A stretch of 64,000 bases of DNA from Prorocentrum cordatum (taxonomy: Eukaryota > Sar > Dinophyceae > Prorocentrales > Prorocentraceae), in assembly GCA_963575745.1 (NCBI GenBank), contig CAUYUJ010021170.1, positions 912,801 through 976,800 on the forward strand, in the 5' to 3' direction. Below, piece after piece: positions 1-64,000 of this stretch. Position 1 is the stretch's first letter; each line of letters begins with the position of its first letter. A program made the position numbers and the translations under genes. The notes beneath the pieces are model-generated. The model made no database searches. It worked only from the letters and a program-made list of their open reading frames with translations, and was not told the origin of the DNA.

Positions 1-223
1 GGCATCGCGCTCCTGCTTCTCTTGTTTCGTCAGCGGTCGATGCTCTCTACCACATGATCCATCATAACTCTAGGGGCCTCGGCTGTAGGCATAGCGAACC
101 CGACACTTTCCCGTTGATGGGGCGTAGCTACTCCCGCTGCCGCGTCCATCATGTTTATTCGAGCGGTCTTGCTTGCCACCTTTGTTGTCGCCTTTACCCT
201 TGCCCCTGTCCTTCTTATCGTTC

Positions 224-1190
224 TTACCTTTGCCCTTGATTCTGACCTGCCCCCTCTGCACTTCCCAGCTGTGCCTCCATTGGACAGGGGCCTGGTGTAG
301 CCACCTGAGTCCTACCTCTTTTCTGCGGGGATGCGGGCGCAACCTTCCCGGGGCGCAGGCGCATGCAATCTTGTCGGCACAGGGGGCATTGCCCCTTTCA
401 CCAGCGTCGGCAGATGACGGACTTCTTGAGCCTCCCGTCCTTCATGGTAAGGGAGTCCTTGTTCCCCCGTCCAGTCTTCTCGCCACTGGGTCGTGCCCCT
501 CGCTTGTTGATCTGCTGTTGTTGGATCCTCCTGTTATCTTCTCCCCGGTCCTTCAGCATCTGGTTTGCAATTCTTCCCAGCAGCCATTCATGCGACTTCA
601 CGCCCTTTCCGTACATTGCAAGAGTCATAGTCATGCACGGGCACTTCTTCATCTGCTTGTAGAAATTGCTTTGTATGGAGGGCCTGAAGGACTTGCGGGG
701 TTGCTCCATCTGCAGTGCCACCCTCATCCATTCATCGTAGAAGTGGTGGAGGTCGCGATCCGCCTCTTTGCCTTCCCCTTTGATCTGGATAGCCATAGGG
801 TCCTCGTAGGTATACGCCTGACCATGGTCTTCGCGGGTTTTTGATAATACGAAGAATCGATCTTCCGGCGAGTAATCCTCCGTGCTGCATTAGGGCAGAG
901 TCAGCGATATCAACTTCGTTAGCAAGGTGCTTTACGGCATGAGGAGCATTTGGGCCCCTTTGAATCTTATTAATCTTCGCGATGAGGTCCGCAGCTATAC
1001 GTATGTCCAGGTTCCCGAAACGCGGCCCTGGGTCTTTCAGAGCCTTTGCCTTGACCTGTTTTGGCTCGAATGCCTCGGCAGTCCACTTTGACGCCAACGC
1101 ATGATTTTGTTGCGAGCTCGATCCCACCGCTCGAATGGCAGTTTTCTTCCACATACGGAAGGATCCCGCGTCTGGCAGCGGGTCCAGAGT
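224..1190 (-). pseudogene. Ty1/copia-like retrotransposon gag domain, broken
   Basis: The minus strand reads as a capsid-like gag of the kind carried by dinoflagellate copia elements. A segment ending near 830 has FGNLDIRIAADLIAKI followed by NEVDIADSALMQHGGLLAGR. After a one-base slip near 830 the next frame (to 398) has YEDPMAIQIKGEGKEAD, then HHFYDEWMRVALQMEQ, FYKQMKK and LLGRIANQMLKDRG. This order of conserved helices fits the Ty1/copia gag (UBN2-type) family. A TGA at 398-400 interrupts a Cys-rich motif, C-RRW-stop-KGQ-C-PL-C-RQD-C, probably the zinc knuckle. A Lys/Gly-rich basic tail continues in the third frame down to about 70. Protease, integrase and reverse transcriptase would lie beyond the left edge of the window. 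The family call is by motif order and is moderately sure; the breaks are directly visible. Confidence 0.6.
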
Positions 1191-1205
1191 TATCTTGTCG
1201 ATTCA

Positions 1206-1700
1206 ATCTGCCGCAATCCACGGTGTCACCACAGGTACCAGACCGCCGGAGTCCGGGAGCCCTGGGCCCCCGCCTCCTCCTGGAGGTCCCGAGGGCGGTG
1301 GCCCCCCACCCCCCGGATCGCCTTGTCCAGCTCTGTGGGCGTCGGCGCATCGTCTGGCTCTACGGTTCGCTGCATCCTCATCTTCCTCCCCGGAGGATTC
1401 ATCATCCTCGTCGTCGGAATCTTCTTCTTCAGAATCCTCCTCTTCGGAGGCGTCTTCATCATCGGAATCATCTTCGTCGCCATCATCGCCGTCGCCGCCA
1501 TCATCAGGGTTACCGCCCCCAGGCACGCGACCGGACCCGCCCTTCTTCTTCCCCGACGCGTCTCCGTCACCGTAGGCGCTGCCCTGGTGTAGGGGCTGAT
1601 CGCCATCCCCTGCGAGGCCCCCCGCAGTGGCCGTGGTTTTCTTCGGCCGGGCTGGCGTAGTGCATCCAGGGAAAGTGCTGACAGGCGGTCCGTTTGGTTT
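1206..1700 (-). pseudogene. Acidic linker segment of the copia-like gag reading frame
   Basis: This lies in the same minus-strand frame as the segments on either side, between a TAG at 1737-1739 and a TGA at 1203-1205. It encodes a Gly/Asp stretch followed by a long Asp/Glu/Ser run (about codons at 1370-1510), with short blocks such as DDSDDEDASEEED. Acidic low-complexity linkers upstream of gag are plausible in this element type, but the placement is inferred from frame continuity only. On the plus strand the same bases are TCTTCC/TCATCC-rich and look like a decayed microsatellite. A simple repeat with chance coding potential is therefore an alternative. Confidence 0.4.
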
Positions 1701-1736
1701 ATTTTCTTCCCTTCTTCTTTCTGTTCCTGCATCTCG

Positions 1737-4460
1737 CTAGGGGCGAATTTGATGGCTGTCATTGTCACTGGCCTTGGCAGCGGCAACCTCTGATTCTCGC
1801 ATTCTTGCCTCCGCCATTTCGCGCATCTCCTCAGCCTGCACTTGCGCTGCTTTCTCCATCGCGAGCGCGCGCTGTTCGGTTTTCTCTTCGAGCTCGTGAA
1901 TGCGCCGAAGGGCTACTGCCTCTTCGTTGGCCCTTTGCTTGTCTCTGGACCGCTTGGCTTCTTCCTCTTCTTGCATCCTGTTCTTCACCATGGCTTCCTC
2001 CTCTTCATGCTGTCTTCTCAACGCCATCTCATGGTTACGCATGCGACCTGTTTCGCACTGCGCACGCCGCCCCATGACCCAGTCAAAGTGCTGTTCACAA
2101 AACTGTCTCTGGCATCTTTCGCATGCGTGCGGGGCGTCAGCCGCGCGGCATGTAAAGCACCTGGTCGCGTCTGATGTAGCCGGCCTGGACCGCGAATCCT
2201 CCCGCTGGGGCATCGCCCCACCGACGGGGCGGATCCGCGTCGCCGATGCGGAGACGGCTCTCCTTACCGTGCTGGTCACGCCTTGAAGCCCATCCTGCAC
2301 CATCCGCATGGCCTGTTGTCGGTAGGATTGTTCACGACGCGCGTCCCATTCCTGCACGTTCGAAGCAGCTTCCCTGTGGAGTCGCTGCTTTGTCTCCTCA
2401 ACTTCGGCCTGAGCTTGCATTTCAGCTCCCCGCAGTGCTTGCATAGCCTCTTCTGCTTCGGCTTTCGCGTTTGCGCGGCCTGCCTGGGAAGTTGCCGCAG
2501 CCATCTGGGCAGTGTGTTGCAGCGATTTCAACTCTGTTGCCTTTCGTAGGGCTGCCTCGTGCTCTGCGAGGACTTCTGTCCTGACTCGGATCAACGCTTG
2601 TGCTTCTCCGCATGCCTCCCCGCGAATCGCCATAGCTGAATCAGAAACTCGCTGGAGTTCAGCTTGCACATTGGCTACTCCCATCTGTGCATTCCTGGCT
2701 TCGCCCTCCAGCGGTCGCTGTTTAGCCTGGGCTTCCTGTAGGGCCATGTCCGCTGTCCTCTTCGCCTCGACAGCGTTCTTTTCCAATCGGCGCCTCTCGG
2801 CGATAGACTTGGCTGCGATCTGTTCCGCCTCGGACACGGACCGTTCCTGCGCCATGGTTGTCTCTCGGAGCCCGGCGCGGACCTGTTCCTCGAACTTCGC
2901 TTCTCGGCCCTGCGCCCCGCGGAGTGCTTGTCGGGCCTGTTCCGTGATAGCCTTGTCTGCCCTTCTCTGCTCCTTGGTATTTTTATCTGCTTTTAATGCA
3001 GCCTCATAGAGGGCATCCTTCTGCTCATCTTCCTTTTTGAGAACGGCATTAAGCTCATATTCGGCCTGCTGTGCAGCCAGTTCATTCTATGCTCTCTGCC
3101 TTGCTTCCATGTCTGCCATCATCGTGCGCATGGCCGCTATTTCGGAAGCGCGCTCCTGTTCGAGTTGGCTTTGCCTCACTTCCTGTTGCAGCCCCCGCTC
3201 GTGGTGTTTAGACGCAAAGCAATGGCGTTGCTTCGGTGTCAGACATTCCTGGCAAAGATACGCAAGACTGCACAAGCCACACTGGACGGAAAAGCCCCGG
3301 CACGCAGGCTTCTGACATGGTAGATCGTCAGCAGTCCTGCCCGGACACCGACTCTCAGGGCCCGGTTCGCACGCCAGCCCGTGATTCGCACATGACTCCC
3401 TAATTGAGAATCGAGACGTTGATGATCTGGACAGAGAGGACCCGTGAATGGACCCCCGTGAGTTGCGACTTCGGCCGCCCCTTCCCGACCTCGACCTCCT
3501 GGAAATCGAGCCGGGTGACTCGAATAACTGCCTTCCACGGGGTTTCAGATCAGGGGCTGGCTCGGGATCCTCTGGGCCACTCGAGCCGCCAGGCTCGGTC
3601 TTTGGGCGCTTTTCGTGCGGGGATTGTTTCACGTCCACCGGGTCGTCCCTGGGGGGTTTTCCGCGACGAATCTCTATTCCAGACCCCCCGGACGAGGCCG
3701 CGAGGTCCCTTTGACGTTCGACACTGTCCCGCGGGCTCTGTGACTTCCCCTTTCTCCAGACATAGTCCGTACCTCGCTTCTCCGGGGTCCGATCGGATGC
3801 CGATCCAAAACTCTTCTCGGACGAGTTCGATATTGTCATCGCCTTCACCGGCGCGGCGGCGTGCTCGGTCTCGTCATCCTCGTCCGACGAGCTGGCGTTC
3901 ACGACATAGGCCTGATCGACGTCCCCCAATAGCGTTTTGCGCGGGCAGGGCTTTCCCCCATACCAATCGTCCTCTTCGTCGATATCATCGTCTGGAACAG
4001 GGGTGTCCTCTCGCCCCCGGTTGACAGGGGTATCATCATATCCCGATGGCTCACCTGCTGGAGACGGGGTTCGTATGTTGGAGAATTGGTTCTTCTTGAT
4101 CAGCTTCTCAATGGCCTTGTCATCCTCCTCTGCAGGTGATATTGGTCTCTCAGGTGAGCTGATATTCTGCAACGTGGTTGCTTTTGTCCTTCGGACGCGT
4201 TGCGAGGTCGACTTTGTCGGTCCGTCGACTCGATCCTTAAACATTTCCACACCTTTGGGGCTGGTCTTCCATCCGGTCTTCTTCTCCACGTTCACGGATG
4301 TATCCGTACTTGCCCCTTCTTTATCGACATGGCCGACTGTCCATAGCCCAGAGCCTTCGGCTGATAATCCATCTTTACCCAACCTAGGCCCAACCAGGCC
4401 AACATCGTCAAGTAAGGTCGTTCTCACTGTTGGGGTCCATGCTAGCGGGTCAATGGACAT
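1737..4460 (-). pseudogene. Zinc-finger and coiled-coil N-terminal region of copia-like polyprotein, with in-frame TAG
   Basis: One minus-strand frame is open from an ATG at 4460 to 1737 except for a single TAG at 3087-3089. The first 300 residues are Ser/Pro/charged and look disordered. A Cys/His cluster follows (CANHGLACEPG, CPGR, CQKPACRGF, QCGLCSLAYLCQECL, HCFASKHH), resembling a B-box-like zinc fold. After the TAG comes a 250-residue Ala/Glu/Gln/Arg-rich coiled coil, a second Cys/His cluster (RCFTCRAADAPHACERCQRQFCEQHFDW) and another Glu/Arg coiled coil ending in TAG at 1737. The frame is the same as in the gag-like segment downstream, so I infer one long gag precursor that has collected stops. 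A separate host zinc-finger/coiled-coil gene broken by one nonsense change is the alternative. No DinoSL relic is seen upstream. Confidence 0.5.
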
Positions 4461-5426
4461 CGTGGAGTGTAAAAGGATATGTGTATCCCGTTAAGCTTTG
4501 GGTAAAGAAAGTATGCAGTATGAACACGCGCGCGCGCGGGGGCGGGCGCGGGCTTTTTTGTCCTCTCCGAACCACGAATAGCTGCAGACAGCCAAGCATG
4601 TGTCTGCGTATGTGGTTATATGTACATCGACGGCGGCAGGGAGCGTATGGTAACGACTGCGAAGTTGGCGAGGAACAAGAAGTCCAGGAAACAGATGTCG
4701 CAATCCTGAAGGGCACAGTGAATGTCGCGGGTCTGAAGGAAACAATGAAAGTGGGGAGCAGGTTGCAATATGGAGATGGTGACCGCGCTCGGCGTGGCCT
4801 TGGGGGGCCTCCGGGCCCCAACGCCTTCTTCTTGCCTCTTCCTCCTCCTCCTCCTCCTCCTCCTCCTGCTCCTCCTGCTGCTCCTCCCCCTCCTCCCCCT
4901 CGTCATCGTGCTACCATACAAGAAACCCTGGACCCGTGACCTTACCATGGCAGCGCGCAGAGCGGGGTATGGAGAGGGGGGAAGGCTTCTTCGAGGGAGA
5001 CTGCTTCTTAGATCACATCTGCAGGCATGGCCCGCGCCTTCTGAGAAGCAAGGGATGTTTGTAAGAAGCCTTCCCTTCTCCTTCGATTCCCCTCTGCGCG
5101 TGTCCGATCACCCCAGTACCAGCTCTTCACCATGGGAGGCTTTGAAGCAGTCCCAGGGCCCGCGGATCATCACAAGGAACGCTGAATCGGGAATGAAGGG
5201 GCTCTTCTGGCCACGGCTAGCCTCAGCCAAGATGGGGCCCATAGGCCTCTATCAGGTTAGCGGTCCGAAAACCGGAGCACCTGCTGGGCCCAAAGAGGTC
5301 CTCATGTCAGCGTCGTGCTTGCAGAGGAACGAAAATCGAGGACCGAGGCGGAGGTCCGAACCATAAACCGGTTACATCACAGAAGTAGAGGGCAAAACAA
5401 ACTGCTCCGAACCAAGTGCATAAACC
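4461..5426. other. Intergenic; short (CCT)n tract, no gene recognised
   Basis: A CG-alternating tract lies at about 4527-4555 and a (CCT)n run at 4837-4900. Open frames across the (CCT)n run are low complexity. No conserved domain was recognised on either strand. Confidence 0.5.
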
Positions 5427-5568
5427 GCGGGGACTTCTCTTGGATTAGCGCTGGACTCCCCTCCCTGGCGCGCGGAGCGCGTCAGGGACGGCGCCGGAGG
5501 CGCCGCCTGGGCCTGGAGGGGGGGAGGGGGGCAGCGCCGAACCGAGAAATCTGTGCGGACCTTCGAGG
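5427..5568. repeat. Foldback (MITE-like) element, copy 1
   Basis: A left arm (GGGGACTTCTCTTGGATTAG to GCTGGACTCCCCTCC) and a right arm (CAGCGCC to GAGAAATCTGTGCGGACCTT) are imperfect inverted copies. Between them are two hairpin cores with GGA loops: CCTGGCGCGC-GGA-GCGCGTCAGG and GGCGCC-GGA-GGCGCC. The same architecture recurs near 17.13, 30.21, 54.78 and 55.28 kb, which makes this a dispersed family. No coding capacity is seen. Confidence 0.7.
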
Positions 5569-6240
5569 GTTTCTGGTTGTTCCGTAACCGCGCCCTGCTA
5601 ACGGGTTCTCGCAGCGGCGACAAACATGCAGCAGAGAAAGGCCCCGCACGGAGCACGGAGAAAGCCTGAGACCGCCCGGGCTGGCAGCGGTCCGACAGCG
5701 GTTTCGCCTTTCGCCCAAGACCTCCTCGCAAGTTAGTGTCTCGGGCATTGTGCTCCCGCCTCGATGCCGGCCACACGTGTGGTTCTGACGGCCACGATCC
5801 TTTGTAAAAACACACACACACTAAGGTGCGCATGGCCGTGTTCTCCGCATTATTCCTGCTCTTCGTATCGCCAGAGCTCGACACCCGCGTAGGATTCCCA
5901 CACAACAGAGCACGCTCTGCCGCTCTTCGTGTTGCCAGAACTCCTCTCCCGCGGACGCTTCTGCCGCAACAGTGAACACACTCTCGCACGTCTTGCGTTT
6001 CCCAGGGATCCCTCGGACTACGAGGTTACCCAGGACTGCACGTTTGCGCCCGCCGAGTCGGCTAGCGCCAGCGTGCAATCCCACGTCGGCTCAGCCGACC
6101 TCCCACTCCTCGACCCGCCTCCCTCGTCGGCTAAGCCCACCCGTGCTCCCACTGGGGCGCCTTGCTGGGGTGGTGCCCCTTCCCCCTCTTCGGTGGAGGC
6201 CCCAATCAGAGGCCGCGAGCGGCAGAACGCCTCGGGACCC
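5569..6240. other. Intergenic, no feature recognised
   Basis: Apart from a short CA run at 5810-5821 I see no repeat, gene or RNA. The frames that stay open have no recognisable domain. Confidence 0.4.
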
Positions 6241-6560
6241 TGGGAGGAAGAGGAGGAGGAGGAGGAGGAGGAGGAAGAGGAGGAGGAGGAGGAAGAGGAG
6301 GAGGAGGAGGAGGAAGAGGAGGGGGGAGAAAGAGGAGGAGCAGTTGACGTGAGCTAGTGCATGATTAGGTCGGAGGAGGAGGAGGACGAGGAGGGAGGAG
6401 GAGGAGGAGGAGGAGGAGGAGGAGGAGGAGGAGGAGGAGGAGGGAGGGGAGGAGGAGGAGGAGGAGGAGGAGGGAGGGAGGAGGAGGAGGAGCAGGAGGA
6501 GGAGGCGGAGGAGGAGGAGGAGCAGGAGGAGGAGCAGGAGGAGGAGGAGGAGGAGGAAGG
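6241..6560. repeat. (GGA)n microsatellite, two blocks around a unique spacer
   Basis: GGA triplets with occasional GAA and GCA variants run from 6241 to about 6340. A unique 30-base spacer (GACGTGAGCTAGTGCATGAT at its centre) is followed by GGA triplets to 6560. The spacer and the first 35 bases of the second block match 17742-17807 with about three differences. Glu/Gly-rich, Ser-rich and Leu-rich translations are artefacts of the triplet repeat. Confidence 0.95.
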
Positions 6561-7745
6561 AGGGGGCCTCCGCTCCTCGCCCTGGCCGCTTCCAGGCACT
6601 CCCGGGGCCCATGGAGCCCGCCGAGCCCGCCGCCCGGCGGCAGCAGAGACCCCGCGGCGCTCCGAGGCCAAAGCCTCGAGGGGAGCGCGCGGGGGGGCTC
6701 TCTGCCAGCGCTGGCGGCGTCGCCCGGCGGTGACGAGGGCAGGAGCGCCGAAGAGGGTGAGGAAAAAACGGCATCCACTGCCTCTCCCTCCCCCTCTCCT
6801 CACCCGCCCTCCCTCCTCACCCAGATCCTCCTCCTCCTCCGGCGAAGCTCTCTTGCCCGTTCTTCGCCCCCTCTCGCCGGTGCACTTCGCGCCGGCCTGT
6901 CGTCTCGCCGGGCCCCTGTGCCGCTGGCGGCCTACACGGTGCGATCTGGCCCTCCCACCCCTTTCTGCAGTCCGCTGGCAGGGCCTGCCTGATGGCCTCG
7001 GCACATTTTCATTTTGCGGATGGTCAGAGATCGTGCTATCGGAACCCAGGGACATTTGTCGTCGAGCCTATACGCTCCCCGAGCTGCCCCGGGGCTTCTG
7101 CGGGCGATCCCAGGGCCATCGGGGAATAAGAATCTTCCCTGCGGCAATAGCTGAGACGCCAGTTTCTGATTGACATGCCTACTGCATGGGAGACGTCATG
7201 GCCCCGGTCACGACATCCCCCCTCTAGTCCCCACCCCCCTTCGACGCTGCCGACGTGAGCGGGGAGCACGGGGGCTTGGGACTCTTCCGATTCCCCAGAC
7301 TTGGCCGAACGCATGGCGTGAGCCAGTCGGGCCTTTTCCCCCGAGGCACCCGTTTCCCTCAGGACCCATCCCCTTCATGGTGGACGTTGCCTGAACCAGC
7401 GGGGCCTCCTCGGCTCCGAGGCCGGAGTGGATGCGCGCGGGGGAGGGAAACGCTCTTGACGCCGGCGTCGCCCGCCCGGGGCGAGCCCCAGACCCTATCT
7501 TTCTGTTTTTTTCTCAAGCCAGATCGATATGCGAGGGTCCCAGGGCCCGACATGTAGTGAAACAATGCATCGCCAGGATCTATGGGGTGGCCTTGTCCCG
7601 AATCTGCCCGACACCGGCGCGGACCTCAAAGTACCGCCGAGATGCCACAGCGCTCGCAGGGGCTTCGCGAGAGCGAGGCAGGGCGACGCCGTGCGCGTGA
7701 CAGGCAGTGTCGGCGGGTGGCGCCGACGGGTCAGTCGCTAGAGTT
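6561..7745. other. Intergenic, GC-rich, no gene recognised
   Basis: I see no conserved protein motif on either strand and no structural RNA. Open frames are Ala/Pro/Arg-rich, as expected from GC content. Confidence 0.4.
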
Positions 7746-7749
7746 ATAG

Positions 7750-7990
7750 ATCCTCCTCCTCCTCCTACTACTACTCCTCCTACTCTTCCCCTTCCACCTT
7801 TTCCTCGTTGTTCCTGCTCCTCCTCCTCCTCCTCCTCCTCCTCCTCCTTCTACTCCCCTCCTTCTCCTCCTCCTCCTCCTCATCATCATCCTTCTCCTTC
7901 TCCTCATCCTCGTCCTCCTCCTCCTCCTCATCCTCCTCGTCCTCCTCCTCCTCCTCCTCTTCCTCCTCCTCCTCCTCCGCCGCCGCCGCC
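7750..7990. repeat. (CCT)n / (CCG)n microsatellite
   Basis: Imperfect CTC/TCC triplets run from 7750 and end in a GCC run at about 7976-7995. Translations are homopolymeric (Ser, Leu, Pro) and are not gene evidence. Confidence 0.95.
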
Positions 7991-8329
7991 GCCGCAGCTT
8001 TTCAAATGGCGTTCATTTCTCGGTTTCAGCCTCGGGGGCCAATCCTCGGGCCCCCGGGCCATCAAAGATTGGCCCAGGGCGACAAACTGCGCCCGGGGAG
8101 GGCGTCTGCAGAATAACATCGTCGTCTTCGTCCCCTCGTCCTCATTCTGGCTCCCGTCGGAAAGACCGACGGGGGGCGCGATGTCTCGGATCCCGCCCTT
8201 GGTGCCAGTCCCTCCCCCGTGGGGCACCAAGCGGCCACGGTGGAGGCGCCGGAGACGCCGAGCGCCGCGAGCCGCCCCTCGCGGCGGAAAAATGGCGGGG
8301 GGGGGGCATGGGGGAGAATGGCGACCTTC

Positions 8330-8518
8330 TATCCTCATCGTCGTCCATCTCCTTCATCTCCTCCTTATCGTCCTGCTCCTCCCCTTCCTCCTTTTTGTTC
8401 CTCCTCCTCCTTCTCCTCCTCCTCCTTGTCCCCCTCGCCGTCCTAGTCCTTTCCGTCATCCTCCTCCTCCTCCTCCTCTTCCTCCTCCTTCTCCTACTCC
8501 TTTCCTCGTTGTTACTCC

Positions 8519-8551
<33 letters not shown>

Positions 8552-9180
8552 TCCTCCTCCTCCTCCTCCTGCTGCACCTCCTCCTCCATCTCCCCGTCCT
8601 CCTCATGCACCTCTGCCTCCTCCTCCTCGTTCGCCTCCTCATCCTCCTCCTCCGCGTTCTTCTCGTCTTTCACTGTCTCGTCATTTTCGTTATCGTCTAC
8701 CTCGTCCCCCTCGTCCTCCTACGTTGGATGCACTGTAGCGCCAATGGTTTCCCTCCTCCTCCTCATCCTCCTCCTTCCACTCCTCCTTCCTCTCCTCTTC
8801 CTCCTCCTCCCCATTCTCCTCCAACTCCTCGTCCTCTTCCTCCTCCCATCCTCGTCCTCCTCCTCCTCCTCCTCCTCCTCGTCGTCCTCCTCCTCCTCCT
8901 GCTCCTCCTTTTCCTCCGCCTTCTCCTCCACCTCCCCGTTCTCCTCCTCGCCCCGTTGTTCCTCTTCCTCCTCCCAAGGGAAGTGGGGGGGAGGAGAAGC
9001 AGGGGGGGGCGAGGAGGAGGGAGGAGGGGGAGGAAAACAAATAGGAAGACGACGCAAACGAGGAGAAGACGCAAGAGGAGGATAAGCAAGGAGGAGGGCT
9101 GGGGAGCGAGGAGACGCAAGGAGGAGGAAGGAGGAGGAAAGAGGAGGAGGAGGAGGAGGAGGAGGAGGAGGAGGAGCGAG
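8330..9180. repeat. Strand-switching (CCT)n then (GGA)n microsatellite
   Basis: The plus strand is CCT/CTC-rich from about 8330 to 8975. It switches to GGA-rich from about 8985 to 9178. The two halves are complementary, so the tract is a long imperfect inverted repeat made of one microsatellite motif. No coding call is made from its many open frames. Confidence 0.9.
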
Positions 9181-9243
9181 AAAAAGCAGTGCGAACAGGA
9201 GCGAGGAGGAGGGATGGAATGGGACCGATGGCGGTGTCGTGCG

Positions 9244-9281
9244 TGTATATGTATGTATGTATATATATATATATATATATA
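9244..9281. repeat. (TA)n / (TGTA)n dinucleotide run
   Basis: A GTATATGTATGTATG stretch passes into about ten TA units. It is the most AT-rich short segment in the region. Confidence 0.9.
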
Positions 9282-12200
9282 GGTTAGGAACTACCGGCCG
9301 TCTGCTAATCGTTTGGACCTGGGGCCCCGGCTGGAACGGCCCAGGCTTTCAAGACGTTTCTTGCTCTATTCTCTGAGCACCTTACGCCCGAAAAAAGACG
9401 CAGCATTTGCAAACCCAAGCATTGGACCCAGAAGAGAAACACGACAAACATACTATGGGACTGACCGCCCCCCACGACATGGACCTGAACATCCTGAAGC
9501 GGTCTGGGCCTGAAGCTTGCGCCACAACCTGACTGTTCCTGCAGGTCTGAGCGGGGCCTAGCGCCCGCGAGCGCCGATCCTTGGCAACGGACGCGGCTGG
9601 GCCAGTCCCCGCCAAGCTGGCGCACGGGAGGAAAAAGTGGCACGCACGCGCGGGGCGGGAAGACGGGGAAGGGCAGGGGCAGCAGCAACGGCAAAAGCGC
9701 GTTCGTACAGTTTTCCTTCCTCCGCATCTCTCGGCCCGCCGTGGTGTCCGAAATGGTGCATCGCAGAAGTCTCTTCCGAACGCACGACACACGATGCTCA
9801 GCGCAGCTTGCCCTGAAACGATGAGAGTATGGAACCCGAGCCTGTTCCATCTGAAACCAGCAGCCTTCTGCGCCTACCCGTTGGAAACAACGCTTCCATA
9901 TACAGATGGGAAAATAACTCCTCACTATGCCGCGCACCTCGATACGGGAACTGACCTTCGCAACTGACAGTCGGCCATCTCGAGTCTGCAGAGCCCCTGC
10001 GATTTCGCGCCGGACGGACTCCATCTCATCGTGCACTCTATGAAACCAGCCTCTGGCAACCTCATCATTGCCCGAAGCACATGAGCAACGTGTCCGATGC
10101 GATGCTCCTCGATACCAAGCTGCAGTCCCGCCAGCTCTCCGCTGAGACCTGTCTGAGCCCGGCCTGCCAGCGGGCCAGCGGTGGCGGGCCCCGCCGCGAA
10201 CGGACCAGCGCAAGAAGCATCGAACACCGCCAGAGCAACCCTCCATCACCGCACATCCCCGCTGCCCCTGCCTCCAGAAGCGCCCCCGAGGACCATCAGA
10301 GGACAAGCCTCAACATCTCCCCCCGGGGCCCCAGGAACAAGACGCAGATTGCATCGATTCGTGCAAAACCACTGCTCGACTCGCGGGGGCTCGGGGCCCT
10401 CCGCCCACGCCGACTGGGCGTGGCCCCTCTGCCAGTCGCAAGCGCAAAAGCTCCCCCCCTCATGTCAGGACATCGCTCGCAGGTGTCTGAATGCGCGCGA
10501 GCTTTGCGCCCTGTGGTCCCCGGGCGCGCCCAGCGCCCGTCCGCGGCAGTCTCTGGAAACGGGGCCTTCTCGCAAGCAAGCATCGCCTGCTGGCGTTGCC
10601 AATGAGCGGGCCCCGCTTGGACCCCCCCCCCCCCCCTCCCGCTCAGCGCCTGCCCCCAAACCAAAAAAAAACATCGCGACCCTCGCCCCTGCTAGTTGCT
10701 GACCACGGCGCGGCCCAGTCAGGCGGCGAATTGGAACGCGGAGAAAAAAATATGTAAACTTCACCAGTCAAACCAGACCCGTAAAATGTCTCTCGCCCCC
10801 CCCCCCACGCGCCCCCGCCGCCGCCAACGCGTGCGCGAGCAGCGATCGTCCAGGGGGGCCCTTCATCTCGCCGTCGCTGACCCGGGCATCCATCGGAAAC
10901 TTGCACTGCCAATCATGGAGGCCCGAATCAGATTAGGGGCCTGGCGCGCCAGTCGGACCCACGGGGCCCCAACCTGCGTCTGCTATGATGGGCTCACGGA
11001 AATTATGCCCCCCCCCCCCCCCATCGACTGCCAAGATCTTGAAAATGAGCTGGGCCATCTCCCTCCTGGGCAACTCTGGCATGGATGCGCGGAAAACGCA
11101 TCTCGCAGTCTAGCTGGCCAAGCACGAACACGCATTAAAAGAAACAATATCTCTGGACCTTGGCCCGGAGCGCGAATGCCGAGCCAGCTAACCATGCACT
11201 TCCCCCGCTTCCCAGGTCCAAGAACCGCCTTCGAACGTCGCCTCGCCGATCCCACATCGGATGCTGGAACACCGACAACGCCCATCCCGCCTCAGGAAAA
11301 CGCCCGCGGGCCCACGTGCCCCAGGGTCGGCGTGGCCACGCAGGCGCACGATGCACGGGACAACTTGTGTAACTGTACTTTCTGCCGATTTCCCTTCGCG
11401 ACGCCCTGCTTCCCGGCGCCCCTCGCCCGCCCCCCCCGGCCGCCTCGTCGGCGCCCAGGTGTGGCGCCCGCAGAAGAGGCTTGAGATCGACTGCGCGACT
11501 TCGAAGCCCAGACGCAAGTTGGAGCCCTCGACCCTCCAGCAAATCTTAGAGGGCGGTGACTTTGAGCGCCGCGTCGCCCGCCGCCGCCCTTGCCGACCCA
11601 ACGCCCTCAAATTGCAAGGTCCTGGACCAATGTCCTTCCAGCTGCCGCCCGACGTGCCCTTGTCGCGCGAGCAGGGGCGATGGCAGCGAGGCACCGCGCG
11701 ACGACGGCGCCTTTTCCCAAGTCCCTGAAGAATCGATTGAGCAACTTCAAGCGCCAAACAGAAAGAACCCTTTGTGCCGCGCAAAGCTGGAGCTCCAACG
11801 CCAGAGTGGCGGAGGGAACCCAGGCCGACGGGCAGCCGTGGCCAAGTTAGGCCACTTGATGACACCATGGAATCTTCCATTATCGCCAATGGCCCAGGAG
11901 CAACACACGCTATTTGTGCGATCACTCGTTCCACCGAACACTCTGAGACTCATTTCGCGCAAGGCCGTGCTGTCGTGGACAGCAGCGCCCCGGGCTGGGG
12001 CCGCACCCAACGCCTGCTGCTGCAGAAACCGACACCCTGGCAAGCTCATCATGCGACATCTGGCCCGGTCAGCCGTGCGGCCTCGACCACATCCATGCTT
12101 CTCGGCCAATCAATCGATTTGCCAAGAACCAAAAGAAGCTACCATGGACATGCGCGGCATGGCTCGCATGAGGTCAACATGTCGCATGCACCCTGAAAAC

Positions 12201-14020
12201 CTGATCTTGCAAGCTCGCAACATCGACGGGCGCGGGGACATCAGCGACAATGGCAGTCCTTGGTTTCATGCTGCGTGCTGCCGCGCGGACTTCTTCAGCG
12301 GTGAACTCACGCTGCCTCGCGTCGAAAATGCAGTCGGACGCGCATCCTTCGCCGCCGACTCTGACGCGGGCCCCTGCGCCCGAAACTGATGGCACAACCT
12401 TCTGTGGGATTGCGAAACAACTCCTCGTGAAACGAAGCCCCTCTCCTCATGCTGAGGCCGCTCCTGAATTCTTCCCCAAAGCCCGGAAGGCGCGTGGTAG
12501 CGCCCACAATCAAATCCTGAGACCTGGCCCGGCAGGCTTCCCATGGGCCCTCCCAGACAGCTCCTGAATCCAGCTGGTCCAGACGACCCAACTTGAGAAT
12601 TCCTATATTGTGAAGATAGTGCTGCCACTCTGGCCACGACGGCGCCGTCGTGCTCGGCCATGCAAACTGACGCGCCTGCGGAGGTGTGTCTCGCGCCAAC
12701 TACAAAGCTAATGCGATCAAGACCACCGAGCGCCCCCCCGCCCGCGTTCTTCCCGCGACGGATAGCCCCCTGGGGCGCCGCGTGCACTCTGGCCCACCAG
12801 CCGGCATACTTGTCCGCAGCGGGGGGCTCGCGTTGCCGCGAGGAAGAAAGCTGGGGACCTCGCGAATGCGATCGCCCTGGGTAACATCCTCATCTTCCTG
12901 GCACTGAGGATGATGGCGCGCGACAGTCAATCCTCCCTGCCGCCCCCGCCCACGACTCGAACTCGCTGCGGACTCTCAGAATGCGTTCGCTCCCTGCACG
13001 GCAGGCGCGCGATGGCGAAATGGCAGGCCGAGCATCAGATCGGGCCGTGTGTGCATGCCCCCACTTGAGACCGATGGCGCGGGGACTAACTGGACATCTC
13101 GCTGATATTCTCGCCCAGTCGCCTCAGGCTGGCCCGGGGGGCTGGGGGGCTCGCTGTCACCTCGGCCCCGTCGCGCCCAAGAACAAATTCATGACCGATC
13201 ATTTTTTGCAATGAACCCCGAGACTCAACGGCGGCCTCGAGGCCAGAAGAATGCGCGCTATCATGCTCGCGCTGAGTGGCAAGCTGCAGAGAATCTGACT
13301 TGGTGCCGGCGCTGGTCGCCCGGGCTGGCTCTCGCAAGCCGCGGGAATGCGCTTCGCGCGCAGTTCTGGAATATGGCATCAACTTCTTCCTGCTCGCCCC
13401 CCCCCCCCCCCGCCTTGCTGAGGCTCGTCGTGCCGCCCGCCTGGGGCGGAGTGGGGGGTCGTCAGGCTTGGGGCAACTTCGCTGGGATATGGACGGGGTC
13501 TCGTGGCCATCTGGAAACCAGCGCTGGCTAGCTCGAGCAAAAAGCCACGGCGAGCCCCCGACAAGGTCAGCTTCGCGAGCTCCCAGCCCGCGAACATTAC
13601 TTCGGCCACTGCCTATAGCGCGCGCTATTCTAATATCAGCGCTGAAAACGACCCCGCCAACACGGTCCAAAACCCACGTCTCATTGAATTGCTCGGTCAG
13701 CCTGCGCAAGCCACCAAGCGCCGCCCCAAGGCGCTCGAGGGCCGCGATGACCGGTCATCCCGCGAGCGCTGCATGCGAATTCGCCGGCCCAACGGGCCAG
13801 AGGCGTGCTAAGATCTCCAGCAACTGGTAAACAATATGTCTGATTCGCGCGCGCGGAGCGGCCCCTGGGGCCCCCCGGGCGAGAAGCACCCCGGCAAGGT
13901 CCCGGGGGAAGCCGCCAGAGCACTCCAGGGGAGGGCCATTTTTCGACACCCCTCGCGAGGATCGTGGCCTCCGACGGGGGGGGGCCGCAATCGACTGCCC
14001 CCCCCCGCCCCAAGAGGCTC
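9282..14020. other. Gene-poor GC-rich stretch with poly-C runs
   Basis: Both strands were inspected. Open frames are long only because of GC content and contain no motif I recognise. Poly-C runs of about 10-15 bases occur at 10622-10636, 10798-10807, 11009-11021 and 13399-13411. Confidence 0.45.
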
Positions 14021-14024
14021 CCAA

Positions 14025-14130
14025 AAGCCACCCAAGAGGCCCTGGGGGCCCCCGAGACGCCGCCGAGGAGGCCCGAGAGACTCCCAAGAGGTTCCCAAGA
14101 GGCCCCCAAGAGGCCCTAAAGAGGGCCCCC
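14025..14130 (+). repeat. Degenerate CCCAAGAGG-type short-period repeat
   Basis: About ten imperfect units based on CCCAAGAGGC or CCGAGAGGC follow one another. Related runs occur at 39785-39850 and 61580-62120, so this is a dispersed low-complexity family. Confidence 0.65.
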
Positions 14131-14187
14131 GGGCCGACGGAATGAGCAGGGTGAGTTAATAATCTCAGGAGTACAACCCGCAAAGCA

Positions 14188-14216
14188 ACACACACATACA
14201 CACATACACACACATG
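14188..14216. repeat. (CA)n dinucleotide run
   Basis: ACACACACATACACACATAC and similar. It is a short microsatellite with no associated gene. Confidence 0.9.
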
Positions 14217-14659
14217 ATCGAACGCTCCTCGCGGCGCGCGGCGATCGGCAGACAACCGTCGAAGGCCTCGCGTTGAGCCGCCGCCGAGTCAGGAAAGTCT
14301 GGAGGCGGTCCAGCTCGACGCGATTACCGATGCTTTTCGGCGAAAAGCCCCGCCGCCTCCTTTCGCGCGATTGAGCGCATCAGTGGACTGCTCGCGCCCT
14401 GCAGGGCGCGCTGGATTGACGTGAGTTTTGCAAGTCAAGCGCCTGCCTTCTCGGTGCCCCTTGCGATCCTGAGCCCATCCGCGTGCGTCTCCCAGAAGCC
14501 CAAGACTTGGAACTGTTAAACAGTCGGCCGAACAAAAACGCGGCGTTGAGCCCAAGCCTGCATCCTGCCGCGGTTCACGCCGTCGCTTGCCGCCTGCTCC
14601 GCGCCTCCTGCCCGACGAGAGTCGCGCGCGCGCCCGGCAGGCAGGGCGGGGCTCGGGCT

Positions 14660-15490
14660 ACTCAGTCGTCACATTGGCTAGGGCGCGCTGGCCGCCGCCG
14701 AGCTCGACCCCGCAGTTGGAGTGCCACCCTTAGCTGATGCCGCCGCATCCGCTGTCCTGATCTTGCTCTGGCTGATGCGCTCCACCTCGAGCTTGACGTG
14801 GTCGTCATCCGCGCTGGCCGATGCAGCGCCACCCGTACTGGCTGCTTGCTGAGCACGCGGTGCTGCGACCCCTGCGGGGCCCTTGCGCTTTGCGCGTCTG
14901 GGCCAGGCGCTGATCCAGCTTCTCCTGGGACTCGTTCATCTTGGCAAGACACTTGGCGATGTCATCGCCCATGGCTTCGACATGCTCCCTCGCGGACTCC
15001 CTGGCATCACCTGCATTCTGGAGCTCCGTGGGCTCGGTCTCGGCGCGGTCCTCCGTGTCGTCCAAAGGAGAGAAGAAGGCTTCATCCAACTTGAACTGAC
15101 ATACTGCCTGATCCGCCTCTGGAGCATCTCATGCAGCTGCTATACCACTAGGGTGAGCGAGGGCGCTGGTCGCACTATTCTTTGCGATGCCGGCACCCGC
15201 TAGGACTGCAGTAGCTTCACGCTCGCGCACCTCAGCTTTGATCAGGTTGGATTGCGTTTTGACCAACCCTGCTCAGCCGTATCATGCCTTACCACTACGT
15301 CCCTTACTGCGATTGTGGCGCGTCGGACTGCCTCCTCTGGTGACAAGGAAGCTGGTCCACTCGATGCGACCATCTCAGCTTTGTCCCTCAGAAACAGGGC
15401 ACTCAGCACAAGTTTCACCGTGGAGGCCAAGGTGGTTTGCATCGCTGGTTCTAGCGCCTTGACATGGCCAACCGCGGCGGCAACCTAACC
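14660..15490 (-). pseudogene. Possible decayed coding segment, function unknown
   Basis: Three short minus-strand stretches have protein-like composition but sit in different frames. One contains KLVLSALFLRDKAEMVASSG and SLSPEEAVRRATIAVRDVVV (15242-15442). One contains DEAFFSPLDDTEDRAETEP and AMGDDIAKCLAKMNESQEKL (14860-15089). A third contains VKLEVERISQSK near 14780. The order suggests a charged, helical protein broken by frameshifts, perhaps ORF1 of another retroelement. No family was recognised. Confidence 0.3.
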
Positions 15491-15929
15491 TCTGGTGCTC
15501 CAGAAGCGATCTGATCACCTGGAGTTCGAATGACTGCGTTTGCATCACCTCGTCCCGTGACGTCGCCAGACTTGAACGTATTGTTTCTCAATGAGCCCAG
15601 GTCGAATAATTTCAACCGCGTGCTGCACCACTGGAAACTGCAAATCCTCCGTTTGACGAACCGATTCCACTCCGATGTGCCGGATGCGTGGCATCTCGTC
15701 CAGGGGGTTTGACCACTAGAAACGCAATTGCCACCTTTGCCGTTCTTGTTCCCCCCCGTCCGTAGTGATTCGTTTCCTCTGCTCACCGCAAAGGTTTAAA
15801 ACGAAATCTGCACTGAAAAAACGGCTGCGGGCCACTCAAGCATTTCGATGGCGGTGGAGGCTTGACTCGGATATCCCGTGCCCCTTCACATGGGGGTGAG
15901 AGGAGTTGGTGTTCGAGCCCAAACGTCTT

Positions 15930-16225
15930 GAGAGAAAGAGAGCGGGGGAGCGAACGGAAGCGAGGCGAAGCAAGGAGGAGCAAGGAGAAGCGCGGGACTG
16001 GAGAAGAAGAGCATGAAAGGAGTGAGGGGGAGAGTGGGGAAGCGACGAGGAGGAGAAGGAACAGGAGGATCGAGGGGGAAGAGGGAGAAAGGGGATGGGA
16101 AGGGAAAGAAGGAGGAGGGGGAGAAGGAAAAAGGAGCGAGCAGGAGGGAAAAGCGAAAAAAAGAAGAGCAGGACCAAAACAGATGTCGAGCGAGCATGAG
16201 AGAGAGAGAGAGAGAGAAAGAGGGC
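15930..16225 (+). repeat. Polypurine (GA-rich) tract
   Basis: Nearly 300 bases of almost pure purine on the plus strand, with GGAGAAG, GGAGGAG and an (AG)n run at about 16198-16218. Charged-residue translations reflect this composition only. Confidence 0.85.
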
Positions 16226-16705
16226 GGAACGCAACAATACATGAAGTATCGCCCAGCGCATCACCCAGCTAGCGCGCAACTATCAGCATGTGGTCACTCT
16301 GTCAATGTCGCACTCGGTCCCGACGCGGAGGAAGAATCCGCGCGGTCCGAATCCTCAGACCGCTAATCCCACCCCATCTCGCCACCGTAACGGGCGGCGC
16401 CACACCACCAGGGAGAAGGACCAGGGTGAGGTGGAAGCGAAAATGCTCTGGAGTCTGAGGCCAAACCCCTGCGGCTACGGAGTGATCCAGGGAGGGATTC
16501 CAAGGTGACTGCGTCCCCACAGGCATACCTCCGACGTCTCGTACACGTCGTTCATTTCTAATCGTGCCCATTTCTAAGTGTGCTCGTTTCTAATCGTTCC
16601 TGGCCCCCTAGTGGCCAAGAAGAGGCCCAGGATAGAATAATCAGAAATGAAAGGATCTTGGCCCCCCAAAAATCAAAGAACTTTCGAATACTTAGACATG
16701 AACAG

Positions 16706-16810
16706 TGTGTGTGTGTGAGTGTGTGAGTGAGTGTGTGAGTGTGTGAGTGTGTGAGTGTATGAGTGTGTGAGTGTGTGTGTGTGAGTGTGCGAGTGTGTGA
16801 GTGTGTGAGT

Positions 16811-16845
<35 letters not shown>

Positions 16846-16906
16846 CCTGTGTGTGTCTGTGTGTGTGTCTGTGTGTGTGTGTGTGTGTGTGTGTCTGTGT
16901 GTGTGC
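16706..16906 (+). repeat. (GT)n / (GTGTGA)n microsatellite
   Basis: GTGTGAGT units are followed by (GT)n with CTGT interruptions over about 200 bases. His-Thr and Cys-Val translations are artefacts. Confidence 0.95.
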
Positions 16907-17127
16907 TTCTCGACGGGGACACCAGGGCCAATCTCTGGGACGCCATTTCGTCGCCGCGGGGCGTCTCCTTGACAGCCAACGGGGAGGGGGCAACGGCCTC
17001 CACGGAGGCCGAGGTCGGACCTAGAACCAAAGACGAACGCACCCGCCCCTGCGGAGGCGCGGCCAGGGAAAAAGCGCTCTCTCCTACGCGACGGCCCCCA
17101 CGCCACGGCTCGAGGAGCCGACAAAAA

Positions 17128-17254
17128 AACAAATTCCTTGGCCGGAGCTGGACTCCCTCCCCCCCCTGGCGCTCGGAGCGCGCCAGAGGTGGCGCCAGAA
17201 GCGCAGCCAGGGTGACCAGCACAGGTCCAAGAAATCCGCGCGAAGCTCCGAAGA
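17128..17254. repeat. Foldback (MITE-like) element, copy 2
   Basis: It has the same layout as at 5427-5568. The left arm is decayed (TTCCTTGGCCGGAGCTGGAC). The hairpin core CCTGGCGCTC-GGA-GCGCGCCAG is kept. The right arm is well preserved (CAGGTCCAAGAAATCCGCGC followed by GAAGCTCCGAAG). Confidence 0.7.
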
Positions 17255-17741
17255 CGTCGTCCTCGAACGGCGACCAGTTCGACTCTGGAACTTGATGGGC
17301 CCCCGCGAGAGGGCGACGCTCCGCCACAGCAGCGCCGACACCCGCCGGAGCGGCTGCCCACGAGCCACGAGCCTTTCGGGGAGGGCCACGGTGCATGACA
17401 GCCGCTTGCCTTCTAGTGGGCGCCGATCATAAAAAAGGCCTTACGCGAGATGGCATAGCGCCCTTAATCATGCGGTGGCTTACGCGGGCCGCCCGCGCGG
17501 CGCACCGCACTTGAGGCGAGGCCGCTTGCGCGCGACCTTACGCGAGCAACTTGCGCACGAATGTCGGCGCGGACGGCCCCCTTTTTGTTTGCGTCGCTCG
17601 TGTGTCGTCTGCGCACCGCCCCCTTCCTCTCGGGCTCAGGAGCAGTCTGCTGGGGGGTGCCTGCCATCTCGCGGCGGGGACACGTCCCCACCAGCCCCCG
17701 TGGAGGGCCGCATCAGCGCGGACACCGCCACGCCCTCCGAT

Positions 17742-17842
17742 CAGTGGACGTGAGCTAGTGCAAAATTAGGTCGGAGGAGGAGGAGGACGAGGAGGGAGGA
17801 GGAGGAGAAGGAGGAGGAGGAGGAGGAGGAGGAAGAGGAGGA
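17742..17842. repeat. Shared flank plus (GGA)n at the 3' side of the LINE
   Basis: CAGTGGACGTGAGCTAGTGC leads into ATTAGGTC and then GGA triplets from 17773 to 17842. The flank and start of the repeat match 6341-6406. The LINE begins (3' end) directly after this tract. Confidence 0.85.
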
Positions 17843-17869
17843 CAGCGTACAGGGGAGGTCAGCTCCACT

Positions 17870-19459
17870 CTAGGAGGAGGGCTCGGCGGCACCAGACGCC
17901 GCAGCCGCTCGAATCGCAATCGGAAGCGGCGAGGAGGAAGAAGCGGGGAAGGAGCACGCAGCAGCAGGAGCAGAGCTCATCGGAGCGACGGACAGAGACG
18001 GGGTCGGGGAAAACGCCAGCGGCAGATCGAACGTCAAGGGAGAGGAGCGAGGGTAGACGGCAGAGGGCAGCAGCAGGGGGGTCACAAGGGACGAGGGAGG
18101 AAGAGCGGACAGGATGGCAGGCGTGGCATCGGGCGTGGGGGGGCAGGGCGGGGCGTGTGGGGCAAAAGAGGGCGCAGGGACAGTCGAGAAGATGCAGCGA
18201 CGGGAGGGCCTTGGAGGAGAGCACTCAGGGCAGGGTGGGATCCACGGCGCGGACCACAGGGAGTGAGGAGATAGACTCTGGGTCGACGGGCAGGCCACCA
18301 GGGTCCCAGAGGATCGCGAAGCGGGTCCTGGGGAAGTCATCGAAGAGCAGGAAGCACTTGGAGTCCAGGGCGCCATGGGAGCGGTTGCGGGTCCAGGAGA
18401 GGTAGCCAGGACATACCCTTGTCGAGAGCGCCGCACGATCATAGAGGAGACAGAGTCATGCCCAGCAGCCTGCGGTCGAAGGGGTAATGGGCACCCCTGC
18501 ATATGGCTAAGCGTTCTGTGAGCCGCCGACCAGTGAGACCACCCCTCGCAATTCACTCCAGAGGCCTGGCACGACTGGCGCGAGGAGCACCCGCCGCGAG
18601 GACTTTGCGTTCTAGCTTCCACAGTCGCAGCTCCAGCACCCAGCATCTTCAACTCCTCACAATTTACTCTATGAGCCTGGACACCTGGGCTCGAGGAGCA
18701 CCCAGTGCCAGGACTTGGCGTTCTGACATGGTCGGTACCCGATGAGAGCTCGATGTAGTCGTGGTCATCGCTGTGCTCGGCTCTGGGAGGCGTCGCAATG
18801 AGGGTCGCTGGTGTACCAGGTGTGGAGGGAGAAGAGAAGTTGCAGTCGTCGGAGTGGGCCGTGGGGACAAGCCGCGGTGTGAGGCAAGGTGATAGATTAT
18901 CATTCCAGTCCACGCCAGAGCCAGGGCAGCGAACTCCATCAGTGTCGACGCAGGGCTGGTTGTCCGAGTCCAGGTACGTCGAGGTGTGCCCATGACTGCC
19001 AGCGTCCATTCCATCATCATCATAGGGCTCTTCATGTTGATCAGGATGCGAGTCGCCGTCCTCGTCGGAGCTGGAAGAGGTCGAGGAAGTCGACGACTGT
19101 TGTGGTAGGCGGTGGAGAGTCAATGCCTCAGGTGGCTGCCATTTCTTATGAAGTTGAGCGTCAGGCTTGGCCAACCTTAGGTTTCTGACAGCAGCTCTCG
19201 CACTGGAACGAAGATCGTTAGAAGTGACATAAAGACGGAAGCGCATATTGTGGTAGATGTTGAAGGCCACTGCCAAGGTTTCAATGTGTTTGAGGTCGGG
19301 GAGCCGAAGACCCAGGCGGTCAGGGAGGAGTGGCAGCATCTCATATCCCAATGCTTGCTTGGTACACCGCAGTCCAAAGCGGACGGCATCGCATGTAGTG
19401 GCATTGTCGATCAGCATGTCCTCGACAACCGAAGATACATGGGCGAGAGCCTCCAGCAT
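17870..19459 (-). pseudogene. LINE ORF2 C-terminal tail in a shifted frame, plus Ser/Pro-rich 3' region
   Basis: The ORF2 frame ends at 19341. Protein-like sequence continues in another frame: GYEMLPLLPDRLGLRLPDLK, then ETLAVAFNIYHNMRFRLYVT and SSARAAVRNLRLAKPDAQLH. This resembles the helical tail that follows the zinc knuckle in dinoflagellate LINE ORF2 proteins. I therefore infer a single frameshift near 19345-19360. The rest, from about residue 120, is Ser/Asp/Pro-rich and may be 3' untranslated sequence. It holds a direct repeat with a period of about 107 bp (about 18546-18620 and 18654-18728), visible as two similar blocks around GVQAHRVNCEE and CQASGVNCEG. Confidence 0.6.
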
Positions 19460-22400
19460 ACTTAATACGCGAAGCGGTGAGCCATCCAGAGCAATAAGTT
19501 TTGATAACCGGCATGGCCCAGCTCATAGGCACCAGTGAGAGAAGATCACCAATCTTTGTCCAGGCCACTCGATCCAGAAACGGCTCCCATTCATGTACAT
19601 ATTTCAATAGCCGTCGTTGCACCAGCAAAGCAAGAGGGACAGGCGTGGTGAGCATCTCCCGAAGTGCTCGTGTGGCAGCCCGTTGCGGCTTGGGCTTCCT
19701 GTCGTTAACTTGGAGCTCCTGGGCGATGGCCTGCACGCACGTGTCATTGATCTCGGGAGGATAAGCCGCCTCTCTGCCAGATTGCAGAACCGATGCATAT
19801 CCCAGCAGGAGCGACGGGGATTGCCAGTGCGTGCCCGTATGGTCAAGCGCATCTCCTCGCGCCCGTGTCGCCGCCAGTGGCGCATCATCAAACTGGCCTT
19901 CCATGAGGGAGTGTCTCCATTCGGACTCCAGCCGTCGGAAGCGCTCAAGAATGGTAGTGTGATTAGAGAACGTGACTAGCGCGGCTCGAGCATAGGCAGC
20001 AGCGCACGAATGGAGCAACAGTGGGATATGAGGGCCTCCCCATTCGCCGATCTGGGCCCAACCTGCCGAGGTGAGCATGCCAAGGGGGGCTCTGAAGACC
20101 TGCGCCAGAATCCCCAGTTCCAGAGCAGCGTGCCGTTGAGGGAGCGGAACAAATTGGGCCACGTAGGAGACCACAGAGAACACCCTGGAGGAGTACAGAA
20201 CACCATTAATACTAGCCGGGGCAGCCCCAGACCCAAGTAAGCGAGCCCGCAATTTGAGCTTCTGCAGCGGGGCGAGCCACTGCATGTCAATCGTGGCGGC
20301 GGGGCCCAGCAGGAGGCCCAGGTAGAGGATCTGGGAGGTCACTTCGAAGGCGCTCCAGGCAGGGACGAGGCGTTCCACAAGAGACATAGTGTGGAGCTGG
20401 AGGGGCTCGGAGAACTCCGCCTTGAGCGGGACGATTTTGCACTTAATGTGTTTAAGCTTCAGCCCTGTGAGACACTCAGTGACCGCCATCACATCATACA
20501 GAACTTGTAGGTGCTTTGCTTCATACACAACCGCCCCAATATCATCAGCACACGCCCGAGCGATACCATATCCAGGGGTCTCCAGAGTATCTTCCAGCGC
20601 ACAGAGAAAGGGGGCTGTGCCGAGGGCGTATAGGCTCCCTGAGAGCCCACATCCTTGGATAATCCCAGATCTCAGCCAGTATATATGGATGATCTGGCCA
20701 GCGTGGGCCACGACTCCTTGAATAGCGAGGTACAGCCACGAGAGGAACCACATGAGAGGCCCAGGGAGCCCAAGCTTATTCATCAGCATCAGCAGGTACT
20801 CTTGGGAGAGACTGGGGAACGCCTGGCCATAATCAAACGAGATCAAGAGGGGGTCGCACAGGTCAGAGCGAGGGTGAGCCGCGGCTAGCCTTCCAATGCC
20901 GTCGAGTTCGATCACATTGTAACCGAAGTTACGGCCGACTACAAACCCTCTTTGCGAGCGGGGGACCACTTCCTCCACCACTTTCCGAAGCGAGCGATTG
21001 ACGACGGAAGTCATGATTTTCAGGTCGGTGTTTCGGAGTCCCAGCACCCGAATTTTGTCAGCAGACCGCGTACAGCCTCCAGAGGCTTCGTCTTCTTCCT
21101 CCGAACCTTTGGGCAAGAAGGCCTGCAGCGCGACACTCGCGGCATCGAAGAGAGTCCCACCATTGAGCACCCAGTCGAGAGAGTTGCACAGCACGTCGAC
21201 GCAGCACTCAGAAGCATTCCAAGCTGCATATGGGATGCCGTCCACCCCAGGTGCGGAGCGCCGTGCACCTCGCGCAGCACGACGTATAGCAGCTTTGGTA
21301 GGAGGTGGGACTTCGCAATGGATGGGGGCTTTCAGATGATCCTGGAGGTAGGCCTCTATGCGGGGGGCTGGGACAGAGCCTCGGGAGAAGACGGGGCGCC
21401 AGTAAGTACTCAAAGCTTGGAAACGATCTTCAGGGGAGTGGGATAAGACAGGTCCTGTCCGCACCTTCTGCAAGATGAGACGGCGAGAGAAGGGGGCCCA
21501 GATGGCCGCCTTCCGTTCCAGAAGCTGCTGGCAACGGCGGGTGGAAAGAGGACGATGAGAGGCAGAGAGACCAGCGACATGATCAGCATTGGCTTGCAGT
21601 TCTTTTTCCAGAAGCCGCATGTGGACACCGTCTGACCACAGATGAAATGATTCAGGGTGTCGAAGGCGAACTTGTGAGCCTTCAATTTGCAGTGCGTCTG
21701 ATGCCCACTGCGATGTCGAAATAAGTCGCCGAGCCAGCGGAGCGTCTTGCCTCCATACGGCGCGAGCGCAGCTGCGGGCCACGAGGATCGCCGTCTCATC
21801 ACTCTCCGCCTTCAGCGTGAAGAGCATGTCACGCACCTCCCGCGCAGCTTCTTTGAGCATCTCTTTGAAATGCTCCTGATAAATAGAGCCAGCATGCGCA
21901 TCAATAGCGTTCTGGCCATCAGCAACCATCCCTTCGATACGCTTCTTGAAGAGCGGGTCCAGGAAGATGTGCCGCGGGATAGCTTGTTCACCCCGAGGCC
22001 TGTGATGTCGCTGGCGCAACGTTGTCACCAGCGCAGCATGATCAGATATTTGAGCACGGGACAATGCCTCTGGCTCCCCAACTGAGGTGGATTCAGCATG
22101 GACTTGGCACATCATCCATCCAGGAAGTGAGCAGAAGAACCTGTCGATGCAACTCACCGAGTTGGTGTGCTTCGTATAGTGTGTAGCCGCCGACGAAGAA
22201 ACCTCGAGTAGAGCCCCCAGAGAGCGTAGCCAACGGGCAGCTTGGGCACGATGATTCCGAGGATCTGATGCACGCGCAGGAAGTGGGCGATGAAGCACAA
22301 GGGCTTCGTCGGGGCCGAAATTCAGGTCGCCCTGCACAATAACCAGGTGGTGAGTGGGGTCAGACGCCGCCGCGACCCGATACTTGTCGATCTGCTCACA

Positions 22401-22847
22401 GACCATGTCCACCTGGGTGCTCGTGAGGCCGTGGTTGTGAATATTAAAATGCGTCAGCTGAAGGCCACGTCTATGCACATCAACTTGTAGGACCCTTCCT
22501 GGGATGAGCGGCGTGGCACAGCTGGACGTAGCTCCGTCAAGAGCAAGTCGAGGAAGAATGGTAGCGACACCTCCAGCACCCGATCCCCCTTGATCAGCTG
22601 CACAAAACGAGGCGTGGACTACGGCATGGGAATGGGCCTGAAGCACGAACTGCTCCAGTTGGACACGGTCGGCATGAACTTCTTGCATCGCCAGCACTGT
22701 GGACTGCAAGTGAATCTGCTGTAGATATCGTAACTTGGGAATGGCCTTCGCGCCGTGGTACTGTAGGAGCGCACGCGCGTTCCAGGTAGCGCATCTCAAA
22801 GCAGAGCCCCCATCTCTAGCTTGAGGAAGGTTGAACATCTGTAGCAT
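19341..22847 (-). CDS. LINE ORF2: endonuclease-reverse transcriptase
   Basis: This frame of 1168 codons starts with an ATG 10 bases after the ORF1 stop. Residues 15-275 form an endonuclease/exonuclease/phosphatase domain: TWN at 21-23, QEVH at 55-58 with the catalytic Glu, GDLNF at 173-177 and SDHAAL at 268-273. The reverse transcriptase follows: SAPGVDGIPYAAW at 531-543, RGFVVGR at 633-639, FDYGQAFPS at 671-679 with the first catalytic Asp, QGCGLSGSLY at 731-740 and CADDIG at 766-771 with the paired Asp (ADD, where most families have YADD). Near the end is a Cys/His knuckle, CIFGC-x8-H-x3-C. The stop at 19341 appears premature, because similar tail sequence continues in another frame. The core catalytic residues are intact, so activity may have been lost only recently. 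Confidence 0.93.
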   Translation of the reverse strand: MLQMFNLPQARDGGSALRCATWNARALLQYHGAKAIPKLRYLQQIHLQSTVLAMQEVHADRVQLEQFVLQAHSHAVVHASFCAADQGGSGAGGVATILPRLALDGATSSCATPLIPGRVLQVDVHRRGLQLTHFNIHNHGLTSTQVDMVCEQIDKYRVAAASDPTHHLVIVQGDLNFGPDEALVLHRPLPARASDPRNHRAQAARWLRSLGALLEVSSSAATHYTKHTNSVSCIDRFFCSLPGWMMCQVHAESTSVGEPEALSRAQISDHAALVTTLRQRHHRPRGEQAIPRHIFLDPLFKKRIEGMVADGQNAIDAHAGSIYQEHFKEMLKEAAREVRDMLFTLKAESDETAILVARSCARAVWRQDAPLARRLISTSQWASDALQIEGSQVRLRHPESFHLWSDGVHMRLLEKELQANADHVAGLSASHRPLSTRRCQQLLERKAAIWAPFSRRLILQKVRTGPVLSHSPEDRFQALSTYWRPVFSRGSVPAPRIEAYLQDHLKAPIHCEVPPPTKAAIRRAARGARRSAPGVDGIPYAAWNASECCVDVLCNSLDWVLNGGTLFDAASVALQAFLPKGSEEEDEASGGCTRSADKIRVLGLRNTDLKIMTSVVNRSLRKVVEEVVPRSQRGFVVGRNFGYNVIELDGIGRLAAAHPRSDLCDPLLISFDYGQAFPSLSQEYLLMLMNKLGLPGPLMWFLSWLYLAIQGVVAHAGQIIHIYWLRSGIIQGCGLSGSLYALGTAPFLCALEDTLETPGYGIARACADDIGAVVYEAKHLQVLYDVMAVTECLTGLKLKHIKCKIVPLKAEFSEPLQLHTMSLVERLVPAWSAFEVTSQILYLGLLLGPAATIDMQWLAPLQKLKLRARLLGSGAAPASINGVLYSSRVFSVVSYVAQFVPLPQRHAALELGILAQVFRAPLGMLTSAGWAQIGEWGGPHIPLLLHSCAAAYARAALVTFSNHTTILERFRRLESEWRHSLMEGQFDDAPLAATRARGDALDHTGTHWQSPSLLLGYASVLQSGREAAYPPEINDTCVQAIAQELQVNDRKPKPQRAATRALREMLTTPVPLALLVQRRLLKYVHEWEPFLDRVAWTKIGDLLSLVPMSWAMPVIKTYCSGWLTASRIKYAGGSRPCIFGCRGHADRQCHYMRCRPLWTAVYQASIGI

Positions 22848-22857
22848 CTCGTCAAAG

Positions 22858-24174
22858 TCACCACTGCGGGGGTGGCGGTGGTGCAATGGTGGATTGGACC
22901 AGCTCACGGATCTCGTGCTTGGCGATGCCGATTTCATTGAGGCCCTCGTCGTTGTAGCGGATGTCAAAGGGCTGGTCGTCAGGTTGGGCGGCGAGCTTGA
23001 GGATGTGCGTCCACCCGCATCGTAGGACACCACGCTCCCTGTCCACAACCCAGCGTCCGTCGCATTTGCCAGCCATGGCTGTGCGTAGCTTCCTGAGCGC
23101 CATTTCCGTTTTGATATGCTTTGGGTTTTTGTCTGGTCCGAGATGGAGACGAGCAGGAGCGGATCCTGAGACCGCAGCTTCGAAGATACGCCATTCATCA
23201 TTCTGCCTGAGATTGGATAAGACTTTGTTGACATATTTGGAAGCCAGTCCCACACTGCCGTTGAAAGAGACCAGGTACCTTCTACTTGGCATCGGTCCAG
23301 CGGACTTGATAGAGTATGATGAAGCGTCCAGGCCCAGTTCCGACAAGAAAGGGGTAAGTGATGCGCGCACAGAGTCGATCCCAACCATCTTCGTAGCCAT
23401 TGCAACGACAATCGAGGGGTCTTCAGCACGATCGAAGGAGGGCGGCACTGTGGGAGCCTTCTCGGAGCGTTTGGCGACCATGAGCTCGCTGCGGAGCTGC
23501 TCCATCTGCTGGCGCAGGTTGGCGAGGTCCGCAGTGTGCTTCTCCACATCAATAGAGAGCGTGTTGACATGTGAGCCGAGAGCGTCAATCTTGGACTGTA
23601 GGCCGCGGTGAATGGAGTCAATATGCGGGCGGACTGTGGCCATAATCTGCTGGTCGATTTCTTTCGGCTGGGCGGTGATCTGCACTCGCAGCGATTCCAG
23701 TGTGTCAAGAATAGATTTGTTTGAAGATTGCACCGTTGCTCCAACGGTAGATCCCGCAAGAGATTCCAGTTCGGATCGTAGTTCTCCGAATTGTTCAGCG
23801 ACTGCGTTAGCTGCAACGTGTCTGATATAGTCATCATCATATTGTGGCTGCTGCGGCGGATGTGAGGCGGGGTCACGATGGGCACCAGCAGGAGAAGAAC
23901 CAGGAGTACACTGAGAATCACCACGGCCACCGAACAGAGCGGAGCCAACAGCCCCTGCTGCGCGGGCGGCCATGCCAGCGACACCCTTGCCCCCGGAGAT
24001 GCTACCCTTGCCGTCCTCAGAGCGCAGGTATTTGTGCTCGGGCGAGCCACGGTCTTGACGGTCATCCGCCTGGTCATCATCAGGAAAGGTGGGCATGTCG
24101 TCGAGCTCCTTGGCCACCATGGCGAGCGAAGCAGCGTCAGGGAGACCCATGGCGCCAGCATCGCTCGACAGCAC
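22858..24174 (-). CDS. LINE ORF1: coiled-coil nucleic-acid-binding-type protein
   Basis: This is a 438-residue frame with no stops. The N-terminus is acidic and Gly/Ala-rich. Residues about 110-230 form heptad-like stretches (FGELRSELESLAG, LDTLESLRVQ, ADLANLRQQMEQLRSELMVA), consistent with coiled-coil trimerisation as in LINE ORF1 proteins. A compact C-terminal half (residues 240-430) contains RRYLVSFNGSVGLASKYVNK and EMALRKLRTAMAGKCDGRWV, resembling an RNA-recognition plus C-terminal-domain arrangement, but no diagnostic motif is clear. It ends PPPPPQW, and ORF2 starts 10 bases downstream, which suits termination-reinitiation. An upstream ATG adjoining the spliced leader at 24305 is in a different frame. 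Confidence 0.8.
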   Translation of the reverse strand: MLSSDAGAMGLPDAASLAMVAKELDDMPTFPDDDQADDRQDRGSPEHKYLRSEDGKGSISGGKGVAGMAARAAGAVGSALFGGRGDSQCTPGSSPAGAHRDPASHPPQQPQYDDDYIRHVAANAVAEQFGELRSELESLAGSTVGATVQSSNKSILDTLESLRVQITAQPKEIDQQIMATVRPHIDSIHRGLQSKIDALGSHVNTLSIDVEKHTADLANLRQQMEQLRSELMVAKRSEKAPTVPPSFDRAEDPSIVVAMATKMVGIDSVRASLTPFLSELGLDASSYSIKSAGPMPSRRYLVSFNGSVGLASKYVNKVLSNLRQNDEWRIFEAAVSGSAPARLHLGPDKNPKHIKTEMALRKLRTAMAGKCDGRWVVDRERGVLRCGWTHILKLAAQPDDQPFDIRYNDEGLNEIGIAKHEIRELVQSTIAPPPPPQW

Positions 24175-24305
24175 AGGAACGGGAAAAGCCTCCGTTTACC
24201 CGTGGAGGCGAGCGACAGGATGAGGAAGAGATTCTGCCAGACCGCAAAGGGTCTTGCCAGCCGCGGACTAGCGGTATCCACTTGTTCCCCTGTGGAACCT
24301 GGCAT

Positions 24306-24327
24306 CTTGAGCCAAAATGGCTACGGA
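24306..24327 (-). promoter_or_regulatory. Dinoflagellate spliced leader (DinoSL) relic, perfect
   Basis: Read on the minus strand, the 22 bases begin TCCGTAGCC, continue ATTTT and end GGCTCAAG. They match the conserved DinoSL at every position (first base D = T). The leader is joined directly to the LINE 5' leader, with ATG as the next three bases (24305-24303). In living cells this sequence is added to nuclear mRNAs by trans-splicing and is not normally encoded next to genes. Its presence in the genome therefore marks reverse transcription of a mature mRNA. Confidence 0.97.
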
Positions 24328-24396
24328 GGAGGAGGAAGAGGAGGAGGAGGAGGAGGAAGAGGAGGAGGAGGAGGAGGAGGAGGAGGAGGAGGAGGG
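24325..24396. repeat. (GGA)n microsatellite at the 5' side of the LINE
   Basis: About 24 GGA/GAA triplets abut the first bases of the DinoSL. Because the leader starts with TCC on the minus strand, the first bases of the junction are ambiguous. Confidence 0.95.
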
Positions 24397-25194
24397 AGCC
24401 CTTCGGACCTGGCCAGGGCTGCCCTCCGATCAGGACTTCGTGGCAGGGACAGCCGCGGCGGCGAGAACTTCCTGCGGGCTCAAAAGGCGGCCAAACCAAC
24501 TAATTGGCGGGCCCATCCACTCCAGATTCTCGCACCTCGAGCCAGCCCTCCTTAGATCCCAGAGATCCGACGCATAGATTCTGGTTCCATGCGCATGGGG
24601 CCCCCAGAAGTCCCGAACCCTTCCCCACGGACTGCTGAAACCCACTCTTTGTTTGCTGGCCCCAGGGCCCGGCGAGGGCCCCCAGAGGCCCAAGACCCTG
24701 CAAAACCTCTGGTCTGGTTTTCCTTACGCGCTGGAGGAATGGAATCCGCCTTGCCCGAGGTCCGACGCCGAAAAACAAAAACACAACACCGCGAAACATC
24801 ATGTCACGAGCCATAGATCCAATCTTCCAGCAGCACTCCCCGAGCCAGATTGACCTGCGAGTGCCCCGCCTAGGCCCCAATCCGTGCGACAACGCGCGGA
24901 CGTGGCAGAATCGCGATGCCGGGCTCTCCGGGCCCAGACCCCCGACGCCATGACTTTCTCATGACGTCGGCCCCTGGGGCCGCCAGAGGTCTGGAACTTG
25001 TCCTTGGGATGGCTGTCTATCCCGAGTCGTTCTTTCAGGCCCCGGGGGCCCGGCATCTAGACCCAATTTTTGTTGCCGCTTTCTTCTGGCCAAATCGTTA
25101 CTGCGAGGATCCTGGTCCCCGAAACCAGGCGACAGGGCCCAGAAGAAAATGCAGCGCCAGGATCCTGCAGGGTCCAATCCAGATTTCTTCACGA
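24397..25194. other. Intergenic, no gene recognised
   Basis: GC-rich sequence with scattered GGCCCCAGGG-type words. I see no domain or RNA on either strand. Confidence 0.4.
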
Positions 25195-25305
25195 CCCAAG
25201 GGGGACCGTTCGGGACGATCCTGGCACCCTGGGGACGCCCTCTGCGAGGCGGAGCTCCTGGAGGGCATCCCGAGACTGGGGAACCTCGAAGAAGCGACGA
25301 TAACA
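25195..25305 (+). repeat. Dispersed repeat family G, copy 1
   Basis: GTTCGGGACGATCCTGGCAC, then GAGGCGGAGCTCCTGGAG and ACTGGGGAACCTCGAAGAAG. The same order of words occurs at 57100-57230 (plus) and, reversed, at 32690-32810. The element has no coding signature. Confidence 0.65.
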
Positions 25306-25609
25306 GAGGAAGAAAAAGGCATACACACTTGCGCGGTCACGGCCTCGCGCGCGGCGACGAGGCGGAGCCAGTCGAGCAGTCGGAGCGAGCGACCGCCGCG
25401 GCCAGGCACTCAGACACGGGACCACACTTGTTTCGCTTCTGCGCGCACCGAAAATCCCGACAGTGGACGCTTCATTCCTGCCCCGACCTCGCGCAAGCAG
25501 CCGTCTCCCTGACGAATTGGCATCACTACAGCCACGAACCCTCTCTCGATCGAGCGGTCCTCTCATCTGGCGCACCCGCCGTAACCTCCAGCCTTCCCGC
25601 GGGGCGGGC

Positions 25610-25837
25610 TCAGCGGCCGAAAAGCACCCCGTCGTATATGCTGTCGATCGTACGGCACGCGCACGCCGCTGGATCGAAGAGCACACTGTCGTAGAAGCTG
25701 TCGGACGTGCCCGCCGCCGGCAGCGACGCCGAGCCGTCGCTCTCTGAAACCGCCACGCCGGCCCTGCCGCCGCCGGGCCGCCATCCGCCCGCCACGGCCT
25801 CCCACCACGCCTCTGCCAGGCCCAGGCCCTGCCCCGC

Positions 25838-25869
<32 letters not shown>

Positions 25870-28800
25870 GCTCCCCGGCCAGCTCCTCCGCGGGCGCGGC
25901 CCGCGCTGAAGCGGCGGCCGCCAGCGCCGCGGGGGGGCCCGCCGGGCCGAGGGCCCCGCCCGCCGTGGCCCCTGCCGGGCCTGGGCCCTCTCCCCAGCGG
26001 CGGCCGCCGCCAGACCCTCCGCCACCGCAGGCCGCGGCGGCCGCGCGGGCCGCGGGTGCCAGAGGCTCCATCCCGGAGGCTCCGCCCGCCGCGGCGCCTG
26101 CTGGGCCCCAGCGGGTGCGGCTGGGGGCTTCGCTGCGCCGGTCCGCGGCGACCGCGCGGGCCGCGGGCTCCAGGGTCCCCCACCCGAGCAAGGGCGGCGT
26201 CGACCCCGGAGGGCCCGACCCAGCCCCAGCGCCAGCGCGCGCCGCCTCAGCCGCGGGGGTGGCCGTCCGCGCCGCGGCCGCCGCTGGCACGGCGCTCGCA
26301 GCGGCCGCGGCCGCGGGAGCGGAGCGGGCGATCGTAGGGGCGGCCGGCAGGCCCAGCGCGGTGGCACCGTCGGCTGCGGTCTGCGGCGCCGCGGCCGTCG
26401 AGTCTGCCCTGAGGTCTCCGGCGGCAGAGCCGAACGTCTGGATGCGGGCGGCGCCGCTCGCCTCCTGCCTCAGCCGCACCATCGCGAGCGTGGCCTGGTG
26501 CGGGTTGCCCCCACGGTGCGCCTTTGCCCTCCGCTCGGCCAGCTCCGCTGGGGTCTGGTACGCGAGGTCGTCCAGGCTGGCGCCCAGCGCCGCCTGCGCG
26601 GCCGACGCCGATGCCGCTGGGCCCTCCGCGGCGCCGCGCTTGCGCTTCGGAGCGGGCGCCGCAGGCTGCTGGTGCGGCTGCGCGGCGGCGCCCGGCAGAC
26701 CCGCGGGCGCGGCAATTCCGCCCAGCACGCGCACTTCGTCGAGGCCAACGACGTCGTCGCGCAGCAGCCACACCACCAGCCCCGAGTCCCCGGGACGGAC
26801 GGGCGCGCTCAGGCGGGGCGGCGGCCGCGACACGGGGGCGCGATGGTGCTGTAGGAGCTCCCCGCTCGGCGCTGCGAGCACGACGACGTGGAGCCACGCG
26901 TCCTTCGCGCCGCCGTCGCCCCGCGGGGCCGCGGGGGCCTGGGCCCAGACTTCGACCGCGGCGCACTGTGGGCCTTCGGCCGTTACGCTCAAGGAGAGCT
27001 TCGGGACGGCGCGGGCCCTGCACTGCAGCTCGTTGCCGAAGGGCGGCCGCCGGCCCAGAGCGAGCTCGATAAGCCGGGGGTCGCAGGCCGCGAGGGCGTC
27101 GAGGGACCCCATGCCCTGCGCCCTGAGCTGCTCGGCGCCGCGGTCGCCAATGGCGGGCAGCTGCCTGGCCTGCATCGCCGAGTTCTCCCACAGCTGCTTG
27201 CGGAGGCAGTTGCGCAAGCGGATGGCCTCCACCAGGAGCCCACCTTGCCTGCGCTTCTCGAAAATCTCGGCAACCAGGCGCAGCAGAGGTTCGCTCCGTT
27301 GCAGGATCTGGGTCTGTTGAGACCTCAGGTCCCACGGCAGCTGCGCGCGGGGGGAGTCCGCCAGCGCCAGCTGCAGCAGCACGGCCACCTTCTTGGCCGC
27401 GGTGTCGATGGGCCCCGCAAAGGGCCACCGCACGGCGGCCTCCTCGCCAGCGGCCGCGCCCCTCTTCTTGGGCCGCGCCCAGTCGCGCAGCTTCGTCCGC
27501 TCGCCCTGCTTCGGCCGGAACTCCTCGAAATCAGCGGCGCCGGCCAGCAGCCACAGCACCCCTTGCATGTCGGAGGGAAGCGGCGACACCAGGAGGCCGT
27601 GCACCGTTTCGAAGCGCACGTTGTGCCTGCAGGCCGTCTGGCCCAGCGGCGCCGCCACCAGGCCGCCCCCGGGCGGCCGCAGCAGAAGTCCGGCGGCCTC
27701 GAGCCGCGCCAACTCTTGGGCACACAGGCGCTCCACGAACTCTTCGACGTTACACTCGCCCGCCTGTCGCAGCGGGTGAGAGGCGCCGCCGTCCGCCAGC
27801 GCCGCCGCGTACAGCCCAGGGGCCTTGCTCGAACGCACGGCGAAGAAGGTGCCGCGCAGCCACCTCCTCGCCGAGGCCTCGTCACAGACGGACTGGATGG
27901 CCACCTCCGCGAGCAGGGACTCGGTGAGGCGCTCCGACAGCCGGCTCTCGATGGCCTTGGTGCCGAGCAGCTGGCCGCGCCACCTCTCAGCGACGCCGTC
28001 CTCGGCCATGATCACCGCGACGCCCTCGGTGTCGAAGCGCGGCCGCCCCGCCCGGCCGATGATCTGCACCATCTCCAGGGGGTCGTACTCCTCCCAGCCC
28101 TTCTCCTTGTAGGCGGTGGTGCCCTTGACGACGACCAGCCGGGCCGGCAGGTTCACGCCGAGGGCCAGCGTCTGCGTGCAGAACAGCACCGTCACCGCCT
28201 CCTGAAGGAAGAGGTCGGCAACGATCTGCCGGTCTGGCGGGCTCAGGCCCGCATGGTGCACCCCGACTCCCTGGGGCAGCAGCTGCCGCAGAGACGGGTC
28301 CGAGGCGCACTGCGCCCTCTCGGCAAGCAGCTGGCGTAGTGGCGCGTCCGGCGGTGCGCCACCGGCCTGCACCAGCGACTTCGCGGACGTCTCGCAGGAC
28401 TTCCTGGTGGCGCAGAAGACGAGGCTGGCCCGCCCGCCGGAGAACTGCCGCAGCACCGCTGGCACGGCCGCGTCCAGGGACTGCTGGAAGACGAACTCGT
28501 TTTTGGAGCTCCGAAACTGCCGCACGATCACCTTCAAGGGCACGGGGCGGTATTCCGGGCCGTACACGCGGACCGCCGCGGGCGGGGCACCCAACCATTC
28601 GCCTACGTCCGCCGCGTTGGGCACGCTGGCGGATACCGCCACGAAACGCAGTCCAACGCCCTGCACGCCATGCGCCGCGTCGCTTGCATGGCGCAGCGTA
28701 CGCATGCGCGCGACAACGCTCTCGAGCACGGCGCCCCGCTTCTGCATTGCCAGCATGTGCACCTCGTCCAAGCACACAAGGCCAATTCTGTCGACCACCT

Positions 28801-29278
28801 GCCTCGACCGGGCCGCCTGGCGCGTGTAGATGTCCCACATCTCGGGCGTCGCCACCAGAATGCGCGACTGGAGCAGGTGGCGCGAGCCAGCACCACCTGA
28901 GGGACCTTCCTGGTCGCCTGTGAGCTCCGCCACGCCGAGGCCCAGAGGGGCGAACTGCTCCGTCCACTCGCGGACCTTCTCCTGGCACAGCGCCTTCAGC
29001 GGTGCAAGGTACAGCGCCTTCACCGCGTCCCTCTCCGTGGGACCGGCCCGCTGGATCATCCCGAGAATCGCGAGCTCGAACAGCACCGTCTTGCCAGCGC
29101 CGGTCGGGGCGCTGACTACAACGCTGGCCCCCCCGTGGTACATCTCCCGCCAGCAGTCGGACTGCACGCGGTTGAAGCGCGCGAAGGGGAATACCGCCGC
29201 GTGGCCTGGGGGCAGGCAGGCGGCTACCTCCACCGTGCCGCCCTCGGCCGAAGCCTCCCGCGCCGGCGCCTGCGGCAC
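25610..29278 (-). CDS. HFM1: HFM1/MER3-type meiotic DNA helicase (Ski2-like, Sec63 domain)
   Basis: The 1222-residue frame, without introns over its length, encodes a superfamily 2 DEVH-box helicase. MER3/HFM1 enzymes unwind DNA at meiotic recombination intermediates and promote interfering crossovers in the nucleus. Visible motifs are the Q-like FNRVQS at 35-40, Walker A APTGAGKT at 57-64, APLKALC at 92-98, DEVH at 171-174, SASVPN at 216-221, VGVHHAGLS at 338-346, QTLALGVNLPARLVVVKGT at 369-387 and QIIGRAGRP at 405-413. A winged-helix and Sec63-type part follows (about 440-800) with LPAIGDRGAEQLRAQG and GRRPPFGNELQ. The last 300 residues are Ala/Pro-rich low complexity. The frame stays open upstream to a stop at 29429, so the true start may lie in an upstream exon. 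PFARFNRVQS and the PPFGNE block favour HFM1 over HELQ or Brr2. Length is close to yeast Mer3 and plant RCK. Confidence 0.88.
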
Positions 29279-29303
29279 GGCCGCCGCCGCCGCCGCTGGC
29301 TTC

Positions 29304-29736
29304 TCCTCGGCCGCCCACGCGCCGCACGCCGCGGGGGGCGACGTGCTGACGACCCAGACCCCCGACGTCGCGCTCTTTTTCCAAGCGTCGAGCCCACAGG
29401 TCTGGACACCTTCCCAGGGACCAGGTTTTCACCTCCGTCGTTTTTGGACGGCCCCGAGGCCGGTAAGGGCCCCTGGAAGCCGAAAGTAACCAAAAACCTC
29501 CCATCGTGAGTTTTTCACACCGCGAGGGGGTGTGGGAAGCGCGCTCCCGGGGCGGCGTCCTGTGAGCGGCCGCCCGTGCGCAATAATGTCCGTATCAGGT
29601 TCGCACAGGACACGCGCATGATACGTCTTTTGTTGCAGGGCCGACGAGAAAATCACTTCCGGGGTAAACCGATGCTGTGACCGATCCCCTGCCCGATCCT
29701 CGGCCGCCCACGCGCCGCACGCCGCGGGGGGCGACG
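29304..29736 (-). other. Candidate intron bounded by a perfect 40-bp direct repeat
   Basis: Positions 29304-29343 and 29697-29736 are identical over 40 bases and lie 393 bases (131 codons) apart, so both copies are read in the helicase frame as PPAACGAWAAE. The interval contains a stop in that frame (29429). Removing 393 bases from the upstream copy to the downstream copy would keep the frame. A possible junction is CCGAG/GA at the donor side and CCGAG/GAG at the acceptor side, i.e. a GA-AG intron with AG/G acceptor, of the unusual kind used by dinoflagellates. Splicing is inferred, not shown. A simple segmental duplication is the alternative. Confidence 0.5.
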
Positions 29737-29989
29737 CGCCCACGGCGTCGTCCGAGAGCTCGCCCGCGGCCTCGCCCCACAGGCGCCGCCGCGCGGACCC
29801 GGCCCTCCGCGCCGCCCGGCGCCGCCGCGGCGAGGGCGGCCGCCCCGTCTCGGGGCGCCCGCCGCGCCGCCCTCCGCGGCGGGCCCGCGCGGGCGGACCC
29901 GCCGCGGCGGCGTGCCGCAGGGCGCCGGGGCGGAGGCCATCTGCGCGCGGGCGGCCGCTCGCGGGGCGCCGCCCCGAGGGCGCGCGTCG
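29737..29989 (-). CDS. Possible 5' exon of the HFM1-like gene
   Basis: In the helicase frame this stretch encodes an Ala/Arg/Gly-rich N-terminus ending LWGEAAGELSDDAVGASPPA at the direct repeat. It lies directly downstream of a decayed DinoSL (29990-30009). The first ATG after the relic (29940) is in another frame, so the start codon is unresolved. Either translation begins at the internal Met (29278), there is another indel or intron, or the exon is dead. GC bias alone can keep such a frame open. Confidence 0.35.
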
Positions 29990-30009
29990 CTTGAGCCCGA
30001 GGCTACGGA
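29990..30009 (-). promoter_or_regulatory. Decayed DinoSL relic upstream of the helicase
   Basis: The minus strand reads TCCGTAGCC-TCG-GGCTCAAG. The first nine and last eight bases equal the spliced leader. The central ATTTT is reduced to TCG. The orientation is that of the helicase gene 0.7 kb downstream. Confidence 0.75.
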
Positions 30010-30210
30010 AGCACGGCACGCCCTGAGGTCCTGGCGCTGCCACTTTTTCCCTGCGGGCGTTTGCACTCCCTGCCGAGCCCTGTCGGGCCCTCACACCCTC
30101 ACAGAGCGACCCGCCTCGAAGAATGACGCAGATTGGGTCCAGGGTTCCAATCCTGTTTTTTTGCGATGTTGCGATGTTTCTGCAGCGTCGGATCTCAGCG
30201 TACACACAAA

Positions 30211-30429
30211 CCCTCGGAGGACCGCGCGGATTTCTTGGATCGGCGCCCTGTCCCCCCCCCCCTGCCTGGCGTACCGATCCTCTTTACCGAAGAAGAGAAA
30301 TCAGCCTAAACATGCGCTCCGGGAGGCCCGCACAAAATCTCTTAGATCGGTGCTTCCCTGGAGCGCGCAAGTGGCCGCCCGCCAGGGGGCCTGCCGCCGA
30401 TCCAAGAAATCTGCGCGAACTTCGAAAGT
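30211..30429. repeat. Foldback element(s), copy 3, split
   Basis: A left arm (CGCGCGGATTTCTTGGATCG, 30221-30242 region) and a matching right arm (CGATCCAAGAAATCTGCGCG, 30398-30418 region) flank about 150 bases that include GCCAGG-type core remnants. Two truncated copies or one copy with an insertion are both possible. Confidence 0.6.
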
Positions 30430-30806
30430 GTTATGCTCATTCATGTGTTGTGTTTCTTCAGGACTGTTCCCAGAGCCTACACATAGTGCTAGACTGGAGC
30501 GACGGGGGCAACAGCAATGGGGTGGTGGTGGTGGTGGTGGGAGGTACAATACTTGGATTGCGCGAACTACTGCGCGAGCTCTTGTGCAAACTATTGCTGG
30601 GGGGCCCGAACTATTATTGTAAGGACTGTGAACTATTGCGATGAATCAAGCAACCACACGCAAGTATGGCGTCCAGGCAGAAAACTGCTGCATCAATACC
30701 AAACTACTACAAGCACTATTGCACCTACTCTGGCCCCCCCATCTGTGATACCCCTGCTTCGATGGCAACTCATGGGAGCCTCCCCTACCATCTTGTTGGC
30801 CGACGA
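30430..30806. other. Intergenic with (GTG)n run
   Basis: GTGGTGG triplets lie at 30520-30541, followed by several GAACTATTGC-like words. No gene was recognised. Confidence 0.5.
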
Positions 30807-30897
30807 CATCGACGCCAATCGGCGCAGATAGACGCCAACTCGACGCTAACTCGACACTAGTCGACGCTAACCGACGCAAGCCGACGCCAAATCGGCG
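30807..30897 (+). repeat. Tandem array of about 10-bp CGACGCTAAC-like units
   Basis: About nine imperfect units such as TCGACGCCAA, ACTCGACGCT and CCGACGCAAG follow one another without spacers. Confidence 0.8.
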
Positions 30898-32015
30898 CTA
30901 TATCGTTGATTAACAGACGCTGCTCTTCTCCACGCTAATTTCATCCACCAAAAGTCCACCACATATTCAAGATACAAAAAACATCGTTCCGCAAATACTA
31001 GCGTGGCACGCGCAAATGAGCTGCAAGCAAGACGCCGAAGAAAACGTGACGCGAGAAGCCAAACAAAGCATGACACCCAAAACAGACAACATGGGACACA
31101 CAGCCCGCGAAAAGTAACCACCACGACACTGCCTTGCTGCCATTTTGTCAACGGCTGTCGGGGCAAGCGCCCTGGCACCCCAGTGGGAGGCGACTCGGGG
31201 GAACTGTGACAGACCCTGGATACGTCTATTCGTCTGACAAGGAATTTCTCTGACGATGCTTGAACTGTTTTTGCTATCTTTCTGTTACCAAAGGATCCCG
31301 GCCGTGAGAAGCTGGAAACGAAATCGTGAGGGTATGCACGACCCCCATAACTTGCTACCTTCTCGATCGGCTCGGAATACCCCCGTCCACCGGAGAAATT
31401 CCCGCGAAGCCACGGACAACTTCCTAGAAGGCCCGAGGGCTTCTGAGGAGCCCCACCGCCTTCTAGGAGAAGGTCTTCTCCTGCCCACCCTCCCCCCGGG
31501 CGCGCCGCCCAGAACCCTACGAGACTCCGGCGGGTAATTTCGTCGCGACTCGAGGGGTGCCTCGGACCTCGCGGGAGGGGGGAAGTCGGTCACCGCGAGC
31601 GGCGCGGGGGTCTCGCCTCCGCACCGTCGGCGGCGAGTGCCGCCTGCGCCGAGGACTCCAGCAGGAAGCGCGCCTGCTTCCGCAGGCCGGCCAGCTCCTC
31701 TGCGCAGCAACGATCGGGGGGGAATGGCATAAATGAGCGGGGAACGCATGGAACTGGAATCGGCGGTACATCTCCGACGGATCAGCGATACCTAGGCTCC
31801 CGATCGTGCATCCGTACTTTCTTGGGCGGGAAGGAGCTATCGGACCCCTGTGCCGATCAATGGGCGTTCGGGAGTCGATGCGTCCCCCCCTATCCCTATC
31901 CCCCCCCCCATCGTTGCCCCTGATCCCCTCTCTCTCTTTCTGGGGCGCACGGGGGAGCTTTTATCTCATCCCATGGCGATTACGGGCGTGACCCCGGGGG
32001 GGCAGGGGGCAAGGG
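30898..32015. other. Intergenic; includes a repeat shared with 56.9 kb
   Basis: 31748-31805 (GGAATCGGCGGTACATCTCC, GATCAGCGATAC) and 31868-31890 (GAGTCGATGCGTCCCC) match 56926-56990 and 57027-57050, in the same order. The rest shows no gene. Confidence 0.5.
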
Positions 32016-32019
32016 GTCC

Positions 32020-32110
32020 GGTCACGTCACGATCCGCGCCAGCGCCGCCTGGGAATGCCTTCAGGGGCGGCGGATTCCCAGACGGCGCTGGCGCGAATCG
32101 TGACGTGACC
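32020..32110. repeat. Near-perfect 37-bp inverted repeat (hairpin)
   Basis: The arms 32020-32056 and 32074-32110 pair over 37 bases with two mismatches around a 17-base loop. Each arm begins GGTCACGTCACGAT from the outside. A GTGACCCC-G-rich flank is repeated on both sides. Confidence 0.9.
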
Positions 32111-33589
32111 CCAGAGGGGCGAGGGCGGGAAGGGAGCTGGCCACGGGCGTTGCCACGAATAAAAAACGGGCTCCGCCGACCTGGGTCTCTCGAGCGGCGA
32201 GCACTTCAACATCCACGCCCTCGCGGTCTGCGTTCCGGGGCGCGGTCCAGCGGGTACGCGGCGCGGCCGCACGGATGCGTTCCGCGCGGGGCATCCGCGA
32301 ATCCGCGGGGTCGCGGCACAAGGGCTGCGCCCGCGAGGCCGCGCATACGGATATTTGCCCGGCCACGAACTAAACTGGGCTAGTCAAGGCCATGTCGTGA
32401 ACCCGAACAGCCCATGGCCCATCGGCGAACAACAGCTCCCAAACCCAGGTCAGCCGAAGGCGTGGTGGCCGGGTCGGCCCCACGTGGCTCCAGAGCCCAG
32501 GTCAGCCAGAGGAGCTCGGAGGGGAATCTTTCAGCGCTGACCCCCGTTGCGTGAGTTCCGACTCTCCGCACTGCGGGCCCCCCCTGGGCGCCCGGCGGGC
32601 GCCCTTCGCGGGGCCAGAAGCCCAGGCATGTCCGCGTCGGGGAAGAAAAACTAGGACGGACGGTCTTTGGTCGGTTTCGGCAATGTTTGTCGTCTCTTGG
32701 CAGTTTACCAGCCGTGGGGAGCCTCCAGCAGCTGCGCCTCGCCAAGTGTGTTCTTGGTGTGCCTGGATCGTCCCGAACGGATGCCGGAGAATCGAGTCAC
32801 GAGCCGAACGCCAAACATCCTCGCGTCGTGACAGAACCACAACGGGAAGTTCATGACAATCTTCAGTCTCCAGGGGTCATCCCTGGGCTTCGAAACCGTT
32901 AACAAAACTACTATGGATGCAAGCCCTGCTGAAGGAGTGAGGACTTCTGGGGACTCCACATCGAACGAATCAAGACATCGCACCTTGAACCCCGTAGCCA
33001 TTTCTTGACGATCTGATTTTGCTCAGTCCAGGCGTTTTTCTTCGATCTCCGCACTCTGGTGGCTCTTTCGGGGCCCAGGACAATCAAACACGTATCCGGT
33101 ACGAAGAGTGATCCTCGGAAACTGTGAGGACCTCTGGAGCCGAAGATGGAACAACAAACAAACAACTGATGTCACGCTGTCAGGGGGCCGCTTGGCTTTT
33201 CGTCCTGATCCTGAGGTTACGAACGATTGGCCGCGCAGTGGCAGGAAACATAGGATTATGATCACGAGAGCACCGAGGCTGGTGCACGAGCACCAATTGC
33301 AGTTGGAACCTAATTCCGTACTGCAATCAAGAGACTTCGGGCCGGACGAGCGCCCTGTCGGTGGTCTACTAAAGAGAGATTAGCGAGTAAGCGCACGTAG
33401 CTGGTGTTCGCGGCGCCTGTCGGCTAAAATGTACTGCATATAAATCGACGCCCGATGATGGGGCCGAAACCAGCTGCACGCAGCAGATTTCGTGCCACCC
33501 CTTCCCCAACCCCCAGTGTAGCCCACCGTCCATTATTCGCCATAACGCCCGTTACCGGCCTCGCCTCCCCCCCTCCCTCCCCCCTGGTC
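32111..33589. other. Intergenic; includes inverted copy of repeat family G
   Basis: 32690-32810 read on the minus strand matches 25195-25305 and 57100-57230 (GTTCGGGACGATCCAGGCAC, GGCGAGGCGCAGCTGCTGGA). No gene was recognised. Confidence 0.5.
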
Positions 33590-33770
33590 AAGCCACGATT
33601 CGTTCCATCACCGTCTGGAAGTAGCCATGCATGCTGGCATTCCCAGCAGGCGGCGGCGCGCATCGTGACGCTGCCGACCGCCTCCCCCGATCCCCCCCTC
33701 CGGTCACGCCCGCCATCGCCAGGGGATAAAATAAATTCTCCCCTTTCGTCCGGCCCGAGACGTGAGACGA
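33590..33770 (-). repeat. Second copy, reversed, of the 31.94-32.12 kb hairpin-bearing repeat
   Basis: CGGTCACGCCCGCCATCGCC with GGGGATAAAATAAATTCTCC corresponds to the reverse complement of 31941-32000. The CTGGCATTCCCAGCAGGCGG and CATCGTGACG words correspond to the hairpin arms. The arms are more diverged here. Confidence 0.6.
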
Positions 33771-34689
33771 CGAAGGCAGGGTTGGGACAAATCGGTAGTC
33801 CCTGCGAGCCAGCGTGTCGGGGGGGGGACGCGCCGGACGCCGCGGCCGCTCTACGAGCACCCCAGGACGCTCAGCAGGAGGCGGTCATGGGCCGATGTTG
33901 AAGCCTACTGGGCCGTCTGTGGCAATCGGAGGCTCGAAGGGCGGTGATGTCAAGGTCTGGCAACAAAAAACAATTATGTGAAACGTATGACTCTCGGGGC
34001 TGTCAGCGACCATTTTGGGGCTATCCTGAGGCGCCCCGGAGCGCTCATGGAGCGTCTCATCCTCCTAACATATAAGGCGACCTCAAGACGGCCTGCAGAG
34101 TCCGAACACGTTGGCAAATCAGCCGCCACCATGTTAACTTGATTGTTGGCATCAGGATTTGGAAGGCCAGGGCCGCAGAGCTTGGCATCAATCCCAGCAG
34201 CCCTTTGGGCGTTCCAAGGTTCACGGAGCTAGTTGTTTCAATTTTTTGTGTGGGAGGTTTAAGACTCCCCCTGCCTCATCTCCTTAGGTCTAGGCGAGCC
34301 CTTTCGCGAGGGGCCAGAGCGTACAAAATGGTCTCAGGTAGCCCAAAGTGGCCTCCAAGATCGAACAAGATAGCTCAAGGTGGTTTTCAACATGCTCCAC
34401 GAGGAGCCATGACCGTCCCGTGGCCCACCTAAGATTCCCAAATACGCCCCAAACCTGGACGAATGAGTGATGTTGTGTACTAGCGCATTTTCAACGAGGC
34501 CCACCAGGCCCGAGCCCCGGATATTAAAGGACCCCCATCTAGACCTACGAGTTAAGGGTCCTAAGCCAAGATAGACTCAGTCAGGGGAAAGGGGCGGCGA
34601 GGCCGAATTTCATTACCAGCGGGGAAAATACGAATCGAAGCTGCGATCCTGAAGTGTTGAAGTGCGAACTGTACATCCTACATCCCAAT
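33771..34689. other. Intergenic, no gene recognised
   Basis: Moderate GC with scattered CAAGATGGCC-like words (34340-34400). Nothing further can be supported. Confidence 0.4.
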
Positions 34690-34828
34690 GCTGCTTCTAC
34701 TACGCAGACAACTACACATGGTAGTACTTGTACTCGTATCCGTACTCGTACTGCTGATACAACGACTACTTCTACTACTACCACGACTACTGCTACGACT
34801 ACTAGTACTAGTACTACTACTGCGACTC

Positions 34829-34868
<40 letters not shown>

Positions 34869-34869
34869 G

Positions 34870-34910
<41 letters not shown>

Positions 34911-34999
34911 AACTACTACTACTACTACTACGACGACGACTATTTCCACGAATTCTACTGCTACTACTATCACTACAGCAACTATGGCGACTACAACGT

Positions 35000-35045
<46 letters not shown>

Positions 35046-35152
35046 CACTGCTACTACTACTTCTACTACTACTGCTACGACAACGACTACGACTACTACG
35101 GTTAAGGCTGCTACTACGACTACAGCTACGACTACTCCTACTTTTACTTGTG

Positions 35153-35185
<33 letters not shown>

Positions 35186-35533
35186 TCACTACGGCTAGTA
35201 CTAGTGCTACGACTACCGCTACTACAACTACTACGACGACTACTATTTCACTGAATAAGAGTACGACTACTACGACCGATACTACTACGACTACTACGAC
35301 TACTACTACTAATAGTCTTGATGCCCCTACTACTACTAGTGGAATTACGACTACGACTATTACTACGGCGACGACGGCTACGACTACGACTTCTATTACT
35401 ACTACTTCTACGACTACTGATATAACTGCTACGGCTGCTAGTACTACTACGACAAGTGATACTACTTCTGCAACTACTGCTACTACTGCTACTACTACTA
35501 CTACTGCTACTACTACGACTACTACTACTACTG

Positions 35534-35569
<36 letters not shown>

Positions 35570-35655
35570 TACCATACTACCACTACTGAAAGAAGTACGA
35601 CTACGACTATCCCCACGACTACTACCACGAATTCCAGCACGACTATGACCAATAT

Positions 35656-35720
<65 letters not shown>

Positions 35721-36031
35721 GTACTACTACGACGACTACTCCTACTACTACTTATACGACTAAAGCTAGTCCTACTATTACTACTACTACTACTACGAAT
35801 ATTGCTCGTGGAAATTCCGTAGAACCCCTGCTACGACTATGGCTACTACTATTACTACTACTATTACTTTTAATGCTGGCATCAAATCAATCAGTACATA
35901 CCACACACATACGACTTACTACAAACTACCACTGATTACTACTACTACTACTACTCCTACTACTACTAGTTCGACTACAAGTGCTACGGCTACTACTACC
36001 ACAACTAATACTACTACAACTACGGCGACTG

Positions 36032-36095
<64 letters not shown>

Positions 36096-36262
36096 ACTTA
36101 CTACACCAACTACTACTGCGACGACTACTGCTGCTGCTACTGCTACTACTACTGATACTACTTCTACGACTACGACTGCTACTATTACCGCTACTACTAC
36201 TAGTTCGACTACAACTGCTACGGCTACTACTACCACAACTAGTACTACTACAACTACGACGG

Positions 36263-36326
<64 letters not shown>

Positions 36327-36445
36327 ACGTACTATACGTACTACACCAACTACTACTGCGACCACTACTGCTGCTGCTGCTGCTGCTACTACTACTACTA
36401 CGACTACTACTAGTACTACTACTACTAGCGCTACTACTTCTACGA

Positions 36446-36505
<60 letters not shown>

Positions 36506-36519
36506 TACTACTACAACTA

Positions 36520-36567
<48 letters not shown>

Positions 36568-36894
36568 TTACTACTACTACTACTGGTACTGCCAAGACAG
36601 ACGATCAATCCAAAACTGCTACTACTACCGCTACTACTACAAATACTACTACGTCTACGGCTACGGTCAGCAGGTATCACTACCAACGCGCTGTGATACA
36701 ACGACCACTTGTTTTATTTAAAATACTTCTGCCAATGCATGCTACGACTATATACTGCGTACGACATACTGCATGCCACGGGTCCAACAACACGACTATA
36801 GACTGCGTGCAACGACTATATACCGCGTACGACGACGATTCCAACAACTAGTGGCACTACGACTACTACTACTATTACGACGACAGCTACTTCC

Positions 36895-36950
<56 letters not shown>

Positions 36951-36976
36951 TACTACTACTACCACTACCACTGCCA

Positions 36977-37031
<55 letters not shown>

Positions 37032-37277
37032 GACTGCTGCTATTACTCCCAACACTACGGTCACTACTACTGCTACTCCTACCACTACTATTACTACTAC
37101 TACTACGACTACTAGGATCACTACTAGTATTACCACTACTACGAGTGCGACTACTACTACAGCTACCACCACAACTACTACTGCCACTTCCAATACACCA
37201 GAAACCTAGTACACAAACGATTGCGGCTACTACGACTGCTACTACTAGTAGTAGTACTACTACCACTACCACTACCA

Positions 37278-37335
<58 letters not shown>

Positions 37336-37780
37336 CACTACAACTACCACTACAACTACTACTGCTACTACTACAACTACTACTACTGCGACTGCTGCTT
37401 CTGCTGCTTGCTCCTCTTCGCTTCCCTTATTCATGTGCTCCCCCTCCCCCCCTCCCCTTGGTCCTTCCCCCCCGCAATTACCTTTCCAGTTGGAATTGAT
37501 ACCACCGAAACACCCCACCATGCCATCCTTCCTATAGACACGCACTTGAGAAAAGGCCAGCCAAACCAAAACATCTTAACTTACAACACAACCCTTAACT
37601 TCCGAATATGATATGGTTCCAAAAAACTGGGACGACGACTACTGCGGCCACGGCTACTACTACAACTGCTATTATCACTACGACTGCTACTACGACTACT
37701 ACTGCCACTACTACTAGTACTACTACTACTACTACTACTACTCCTACTACTACTACTACTACTACTACTACTGCTACTAT

Positions 37781-37834
<54 letters not shown>

Positions 37835-38425
37835 GACCCTTACTAAAAACACCACTACTACTAAGAATACGACTACTACGACCACTTCTACTACTATTGC
37901 AGCTACTTCTACAGTGAAGTACTTACGGCTACGACTACGACAACGTCCAGTCTTACTCCTACTATATCTAGCTCTACTTCTACTTCAAAGGCGACTACGG
38001 GTATTATTCATAAAACGACCACTACGACCCCTAGTACTACCACTGCTAGCACTACTGCGATTATTAATACTACGACTACTACTACAAATACGACGGCCAC
38101 TACCACTGCTATTACAGCGACTACTAATACCACTCTTGCAACGACTTCAGCTACTACTACAACAACTGCTACTACGATTACCACTGCCACTACCAGCACC
38201 ACTGCTACTCGCACTACCACTACCACTACTACTACTACGACGACTACCACTATTTCTGCTACTACTACTACGACTACTACTACGAATACGACTACTACTA
38301 CTATCACTACTACTACTATCACTACTACTGCTACTACTACTACAACGACTACTAGTACTACTGCGACTACCACCACTACTACTACGACCAATACGAATAC
38401 TACTACGACTACTACGACTACTACG

Positions 38426-38480
<55 letters not shown>

Positions 38481-38733
38481 ATACTACTACTACTACTACT
38501 ACCACTACTACTGCTACTACCACTACTACTACTACTGTGCCTACTTCTACGACTACTAGATCTACGACTACTACGACTACTACGACTACTACCACCACTG
38601 CTGCTACTACGACTACTAGTAGTACCACGGCTACCACTACTACTACTACTACCACCATTACTACTACTCGTACTATTACAACTACTTCGGCCACTGGTAC
38701 ACTTACTACCACTACTACTAGTACTACTACTAG

Positions 38734-38811
<78 letters not shown>

Positions 38812-38990
38812 CCCTACTACTGCTACGACTACTATTACTACCAATACGAACCTGACTACGACTACGATTACGACTACTACGGCCACTACGACTACGACTA
38901 CGGCTACTACTATTACTACTACTACTACGACTACGACTAGTACTACTACTACAAGTACTACAACTACAAGTACTACTACTACTGCTACTG

Positions 38991-39044
<54 letters not shown>

Positions 39045-39062
39045 GTACTACTGCTACTACTT

Positions 39063-39123
<61 letters not shown>

Positions 39124-39378
39124 CGCTTCCACTACTACGACGACGACTACGACTACTTCTATAACTACGACTTCCACTACCACGAGTGCTACTGCTACTG
39201 CTACTAGTACTACTACCATTACTGCCACTACTACTACTACTATCACCACTACTACTACTACTACTGCAAATACTATTACTACTGCAACTACTACTACCGC
39301 TACAACGACTACTACTATACTACGACTACTACTGCTACACTACTACTACTACTACTGCTACTACTACCACTACTACTG

Positions 39379-39435
<57 letters not shown>

Positions 39436-39479
39436 TTCGTACTACTGCTTCCAATTCTACCACTACGACTACAACAGCA

Positions 39480-39518
<39 letters not shown>

Positions 39519-39630
39519 GCTGCTACTACTACTACTACTACTACCACTACTAGTACTACTACTACTAGTAGTACGATTACTACTACTACGACTACTACTA
39601 CAACAACAACTGCTACTACTACTACTACTG
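34690..39630 (+). repeat. Giant degenerate (ACT)n microsatellite, about 4.9 kb
   Basis: ACT triplets dominate, with ACG, ACA, ACC, GCT, AGT and ATT variants. Long perfect runs occur at about 36028-36095, 36262-36326, 38422-38478, 38740-38812, 39000-39042 and 39075-39122. Less repetitive islands lie at about 35800-35935, 36590-36850, 37390-37640 and 37905-38000. A nearly pure (ACG)n block sits at 36892-36950. Variants fall at all three triplet positions, which argues against coding constraint. Poly-Thr, poly-Leu/Tyr, poly-Val and poly-Ser frames are therefore artefacts. Confidence 0.97.
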
Positions 39631-40350
39631 TTTGCGAGGAGCGGCTGACAGTTCAGAGGCCCGCCGAGGAACACATCCCATCCCTACCCCCGTGCACGCG
39701 AGCTGCCAAGACGATGAATTCTGTTTCCCCCCCGAACCGCGAACTTTAGTATCCCCGCCTTGCGATTGCCAGGGGCATGCGGTTAGAGCCCTCAGAGGGC
39801 CCCAAGAGGCCGTCAGAGCGCCCAAGAGCGCCCCGAAAGTGCCCGATGAGTTCCCGACGGGGGGGGGGGGGGGGCAGCACAAGCGCCGCTCCCTTTTCTT
39901 CAGCCGATGGCCCCTCGAAGCCCCCCGAGAGGGCCCTGTCCCGAAGGCGTCGACAATCAAACGAAAAACAGCGGAATAGGGCCCCACGGTGGGCCCAAAA
40001 TGCCTCCAAGAGGTTTCCAGGGCGTGGCAGCATGCTGCCACGCACCCATGGTCAGGGCAACTCACCGAGGGATGGTTTTCGGATGGGCTGACGGGGATGC
40101 TTTTTGGTCAACAGGCTCGCGAGGCGGGTCGAAAGCCGTCCGAACACGAGTCGGGCCGCGACTGGGCAGCAGGAAAAGAAAGGCAAGCGAAGCGAGCGAG
40201 CGGGCAGCCACTCAGAAGGGGAGCCAGAACCGATACTCCCAAACCTGGTGGCGTTGGAAATCAGGTGGCGGCCAGCAAGTAAGCGCAGCCAAAATGGCGC
40301 GGCGGCGCGACCATAAACACGCAAAGGTCGACCGTAGGAGCCAGGAAAAA
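39631..40350. other. Intergenic with poly-G run and CCAAGAG words
   Basis: A 16-base poly-G lies at about 39859-39874. CCCAAGAGCG-type words occur at 39798-39835. A TGGGCTGACGGGGATGCTTT motif at 40084-40103 recurs elsewhere in the window. No gene was recognised. Confidence 0.45.
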
Positions 40351-42446
40351 ATTATCCTGGCGAAAGACCCAACCATAAGCAATTGTTGGTAACGCGTTGT
40401 GGGTGCCGCTTTCGGTGGGGCTCCATATGGGGCCACGAAGCGCTGCCTTGGATGGGGGAACCGCATGCGGACTGCGCCACCGGGGCGGACCTTCGGTGGA
40501 GCTCCCTATGGGGCTACGAAACGCTGCCCTGGGTGGGGGAACCGCATGCGAACTGCGCCACTGGGGCCTTCGGTGGAGCTCCCTATGGTGCCACGAAACG
40601 CTGCCCTGGGTGGGGGAAGCGCATGCGAACTGCGCCACGGGGGCTTTCGGTGGAGCTCCCCATGGGGCCACGAAGCGCTGCCCTGGGTGGGGGAACCGCA
40701 TGCGAGAGCAGCCACTGGGGCCTTCGGTGGAGCTCCCTATGGGGCCACGAAACGCTGCCCTGGGTGGGGGAACCGCATGCGAAGCAGCCCACTGGGGCCT
40801 TCGGTGGAGCTCCCTATGGGGCCACGAAGCGCTGCCCTGGGTGGGGGAACCGCATGCGAACACCCCCACTGGGGCCTTCGGTGGAGCTCCCTATGGGGCC
40901 ACGAAACGCTGCCCTGGGTGGGGGAACCGCATGCGAACACCCCCACTGGGGCCTTCGGTGGAGCTCCCTATGGGGCTACGAAACGCTGCCCTGGGTGGGG
41001 GAACCGCATGCGAACACCCCCACTGGGGCCTTCGGTGGAGCTCCCTATGGGGCCACGAAACGCTGCCCTGGGTGGGGGAACCGCATGCGAACACCCCCAC
41101 TGGGGCCTTCGGTGGAGCTCCCTATGGGGCCACGAAACGCTGCCCTGGGTGGGGGAACCGCATGCGAACACCCCCACTGGGGCCTTCGGTGGAGCTCCCT
41201 ATGGGGCCACGAAACGCTGCCCTGGGTGGGGGAACCGCATGCGAACACCCCCACCTTCGGTGGAGCTCCCTATGGGGCTACGGAACCGCATGCGAACACC
41301 CCCACTGGGGCCTTCGGTGGAGCTCCCTATGGGGCCACGAAACGCTGCCCTGGGTGGGGGAACCGCATGCGAACACCCCCACTGGGGCCTTCGGTGGAGC
41401 TCCCTATGGGGCCACGAAACGCTGCCCTGGGTGGGGGAACCGCATGCGAACACCCCCACTGGGGCCTTCGGTGGAGCTCCCTATGGGGCTACGAAACGCT
41501 GCCCTGGGTGGGGGAACCGCATGCGAACACCCCCACTGGGGCCTTCGGTGGAGCTCCCTATGGGGCTACGAAACGCTGCCCTGGGTGGGGGAACCGCATG
41601 CGAACACCCCCACTGGGGCCTTCGGTGGAGCTCCCTATGGGGCCACGAAACGCTGCCCTGGGTGGGGGAACCGCATGCGAACACCCCCACTGGGGCCTTC
41701 GGTGGAGCTCCCTATGGGGCCACGAAACGCTGCCCTGGGTGGGGGAACCGCATGCGAACACCCCCACTGGGGCCTTCGGTGGAGCTCCCTATGGGGCCAC
41801 GAAACGCTGCCCTGGGTGGGGGAACCGCATGCGAACACCCCCACTGGGGCCTTCGGTGGAGCTCCCTATGGGGCTACGAAACGCTGCCCTGGGTGGGGGA
41901 ACCGCATGCGAACACCCCCACTGGGGCCTTCGGTGGAGCTCCCTATGGGGCCACGAAACGCTGCCCTGGGTGGGGGAACCGCATGCGAACACCCCCACTG
42001 GGGCCTTCGGTGGAGCTCCCTATGGGGCCACGAAACGCTGCCCTGGGTGGGGGAACCGCATGCGAACACCCCCACTGGGGCCTTCGGTGGAGCTCCCTAT
42101 GGGGCTACGAAACGCTGCCCTGGGTGGGGGAATGCGAACGCCTTCGGTGGAGCTCCCTATGGGGCCACGAAACGCTGCCCTGGGTGAACCGCATGCGAAC
42201 ACCCCCACTGGGGCCTTCGGTGGAGCTCCCTATGGGGCCACGAAACGCTGCCCTGGGTGGGGGAACCGCATGCGAACACCCCCACTGGGGCCTTCGGTGG
42301 AGCTCCCTATGGGGCTACGAAACGCGTGAGAGGTGCGCCGAGAGCAGAGGCAAGGAGGGGGAGGAGGGAGGAGAGGAGGAGGAGGAGGAACGCGGGGCAC
42401 CGTCTCTTCAAAACGAGGACCCAACGCCACAGGATGGTTGGGAAAA
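40351..42446 (+). repeat. Higher-order duplication, unit 1 (2.1 kb)
   Basis: It begins ATTATCCTGGCGAAAGACCC and ends GGATGGTTGGGAAAAA. The next base starts the same sequence again. The interior is a 77-bp satellite array (40410-42324) and a unique GA-rich end segment. Both junctions carry GGAAAAA, consistent with unequal exchange at a short homology. Confidence 0.9.
40410..42324 (+). repeat. 77-bp satellite array 1, about 25 units
   Basis: The unit begins CCTTCGGTGGAGCTCCCTAT and contains GAAACGCTGCCCTGGGTGGG and AACCGCATGCGAAC. The first five units carry the variant ACTGCGCCAC in place of ACACCCCCAC; later units are nearly identical. Truncated units occur near 41250-41290 and 42130-42190. 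Since 77 is not a multiple of three, all three forward frames cycle through the unit and stay open for about 2 kb. I regard this as a property of the unit, not evidence for a protein. Confidence 0.97.
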
Positions 42447-44271
42447 ATTATCCTGGCGAAAGACCCAACCATAAGCAATTGTTGGTAACGCGTTGTGGGT
42501 GCCGCTTTCGGTGGGGCTCCATATGAGGCCACGAAGCGCTGCCTTGGATGGGGGAACCGCATGCGGACTGCGCCACCGGGGCGGGCCTTCGGTGGAGCTC
42601 CCTATGGGGCTACGAAACGCTGCCCTGGGTGGGGGAACCGCATGCGAACTGCGCCACTGGGGCCTTCGGTGGAGCTCCCTATGGTGCCACGAAACGCTGC
42701 CCTGGGTGGGGGAAGCGCATGCGAACTGCGCCACGGGGGCTTTCGGTGGAGCTCCCCATGGGGCCACGAAGCGCTGCCCTGGGTGGGGGAACCGCATGCG
42801 AACACCCCCACTGGGGCCTTCGGTGGAGCTCCCTATGGGGCCACGAAACGCTGCCCTGGGTGGGGGAACCGCATGCGAACACCCCCACTGGGGCCTTCGG
42901 TGGAGCTCCCTATGGGGCCACGAAACGCTGCCCTGGGTGGGGGAACCGCATGCGAACACCCCCACTGGGGCCTTCGGTGGAGCTCCCTATGGGGCCACGA
43001 AACGCTGCCCTGGGTGGGGGAACCGCATGCGAACACCCCCACTGGGGCCTTCGGTGGAGCTCCCTATGGGGCCACGAAACGCTGCCCTGGGTGGGGGAAC
43101 CGCATGCGAACACCCCCACTGGGGCCTTCGGTGGAGCTCCCTATGGGGCTACGAAACGCTGCCCTGGGTGGGGGAACCGCATGCGAACACCCCCACTGGG
43201 GCCTTCGGTGGAGCTCCCTATGGGGCCGAAACGAAACGCTGCCCTGGGTGGGGGAACCGCATGCGAACACCCCCACTGGGGCCTTCGGTGGAGCTCCCTA
43301 TGGGGCTACGACGAACCGCATGCGAACACCCCCACTGGGGCCTTCGGTGGAGCTCCCTATGGGGCCACGAAACGCTGCCCTGGGTGGGGGAACCGCATGC
43401 GAACACCCCCACTGGGGCCTTCGGTGGAGCTCCCTATGGGGCTACGAAACGCTGCCCTGGGTGGGGGAACCGCATGCGAACACCCCCACTGGGGCCTTCG
43501 GTGGAGCTCCCTATGGGGCCACGAAACGCTGCCCTGGGTGGGGGAACCGCATGCGAACACCCCCACTGGGGCCTTCGGTGGAGCTCCCTATGGGGCTACG
43601 AAACGCTGCCCTGGGTGGGGGAACCGCATGCGAACACCCCCACTGGGGCCTTCGGTGGAGCTCCCTATGGGGCCACGAAACGCTGCCCTGGGTGGGGGAA
43701 CCGCATGCGAACACCCCCACTGGGGCCTTCGGTGGAGCTCCCTATGGGGCCACGAAACGCTGCCCTGGGTGGGGGAACCGCATGCGAACACCCCCACTGG
43801 GGCCTTCGGTGGAGCTCCCTATGGGGCCACGAAACGCTGCCCTGGGTGGGGGAACCGCATGCGAACACCCCCACTGGGGCCTTCGGTGGAGCTCCCTATG
43901 GGGCCACGAAACGCTGCCCTGGGTGGGGGAACCGCATGCGAACACCCCCACTGGGGCCTTCGGTGGAGCTCCCTATGGGGCTACGAAACGCTGCCCTGGG
44001 TGGGGGAACCGCATGCGAACGCCCCCACTGGGGCCTTCGGTGGAGCTCCCTATGGGGCCACGAAACGCTGCCCTGGGTAGGGGAACCGCATGCGAACACC
44101 CCCACTGGGGCCTTCGGTGGAGCTCCCTATGGGGCCACGAAACGCGTGAGAGGTGTGCCGAGAGCAGAGGCAAGGAGGGGGAGGAGGGAGGAGGAGGGGG
44201 AGGAAGGAGGGGAACGCGGGGCACCGTCTCTTCAAAACGAGGACCCAACACCACAGGATGGTTGGGAAAAA
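42447..44271 (+). repeat. Higher-order duplication, unit 2 (1.8 kb)
   Basis: It has the same left flank, satellite array and right flank as 40351-42446. It is about 270 bases shorter, close to three or four satellite units. The right flank again ends GGTTGGGAAAAA. Confidence 0.9.
42506..44145 (+). repeat. 77-bp satellite array 2, about 21 units
   Basis: The consensus is the same as in array 1. The leading units again carry the ACTGCGCCAC variant. Irregular units lie near 43225-43240 (an extra GAAAC) and 43308-43322 (a deletion). Confidence 0.97.
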
Positions 44272-45708
44272 CACAAAGGAATTTCTCACAAAAGGGTTTT
44301 GGCACCACCAACGGTGCAACGCATGTGCACACATGCCAATGGATCCCCACCGGCCCGAACCAGGGTTGATGCACGGCCGTGCTCTAGGATACAGTTGACA
44401 TGTATGGTGTGGCAAGACTGCCGGCAGCGACAAGACCCAAATATCCGCTACCAACAAAGATTCCATGGTGGCTTGGTATAGCCAATCCACCGTGCAACGT
44501 CAGTTTGTTCATCCGTTGACAGCAGCACGCGCCGCGGCAGCAGAACGCAGTAGTGCGCGCGGGCATGCAGGGCCGGCGATGTGGCTGGCCAGCTGCCAGC
44601 GCGAATTCGGCAGATGAGCCGAAATCCACGTAGGATCGTTTTGGGCGTGGTATCTGGCGCAGCTGCATCGCACTGCCTGGCGCCGCGGCCTTGCGATTGT
44701 AGCGCCAGGCCACGCGCGCTCCCCGAGGCGGGAAGGCGAGCTGCGCACAAAGGAATCGCGCGTGCTCTTGTGGGGGCGGCGAAAACGATCGCACACAAAG
44801 GGAATTAGTTTGCGCGCCCCCCGCGTCGGCAGCGTAACCAGACCGTGCACAAAGGAATTGCGCGAGACTTCGTGGCACACAAAGGAATTACAGCAGCGCT
44901 CTTTTGGTGGTGCCTTTTCGCGCGCGGCGACAGCTCCGAGCTGGAAAGGAAGGGGCGGCGGGGCACGGCAAAGCAGGAGAAGAGGACAAGGAAGAGGAGG
45001 GCGAGACAGAAGCGAAGGAAGCAACGCAAGGATGTCAGGATGCGCGCAAGCGAAACTAACGCTGCGCGCCGAGAAAGTTGTTCGTTTGTTCGGTTGGCCG
45101 TGCGGCAGATGAATAGAACAAGAATTGTTTGCTGCATATCGAAGGGACTTCTTGGGAATGAGACTCGCGCTCTCTTGCCAGCCCCCTTTCCCGCGCCCCG
45201 TTGCGAGCGCGCGACGATTTGTTCTGGCCCGCGGACAGAGGACTGCCAGTTGCTGTTGAGCGGCCTTTCCACCCGTCACGCGCTCCGAAGACATGCGACC
45301 AGCTAAACGCGCTTGCCACGCAAACCGCCAGCTCCAAACGCCGACGCCACCCCGATCCCCGCACCCGTGCCGGGCACCCTCTCAACGACGCCCCCTTCCG
45401 GCGTATAACCAATAAAAATCTTTGTGTTTATGTGCTTTTTCCTATTCTGAGATCGCTCGGTGCGAATCGAAAAACAGCACCGTCAGAGACGAATTAGACC
45501 GACAAGCACACCCGACAAGCACACCCAGACGACACAAATGCCGGAACATCGCGTCGGGCTGATGGGGATGCTTTTTGACCTGCGGCCCGCAAGGAAGAGT
45601 CCAGAGGGCGTGTCGATCGGGCGGACTGGGGCACAGAGCCAGATAATTTGCGGAGCAAGCATGCTCGCAGCTGCGCATGCACAGAACAAATATGAACTAA
45701 ATTCAGGG
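44272..45708. other. Intergenic with repeated CACAAAGGAATT words
   Basis: ACACAAAGGAATT-like words occur at about 44271, 44747, 44793, 44848 and 44877. No gene was recognised. Short protein-like frames lack known motifs. Confidence 0.5.
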
Positions 45709-45896
45709 AGACGCACCTTAGCGTCGAGAATGCGAGGAGTCGCCGAGACGGCGCCAGCTCAACGCGACAAAATATACTCAGGGGCCGGTACAAAGCGTAA
45801 CCCGACCAACCCCAATACAAGTCGTCGTCTTCATGGAGACGCATCTTAGCGTCGAGAATGCGAGGAGTCGCCGAGACGGCGCCAGCTCAACGCGAC
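45709..45896 (+). repeat. 60-bp direct repeat, two copies 128 bp apart
   Basis: 45709-45768 and 45837-45896 differ at one base. Each contains TTAGCGTCGAGAATGCGAGG and GCCGAGACGGCGCCAGCTCA. Confidence 0.95.
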
Positions 45897-46584
45897 GAGG
45901 GGGGGGGGGGGAGGGGGCGAGCGGGCGGCGACGACGGGGGGGGGGAACCGGGCCTCACTCACAGAACACCTCGCGCGTTCGAGTCTCACTCGCGGAGCGC
46001 TCGCAGCGGGTTCCACTGAACCAGGCGCCTGAGGAATAGACGTGAGGACCCAACGTGGCGAGGTCGGAAAGGAGGCCAGGCGACGCTGACTGCCGAAGAC
46101 CCAACAGAGCGTTGCCCGGGGCGAGTCAGGGGGGAAGGTCGTCGGCGTCGCGCAGCGGGGCGGGCCCGTCGAGGAAAGGCTGAGCCCGCCAAAGGATGAA
46201 CCACTTGTGCAGGAGAGTGCCTTACCGGGGCCCACCCGCAGGCGGTGGCCAAATGGCCCGCCACCGCAGTTGTCGTGAAGGAAGAGGGGGGGCGCAGCCG
46301 ATAGCCGCAACCTGAGGAAGACAGAGGAGGAGGAATGAGCCGTGTGGTGACACAAGCAGTCGAGGACCCAACACGGCGTAGTCAGAAAGTAGCCAGAGGG
46401 AAGGCGCCAGTCTGGTGGGGGGGGAACGCCACCAGAGCAAGGCCACCTGACGGATGTTCAGCACCACAGCGCGCGTGGAGGAGGGGGGGGAGGGCAGCCG
46501 ATAGCCGCAAAACGGGAGAATACAGGAGGAAGGAGAGGCGTAGGCGGGCCAGGCGACACGGACTGCCGAGGGCCCAACATGCGC
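45897..46584. repeat. Mosaic of segmental repeats, left part
   Basis: 46090-46150 matches 48412-48473 with about three differences (CCCAACAGAGCGTTGCCCGG, GTCAGGGGGGAAGG). The 17-base core GCAGCCGATAGCCGCAA occurs at 46294 and 46494. G-rich runs lie at 45898-45911 and 45937-45946. Confidence 0.7.
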
Positions 46585-48105
46585 GTCTCGTCGATCACGG
46601 TGGAGCCCAGGGCCTGATTCCAGTTGGAACAGCCCTGCACGTAGCACCAGCTCTGGTCCAAGTCGGCCGTGGAGCTGCAGCCCTCGCACGACTCCAGAAC
46701 CCCGTCGGCAACGCCATCGAAGTTCCACTCCGACATGCAATTGCGGGAGCAGCACTCGCGCCACTTGCGCGTCTTGCCAACCACGGAGGAGTCCAGGGCC
46801 TGGTTGCAGTTCGAACAGCCCTGCACGTAGCACCAACTCTGGTCCCAGTCGGCCGTGGCGCCGCAGCCCTCGTACGACTCCATAACCCCGTCGGCAACGC
46901 CAACGAAGTTCCACTCCGTCATGCAGTTGCCGGAGCCGCACACGCGTCACTTGCGCGTCTCGCCGACCACGGTGGAGTTCAGGTACTGTTTGCAATTGGG
47001 ACCACCCTGCACGTAGCACCAGCTCTGGTCCTGGCGCTGCAGCCTACGTACGACTCCATAACCTCGTCGGCATCGCCATCGTAGTTCCACTCCGCCATGC
47101 CATTGCCGGAGCCGCACTCGCACCACTTTCGCGTCTCGCCGACCACGGTGGAGCTCAGATACTGGTTGCAGTTGGAACCGCCCTGCACGTAGCACCAGCG
47201 CTGGTCCCAGTCTGCCGCGGCGCTGCAACCCTCGTGCGATTCCATAACCCCGTCGGCATCGCCAACGTAGTTCCACTCCGTCATGCAGCTGAAGGAGCCG
47301 CACTCGCGCCACTTGCGCAGCTCAACGACTAAGGTGGAGTCCAGGGCCTAGTTGCAGTTGGAACCGCCCTGCACGTAGCGCCGGCCCTGGCCCCAGTCGC
47401 CCGTCGGCATCGCCATCGTAGTTCCACTTCGTCATGCGGTTGCAGGAGCCGCACTCGCGCCACTTTCGCGTCTCGCCGACCACGGTGGAGCCCGGGGCCC
47501 GGTTGCAATTGGAACCGCCCTGCACGTAGCACCAGCTCTGGTCCCAGTCGGCCGTGGCGTTGCAGCCCTCGTAGGCTCCATAGCCCCGTCGGCATTGCCA
47601 TCTTAGTTCCACTCCGTCATGCAGATGCAGGAGCCGCCTCGCGCCACTTGCGCGTCTCGCCGACCACGGTGGAGCCCGGGGCCTGGTTGCAAGTGGAACC
47701 GCCCTGCACGTAGCACCAGTTAGGGCCCCAGTCCGCCGTGGCGCTGCAGCCCTCGTACGACTTCATAGCATATGGCGTGGTCGGAATGTAGTCAGAGGGA
47801 AGGCGCCTGCCTGGTGGGGGGGAAATGCCACCAGAGCAAGGCCACCAGTCGCGGGATGTTCAGCGCCTCAGCGCGCGTGGAGGAGGGGGAGGAGGGCAGC
47901 CGATAGCCGCAAATCAGGTGAATACTGGAGGAAGGAGAGGCGTAGGTGGGCCAGGCGACACAGACTGCCGAGGGCCCAACATACGCGTCTCGTCGATCAC
48001 GGTGGAGCCCAGGGCCTGGTTCCGGATAAAACCGCCCTGCACGTAGCACCAGCGCTGGTCCCAGTCGGCCGTGGCGCTGCAGCCCTCGCACGACTCCATA
48101 ACCCC
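46585..48105 (-). pseudogene. Decayed array of 62-codon Cys-rich repeats (WCYV type)
   Basis: The minus strand encodes eight copies of a Cys-rich unit. The pattern is about C-x4-C-x3-WN-x(13)-ESYEGC, then TADWDQSWCYVQGCSNCNQA and TRKWRE. Positions of the CYVQ block on the plus strand are about 46638, 46824, 47010, 47186, 47372, 47523, 47707 and 48040. Spacings are 186, 186, 176, 186, 151, 184 and 333 bases, so several copies are out of frame with each other. Similar WCYV repeats occur in secreted or surface dinoflagellate proteins; I do not know a named function. Frameshifts and a 35-base deletion mark it as decayed. Separate exons of a living gene are less likely, since no consistent splice sites are seen. 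Confidence 0.6.
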
Positions 48106-51085
48106 AGTCGTCGGATGTGCTCCGTCACAGGAGCAGGGGGAACAACCTTCCCAGCAGTGGGCCGGCCCGCCGTGGGAAGGAGGAGCCTGCCAAAGGATGC
48201 GCCACTTGCGCAGGACAGCAGCGACACAAGGGGCGGTTCACCCGTATGGGCCTGAGTAAGGGCCGGCGAAAGGCTGCGTTGTCCTGCGGACGGATGGTGG
48301 TCCAGAGGGGATGCTCCGCGGCTCCCGCAGCCCCCGTCGCTTCCGCCGATTCCCCGCACCATGCCTCTGGTCTGTTGTCACTGTTGGAGGGGGGAGGCGT
48401 CAGTGTGACCAGACTGCCGAGGACCCAACAGAGCGTTGCCCGGGGCAAGTCAGGGGGGAAGGCCGTCGGCGTCGGGACGAACACATCGAACAGCCCGTCA
48501 GAGCAGTCGTCGCGAAGGAGGAAGGGGGAGGGCAGCCGATAGCCGCAAGCCAGTTGAATACGAAGAAGGAGGACGTTTTCTGCTGGTCGTCGGTCGTTTG
48601 TGGTCGCCGTCAGGGTCGACGTCGCGGTCGCGCACGAGGCCTAGAGGACCCGACGCGGCGACGCAGGCAGCCGAGGACCCAACGTGGCGTAGACGGAATG
48701 TGGCCAGAGGGCGCCAGCCTGGCGGGGGGGAAACGCCACCCGAGCAAGGCCACCAGTCGTCGGATGTACTCCGTCGCAGGAGCTGGGGGGACAACCTCCG
48801 CAGCAGTGGGTCGGGCCCGCCGTGGGAAGGAGGAGCCTGCCAAAGGATGCACTACTTGTGCAGGACAGCAGCGGCGCGAGTGGCAGTTACCCCGTAAGTG
48901 CCTGAGTAGGGCCGGCGAAAGGCTGCGTTGTCCTGTGTCTGGATGGCTGTCCCGTGGTCTCCCAGCTGTGGGTGGCTCACCGTGCCGCGTGAGCCGGGCG
49001 CCGCCGACCTAGGCGCAGCTGCTACTGCCGGGTCCAGTCGACGTTGAGGCCCAGCGCGGCGCTGAGGACCCGTGCGTCGCACTTGTGGCTGCGGAAGGAC
49101 TCCAGGAAGAGGTGGCAGGTCTGCGGGTCGTGCCGAAACGGGTCGAGCGCGCCCTTGCTGCCGGGCACAGACTGCCGCTTGGCGAAAGCGTGCCAGGTGC
49201 CAGTGAACATCGGCCCTAGTGTGACTTGGAGTCGTCGCATCGCTTCGCCGGGCGTCTCCCCGGGGAGGTCCCACTGGATGTTGTTGATTCCTGTTTTGTA
49301 CATCTGCTGCCCCGTGCGTGGGGGTCTTTGGGCTCTGGCCATTGCCGCGGGCCGGGCCTCTGGTGTGACCGTGTATGCGATCGCGACAGCTGCAGCTGGG
49401 GGGCTGGCTATCTTCTCGCGACAGCTCCAGCTGCACGCCTAGCAGGACCCCGTGGGGAACCGCAGGCCTCAAGGTTGGCCGCCAGGCTGGCGCGGCGCGG
49501 GGGGAACTGCTCACAATTGGGAGGCGTGTGTCAGGATGGGATTGGCGCCCGTGTCCTGCAGTAAAAGTGCCATGCGCAGTACTGAGCGCCAGCGCATCGT
49601 GGCCCGAGTCGTCTGCCTCAGCCTCAGCCTGGGGATGCTCTCCTTGCACGGCGCGGGGGGAACATGGCACAACCTGTGGGTTGCGCCCATGTCCTGCTGT
49701 AAGAGTGTCCTGCGCAGTAGGAGGAGGAGGAGGAGGAGGAGGAGGAGGAGGAGGAGGAGGAGGAGGAGGAGGAGGAGAGGAGGAGGCGCAGCCGATAGCC
49801 GCAAGATCAGGTAAATTGAAGGAGGGGAGGGGATCGGCGATGTATCCTCGCGCGGTGCAAGTCGAGTCGTCTTGGATGGCTCTTTCCTCGTCAACGTCGT
49901 CGACGTCGGCGTCGTCGGCGTCGGCGTCAGCGTCGGCGTCGTCGTCGGCTTCGGCGTCGGCTTCGCCTGAGGCGAGATATGGGTTGTGCCCATGTCCTGC
50001 AGTGAGAGTGCCCTGCGCATGAGCCGTACACTGGTCACTGTATGTTGCCTCCTCTCGAGGGTCGTTCGCGTGAGCCGCGCCCTGGAAACTGCATCCCAGA
50101 GGACAGCTGGCGCACAGGTTGCACTGTGGGGGGAATCCCGCGGCTTCCGCGGCCTCCGCCGTCTTCGCCGTTATGTCCCCCTCCATTCCTCTGTTTTGCT
50201 GGTGCAGAAAACTGCTGACGGACGGTTTGACCAGAGGGGGGTACTCCGCGTCTTCCGCAGCCGCCGCAGTGACTTCCCGTTCCTTTCCTCTGGCCTGCTG
50301 GTGCAGCTGAAGGGGGGGAACGTTCGTGTGAGCTGTGCACTGGTCACTGCTGGCAACCTCCTCTCGATTCCCCACCGGGGCACCATCGTCTGACCGCGAA
50401 GTGGAGGGTGGCATCGCGGCGTCTGCCTCAATCGCACGTCGATTCCATTCTGGAACGTTGTCTTCAGTCGACGAAGCGGGGGGAGGCAGGCTGCCGCTGC
50501 TGCTGCTGCAGCAGCAGCTGCAGCAGCTGTGGCGCAGCCGATCACTGTCAGGGGACGGAGGGCGAATAGGCGCGAAGAGATTTCTCTCGACGAGCCGGCG
50601 TATGGCTTCGGTGTCCCGCGTCTGGGTGGCAGCTCTGTGGTCTCCCTGCAGAGTGTCTGGCTCCCCCAGAGGACTGCTGGCGGGCTGATTATCCAGAGGG
50701 GGATGTTCCGCGGCTTCCACGGCCTCCGCCGCCTCCCCCGAAACTTCCCCCTCCTTTCCTCTGGCCTGTTGGCCCTGCTGGAGGGGGGGGTCGTTGGTGG
50801 CCTCAGCCTCAGCCTGGGGATGCTCTCCTTGCACGGCGCGGGGGGAACATGGCACAACCTGTGGGTTGTGCCCATGCCCTGCTGAGAGAGTGCCCTGCGC
50901 AGTAGGGGGAGGAGGAGAAGAGGAGGCGCAGCCGATAGCCGCAAGATCTGGTAAATTGACGGAGGAGAGGGAAGGGTCGGCGATGTGTGCTCGCATGGGG
51001 GAGGTCGAGTCTCCGTGGAGGTCGTGGTCGTCGCGGTCGTCTTCGTAGCCGTCGTGGTCGTGGTCGGCGCCGACGTGGTCGTGAA
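48106..51085. repeat. Mosaic of segmental repeats, right part (may include intron of the light-harvesting gene)
   Basis: 48108-48295 matches 48751-48940 over about 190 bases. 49613-49685 matches 50796-50868 almost exactly. An 80-bp module (CCGCGGCTTCC-GCGGCCTCCGCCG to CCTTTCCTCTGGCCTG) occurs near 48306, 50128, 50236 and 50698. GCAGCCGATAGCCGCAA occurs at 47896, 48532, 49788 and 50928, usually just after a GGA run. A minus-strand frame stays open across much of this (Pro/Ala/Glu-rich), but its repeats carry no known domain. A (GGA)n run lies at 49721-49787. Confidence 0.7.
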
Positions 51086-51092
51086 CGTGGAC

Positions 51093-52312
51093 CTCCGCGA
51101 GGCCGAGCGGGTCCCAGTTGCCGACGGGCGCCTGCACGCACAGCTCGCTCTCGAGGGCGCGCAGCGGCGACTCCGTGCAGGTCGCCCAGTCGCCCCAGGC
51201 GGAGCCCGTGAGGACGCCCTGGAAGAACATCCCGATGATGGCCGTCATGGCCAGGCGGCCTTCGGCCAGCTCCACGCTCAGGGACCGCTTGTTCTTCTCA
51301 GGGTCCTCGATGCCGTCCCCCTTGATCCCGTTGAGGGCCCCGAATGCAAGCCCACGCAGGCGACACCTCCCGGCCACCGGAGGAACTCCGGGGCGATGTA
51401 CCCCCCGGCAGCCAACATGGCGACGCGGCCGTGCTTGCTCTCGGTGCACCTCCTCCTGTAGGAGACATCCGCGTCACAGTCCTGCGCAAGGCCGAGCGGG
51501 TCCCAGTAGCCGACGGGCGCCGGCACGCCCAACGCGCCCTCGAAGGCGCGCAGCGGGGAGCCAGCTGCTCCACGGCCAGCTGCCACTGCCTCCGCCTGCG
51601 GCGGCGGCGGCCCGCCCGAGGCGGCCGCGGCGGCGGAGGCGGCGGCGGCGGCCGCGGCGGACGCGGCGTCACCGTGTGTCGTGAAGTCAGCGGGGTCCCA
51701 GAAGCACCCAGGCACCTGTACGTCCGACTCGCTCACGAAGGCGCGCAGCGGGGAGTCCGTGTACAGCGCCCAGTCGCCCCACGCGCCGCCCGCGAGGCCG
51801 TCCTCGTAGGACATCCCGGTGGTCGCCATCCTCGCCAGCCATCCGTTCGCGACCCCGGCGATCAGCATGCGGAGCGCGGTCCCGTCGGCCGGGGCGCCAC
51901 CAGCGTCACGGCCAGCGGCCGCCGCCAGCGGCCCGCCAGAGGCGGCCGCGGCGGCGGCGGCGGCAGCGCCGGCCGCGGCGGGGGCACCAGCTGGCGCGGC
52001 GGCGCCCGAGGCCGCGGCGGCCACGGCGGCGGCCGCCGCTCCCGCGGCGGCCGCGGCCGCAGCGGCCGGCCCAAGCGCAGCGGCGCGCGCCACGGCGCCG
52101 GCGGCCGCGCCGGCCTCGCCGCGGCCGGCCGCCGCCCACGGCCGCGGCGGCGGCAGCGGCGGCGGCGGCCGCGGCGGCGCCGCCGCAGGCCACGCCAAGG
52201 CCGCCAGGGGCCGAGAAAGGCCGCGGCGGCGGCCGGCCGGGCTGGCCGCGGCGGCGGCGCGGCCAGCGGCAGAGCGCCGCTGCCGCCGCCGCAGCGCCGA
52301 GCGCGACAACAT
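51093..52312 (-). pseudogene. Light-harvesting chlorophyll a/c-binding polyprotein (acpPC/FCP family), broken
   Basis: The start is the first ATG (52312) after a tandem DinoSL relic. It opens MLSRSALRRRQRRSAAG and runs into about 130 Ala-rich residues, plausible as a plastid-targeting leader expanded by GCC repeats. Next comes one antenna C-terminus (NGWLARMATTGM, GAWGDWALYTDSPLRAF, CFWDP; 51680-51890), an Ala spacer, then a second domain: ALGVPAPVGYWDPLGLA, CTESKHGRVAMLAAGGYIAP and EFLRWPGG (51370-51565). A deletion with frameshift near 51360 removes the middle region. VELAEGRLAMTAIIGMFF, LTGSAWGDWA and VQAPVGNWDPLGLAE follow in another frame (51093-51353). ESKHGR keeps the helix-1 chlorophyll ligands; ELAEGR has Glu where the family has Asn, and the first unit lost the E..R pair. 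The family call is firm; loss of function is inferred from the frameshift. Confidence 0.85.
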
Positions 52313-52417
52313 GGCAGAGCGAGCGGGGGCGCGGAGGGGGGCGACCCCCTCGCACGCCCCCGCGGGCAAGGACGCCGAGGCCCGGAGGGCAGGGGCCCGC
52401 CCAGCCGCTGAAGCCCG

Positions 52418-52453
52418 CTTGAGCCAGAGCGGCTTGAGCCAGACGGCTACGGA
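52418..52453 (-). promoter_or_regulatory. Tandem decayed DinoSL relics
   Basis: On the minus strand the first relic (52453-52433) reads TCCGTAGCC-GTC-TGGCTCAAG. It is joined without spacer to a shorter one (52432-52418), CC-GCTC-TGGCTCAAG. A full leader followed by one lacking its first bases is the known signature of repeated trans-splicing and retroposition. It sits 105 bases upstream of the light-harvesting start codon, in the same orientation. Confidence 0.85.
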
Positions 52454-52730
52454 CGCTGATGGGGATGCGCGAAGCGTCAAGAATTCGTCGCACTGCACGT
52501 TGGGCTCGACATGGCTCGGGGCGGGGGGGCTATAGCAGAGAGGGGGGGGGTAGAGAGCCGGCTGCGTGCAGCTGGTCTTCCAGGCGCCTCCCCGGCGACG
52601 GAGGCTGTATCGAGAAAGCGTCGACGGCGGGGCCCCATTCAGCTGCACGCGGCAGATTTCGCAGCTTCCTTTCTCAATCCCCCCCTCTCGTCGGGCCCGA
52701 GAATTCGAATAGCGGATCGACTACAAGCTT
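52454..52730. other. Intergenic upstream of the light-harvesting relic
   Basis: The GC-rich part contains CAGCTGCACGCGGCAGATTT (52639-52658), a word shared with 33469-33490. No gene was recognised. Confidence 0.4.
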
Positions 52731-52853
52731 GATTTACCCAAAAAACAAAATTGTCGTCGAATATACGGGAAAGACGTGTAATGTTCGTAGATCTTCGCGC
52801 AGTCTACGTATTTCTATAGATTCGACTGACCCCAGAATTCGGGGTAAATCAGT
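52731..52853. repeat. AT-rich island with short terminal inverted repeats
   Basis: GATTTACCC at the left end and GGGTAAATC at the right end bracket about 105 bases of AT-rich sequence in GC-rich surroundings. No clear target duplication is seen, so a small transposable element is only a possibility. Confidence 0.4.
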
Positions 52854-52909
52854 TATGCGTATGTAGTCCATAGCCTACTCGAAGAGTCGAGGGTCGAAGG
52901 AAGAGAACG

Positions 52910-52926
52910 ATAATGATGATGATGAT

Positions 52927-52958
<32 letters not shown>

Positions 52959-52978
52959 GGAGGAGGAGGAGGAGGCGG
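52910..52978. repeat. (GAT)n / (GGA)n microsatellite
   Basis: GATGATGATGATGATGAAG passes into about 15 GGA triplets. Confidence 0.95.
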
Positions 52979-54780
52979 AGGCGGACCAAGCGTTGCATGA
53001 TGTGTTCCTGTGTCTGCGGACTCCGACTGGGTGGTGCTGGGGCCCCTGTCTGAAGAGGGCGAGGCCCGACAGCTAATTACGCCACCAGTCGAGCCCACAA
53101 GCCGGATATCCTGATCCTACACGGGCGGGCGAAAAAACACCTCCGCCCACGCCGCCTAGACGTTCAAAGGCGGGCCCGCAAACCGAGCCGTCTGGAGGTG
53201 CTCCCCAGGGGGAATTCGGCGGCGGCCCGCACGGCTTCGCAAATTCCCCGGAGGCGTATTGGGGTAGTAGGCGGGAGCCTAAGGGCAACGCGAGCAATCC
53301 TGCGGATATGGAAAGTTGCGACCACTCTCCTGATGCCCGTGAGGGAGGGATCCAACAGGGCGTTGTTGGCAGCTGTGCGCTCTTGTAAGGGTCTCCCCCC
53401 GGTCAAAGACCAGCACGCGTTATATTGAGACCATGGTGCGTACCTATGAGACCGCTCTCGCGGGATTCCCCACTAAGCGGCAGATGGCCGCCAGCGTCGC
53501 CATGACCGTGCAAAGCGCGCGGCAGGCGATGAGGGACACCCACAAGGTCCGGCTTCAATCCCACCTCTACCGCTCCCTCGCCTCCTCGCTCTTCCCCGAC
53601 GAGTGCGCCACACTTCTCTCCACCCGCTCCCGAGAATGGTGCGCCTCGCCTGGAGAGCTGCTGCCCGACCTTGTATTGTCTTTCCTGGAGAAGCCCTCCG
53701 AGCTCAGCTCCGCAAGGTCCCCGTCGCATAGGCTTTCGCATGCCTCCGCACGTGGTGCGGAAACTGTGCCACCGAGCACATGCTCCAGCAATAATCGCAC
53801 ACCTGCGTCTTCGGGTGCAGCGCATGGGACGACTTGAGACATTACCATACAAGAGGAGGAGGAGCAGGAGGAGGACGAGGAGGAGGCGGAGGCGGAGGAG
53901 GAAGAGGGAGGGAGGAAATGGAGGGAGGGAGGCCGAAGAGGAAGACCCCCCCGCCGCCCGAGGGTCCTTGAGCAGCCCCGCCTTCAGGCCCTCTCGCACC
54001 AGCCGCCGCCCCAGGTCGTCGTGGTCTCCCGCCAGAGAAGCCAGGCGCCAGTGCCCCAGCAGCGGTCCGTGGAACGCCACCGCCATGCCGAGCGCGTCCG
54101 CCAGCCCAGCGCGCCCCCCGTGGTCCTGGGGCAATGCCAAAAAGGGGATCACCACTGAGCCCAGACCCCCTCGCGTCGTGGAGGGGTCCTGACGAGAGGT
54201 TCTTCAATGTTCTCGGCCTCATTGGGCCTTTGCACTGGGCCTCGGGACCGTCAACAAAACTACTCAGCGAAAAGCCAGTCCCGAAGGATTGGTCGAGACC
54301 TCTGACTTGAAAAGATCATAGCGTCGGGAGTATGGGTGGACGGTGGACGGTCGCCACGTCCTCGCGAAGGCGCCCTTTCCTCGAGGAAGTGGTGACCCCC
54401 CTAGGGCCTTAGGGCACTCCAGGGCCGTCCAGAACTACCCCGCAGACGTCCAGAGACATCCTCGGGCTTCGATCCTGGTGCTTCGATTTGCAAGGCGAGC
54501 TGGTGACCCCCGTTGTGGTGATCCCCGTTGGGACAAGCGCGTTCCACGAATCACTCGCAAAGTAACTACTCGCAAATGGCCTGGATCCGCCGCGAGGAAC
54601 TTACGACCCATGATATAGAGGAGCACGTGATTCTTCTGATGATTGCAAATGGGCACTTTGCGAGTAATGGAACACGCTCGGTGACCCGTGGCACTGACCG
54701 AGGTCCAGCAGCCCGGCCGTGAACGCGGAGAGGCGCGGGGCGGCCTTCAGGGGAAGAGCAGAGGGGCGCAAGCATACACC
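52979..54780. other. Intergenic; possible degraded coding around 53.4-54.2 kb
   Basis: 53433-53837 (plus) encodes a basic helical-looking stretch (YETALAGFPTKRQMAASVAM, SLASSLFPDECATLL). 53960-54155 (minus) encodes GMAVAFHGPLLGHWRLASLA and DDLGRRLVREGLKAGLLKDP. Neither was recognised as a family and both lack a clear gene structure. An imperfect (GGA)n run lies at 53850-53940. Confidence 0.3.
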
Positions 54781-54781
54781 G

Positions 54782-54927
54782 TCGGAGCTCCTGCGAGGGC
54801 TTCTCTCGGATCGGCGGTTCGGACCCCCCCTAATGCGGCGCGCGGAGCGCCCCAGGGGGGCGCCGGAGGCGCCGCCAGGGGGGCCCAGGCGACGACCCAA
54901 GACAAGACATCCGCGAGGAGCTCCGAA
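54782..54927. repeat. Foldback (MITE-like) element, copy 4
   Basis: The left arm CGGAGCTCCTGCGAGGGCTT and GGATCGGCGG, cores GCGGCGCGC-GGA-GCGCCCC and GGCGCC-GGA-GGCGCC, and the right arm CATCCGCGAGGAGCTCCG form an imperfect palindrome like the other copies. Confidence 0.75.
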
Positions 54928-55283
54928 TGTATATGTTTTTAATGCCGCTTTCTGCTTTCCACGAGGAGACTGATGTCATGATGCGGTTGGCTCAGGATGC
55001 GTCTCAGGAGTTCTAGAACGTATCTAGCGGCCCTCGTTTCCGCAGCCCCTGCCGAAAAGTAGGACATCATGGAAATCTGGGAGATCCTGAAACGGACCAT
55101 TATCATGACTTCTTGCTCTTCTGGGCCTCGGCCGGGCCCGTGGCGGCCACCAGCGCTGGCAACACCCGCGCGATGCAGACCTGCCGGTCCGCGGTCGCAG
55201 AGGCCGGCTGCATGGCAGAGGCGGCCGCCTCCCACGCGGCGTCCAGCACCTCAGAGGAAGAACATTACGGAGTAAGTCTCAGG
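54928..55283. other. Short spacer between two foldback elements
   Basis: No repeat or gene was recognised between copies 4 and 5. A plus-strand Ala-rich frame (AEAGCMAEAAASHAAS) has no known domain. Confidence 0.4.
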
Positions 55284-55394
55284 CTTTCGGAGCTCCGCGC
55301 GGATTTCCCGGATCGGCGCTGGACCCCCCTCCCTGGCGCGCGGAGCGCGCCAGGCGCTGCGCCAGAGGCGCCGCCAGGGGCCCAGCGCAGATCC
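55284..55394. repeat. Foldback (MITE-like) element, copy 5, right arm truncated
   Basis: The left arm TCGGAGCTCCGCGCGGATTT and GGATCGGCGCTGGACCCCCC is the best preserved in the window. The core CCTGGCGCGC-GGA-GCGCGCCAGG is perfect. The right arm stops after CAGCGCAGATCC. Confidence 0.75.
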
Positions 55395-56479
55395 ATGATG
55401 AACGAACACACACACATCCATATCCAAGGGGGCGTCGGAGGGAGGGGGACTGGCTATGGGTATGAGTGCGGGCTGTCGGTGCACGCAATAGTAGCTCCCT
55501 CCGTCCCCCATATGGATATGGGCGCGTGCCGCGTGTTGTTTGTTCAACAAGAAATCCACGCGAGCTTCGGGAATACAGCTGGCTCACACAAAACGGGTAC
55601 CCAACAGCAACTATTCGTCCACAGCCGACAGCGGCCGCTGTTCCACAGGCGACGGACCACGCCCGCGGCGAGGCCGACAGCGAGTCCTGTTCAACACGGG
55701 CAAGAACTACTGTAGGTCTTCGTTCCCTTTCTTCCCGTACCCGTTACGATCGTACCGCTTCCTACTCATGTCGTGCCGAGCACTCTGTCGCCTTCGCGGA
55801 CTGTCGTATTGAACGACCAGATCTGCCGAAGTATCGAGAGACTACATCTGCTGCCGGTCTTCCATCGTGCCGACTCCCGCTCGTGCCGTTGTTTCCTCTC
55901 CAGCACCTGGCCGCCCGGGTGCCTCGCCAGCAACGCGCCCGCGACACGCGACAGGGCGAGCACGGTCACCCTGCCATCCTCTGCGCCCTCCTCGGAAGGG
56001 GCCCAGGGAGACACGGACAAATAGACACCACGGCTCTAGTGCTCCTCATATTTCTACATCTGTTGTGGACTTTCGTTGCCCCCCTCACTGCCCAAGTCTT
56101 GCCATCTTCCCCTGGGCACTGTGGCACTGACGTCTCGTTACTTTTTGTCCGTCGTGATCCTCGCCGCCGCCCGCCGCGCCCGCGGCCTGGCCCTCCGCTG
56201 GCTGCAGGCTGCGCAGCCAGGCGGCCGCCTGCGCCTCGTCGGGCAGCACCTGCACCTGAGGGGCAGCGACGGGAAGGCAACCCGAGGCCAGGACGAGGCA
56301 ACATCCGGGTGAGGACAAATCGAGAGACTCTGAGATCCAGCGGCCCTGGAGGATGTCTCGGCCGCCGCGGCCTTCTCGGGGCATTCCAGAACGCTCTGAG
56401 AGCGTTCTGGAAAGCTCTGGAACGGATTTACCATGGTCCTTGCCCCATTCGACCACGTCATCCTGAACGGCTTTCTGCC
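55395..56479. other. Intergenic, no gene recognised
   Basis: A minus-strand stretch at about 56165-56285 (QVQVLPDEAQAAAWLRSLQP) is exon-like in composition but has no recognised family. Confidence 0.35.
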
Positions 56480-56725
56480 GCAACGAATTTATCCGGAAGA
56501 ACGCTCTTCCGGACAAATTTTCCTGGATGAAGTTGACCAGAGAAACTCGTCTTGATGAACTTGTCTGCGGATGCGTTCGTCTCTACACGAACTCGTCTTC
56601 GGATAAAATTGTAATCGGATGAACCTGTATGGAAGAAATTGTCAGGACGAACTCGTCCAAATAAACACGTCTCGGAAGAACTCGTCTGGATGTAACGGCT
56701 TCGGATGAAACGGTAGGCTTCGCCC
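56480..56725. repeat. Degenerate tandem array of GAACTCGTCTNCGGAT-like units
   Basis: Words such as ACGAACTCGTCTTCGGATAA, AGAACTCGTCTGGATG and GATGAACTTGTCTGCGGATG recur at intervals of roughly 20-30 bases. The stretch is AT-richer than its surroundings. Confidence 0.7.
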
Positions 56726-56925
56726 ATGAGATGCTGGCGTTGCATTTTTGCTGCACGACGGGCGGTCTCGTCCAGTTTCGGGCCCCCGAACCCTCACGGG
56801 TCGATCTGGCCGGAAACATGTCGCAGAATGGGATCCTGTGTTATGGTCGTGATTTGCTCCGATGTTGCAGCTTTTTTGCAACGTCGGATCTCAAGGACTG
56901 CCTCAGTGGGGGGGACATCGACCTG

Positions 56926-57230
56926 GAATCGGCGATACATCGCCGACAGATCGGCGATACGCCCCCGATAGCGAATCCGCGCACGTCTGGGCGGTGGGGC
57001 TACCAGGCCACCATCGACGATCCATGGACGGTAGAGGGTCGATGCGTCCCCGCCTGAGCCGATCCCTGTCCACGGTTCTTTGCTGGCCGTGACTCGGCTG
57101 CCTGGCGGCCATTCGGGACGATCTGGGCACCCCTAGAACGCGCTCGGCGAGGCGCAGCTGCTGGAGAGCAGCCCGAAGCTGGAAAACCGCCGAGGAGCGA
57201 CGAATACGTCCGGAAAGCCTGGAATCTCGA
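56926..57230 (+). repeat. Dispersed repeats: GGCGATACATCGCC block and family G copy 3
   Basis: 56926-57050 matches 31748-31890 in order. 57100-57230 (ATTCGGGACGATCTGGGCAC, GGCGAGGCGCAGCTGCTGGA) matches 25195-25305 and the reverse of 32690-32810. Confidence 0.65.
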
Positions 57231-58555
57231 ACCCGAAATTCCCCCCCCACCCACCCCTGGGACGACGGTCGGGAACGTTTGGATAGCGTGTCGCTCCGCT
57301 GGTTCTGGCCCACCACACTTCGGCACGACACGCTAACTATCCACCTCCTGGTCCCCCAAACGTCAACGTCAACGTCCCGAGCTGTTCCGAGCCTCCCACA
57401 CCGAGCGCACCGACACTCTATCCACTTGTAAAGCATAATTGCAGTGCGGGCGCGGCCGCAAGAAGCCCTCGCAAGAAACCGACCCTGCAAACCCGCTCGC
57501 GAGGTGCACCTGAGGAGCACCCTGAACGCATCGGCTTCTTCAAGGGCTGCGGAAGTCACCGCGCAGCGCGCGGAGCGAACGAACCCAGGATACCCTGACG
57601 AGAAGCGCATGGCTTCTGCATGCGCGCCCCAGCTGTAGCGCGTCGCCAGGGCCGCCGCGCGACGCGAAAAAGCAGAGGCGCCCCCCCCCCCCCCGGGGGG
57701 CCCCTGGGCACCACGGCGGCCGCGAGCCCCTCCGCGACGGGCTGCGGCGCCTCCTGCAGGGCCGCGGGCGCGGCCGCCAGCAGCGCCGCGCGCGCGGGCG
57801 CGGGCGGCAGGCTCGGGGCGCCGCCGCCCCCTGCGCCGAGCGCGCGCTGCAGCAGCAGCATGCGGCCCGCGGCGGCGGCGGGCCCGCCGGCGCAGAGCTG
57901 GCCGCCGGCGAGGCACCACTCCTGGAGAGCGCTTCGAAGGGGGGGGGGCGGAAAGCCCAGAGCTCCGGGCGCTGCAATTATTTGTTCCAGGGCGGACTGG
58001 GTCGGCCCGCTTCGTGCCCAGGGCGTCTCGCAGGTCGATCCGGCTCGAAGAATGGCGCAGGAACGTTGGGTCTAGAGCTCCAGCCGTGCTTCCTCGCGAC
58101 GCTGCCTTGTCATGCGCAATGTGAGATCTCGAGGAAAAAGGGTACGATGTCGAACGTTCCTTTTTCGTTCGTGCCGGAGCTCCAGCACGCCAGCGCCGTC
58201 GGGGGTGGCCCCTGCCGCGCCCTGCCCGGGGCCCGCCGAGCCGCAGCACGCGAGGAGCAGCCGCAGGGCCTCGGTGGCCAGCTCCAGGCTGCCCAGCAGC
58301 GCGTGCAGGCCCGAGGCGTAGGCCTCGAAGGCCTCCAGGGAGGCGGCGACGGCCACGAGGCCGCCGAGCCCAGCTCGCTCATACCCGGCGGCCGCCATGC
58401 CCCCCCAGAAAAACAAGAGCCCTGCAGGGCGGAGGGGGGGGGAGACTCGAGACAGAGAAGGCTCCGCGCCGCAGCTCGCACGGCACCCCTTCCCTCGCTC
58501 CTCCCCCCTCCCCCCTCCCGCCCACCCTCCCTCACACCCCTCCCTCCCTCCCACC
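57231..58555 (-). other. Intergenic with exon-like minus-strand stretches, unrecognised
   Basis: 58150-58400 encodes MAAAGYERAGLGGLVAVAAS and LEAFEAYASGLHALLGSLEL followed by ATEALRLLLACCG. 57690-57930 encodes QEWCLAGGQLCAGGPAAAAG and RMLLLQRALGAGG. Both are Ala/Leu-rich and could be exons of one gene with helical segments. No family was recognised and no splice sites can be fixed. A poly-C run lies at about 57681-57694. Confidence 0.3.
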
Positions 58556-58755
58556 CTCCCCCCCCCCCTCCTCCTCCTCCTCCTCCTCCTCCTCCTCCTC
58601 CTCCTCCTCCTCCTCCTCCTCCTCCTCCTCCTCCTCCCCTCCTCCTCCTCCTCCTCCTCCTCCTCCTCCTCCTCCTCCTCCTCTCCTCCTCCTCCTCCTC
58701 CCCTCCTCCTCCTCCTCCTCCTCCTCCTCCTCCTCCTCCTCCTCCTGCCTCCTCC
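58556..58755. repeat. (CCT)n microsatellite
   Basis: About 60 CTC triplets with few interruptions. Pro, Ser and Leu homopolymer frames are artefacts. Confidence 0.97.
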
Positions 58756-59051
58756 CCCTCCCCTGCGCAAGTTCGCCGCGCCTGCTCCCGGAGGCCCACT
58801 GTCCGGAACGCCTGCGGAGGGGGAAGGGCTTCTCGGAAGGAGGCTGCCTCTTAGAGGCGCTGGCCCTGCGTCCATAGACAAGGCCCGCGCCTTCAAAGAA
58901 GTAAAGGTCTGCACCCCCCCCGCCGCCGCCGGCTTCAGCGGAGGCGGAAAACAGTTGCACGTGATCCTGTGGGGCGCCGCGCCTGCCAGCGACGCCTCCT
59001 GTGTTCCAGAGGAGAGCGCCAACCGTCGGAAACAGTGACCCCACGCCGAGG

Positions 59052-59664
59052 CTACAACACCTCTCTTAGCAACCTGGTGCTAACCCCCCGGAAGCACATC
59101 TCCAACACTCCGTCAGGAGTCGTCTTCATGCGCAGCAGTTGTGGGGTGCATTCGGAGACTGGAGCGCACAGGAGGCTCGGCACAACATTCCCTGGAAAGT
59201 CCTTGTCCAACGGAGCGAAACACTCCTGGAAATATTCACTCGCGGGCAACACCCGAATGCAAAAGTAGGCCCTGCTGCTTGCTTGGAAGAATGACCCTCC
59301 ATTGACGCATGGCCCCTCTCATGATAGAAAGCCTGGCATCGACGCTGAAAGGGAGGGTGGACGAGGATAGACGGTTTGCAACCAACAGCACCCCAACGGC
59401 ACACCCATTCCGTGAAAAGGTATCCAGGGCCACTTGGCAGGCGGCTTACGGATCCACTGTCTCCAGGAAGACCTTGGACGATCGCGCCAGATCAAAAGCC
59501 ACTTTGTGCAACAGCTCTTGCGGGAACATCCAGGCAAAATTGGGCCCCGCAGGAACCGCGCGGGAGCCCAGGGAGGCCATGGCCTTCTGTCCTGAGGGCC
59601 ACCTTGGAGCGAGCCGTACGGCACTCATGCCCGACAACTGGCGTCCATGGGCATGCCCCGTCAC
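59052..59664 (-). pseudogene. Possible decayed coding segment, function unknown
   Basis: Minus-strand stretches have ordinary protein composition: FAWMFPQELLHKVAFDLARS, a TAA at 59446-59448, then ALDTFSRNGCAVGVLLVANR and LPFSVDARLSIMRGAMRQWR in the same frame. In a shifted frame they continue ASEYFQECFAPLDKDFPGNV and VPSLLCAPVSECTPQLLRMK. The order and balanced composition suggest a once-coding region with one stop and one or two frameshifts. No family was recognised. Confidence 0.35.
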
Positions 59665-61500
59665 GGGGCGCTTTCGCCCAAGAGCCGACCGCCTGCTCCA
59701 CTTGCGGAGTCCGGTTCAGGCCGCGCGTGCCTGGCTGGCCACACCAGGCACCGGGCGCCGGCCGCGATCGGAAGGCCGCCATTGGCACCCGATCCTCGTG
59801 CCTGAAGCCAGGATGCCCGTCCATGTTGCTGGACGTGCATGGCCCCCCCCCCCCCAGGAGCTTGGCCCGCCGCCATCGCGGAAGCGGCGGTGCTCAAAAT
59901 CGACGCTGTCTGGTGGGCACCGTTTAGCTCCTCGCGCCCGGAGAAGCTGCCAGGATGCCCATCCTTGTGGACGGGCAGGCATGGGGACCCTGCCCTCACG
60001 AGGAGGGCTTCGCTGGGCACGCAAGCACGTTGGCCCGCCCCGAAGGCTGCGAGACAGCCAAATTGCCGCTGCGGGCGCGGCATACTTCGTAGGATACTTC
60101 GTGACACGGCCTGAGCACGCAGCTGTCTTTGTTGGCCAGTCCAGGCGGAAGCAGGTGGGTGGTATGTGTGGCAATCGCACGCTGGGGTCCGTTACCTGGC
60201 AGACTGGCATCAGGGCGCTAGGGGGGCTGAGCCTGTCAGTACGATCTTCGCTAAACGGGTGTCCAGGTCGCCTGCAACTTGCAACACCATGAAATGACCC
60301 TGGCTTACTTTTCTGGGCGTGAGCCAAGCGGCCTCGGAGAAGCCAAACTCCCCGATCGGCGCGAGCGGAACGGCCGCGGGGAAACCAGGTGTCCACGAGG
60401 GCCTCTGGCGGAAAAATGCTGTCCTAAAGCATTTGAAGAATTTAGAAATTGAAGGCCCGGCGGAATAATTCAAAATTCTTCCGCTGGCTCGAGCCAAGCG
60501 GCCGAGGAGGAACCCTTTGTCCGCGAGAGCCTCCGGCGGACGAACTCCGCGAGAGCCTCCGGCGGACACAACGGTCTCCCGAACTTGGGGAACACCGCCC
60601 CCGCGCAGGTCCCGCACGGGTCCCGCCGTGCAGCGGGACTCGTCCTCCTCTTCGCTGCCTTCACCCCTCTGGGGTGGTAGTGAGGCTCCAGTGGTCCACG
60701 GTGCCTATTGGACGTACCCGCCATCATCCCACAACCGTCGTCTGCCACCAGCTTCGTCCTCCCCTTGGTCTCCAGTCCGATTCCTTTGGGGGTGAGATCA
60801 GAGTGCGAGCATGAACAACGGCTTGGTTGACACTATCTAGCCACCGCGAAGATGTGGAAATCTGCATGCCCCGGAGGGGCGTCGATGAGGCCATTCGTAC
60901 GGTGCGAGGGGAGGCGTGATGCGTCCGCCTCGTCATGCCTTCCAGGGTCGCAACTGTGTAGTTCGATCGGGGCGGAAATGCGGGCAGTATACACACAGAG
61001 CCAGCAAGCAAGACTTCTGTGATGCCTGGAATGCAACACGTCGTTGCTGTGAACGTTGTGTGGCGGCATCTGGCTTGTGCACGTTTTCGATGCGAGTAGG
61101 TTCGCCACGATAACGTTCACCACGAATGAAAGCAACTTGGCGAAGCAACTGACCACGCCCCCAACCCACTGGAAAGTTCCGACTGAGATCCGGCGGGGAC
61201 CAACCGCATACGCGGCAGAACAGCCGAGGGAGATCTCCTCAATCTCCCACGCTCCAGGCTGAGCAACTGGCATTCGTATTTCAAACTCCTGGCTGCATTG
61301 CCCCATCAGGCAATATGGCCAAAGTGAGCCGTCGCTCTCGAGGCAGGAAATGATCCTTGGAAGGGTGCAGGACATGGTGCCAGTGGGGTTTCTAGGAAGC
61401 GCCCTAGCAATAACGTCTGGTGCTCGGTAGTTGCCCTGTCCTCGAGAGGCACACCAGGGTAATCCCACCAACACTCTGGGCGTATGCGGTCTAACGAATT
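59665..61500. other. Intergenic; one unrecognised open frame
   Basis: A 213-codon minus-strand frame at 60833-61474 (LESDGSLWPYCLMGQCSQEF, MPVAQPGAWEIEEISLGC) has mixed composition but no known domain. A 20-base direct repeat CGCGAGAGCCTCCGGCGGAC occurs at 60522 and 60549. GAGCCAAGCGGCC occurs at 60319 and 60492. Confidence 0.35.
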
Positions 61501-61579
61501 ATTTCTTTTTCCAAAACTCGGCTTCCTTTCGGGGAGGGGTACCCTCCCCCTCCCCCCTCTGAGGTTGTTTGGAAGGTTT

Positions 61580-62125
61580 CGCGAAGAGTTTGGGCGCCCA
61601 CGATGGCCCAAGATTGCTATAAGAGGGCGTCCGATGTTCAAGATGGCCTCCAAGGCGGCTCAAAATAGCCAAAAAGTGGTTCAATATAGCTTCCGACATG
61701 CCTCTAACAGGCCCGACGAGTGCCACAAGACGGTTTCAAGGGCTATCGGAGCTCCCTTATGACCCCCACAAGAGGCCCAATTCCTGAAACACCGTCGGAC
61801 AATCAATGATGTGTGCCTTCTCGCCGTTCCGCTTCCGATGCGCTCTGAGATCTCAAGGGTGCCCCAGGATGGCCCAAGAGCGCCCAAGATCGGCACAAGA
61901 GCGCCTCAAGAGGCGATCATGTTGGCTCCATGGGGAGGCAGATCGAGGACCCCGCCTTCTTTGATCGAGACCCTCCAAGATGGCCTCTCTCAAGAGGCCC
62001 TCCAGGGCTCCCAAGAGGACCCCATGAAGGCCCCCAGAGTGCTCCAAGAAGGCCCCAAGACGGCCCAAAGAGCGCCCAAGAGCGCCCGAGAGCGTCCCAC
62101 GAGGGCCCCAAGATGCGGTTCGCCT
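61580..62125 (+). repeat. CCAAGATGGCC / CCCAAGAGCG short-word repeat tract
   Basis: More than 25 imperfect words of the type CCCAAGANGGCC or CAAGAGCGCC occur over about 550 bases, as at 14025-14130 and 39798-39835. Confidence 0.65.
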
Positions 62126-63640
62126 CCTCCTCCTCATCCTCCTCCCATCGCCTCCCCGCGGGCCCCAGGGATGGCCCGAAGAGACCCTTCACAGCCACCC
62201 CCTGCTCCCAGAGTTATCTCTGTTCATCATGGTTGCCCGCTCTGTTTCACTATATGTGTCTCTTCGTCGCTTTTCCCGCCAGCTCTCATGGGCACGGTTT
62301 CTGAATGGGCTGGTGGGGATACTTTTTCGGTCGCGTCCGCTAGCGAGAGCGTAAGCGGAGTCAGAAACGTTCCGGGACACGGTAACAGCCTAATTAGCTA
62401 CTAAACGCGCCGCAGGCCGTCCGGCCCACTCACCAAGCAGCCGCGGGGCTGCGCGGGAAAGCTGGCAATAAACCGGTGGGGATACGTTTTTGGTCGGCGG
62501 CCGCGCGACGACGGTCTGGCGGCGAGAGGCAATGTCCGGGGCAGGCGGCACAAAGCTAATTGCACAACAAGCGTGCAGTTGCACATGCACTGAACAAAAT
62601 GCCCAGCATTCACCAGCAGACGCACCTAGGCGCCGCCCAGTCAACCAAAGTGTACAAGCGGCCACGGGTGCGAGTGCGACGGAGTGAGTCGCCCTTGCGG
62701 CGCCAAACTCCGAGCAGCCGATCCGGCTAGCAACGAAGCACGAGCCCGGGTCACAGGCTGCTGGCGGTGGAAAACAAGGGGGAAAAGGTGCAGAAGGCTG
62801 AACCACTCAGCGCGCAGCCCTCGAACACAACCGCAGAATGGGGGGCCGGCGGCACCCATCGCATCGAGTCTGGCGCCTGCGCGGAAGGCCCGGGGATGGT
62901 TGCGACGATGCGAAAACGCGGGCTGTACCAGGCTGCAACACTCAAAGCGAGGCATTCAGGCACACAACCCTCAGTGTCGGTGAGCACCAGCGACTGCCCG
63001 ACTGGTGGGGGATACGCGAAGCGCGGGGAATATGTTTTGGATGTCCTGGAAATTTCGGGTCCTGAGTCGGCCTGCTCGGGCAGCTGTGCCAGGAGATGTC
63101 CCCAGAAACACTGGGCATACAATGCCTCACGACACCGCTAGGCAAGCGAGAGAGCGGCAGAATGATTAAGGGGCATCTCCTCAGCCCCTCCCGACGGTCG
63201 GGTTCGAGCCTAACAAGGTCTTCGAAGGTGACTTCCCCGGCCGCCCTGTCCAGAGGGAGGACATATCCTGTCTTCGGGTGGCACAACAACAGGGTGGTAC
63301 ACCAGACCTCTGGTCCGACCACAGGGGCTAAGCCGCCCCAAGCCATATCGCTTCAAACATCCTTCTCCTCCTCCTCCTCCTCCTTTGTTCTAGCGTGTCT
63401 CCCTTCCTCCTGGGCCTTGTCGGTCGGATGGCGTGAGCCTGTTTATTGGCTGGGACTCATCCACCCCCCCTGTCCGCCCCCAGCTCCCTCCTCCCCCCCG
63501 TCCTCCCTCCTTCCTCCTGCTTATTAGCATTGCCTCTCTCCTGGGCCTCGGTGGTGAGGGCGGGTCCTCGTCAGCGAAAGGGGACCTCTTCGGACCCCCC
63601 TGCACAGCCCGGGATCCGCAACTGTCTGCAGCCAGTGAGG
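62126..63640. other. Intergenic with short (CCT)n and an unrecognised frame
   Basis: Minus-strand 63110-63346 (MAWGGLAPVVGPEVWCTTLL, VTFEDLVRLEPDRREGLRRC) is exon-like but unrecognised. GGTGGGGATACTTTTT-like words lie at 62310 and 62474. A (CTC)n run lies at 63363-63383. Confidence 0.35.
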
Positions 63641-63664
63641 CGCCTGTCGCCCCCCTCCCCGCGC

Positions 63665-63775
63665 GTCGTCGTCCACGTCGCCGTCGCCGTCGTCGGTGTG
63701 GCCGCTGCCGTCGTCGCTGGCATCGTCGCCGTCGCCGTCGCCGTCGGCGCAGCCGTTGTCGCCAGAACCGCCACC
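63665..63775. repeat. (GTCGCC)n-like repeat near the right edge
   Basis: GTCGCCGTCGCCGTCGTCGG and variants. Read on the minus strand it gives a Gly/Asp-rich peptide (ADGDGDGDDASDDGSG), possibly part of a gene that extends past the window edge, but this is not supported further. (CG)n runs follow at 63820-63835 and 63920-63932. Confidence 0.6.
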
Positions 63776-64000
63776 ACAACCGGCGCTCTGATGGCCGACG
63801 CCGGCAAGCGGCCGCCCACGCGCGCGCGCGCGAGCGCGCCGCTCGAGCTGCGGCGGCCACGCCGCCGCGCCGAAGGCCTGCCGCCGCGGGGTCGCGGCCG
63901 GGCCCGCGGCCTGCCGGGGCGCGCGCGCGCGCAGGGCGCGCGCCCTGAGCGCGCCCGCGCACGGTGCGGCAGCGGCGGCGGCGGCGGCGGCAAGGGCGCA

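Follow-up and report, generated by a model that had tools for sequence, protein, structure and literature searches.

Results

A LINE headed by the spliced leader lies between two microsatellite arrays

The window, by which we mean the whole 64-kb stretch of the Prorocentrum cordatum assembly that was analysed (G000:C20321:912801-976800), carries on its minus strand a perfect copy of the 22-nt dinoflagellate spliced leader (DinoSL, SL below), TCCGTAGCCATTTTGGCTCAAG, at 24306-24327. This copy, with 0 mismatches, is the only match with ≤3 mismatches in the 64 kb; as 100 shuffles yielded 0 such matches, chance was rejected as its origin. The inserted element, which like all its parts reads on the minus strand, extends from 24327 to 17843 and begins with the intact SL, whose first base is T. 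Two (TCC)n arrays enclose it, one directly 5' of the SL (24328-24395; detected with TRF and matched at other SL places) and one directly 3' of the element (17773-17842); we read them as the two halves of a split target microsatellite. An ATG at 24305 directly follows the SL, after which come a 155-nt 5' leader reaching to the ATG of ORF1 (24151-24305), ORF1 itself (22858-24150, with its ATG at about 24150 and its stop at 22858; homologous to P0008 and P0005-P0007) and ORF2 (19341-22799; P0005 homology from 22799). The leader contains an SL-proximal hairpin, GGATA(CCGC)TAGTCC(GCGG), at 24261-24279, whose loop is conserved and whose stem varies with compensation among relatives. In the part at 17870-19459 the C-terminus of ORF2 is continued in another frame (P0005 homology 19318-19193) and followed by a Ser/Pro-rich stretch, and the element ends in GTACGCTG at 17843-17850. 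An earlier note on this DNA had described a perfect DinoSL abutting the 5' leader of a LINE on its coding strand, and this description stands, with the leader, ORF1 and ORF2 downstream of the SL.

ORF2 encodes an Exo_endo_phos-type endonuclease and a reverse transcriptase. In the window copy RVT_1 is matched at 3.3e-11 and Exo_endo_phos at 5.5e-5, the latter with 23.5 bits against a cut-off of 24.5 and thus 1 bit under it; both domains are above the cut-off in two other SL-headed loci described below, L012 and L014. Endonuclease and reverse transcriptase in one ORF, with an ORF1 upstream that has homologues in P0005-P0008, identify a non-LTR (LINE) element. We found no LTRs: 17000-25500 holds no direct repeat longer than 37 nt, the longest families being the microsatellite and one 37-nt pair. 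An ORF of 1654 aa opens right after the SL, and we rejected it as one protein because its first part shows ORF1 homology in another frame; judged from the reading frames, the long ORF from the post-SL ATG is an accident of frame over ORF1. A frameshift, seen as a change in the frame of P0005 homology between about 19347 and 19318, interrupts ORF2, so that the window copy is not autonomous and the earlier note's description of it as an autonomous retrotransposon is not borne out.

The six protein relatives that we found are all from Prorocentrum cordatum, with identity of up to 89% over part of the query. A tblastn search with nine proteins gave no second LINE in the 64-kb window, and back-translated patterns gave no LINE relatives in IMG/VR, where records of the own genome have possibly been left out. 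An Rfam scan of 17000-25500 gave no 5' ribozyme, only two sub-threshold matches up to E=1, one to a lncRNA and one to a snoRNA family. An insertion into an SL RNA gene of the SLACS/CRE type is not what the locus shows, since (TCC)n forms both flanks and the window contains no second SL at ≤3 mismatches.

The (TCC)n arrays match over 18-21 nt at both edges of the element, but 10 of 16 in-phase cuts of the arrays would match too, and an interruption-matched duplication was accordingly given no weight. Outside the arrays lies a 13-bp direct repeat, CTGATCGGAGGGC, at 24433-24421 and 17744-17732, which may alternatively be taken for the target-site duplication of the window copy. Such a match arose in 14 of 200,000 random pairs with repeats masked, and in the unmasked control in 884 of 200,000, or 501 of 200,000 for complex 13-mers. 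A 31-nt tail beside the 3' copy of this repeat recurs at 6441-6338 with 94% identity, together with adjoining imperfect (TCC)n, inside another (CCT)n; the 3' tail pattern was found in none of the viral or genome contigs searched. Two further likenesses came to nothing. A 27-nt stretch upstream of the array resembles the leader, but 15% of random pairs reach an equal score, and the likeness was dropped. For the flank beside the second tail copy, one test gave chance level, with 42% of random windows matching equally well; in another test it was the best among 11 other array flanks, but in an unrelated GC-rich part.

Elsewhere the window contains a 4.9-kb degenerate (ACT)n tract (34765-39629) and a 3.7-kb array of a 77-bp unit (40411-44145), and long ORFs run on the plus strand of this repeat region.

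Diverged LINE families start exactly at the spliced leader

In several diverged LINE families the SL is the exact starting point, and protein identity to the window LINE and to database relatives is mostly 20-40%. Taking the first array past the ORF2 homology as the 3' edge, we found the same repeat type at both ends in six of the eight LINE loci checked, in three repeat types overall, the outcome expected of insertion into a microsatellite. The distances between the SL and the 3' array in these six are 6041 nt (L012, with an open 1584-aa frame for endonuclease and reverse transcriptase and an SL relict), 5225 nt (L014, with AT on both sides and both enzyme domains), 5039 nt (L017, with a LINE match of 1.5e-16), 5991 nt (L018, with GGA/AGG), 5627 nt (L020) and 5803 nt (L031); the pieces of L017 and L018 that were tested gave no Pfam domain. 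In the other two, L026 has no 3' array within 7.5 kb and L008 is too short a locus for the check. At a further place, L004, the leader is present and 8.5 kb contain no LINE protein.

The 3' ends of seven elements, the window copy included, carry no poly(A) tail, and in six of them, L017 being the exception, ACG occurs in the last 9 nt. To the eye, the 3' end of the LINE is similar to the exon/intron junction of an SL: that of L031 (about 6788-6802) reads CTCAAGGTACGTTCA, and the SL on L003 (4354-4320) is followed by GTACGC. The repeat remaining behind the 3' end of the first SL-headed LINE of L031 has itself received another SL-headed insertion (6856), and one microsatellite can thus be hit more than once.

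Leader insertions often adjoin microsatellites at the places surveyed

The assembly searched (4,128,499,153 bases in 21,875 contigs) contains 14,218 exact SL 21-mers (7201 + 7017), and the reversed control 0. We analysed 86 of 100 listed SL places, which lie on contigs C1 to C114 of the 21,875 and are no random sample; all LINE copies in this survey were found through an intact SL. A simple-repeat array stands directly 5' of the SL in 62 of the 86 listed places (CCT in 40, GGA in 16, CA in 4, AT in 1 and CAT in 1) and is absent from 24. The same classifier assigns 8.0% of the window positions, and 6.2% of the positions in 18 SL-centred loci, to repeats; among the first 46 places an array lies upstream in 36 (P 5e-31 against the window background). 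The first leader base is T in 78 of the 86 listed places, and 10 of them have an exact tandem SL relict. We considered that an upstream pyrimidine tract is kept as a splice signal, which is unlikely as a general rule because GGA arrays occur too, at 16 against 40 for CCT in the 86 places; in the first 46 the count is 23 to 9 (two-sided P 0.02).

A LINE protein follows on the same strand in at least 19 of the 86 listed places, a lower bound because many loci hold little downstream sequence (about 1.35 kb in sixty, about 1.5 kb in six). The 5' arrays of these 19 are CCT in 13, GGA in 2 and AT in 1, with none called by the classifier in 3; a hand count gives 28 of 86 places with either LINE protein or the hairpin described below. 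Among the 67 places without LINE protein, 46 are at a repeat and 21 are not, and landing at repeats is therefore a general trait of SL insertions and not special to LINEs.

The searches also brought up SL copies of other kinds. Three near-identical SL-headed units with the same non-repeat flank lie within about 9 kb on C39 (L061-L063) and are probably a tandem duplication of one SL-bearing gene. DinoSL copies occur in contigs binned to Dehalococcoidia genomes (L003, 4334-4354; L002, 32-52); the one on L003 is followed by GT and is perhaps an SL RNA gene, that is, misbinned DNA. A viral-like contig (L001, IMGVR_UViG_3300045993_001077; 1780-2913) holds two perfect DinoSL copies. Outside the insert it has 18% GC and an ORF for a GT41-type glycosyltransferase; one of the two DinoSL copies stands at the head of a stretch of 49% GC with a 254-aa ORF that ends in an A-rich run. 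The insert resembles a dinoflagellate mRNA that entered a viral genome by retroposition.

Shared leaders, leader relicts and a hairpin behind the junction

Clustering of the 300 nt after the SL placed 49 of 87 places, the window included, in 13 groups. The group of the window has 16 members, of which 14 lie in CCT arrays, one in CA and one in none. Another group lies in GGA arrays in 4 of 4 members, with a LINE protein found in one of them, and in the L014 group one member adjoins AT and the other three have no clear array. A LINE protein was also found in four further groups, two with three members each and two with two, which lie entirely in CCT; the six groups without LINE protein comprise three that are mixed, two without array and one with CCT in both members. 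Independent copies thus share one repeat type, as microsatellite targeting implies, in 14 of 16 members of the CCT group and in all four of the GGA group. The element bodies have diverged, blastn matches to the window element being confined to 31-42 nt of five leaders. The landing in microsatellites is not mentioned in the earlier note.

The SL or its relicts stand directly 5' of mRNA-derived sequence, the arrangement of DinoSL retrocopies. With 2 mismatches allowed, SL relicts are absent from 11 of the 16 members of the window's group; 4 members carry a single relict and 1 carries two. By the logic of mRNA recycling, as outlined in the pertinent passages of PMC3229502, a relict arises when an SL-bearing copy is transcribed, trans-spliced at an internal AG and inserted again. 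The relicts in 5 of 16 members therefore indicate that SL-bearing copies were transcribed and inserted again, in repeated rounds.

In the matching stretch of the leaders, 17 of 87 places, the window included, show a hairpin with a TRKTCC loop and a 4-bp stem, which lies 30-31 or 43-45 nt behind the SL once relicts are stripped. It occurs in 0 of 1044 control windows and in 1 of 87 reversed sequences. Six stem types keep the pairing (CCGC/GCGG in 9 places, CCCT/AGGG in 2, CCTC/GAGG in 2, CTGC/GCAG in 2, CCCC/GGGG in 1 and GCTC/GAGC in 1), and this covariation is the stronger part of the evidence because the hairpin was sought after the sequences had been seen. In five further places, among them L038 and L090, which belong to the leader families, the loop is present and the stem is not. 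A two-hairpin fold of nine chosen leaders was weak, with 4 of 300 column shuffles as good, and the hairpin with the TRKTCC loop alone held up in the wider test.

Discussion

How LINEs retain their 5' end is a standing question, to which an internal promoter and a 5' ribozyme are the known answers. Our data suggest another one for Prorocentrum cordatum. The SL in the window is most plausibly the genuine 5' end of the insert, and the window probably holds a full-length but frameshifted LINE copy whose template for transposition was a trans-spliced mRNA. The earlier note had proposed that the element re-inserted from its own trans-spliced mRNA. This is supported as far as the SL is the 5' end of the insert and other LINE copies and families start at the SL. 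It had further suggested that host trans-splicing would be part of the element's life cycle, which gains support from the 0, 1 or 2 relicts within the window's leader group, the trace of repeated rounds.

Other histories could leave an SL at this position. The SL may already have been internal at insertion, with the RNA start 93 nt upstream of it, between the CTGATCGGAGGGC duplications. The 13-bp match, which is unlikely by chance once repeats are masked (14/200,000), and the recurrence at 6441-6338 of the 31-nt tail before its 3' copy speak for such an arrangement, but six other SL-headed LINE loci end directly at the same type of repeat on both sides and a repeat adjoins the SL in 62 of the 86 listed places, and we regard it as very improbable. 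The 13-bp repeat and the 31-nt tail probably derive from an older repeat element, which would have brought the (TCC)n microsatellite in which the LINE landed. One may also suppose that these LINEs normally transpose from leaderless transcripts with a promoter of their own and that SL-bearing insertions are a small, easily found fraction, a concern that the SL-first sampling of our survey makes natural. Against this, 19 of 86 SL places have a LINE protein, which would scale to roughly 3000 of the 14,218 if these places, no random sample, were typical, and the nearly fixed spacing of SL and hairpin (30-31 or 43-45 nt) would follow from an SL junction that forms the regular 5' end; we consider this route unlikely.

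A master-gene model accepts trans-spliced templates and denies the cycle: a few SL-less source loci would make trans-spliced LINE mRNAs, the SL-bearing copies would be one-step and mostly dead products, and the SL would mark LINE retrocopies as it marks host retrogenes. Host retrogenes do carry the same mark in the passages of PMC6050394 that bear on it, the window copy is frameshifted, and 11 of the 16 members of its leader group lack a relict. However, the one or two relicts in the other five indicate that SL-bearing copies were transcribed and re-inserted, and L012 combines a relict with an open 1584-aa frame for endonuclease and reverse transcriptase. The model is weakened by the relicts, and we think it quite unlikely to be correct.

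In the cycle that we favor, with the trans-spliced LINE mRNA as template, a LINE copy would be transcribed from outside, and its RNA would receive the capped DinoSL from the host spliceosome at a fixed acceptor beside the leader, as the constant junction suggests. The LINE endonuclease would then open a microsatellite, mostly (CCT)n in the window's group, and the reverse transcriptase would copy the mRNA through the SL, whose base 1 lies flush with the repeat at the junctions observed. Once inserted, the SL would itself supply AG acceptors, of which the terminal one, when used, would renew the leader exactly and an internal one would leave a tandem relict of the kind seen in the copies. The host leader may in this way stand in for the internal promoter or 5' ribozyme of other LINEs in keeping the 5' end, and host mRNA capping by trans-splicing appears to do the LINE's 5'-end job. 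We are evenly divided on the wider proposal that a group of LINE families gave up its own 5' end, with trans-splicing defining the terminus, the hairpin marking the RNA, family-specific microsatellites serving as targets and the SL's AG as the next acceptor.

If the proposed cycle is true, LINE machinery already working on SL-bearing RNA would be a likely engine for the many SL-tagged retrogenes of dinoflagellates. The repeat location of the SL places without LINE protein (46/67) would fit this idea, being what we would expect if the LINE machinery also moves host mRNAs.

Several known systems share parts of this arrangement. SLACS, CRE and CZAR of trypanosomatids are LINEs linked to the spliced leader and insert into SL RNA genes; unlike them, the elements described here have the leader at their own 5' end and microsatellite flanks. 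Dinoflagellate mRNA recycling and DinoSL retrogenes were reportedly the subject of work by Slamovits and Keeling in 2008. DinoSL retrogenes and their relicts are well described for host genes in the relevant parts of the literature (PMC6050394, PMC12014239, PMC7245778), and our elements resemble them in stemming from SL-bearing mRNAs that were reverse-transcribed and reinserted, and in their tandem relicts, which are cut off at an internal AG (compare the corresponding passages of PMC6050394 and PMC3229502). In those accounts, however, the cargo is a host gene and a retrotransposon the presumed helper, whereas in our case LINEs of several families are themselves the cargo, with a microsatellite target. 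No report of SL-headed LINE families appeared among the listed open-licence PMC papers. The two-ORF LINEs of dinoflagellates described as SymbioLINE-Dnmt are similar in layout and differ in that their upstream ORF carries a DNA methyltransferase (PMC5890265, in the portions concerned); the main text of that paper has 'spliced' and 'leader' 0 times and mentions trans-splicing a single time, as a trait of the host. The target-specific LINEs of microsatellites and RNA genes in the Utopia paper likewise insert into repetitive sequence, microsatellites among it, and have a restriction-like endonuclease according to the abstract (PMC4640811), whereas here an Exo_endo_phos domain is found and the host leader forms the 5' end. 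The LINEs L1Tc and ingi of trypanosomatids likewise inhabit a host with SL trans-splicing and polycistronic transcription; in contrast to the elements studied here, L1Tc, as characterized in PMC8190864, combines an HDV-like 5' ribozyme with an internal Pr77 promoter and makes transcripts that are unspliced, which is the opposite solution.
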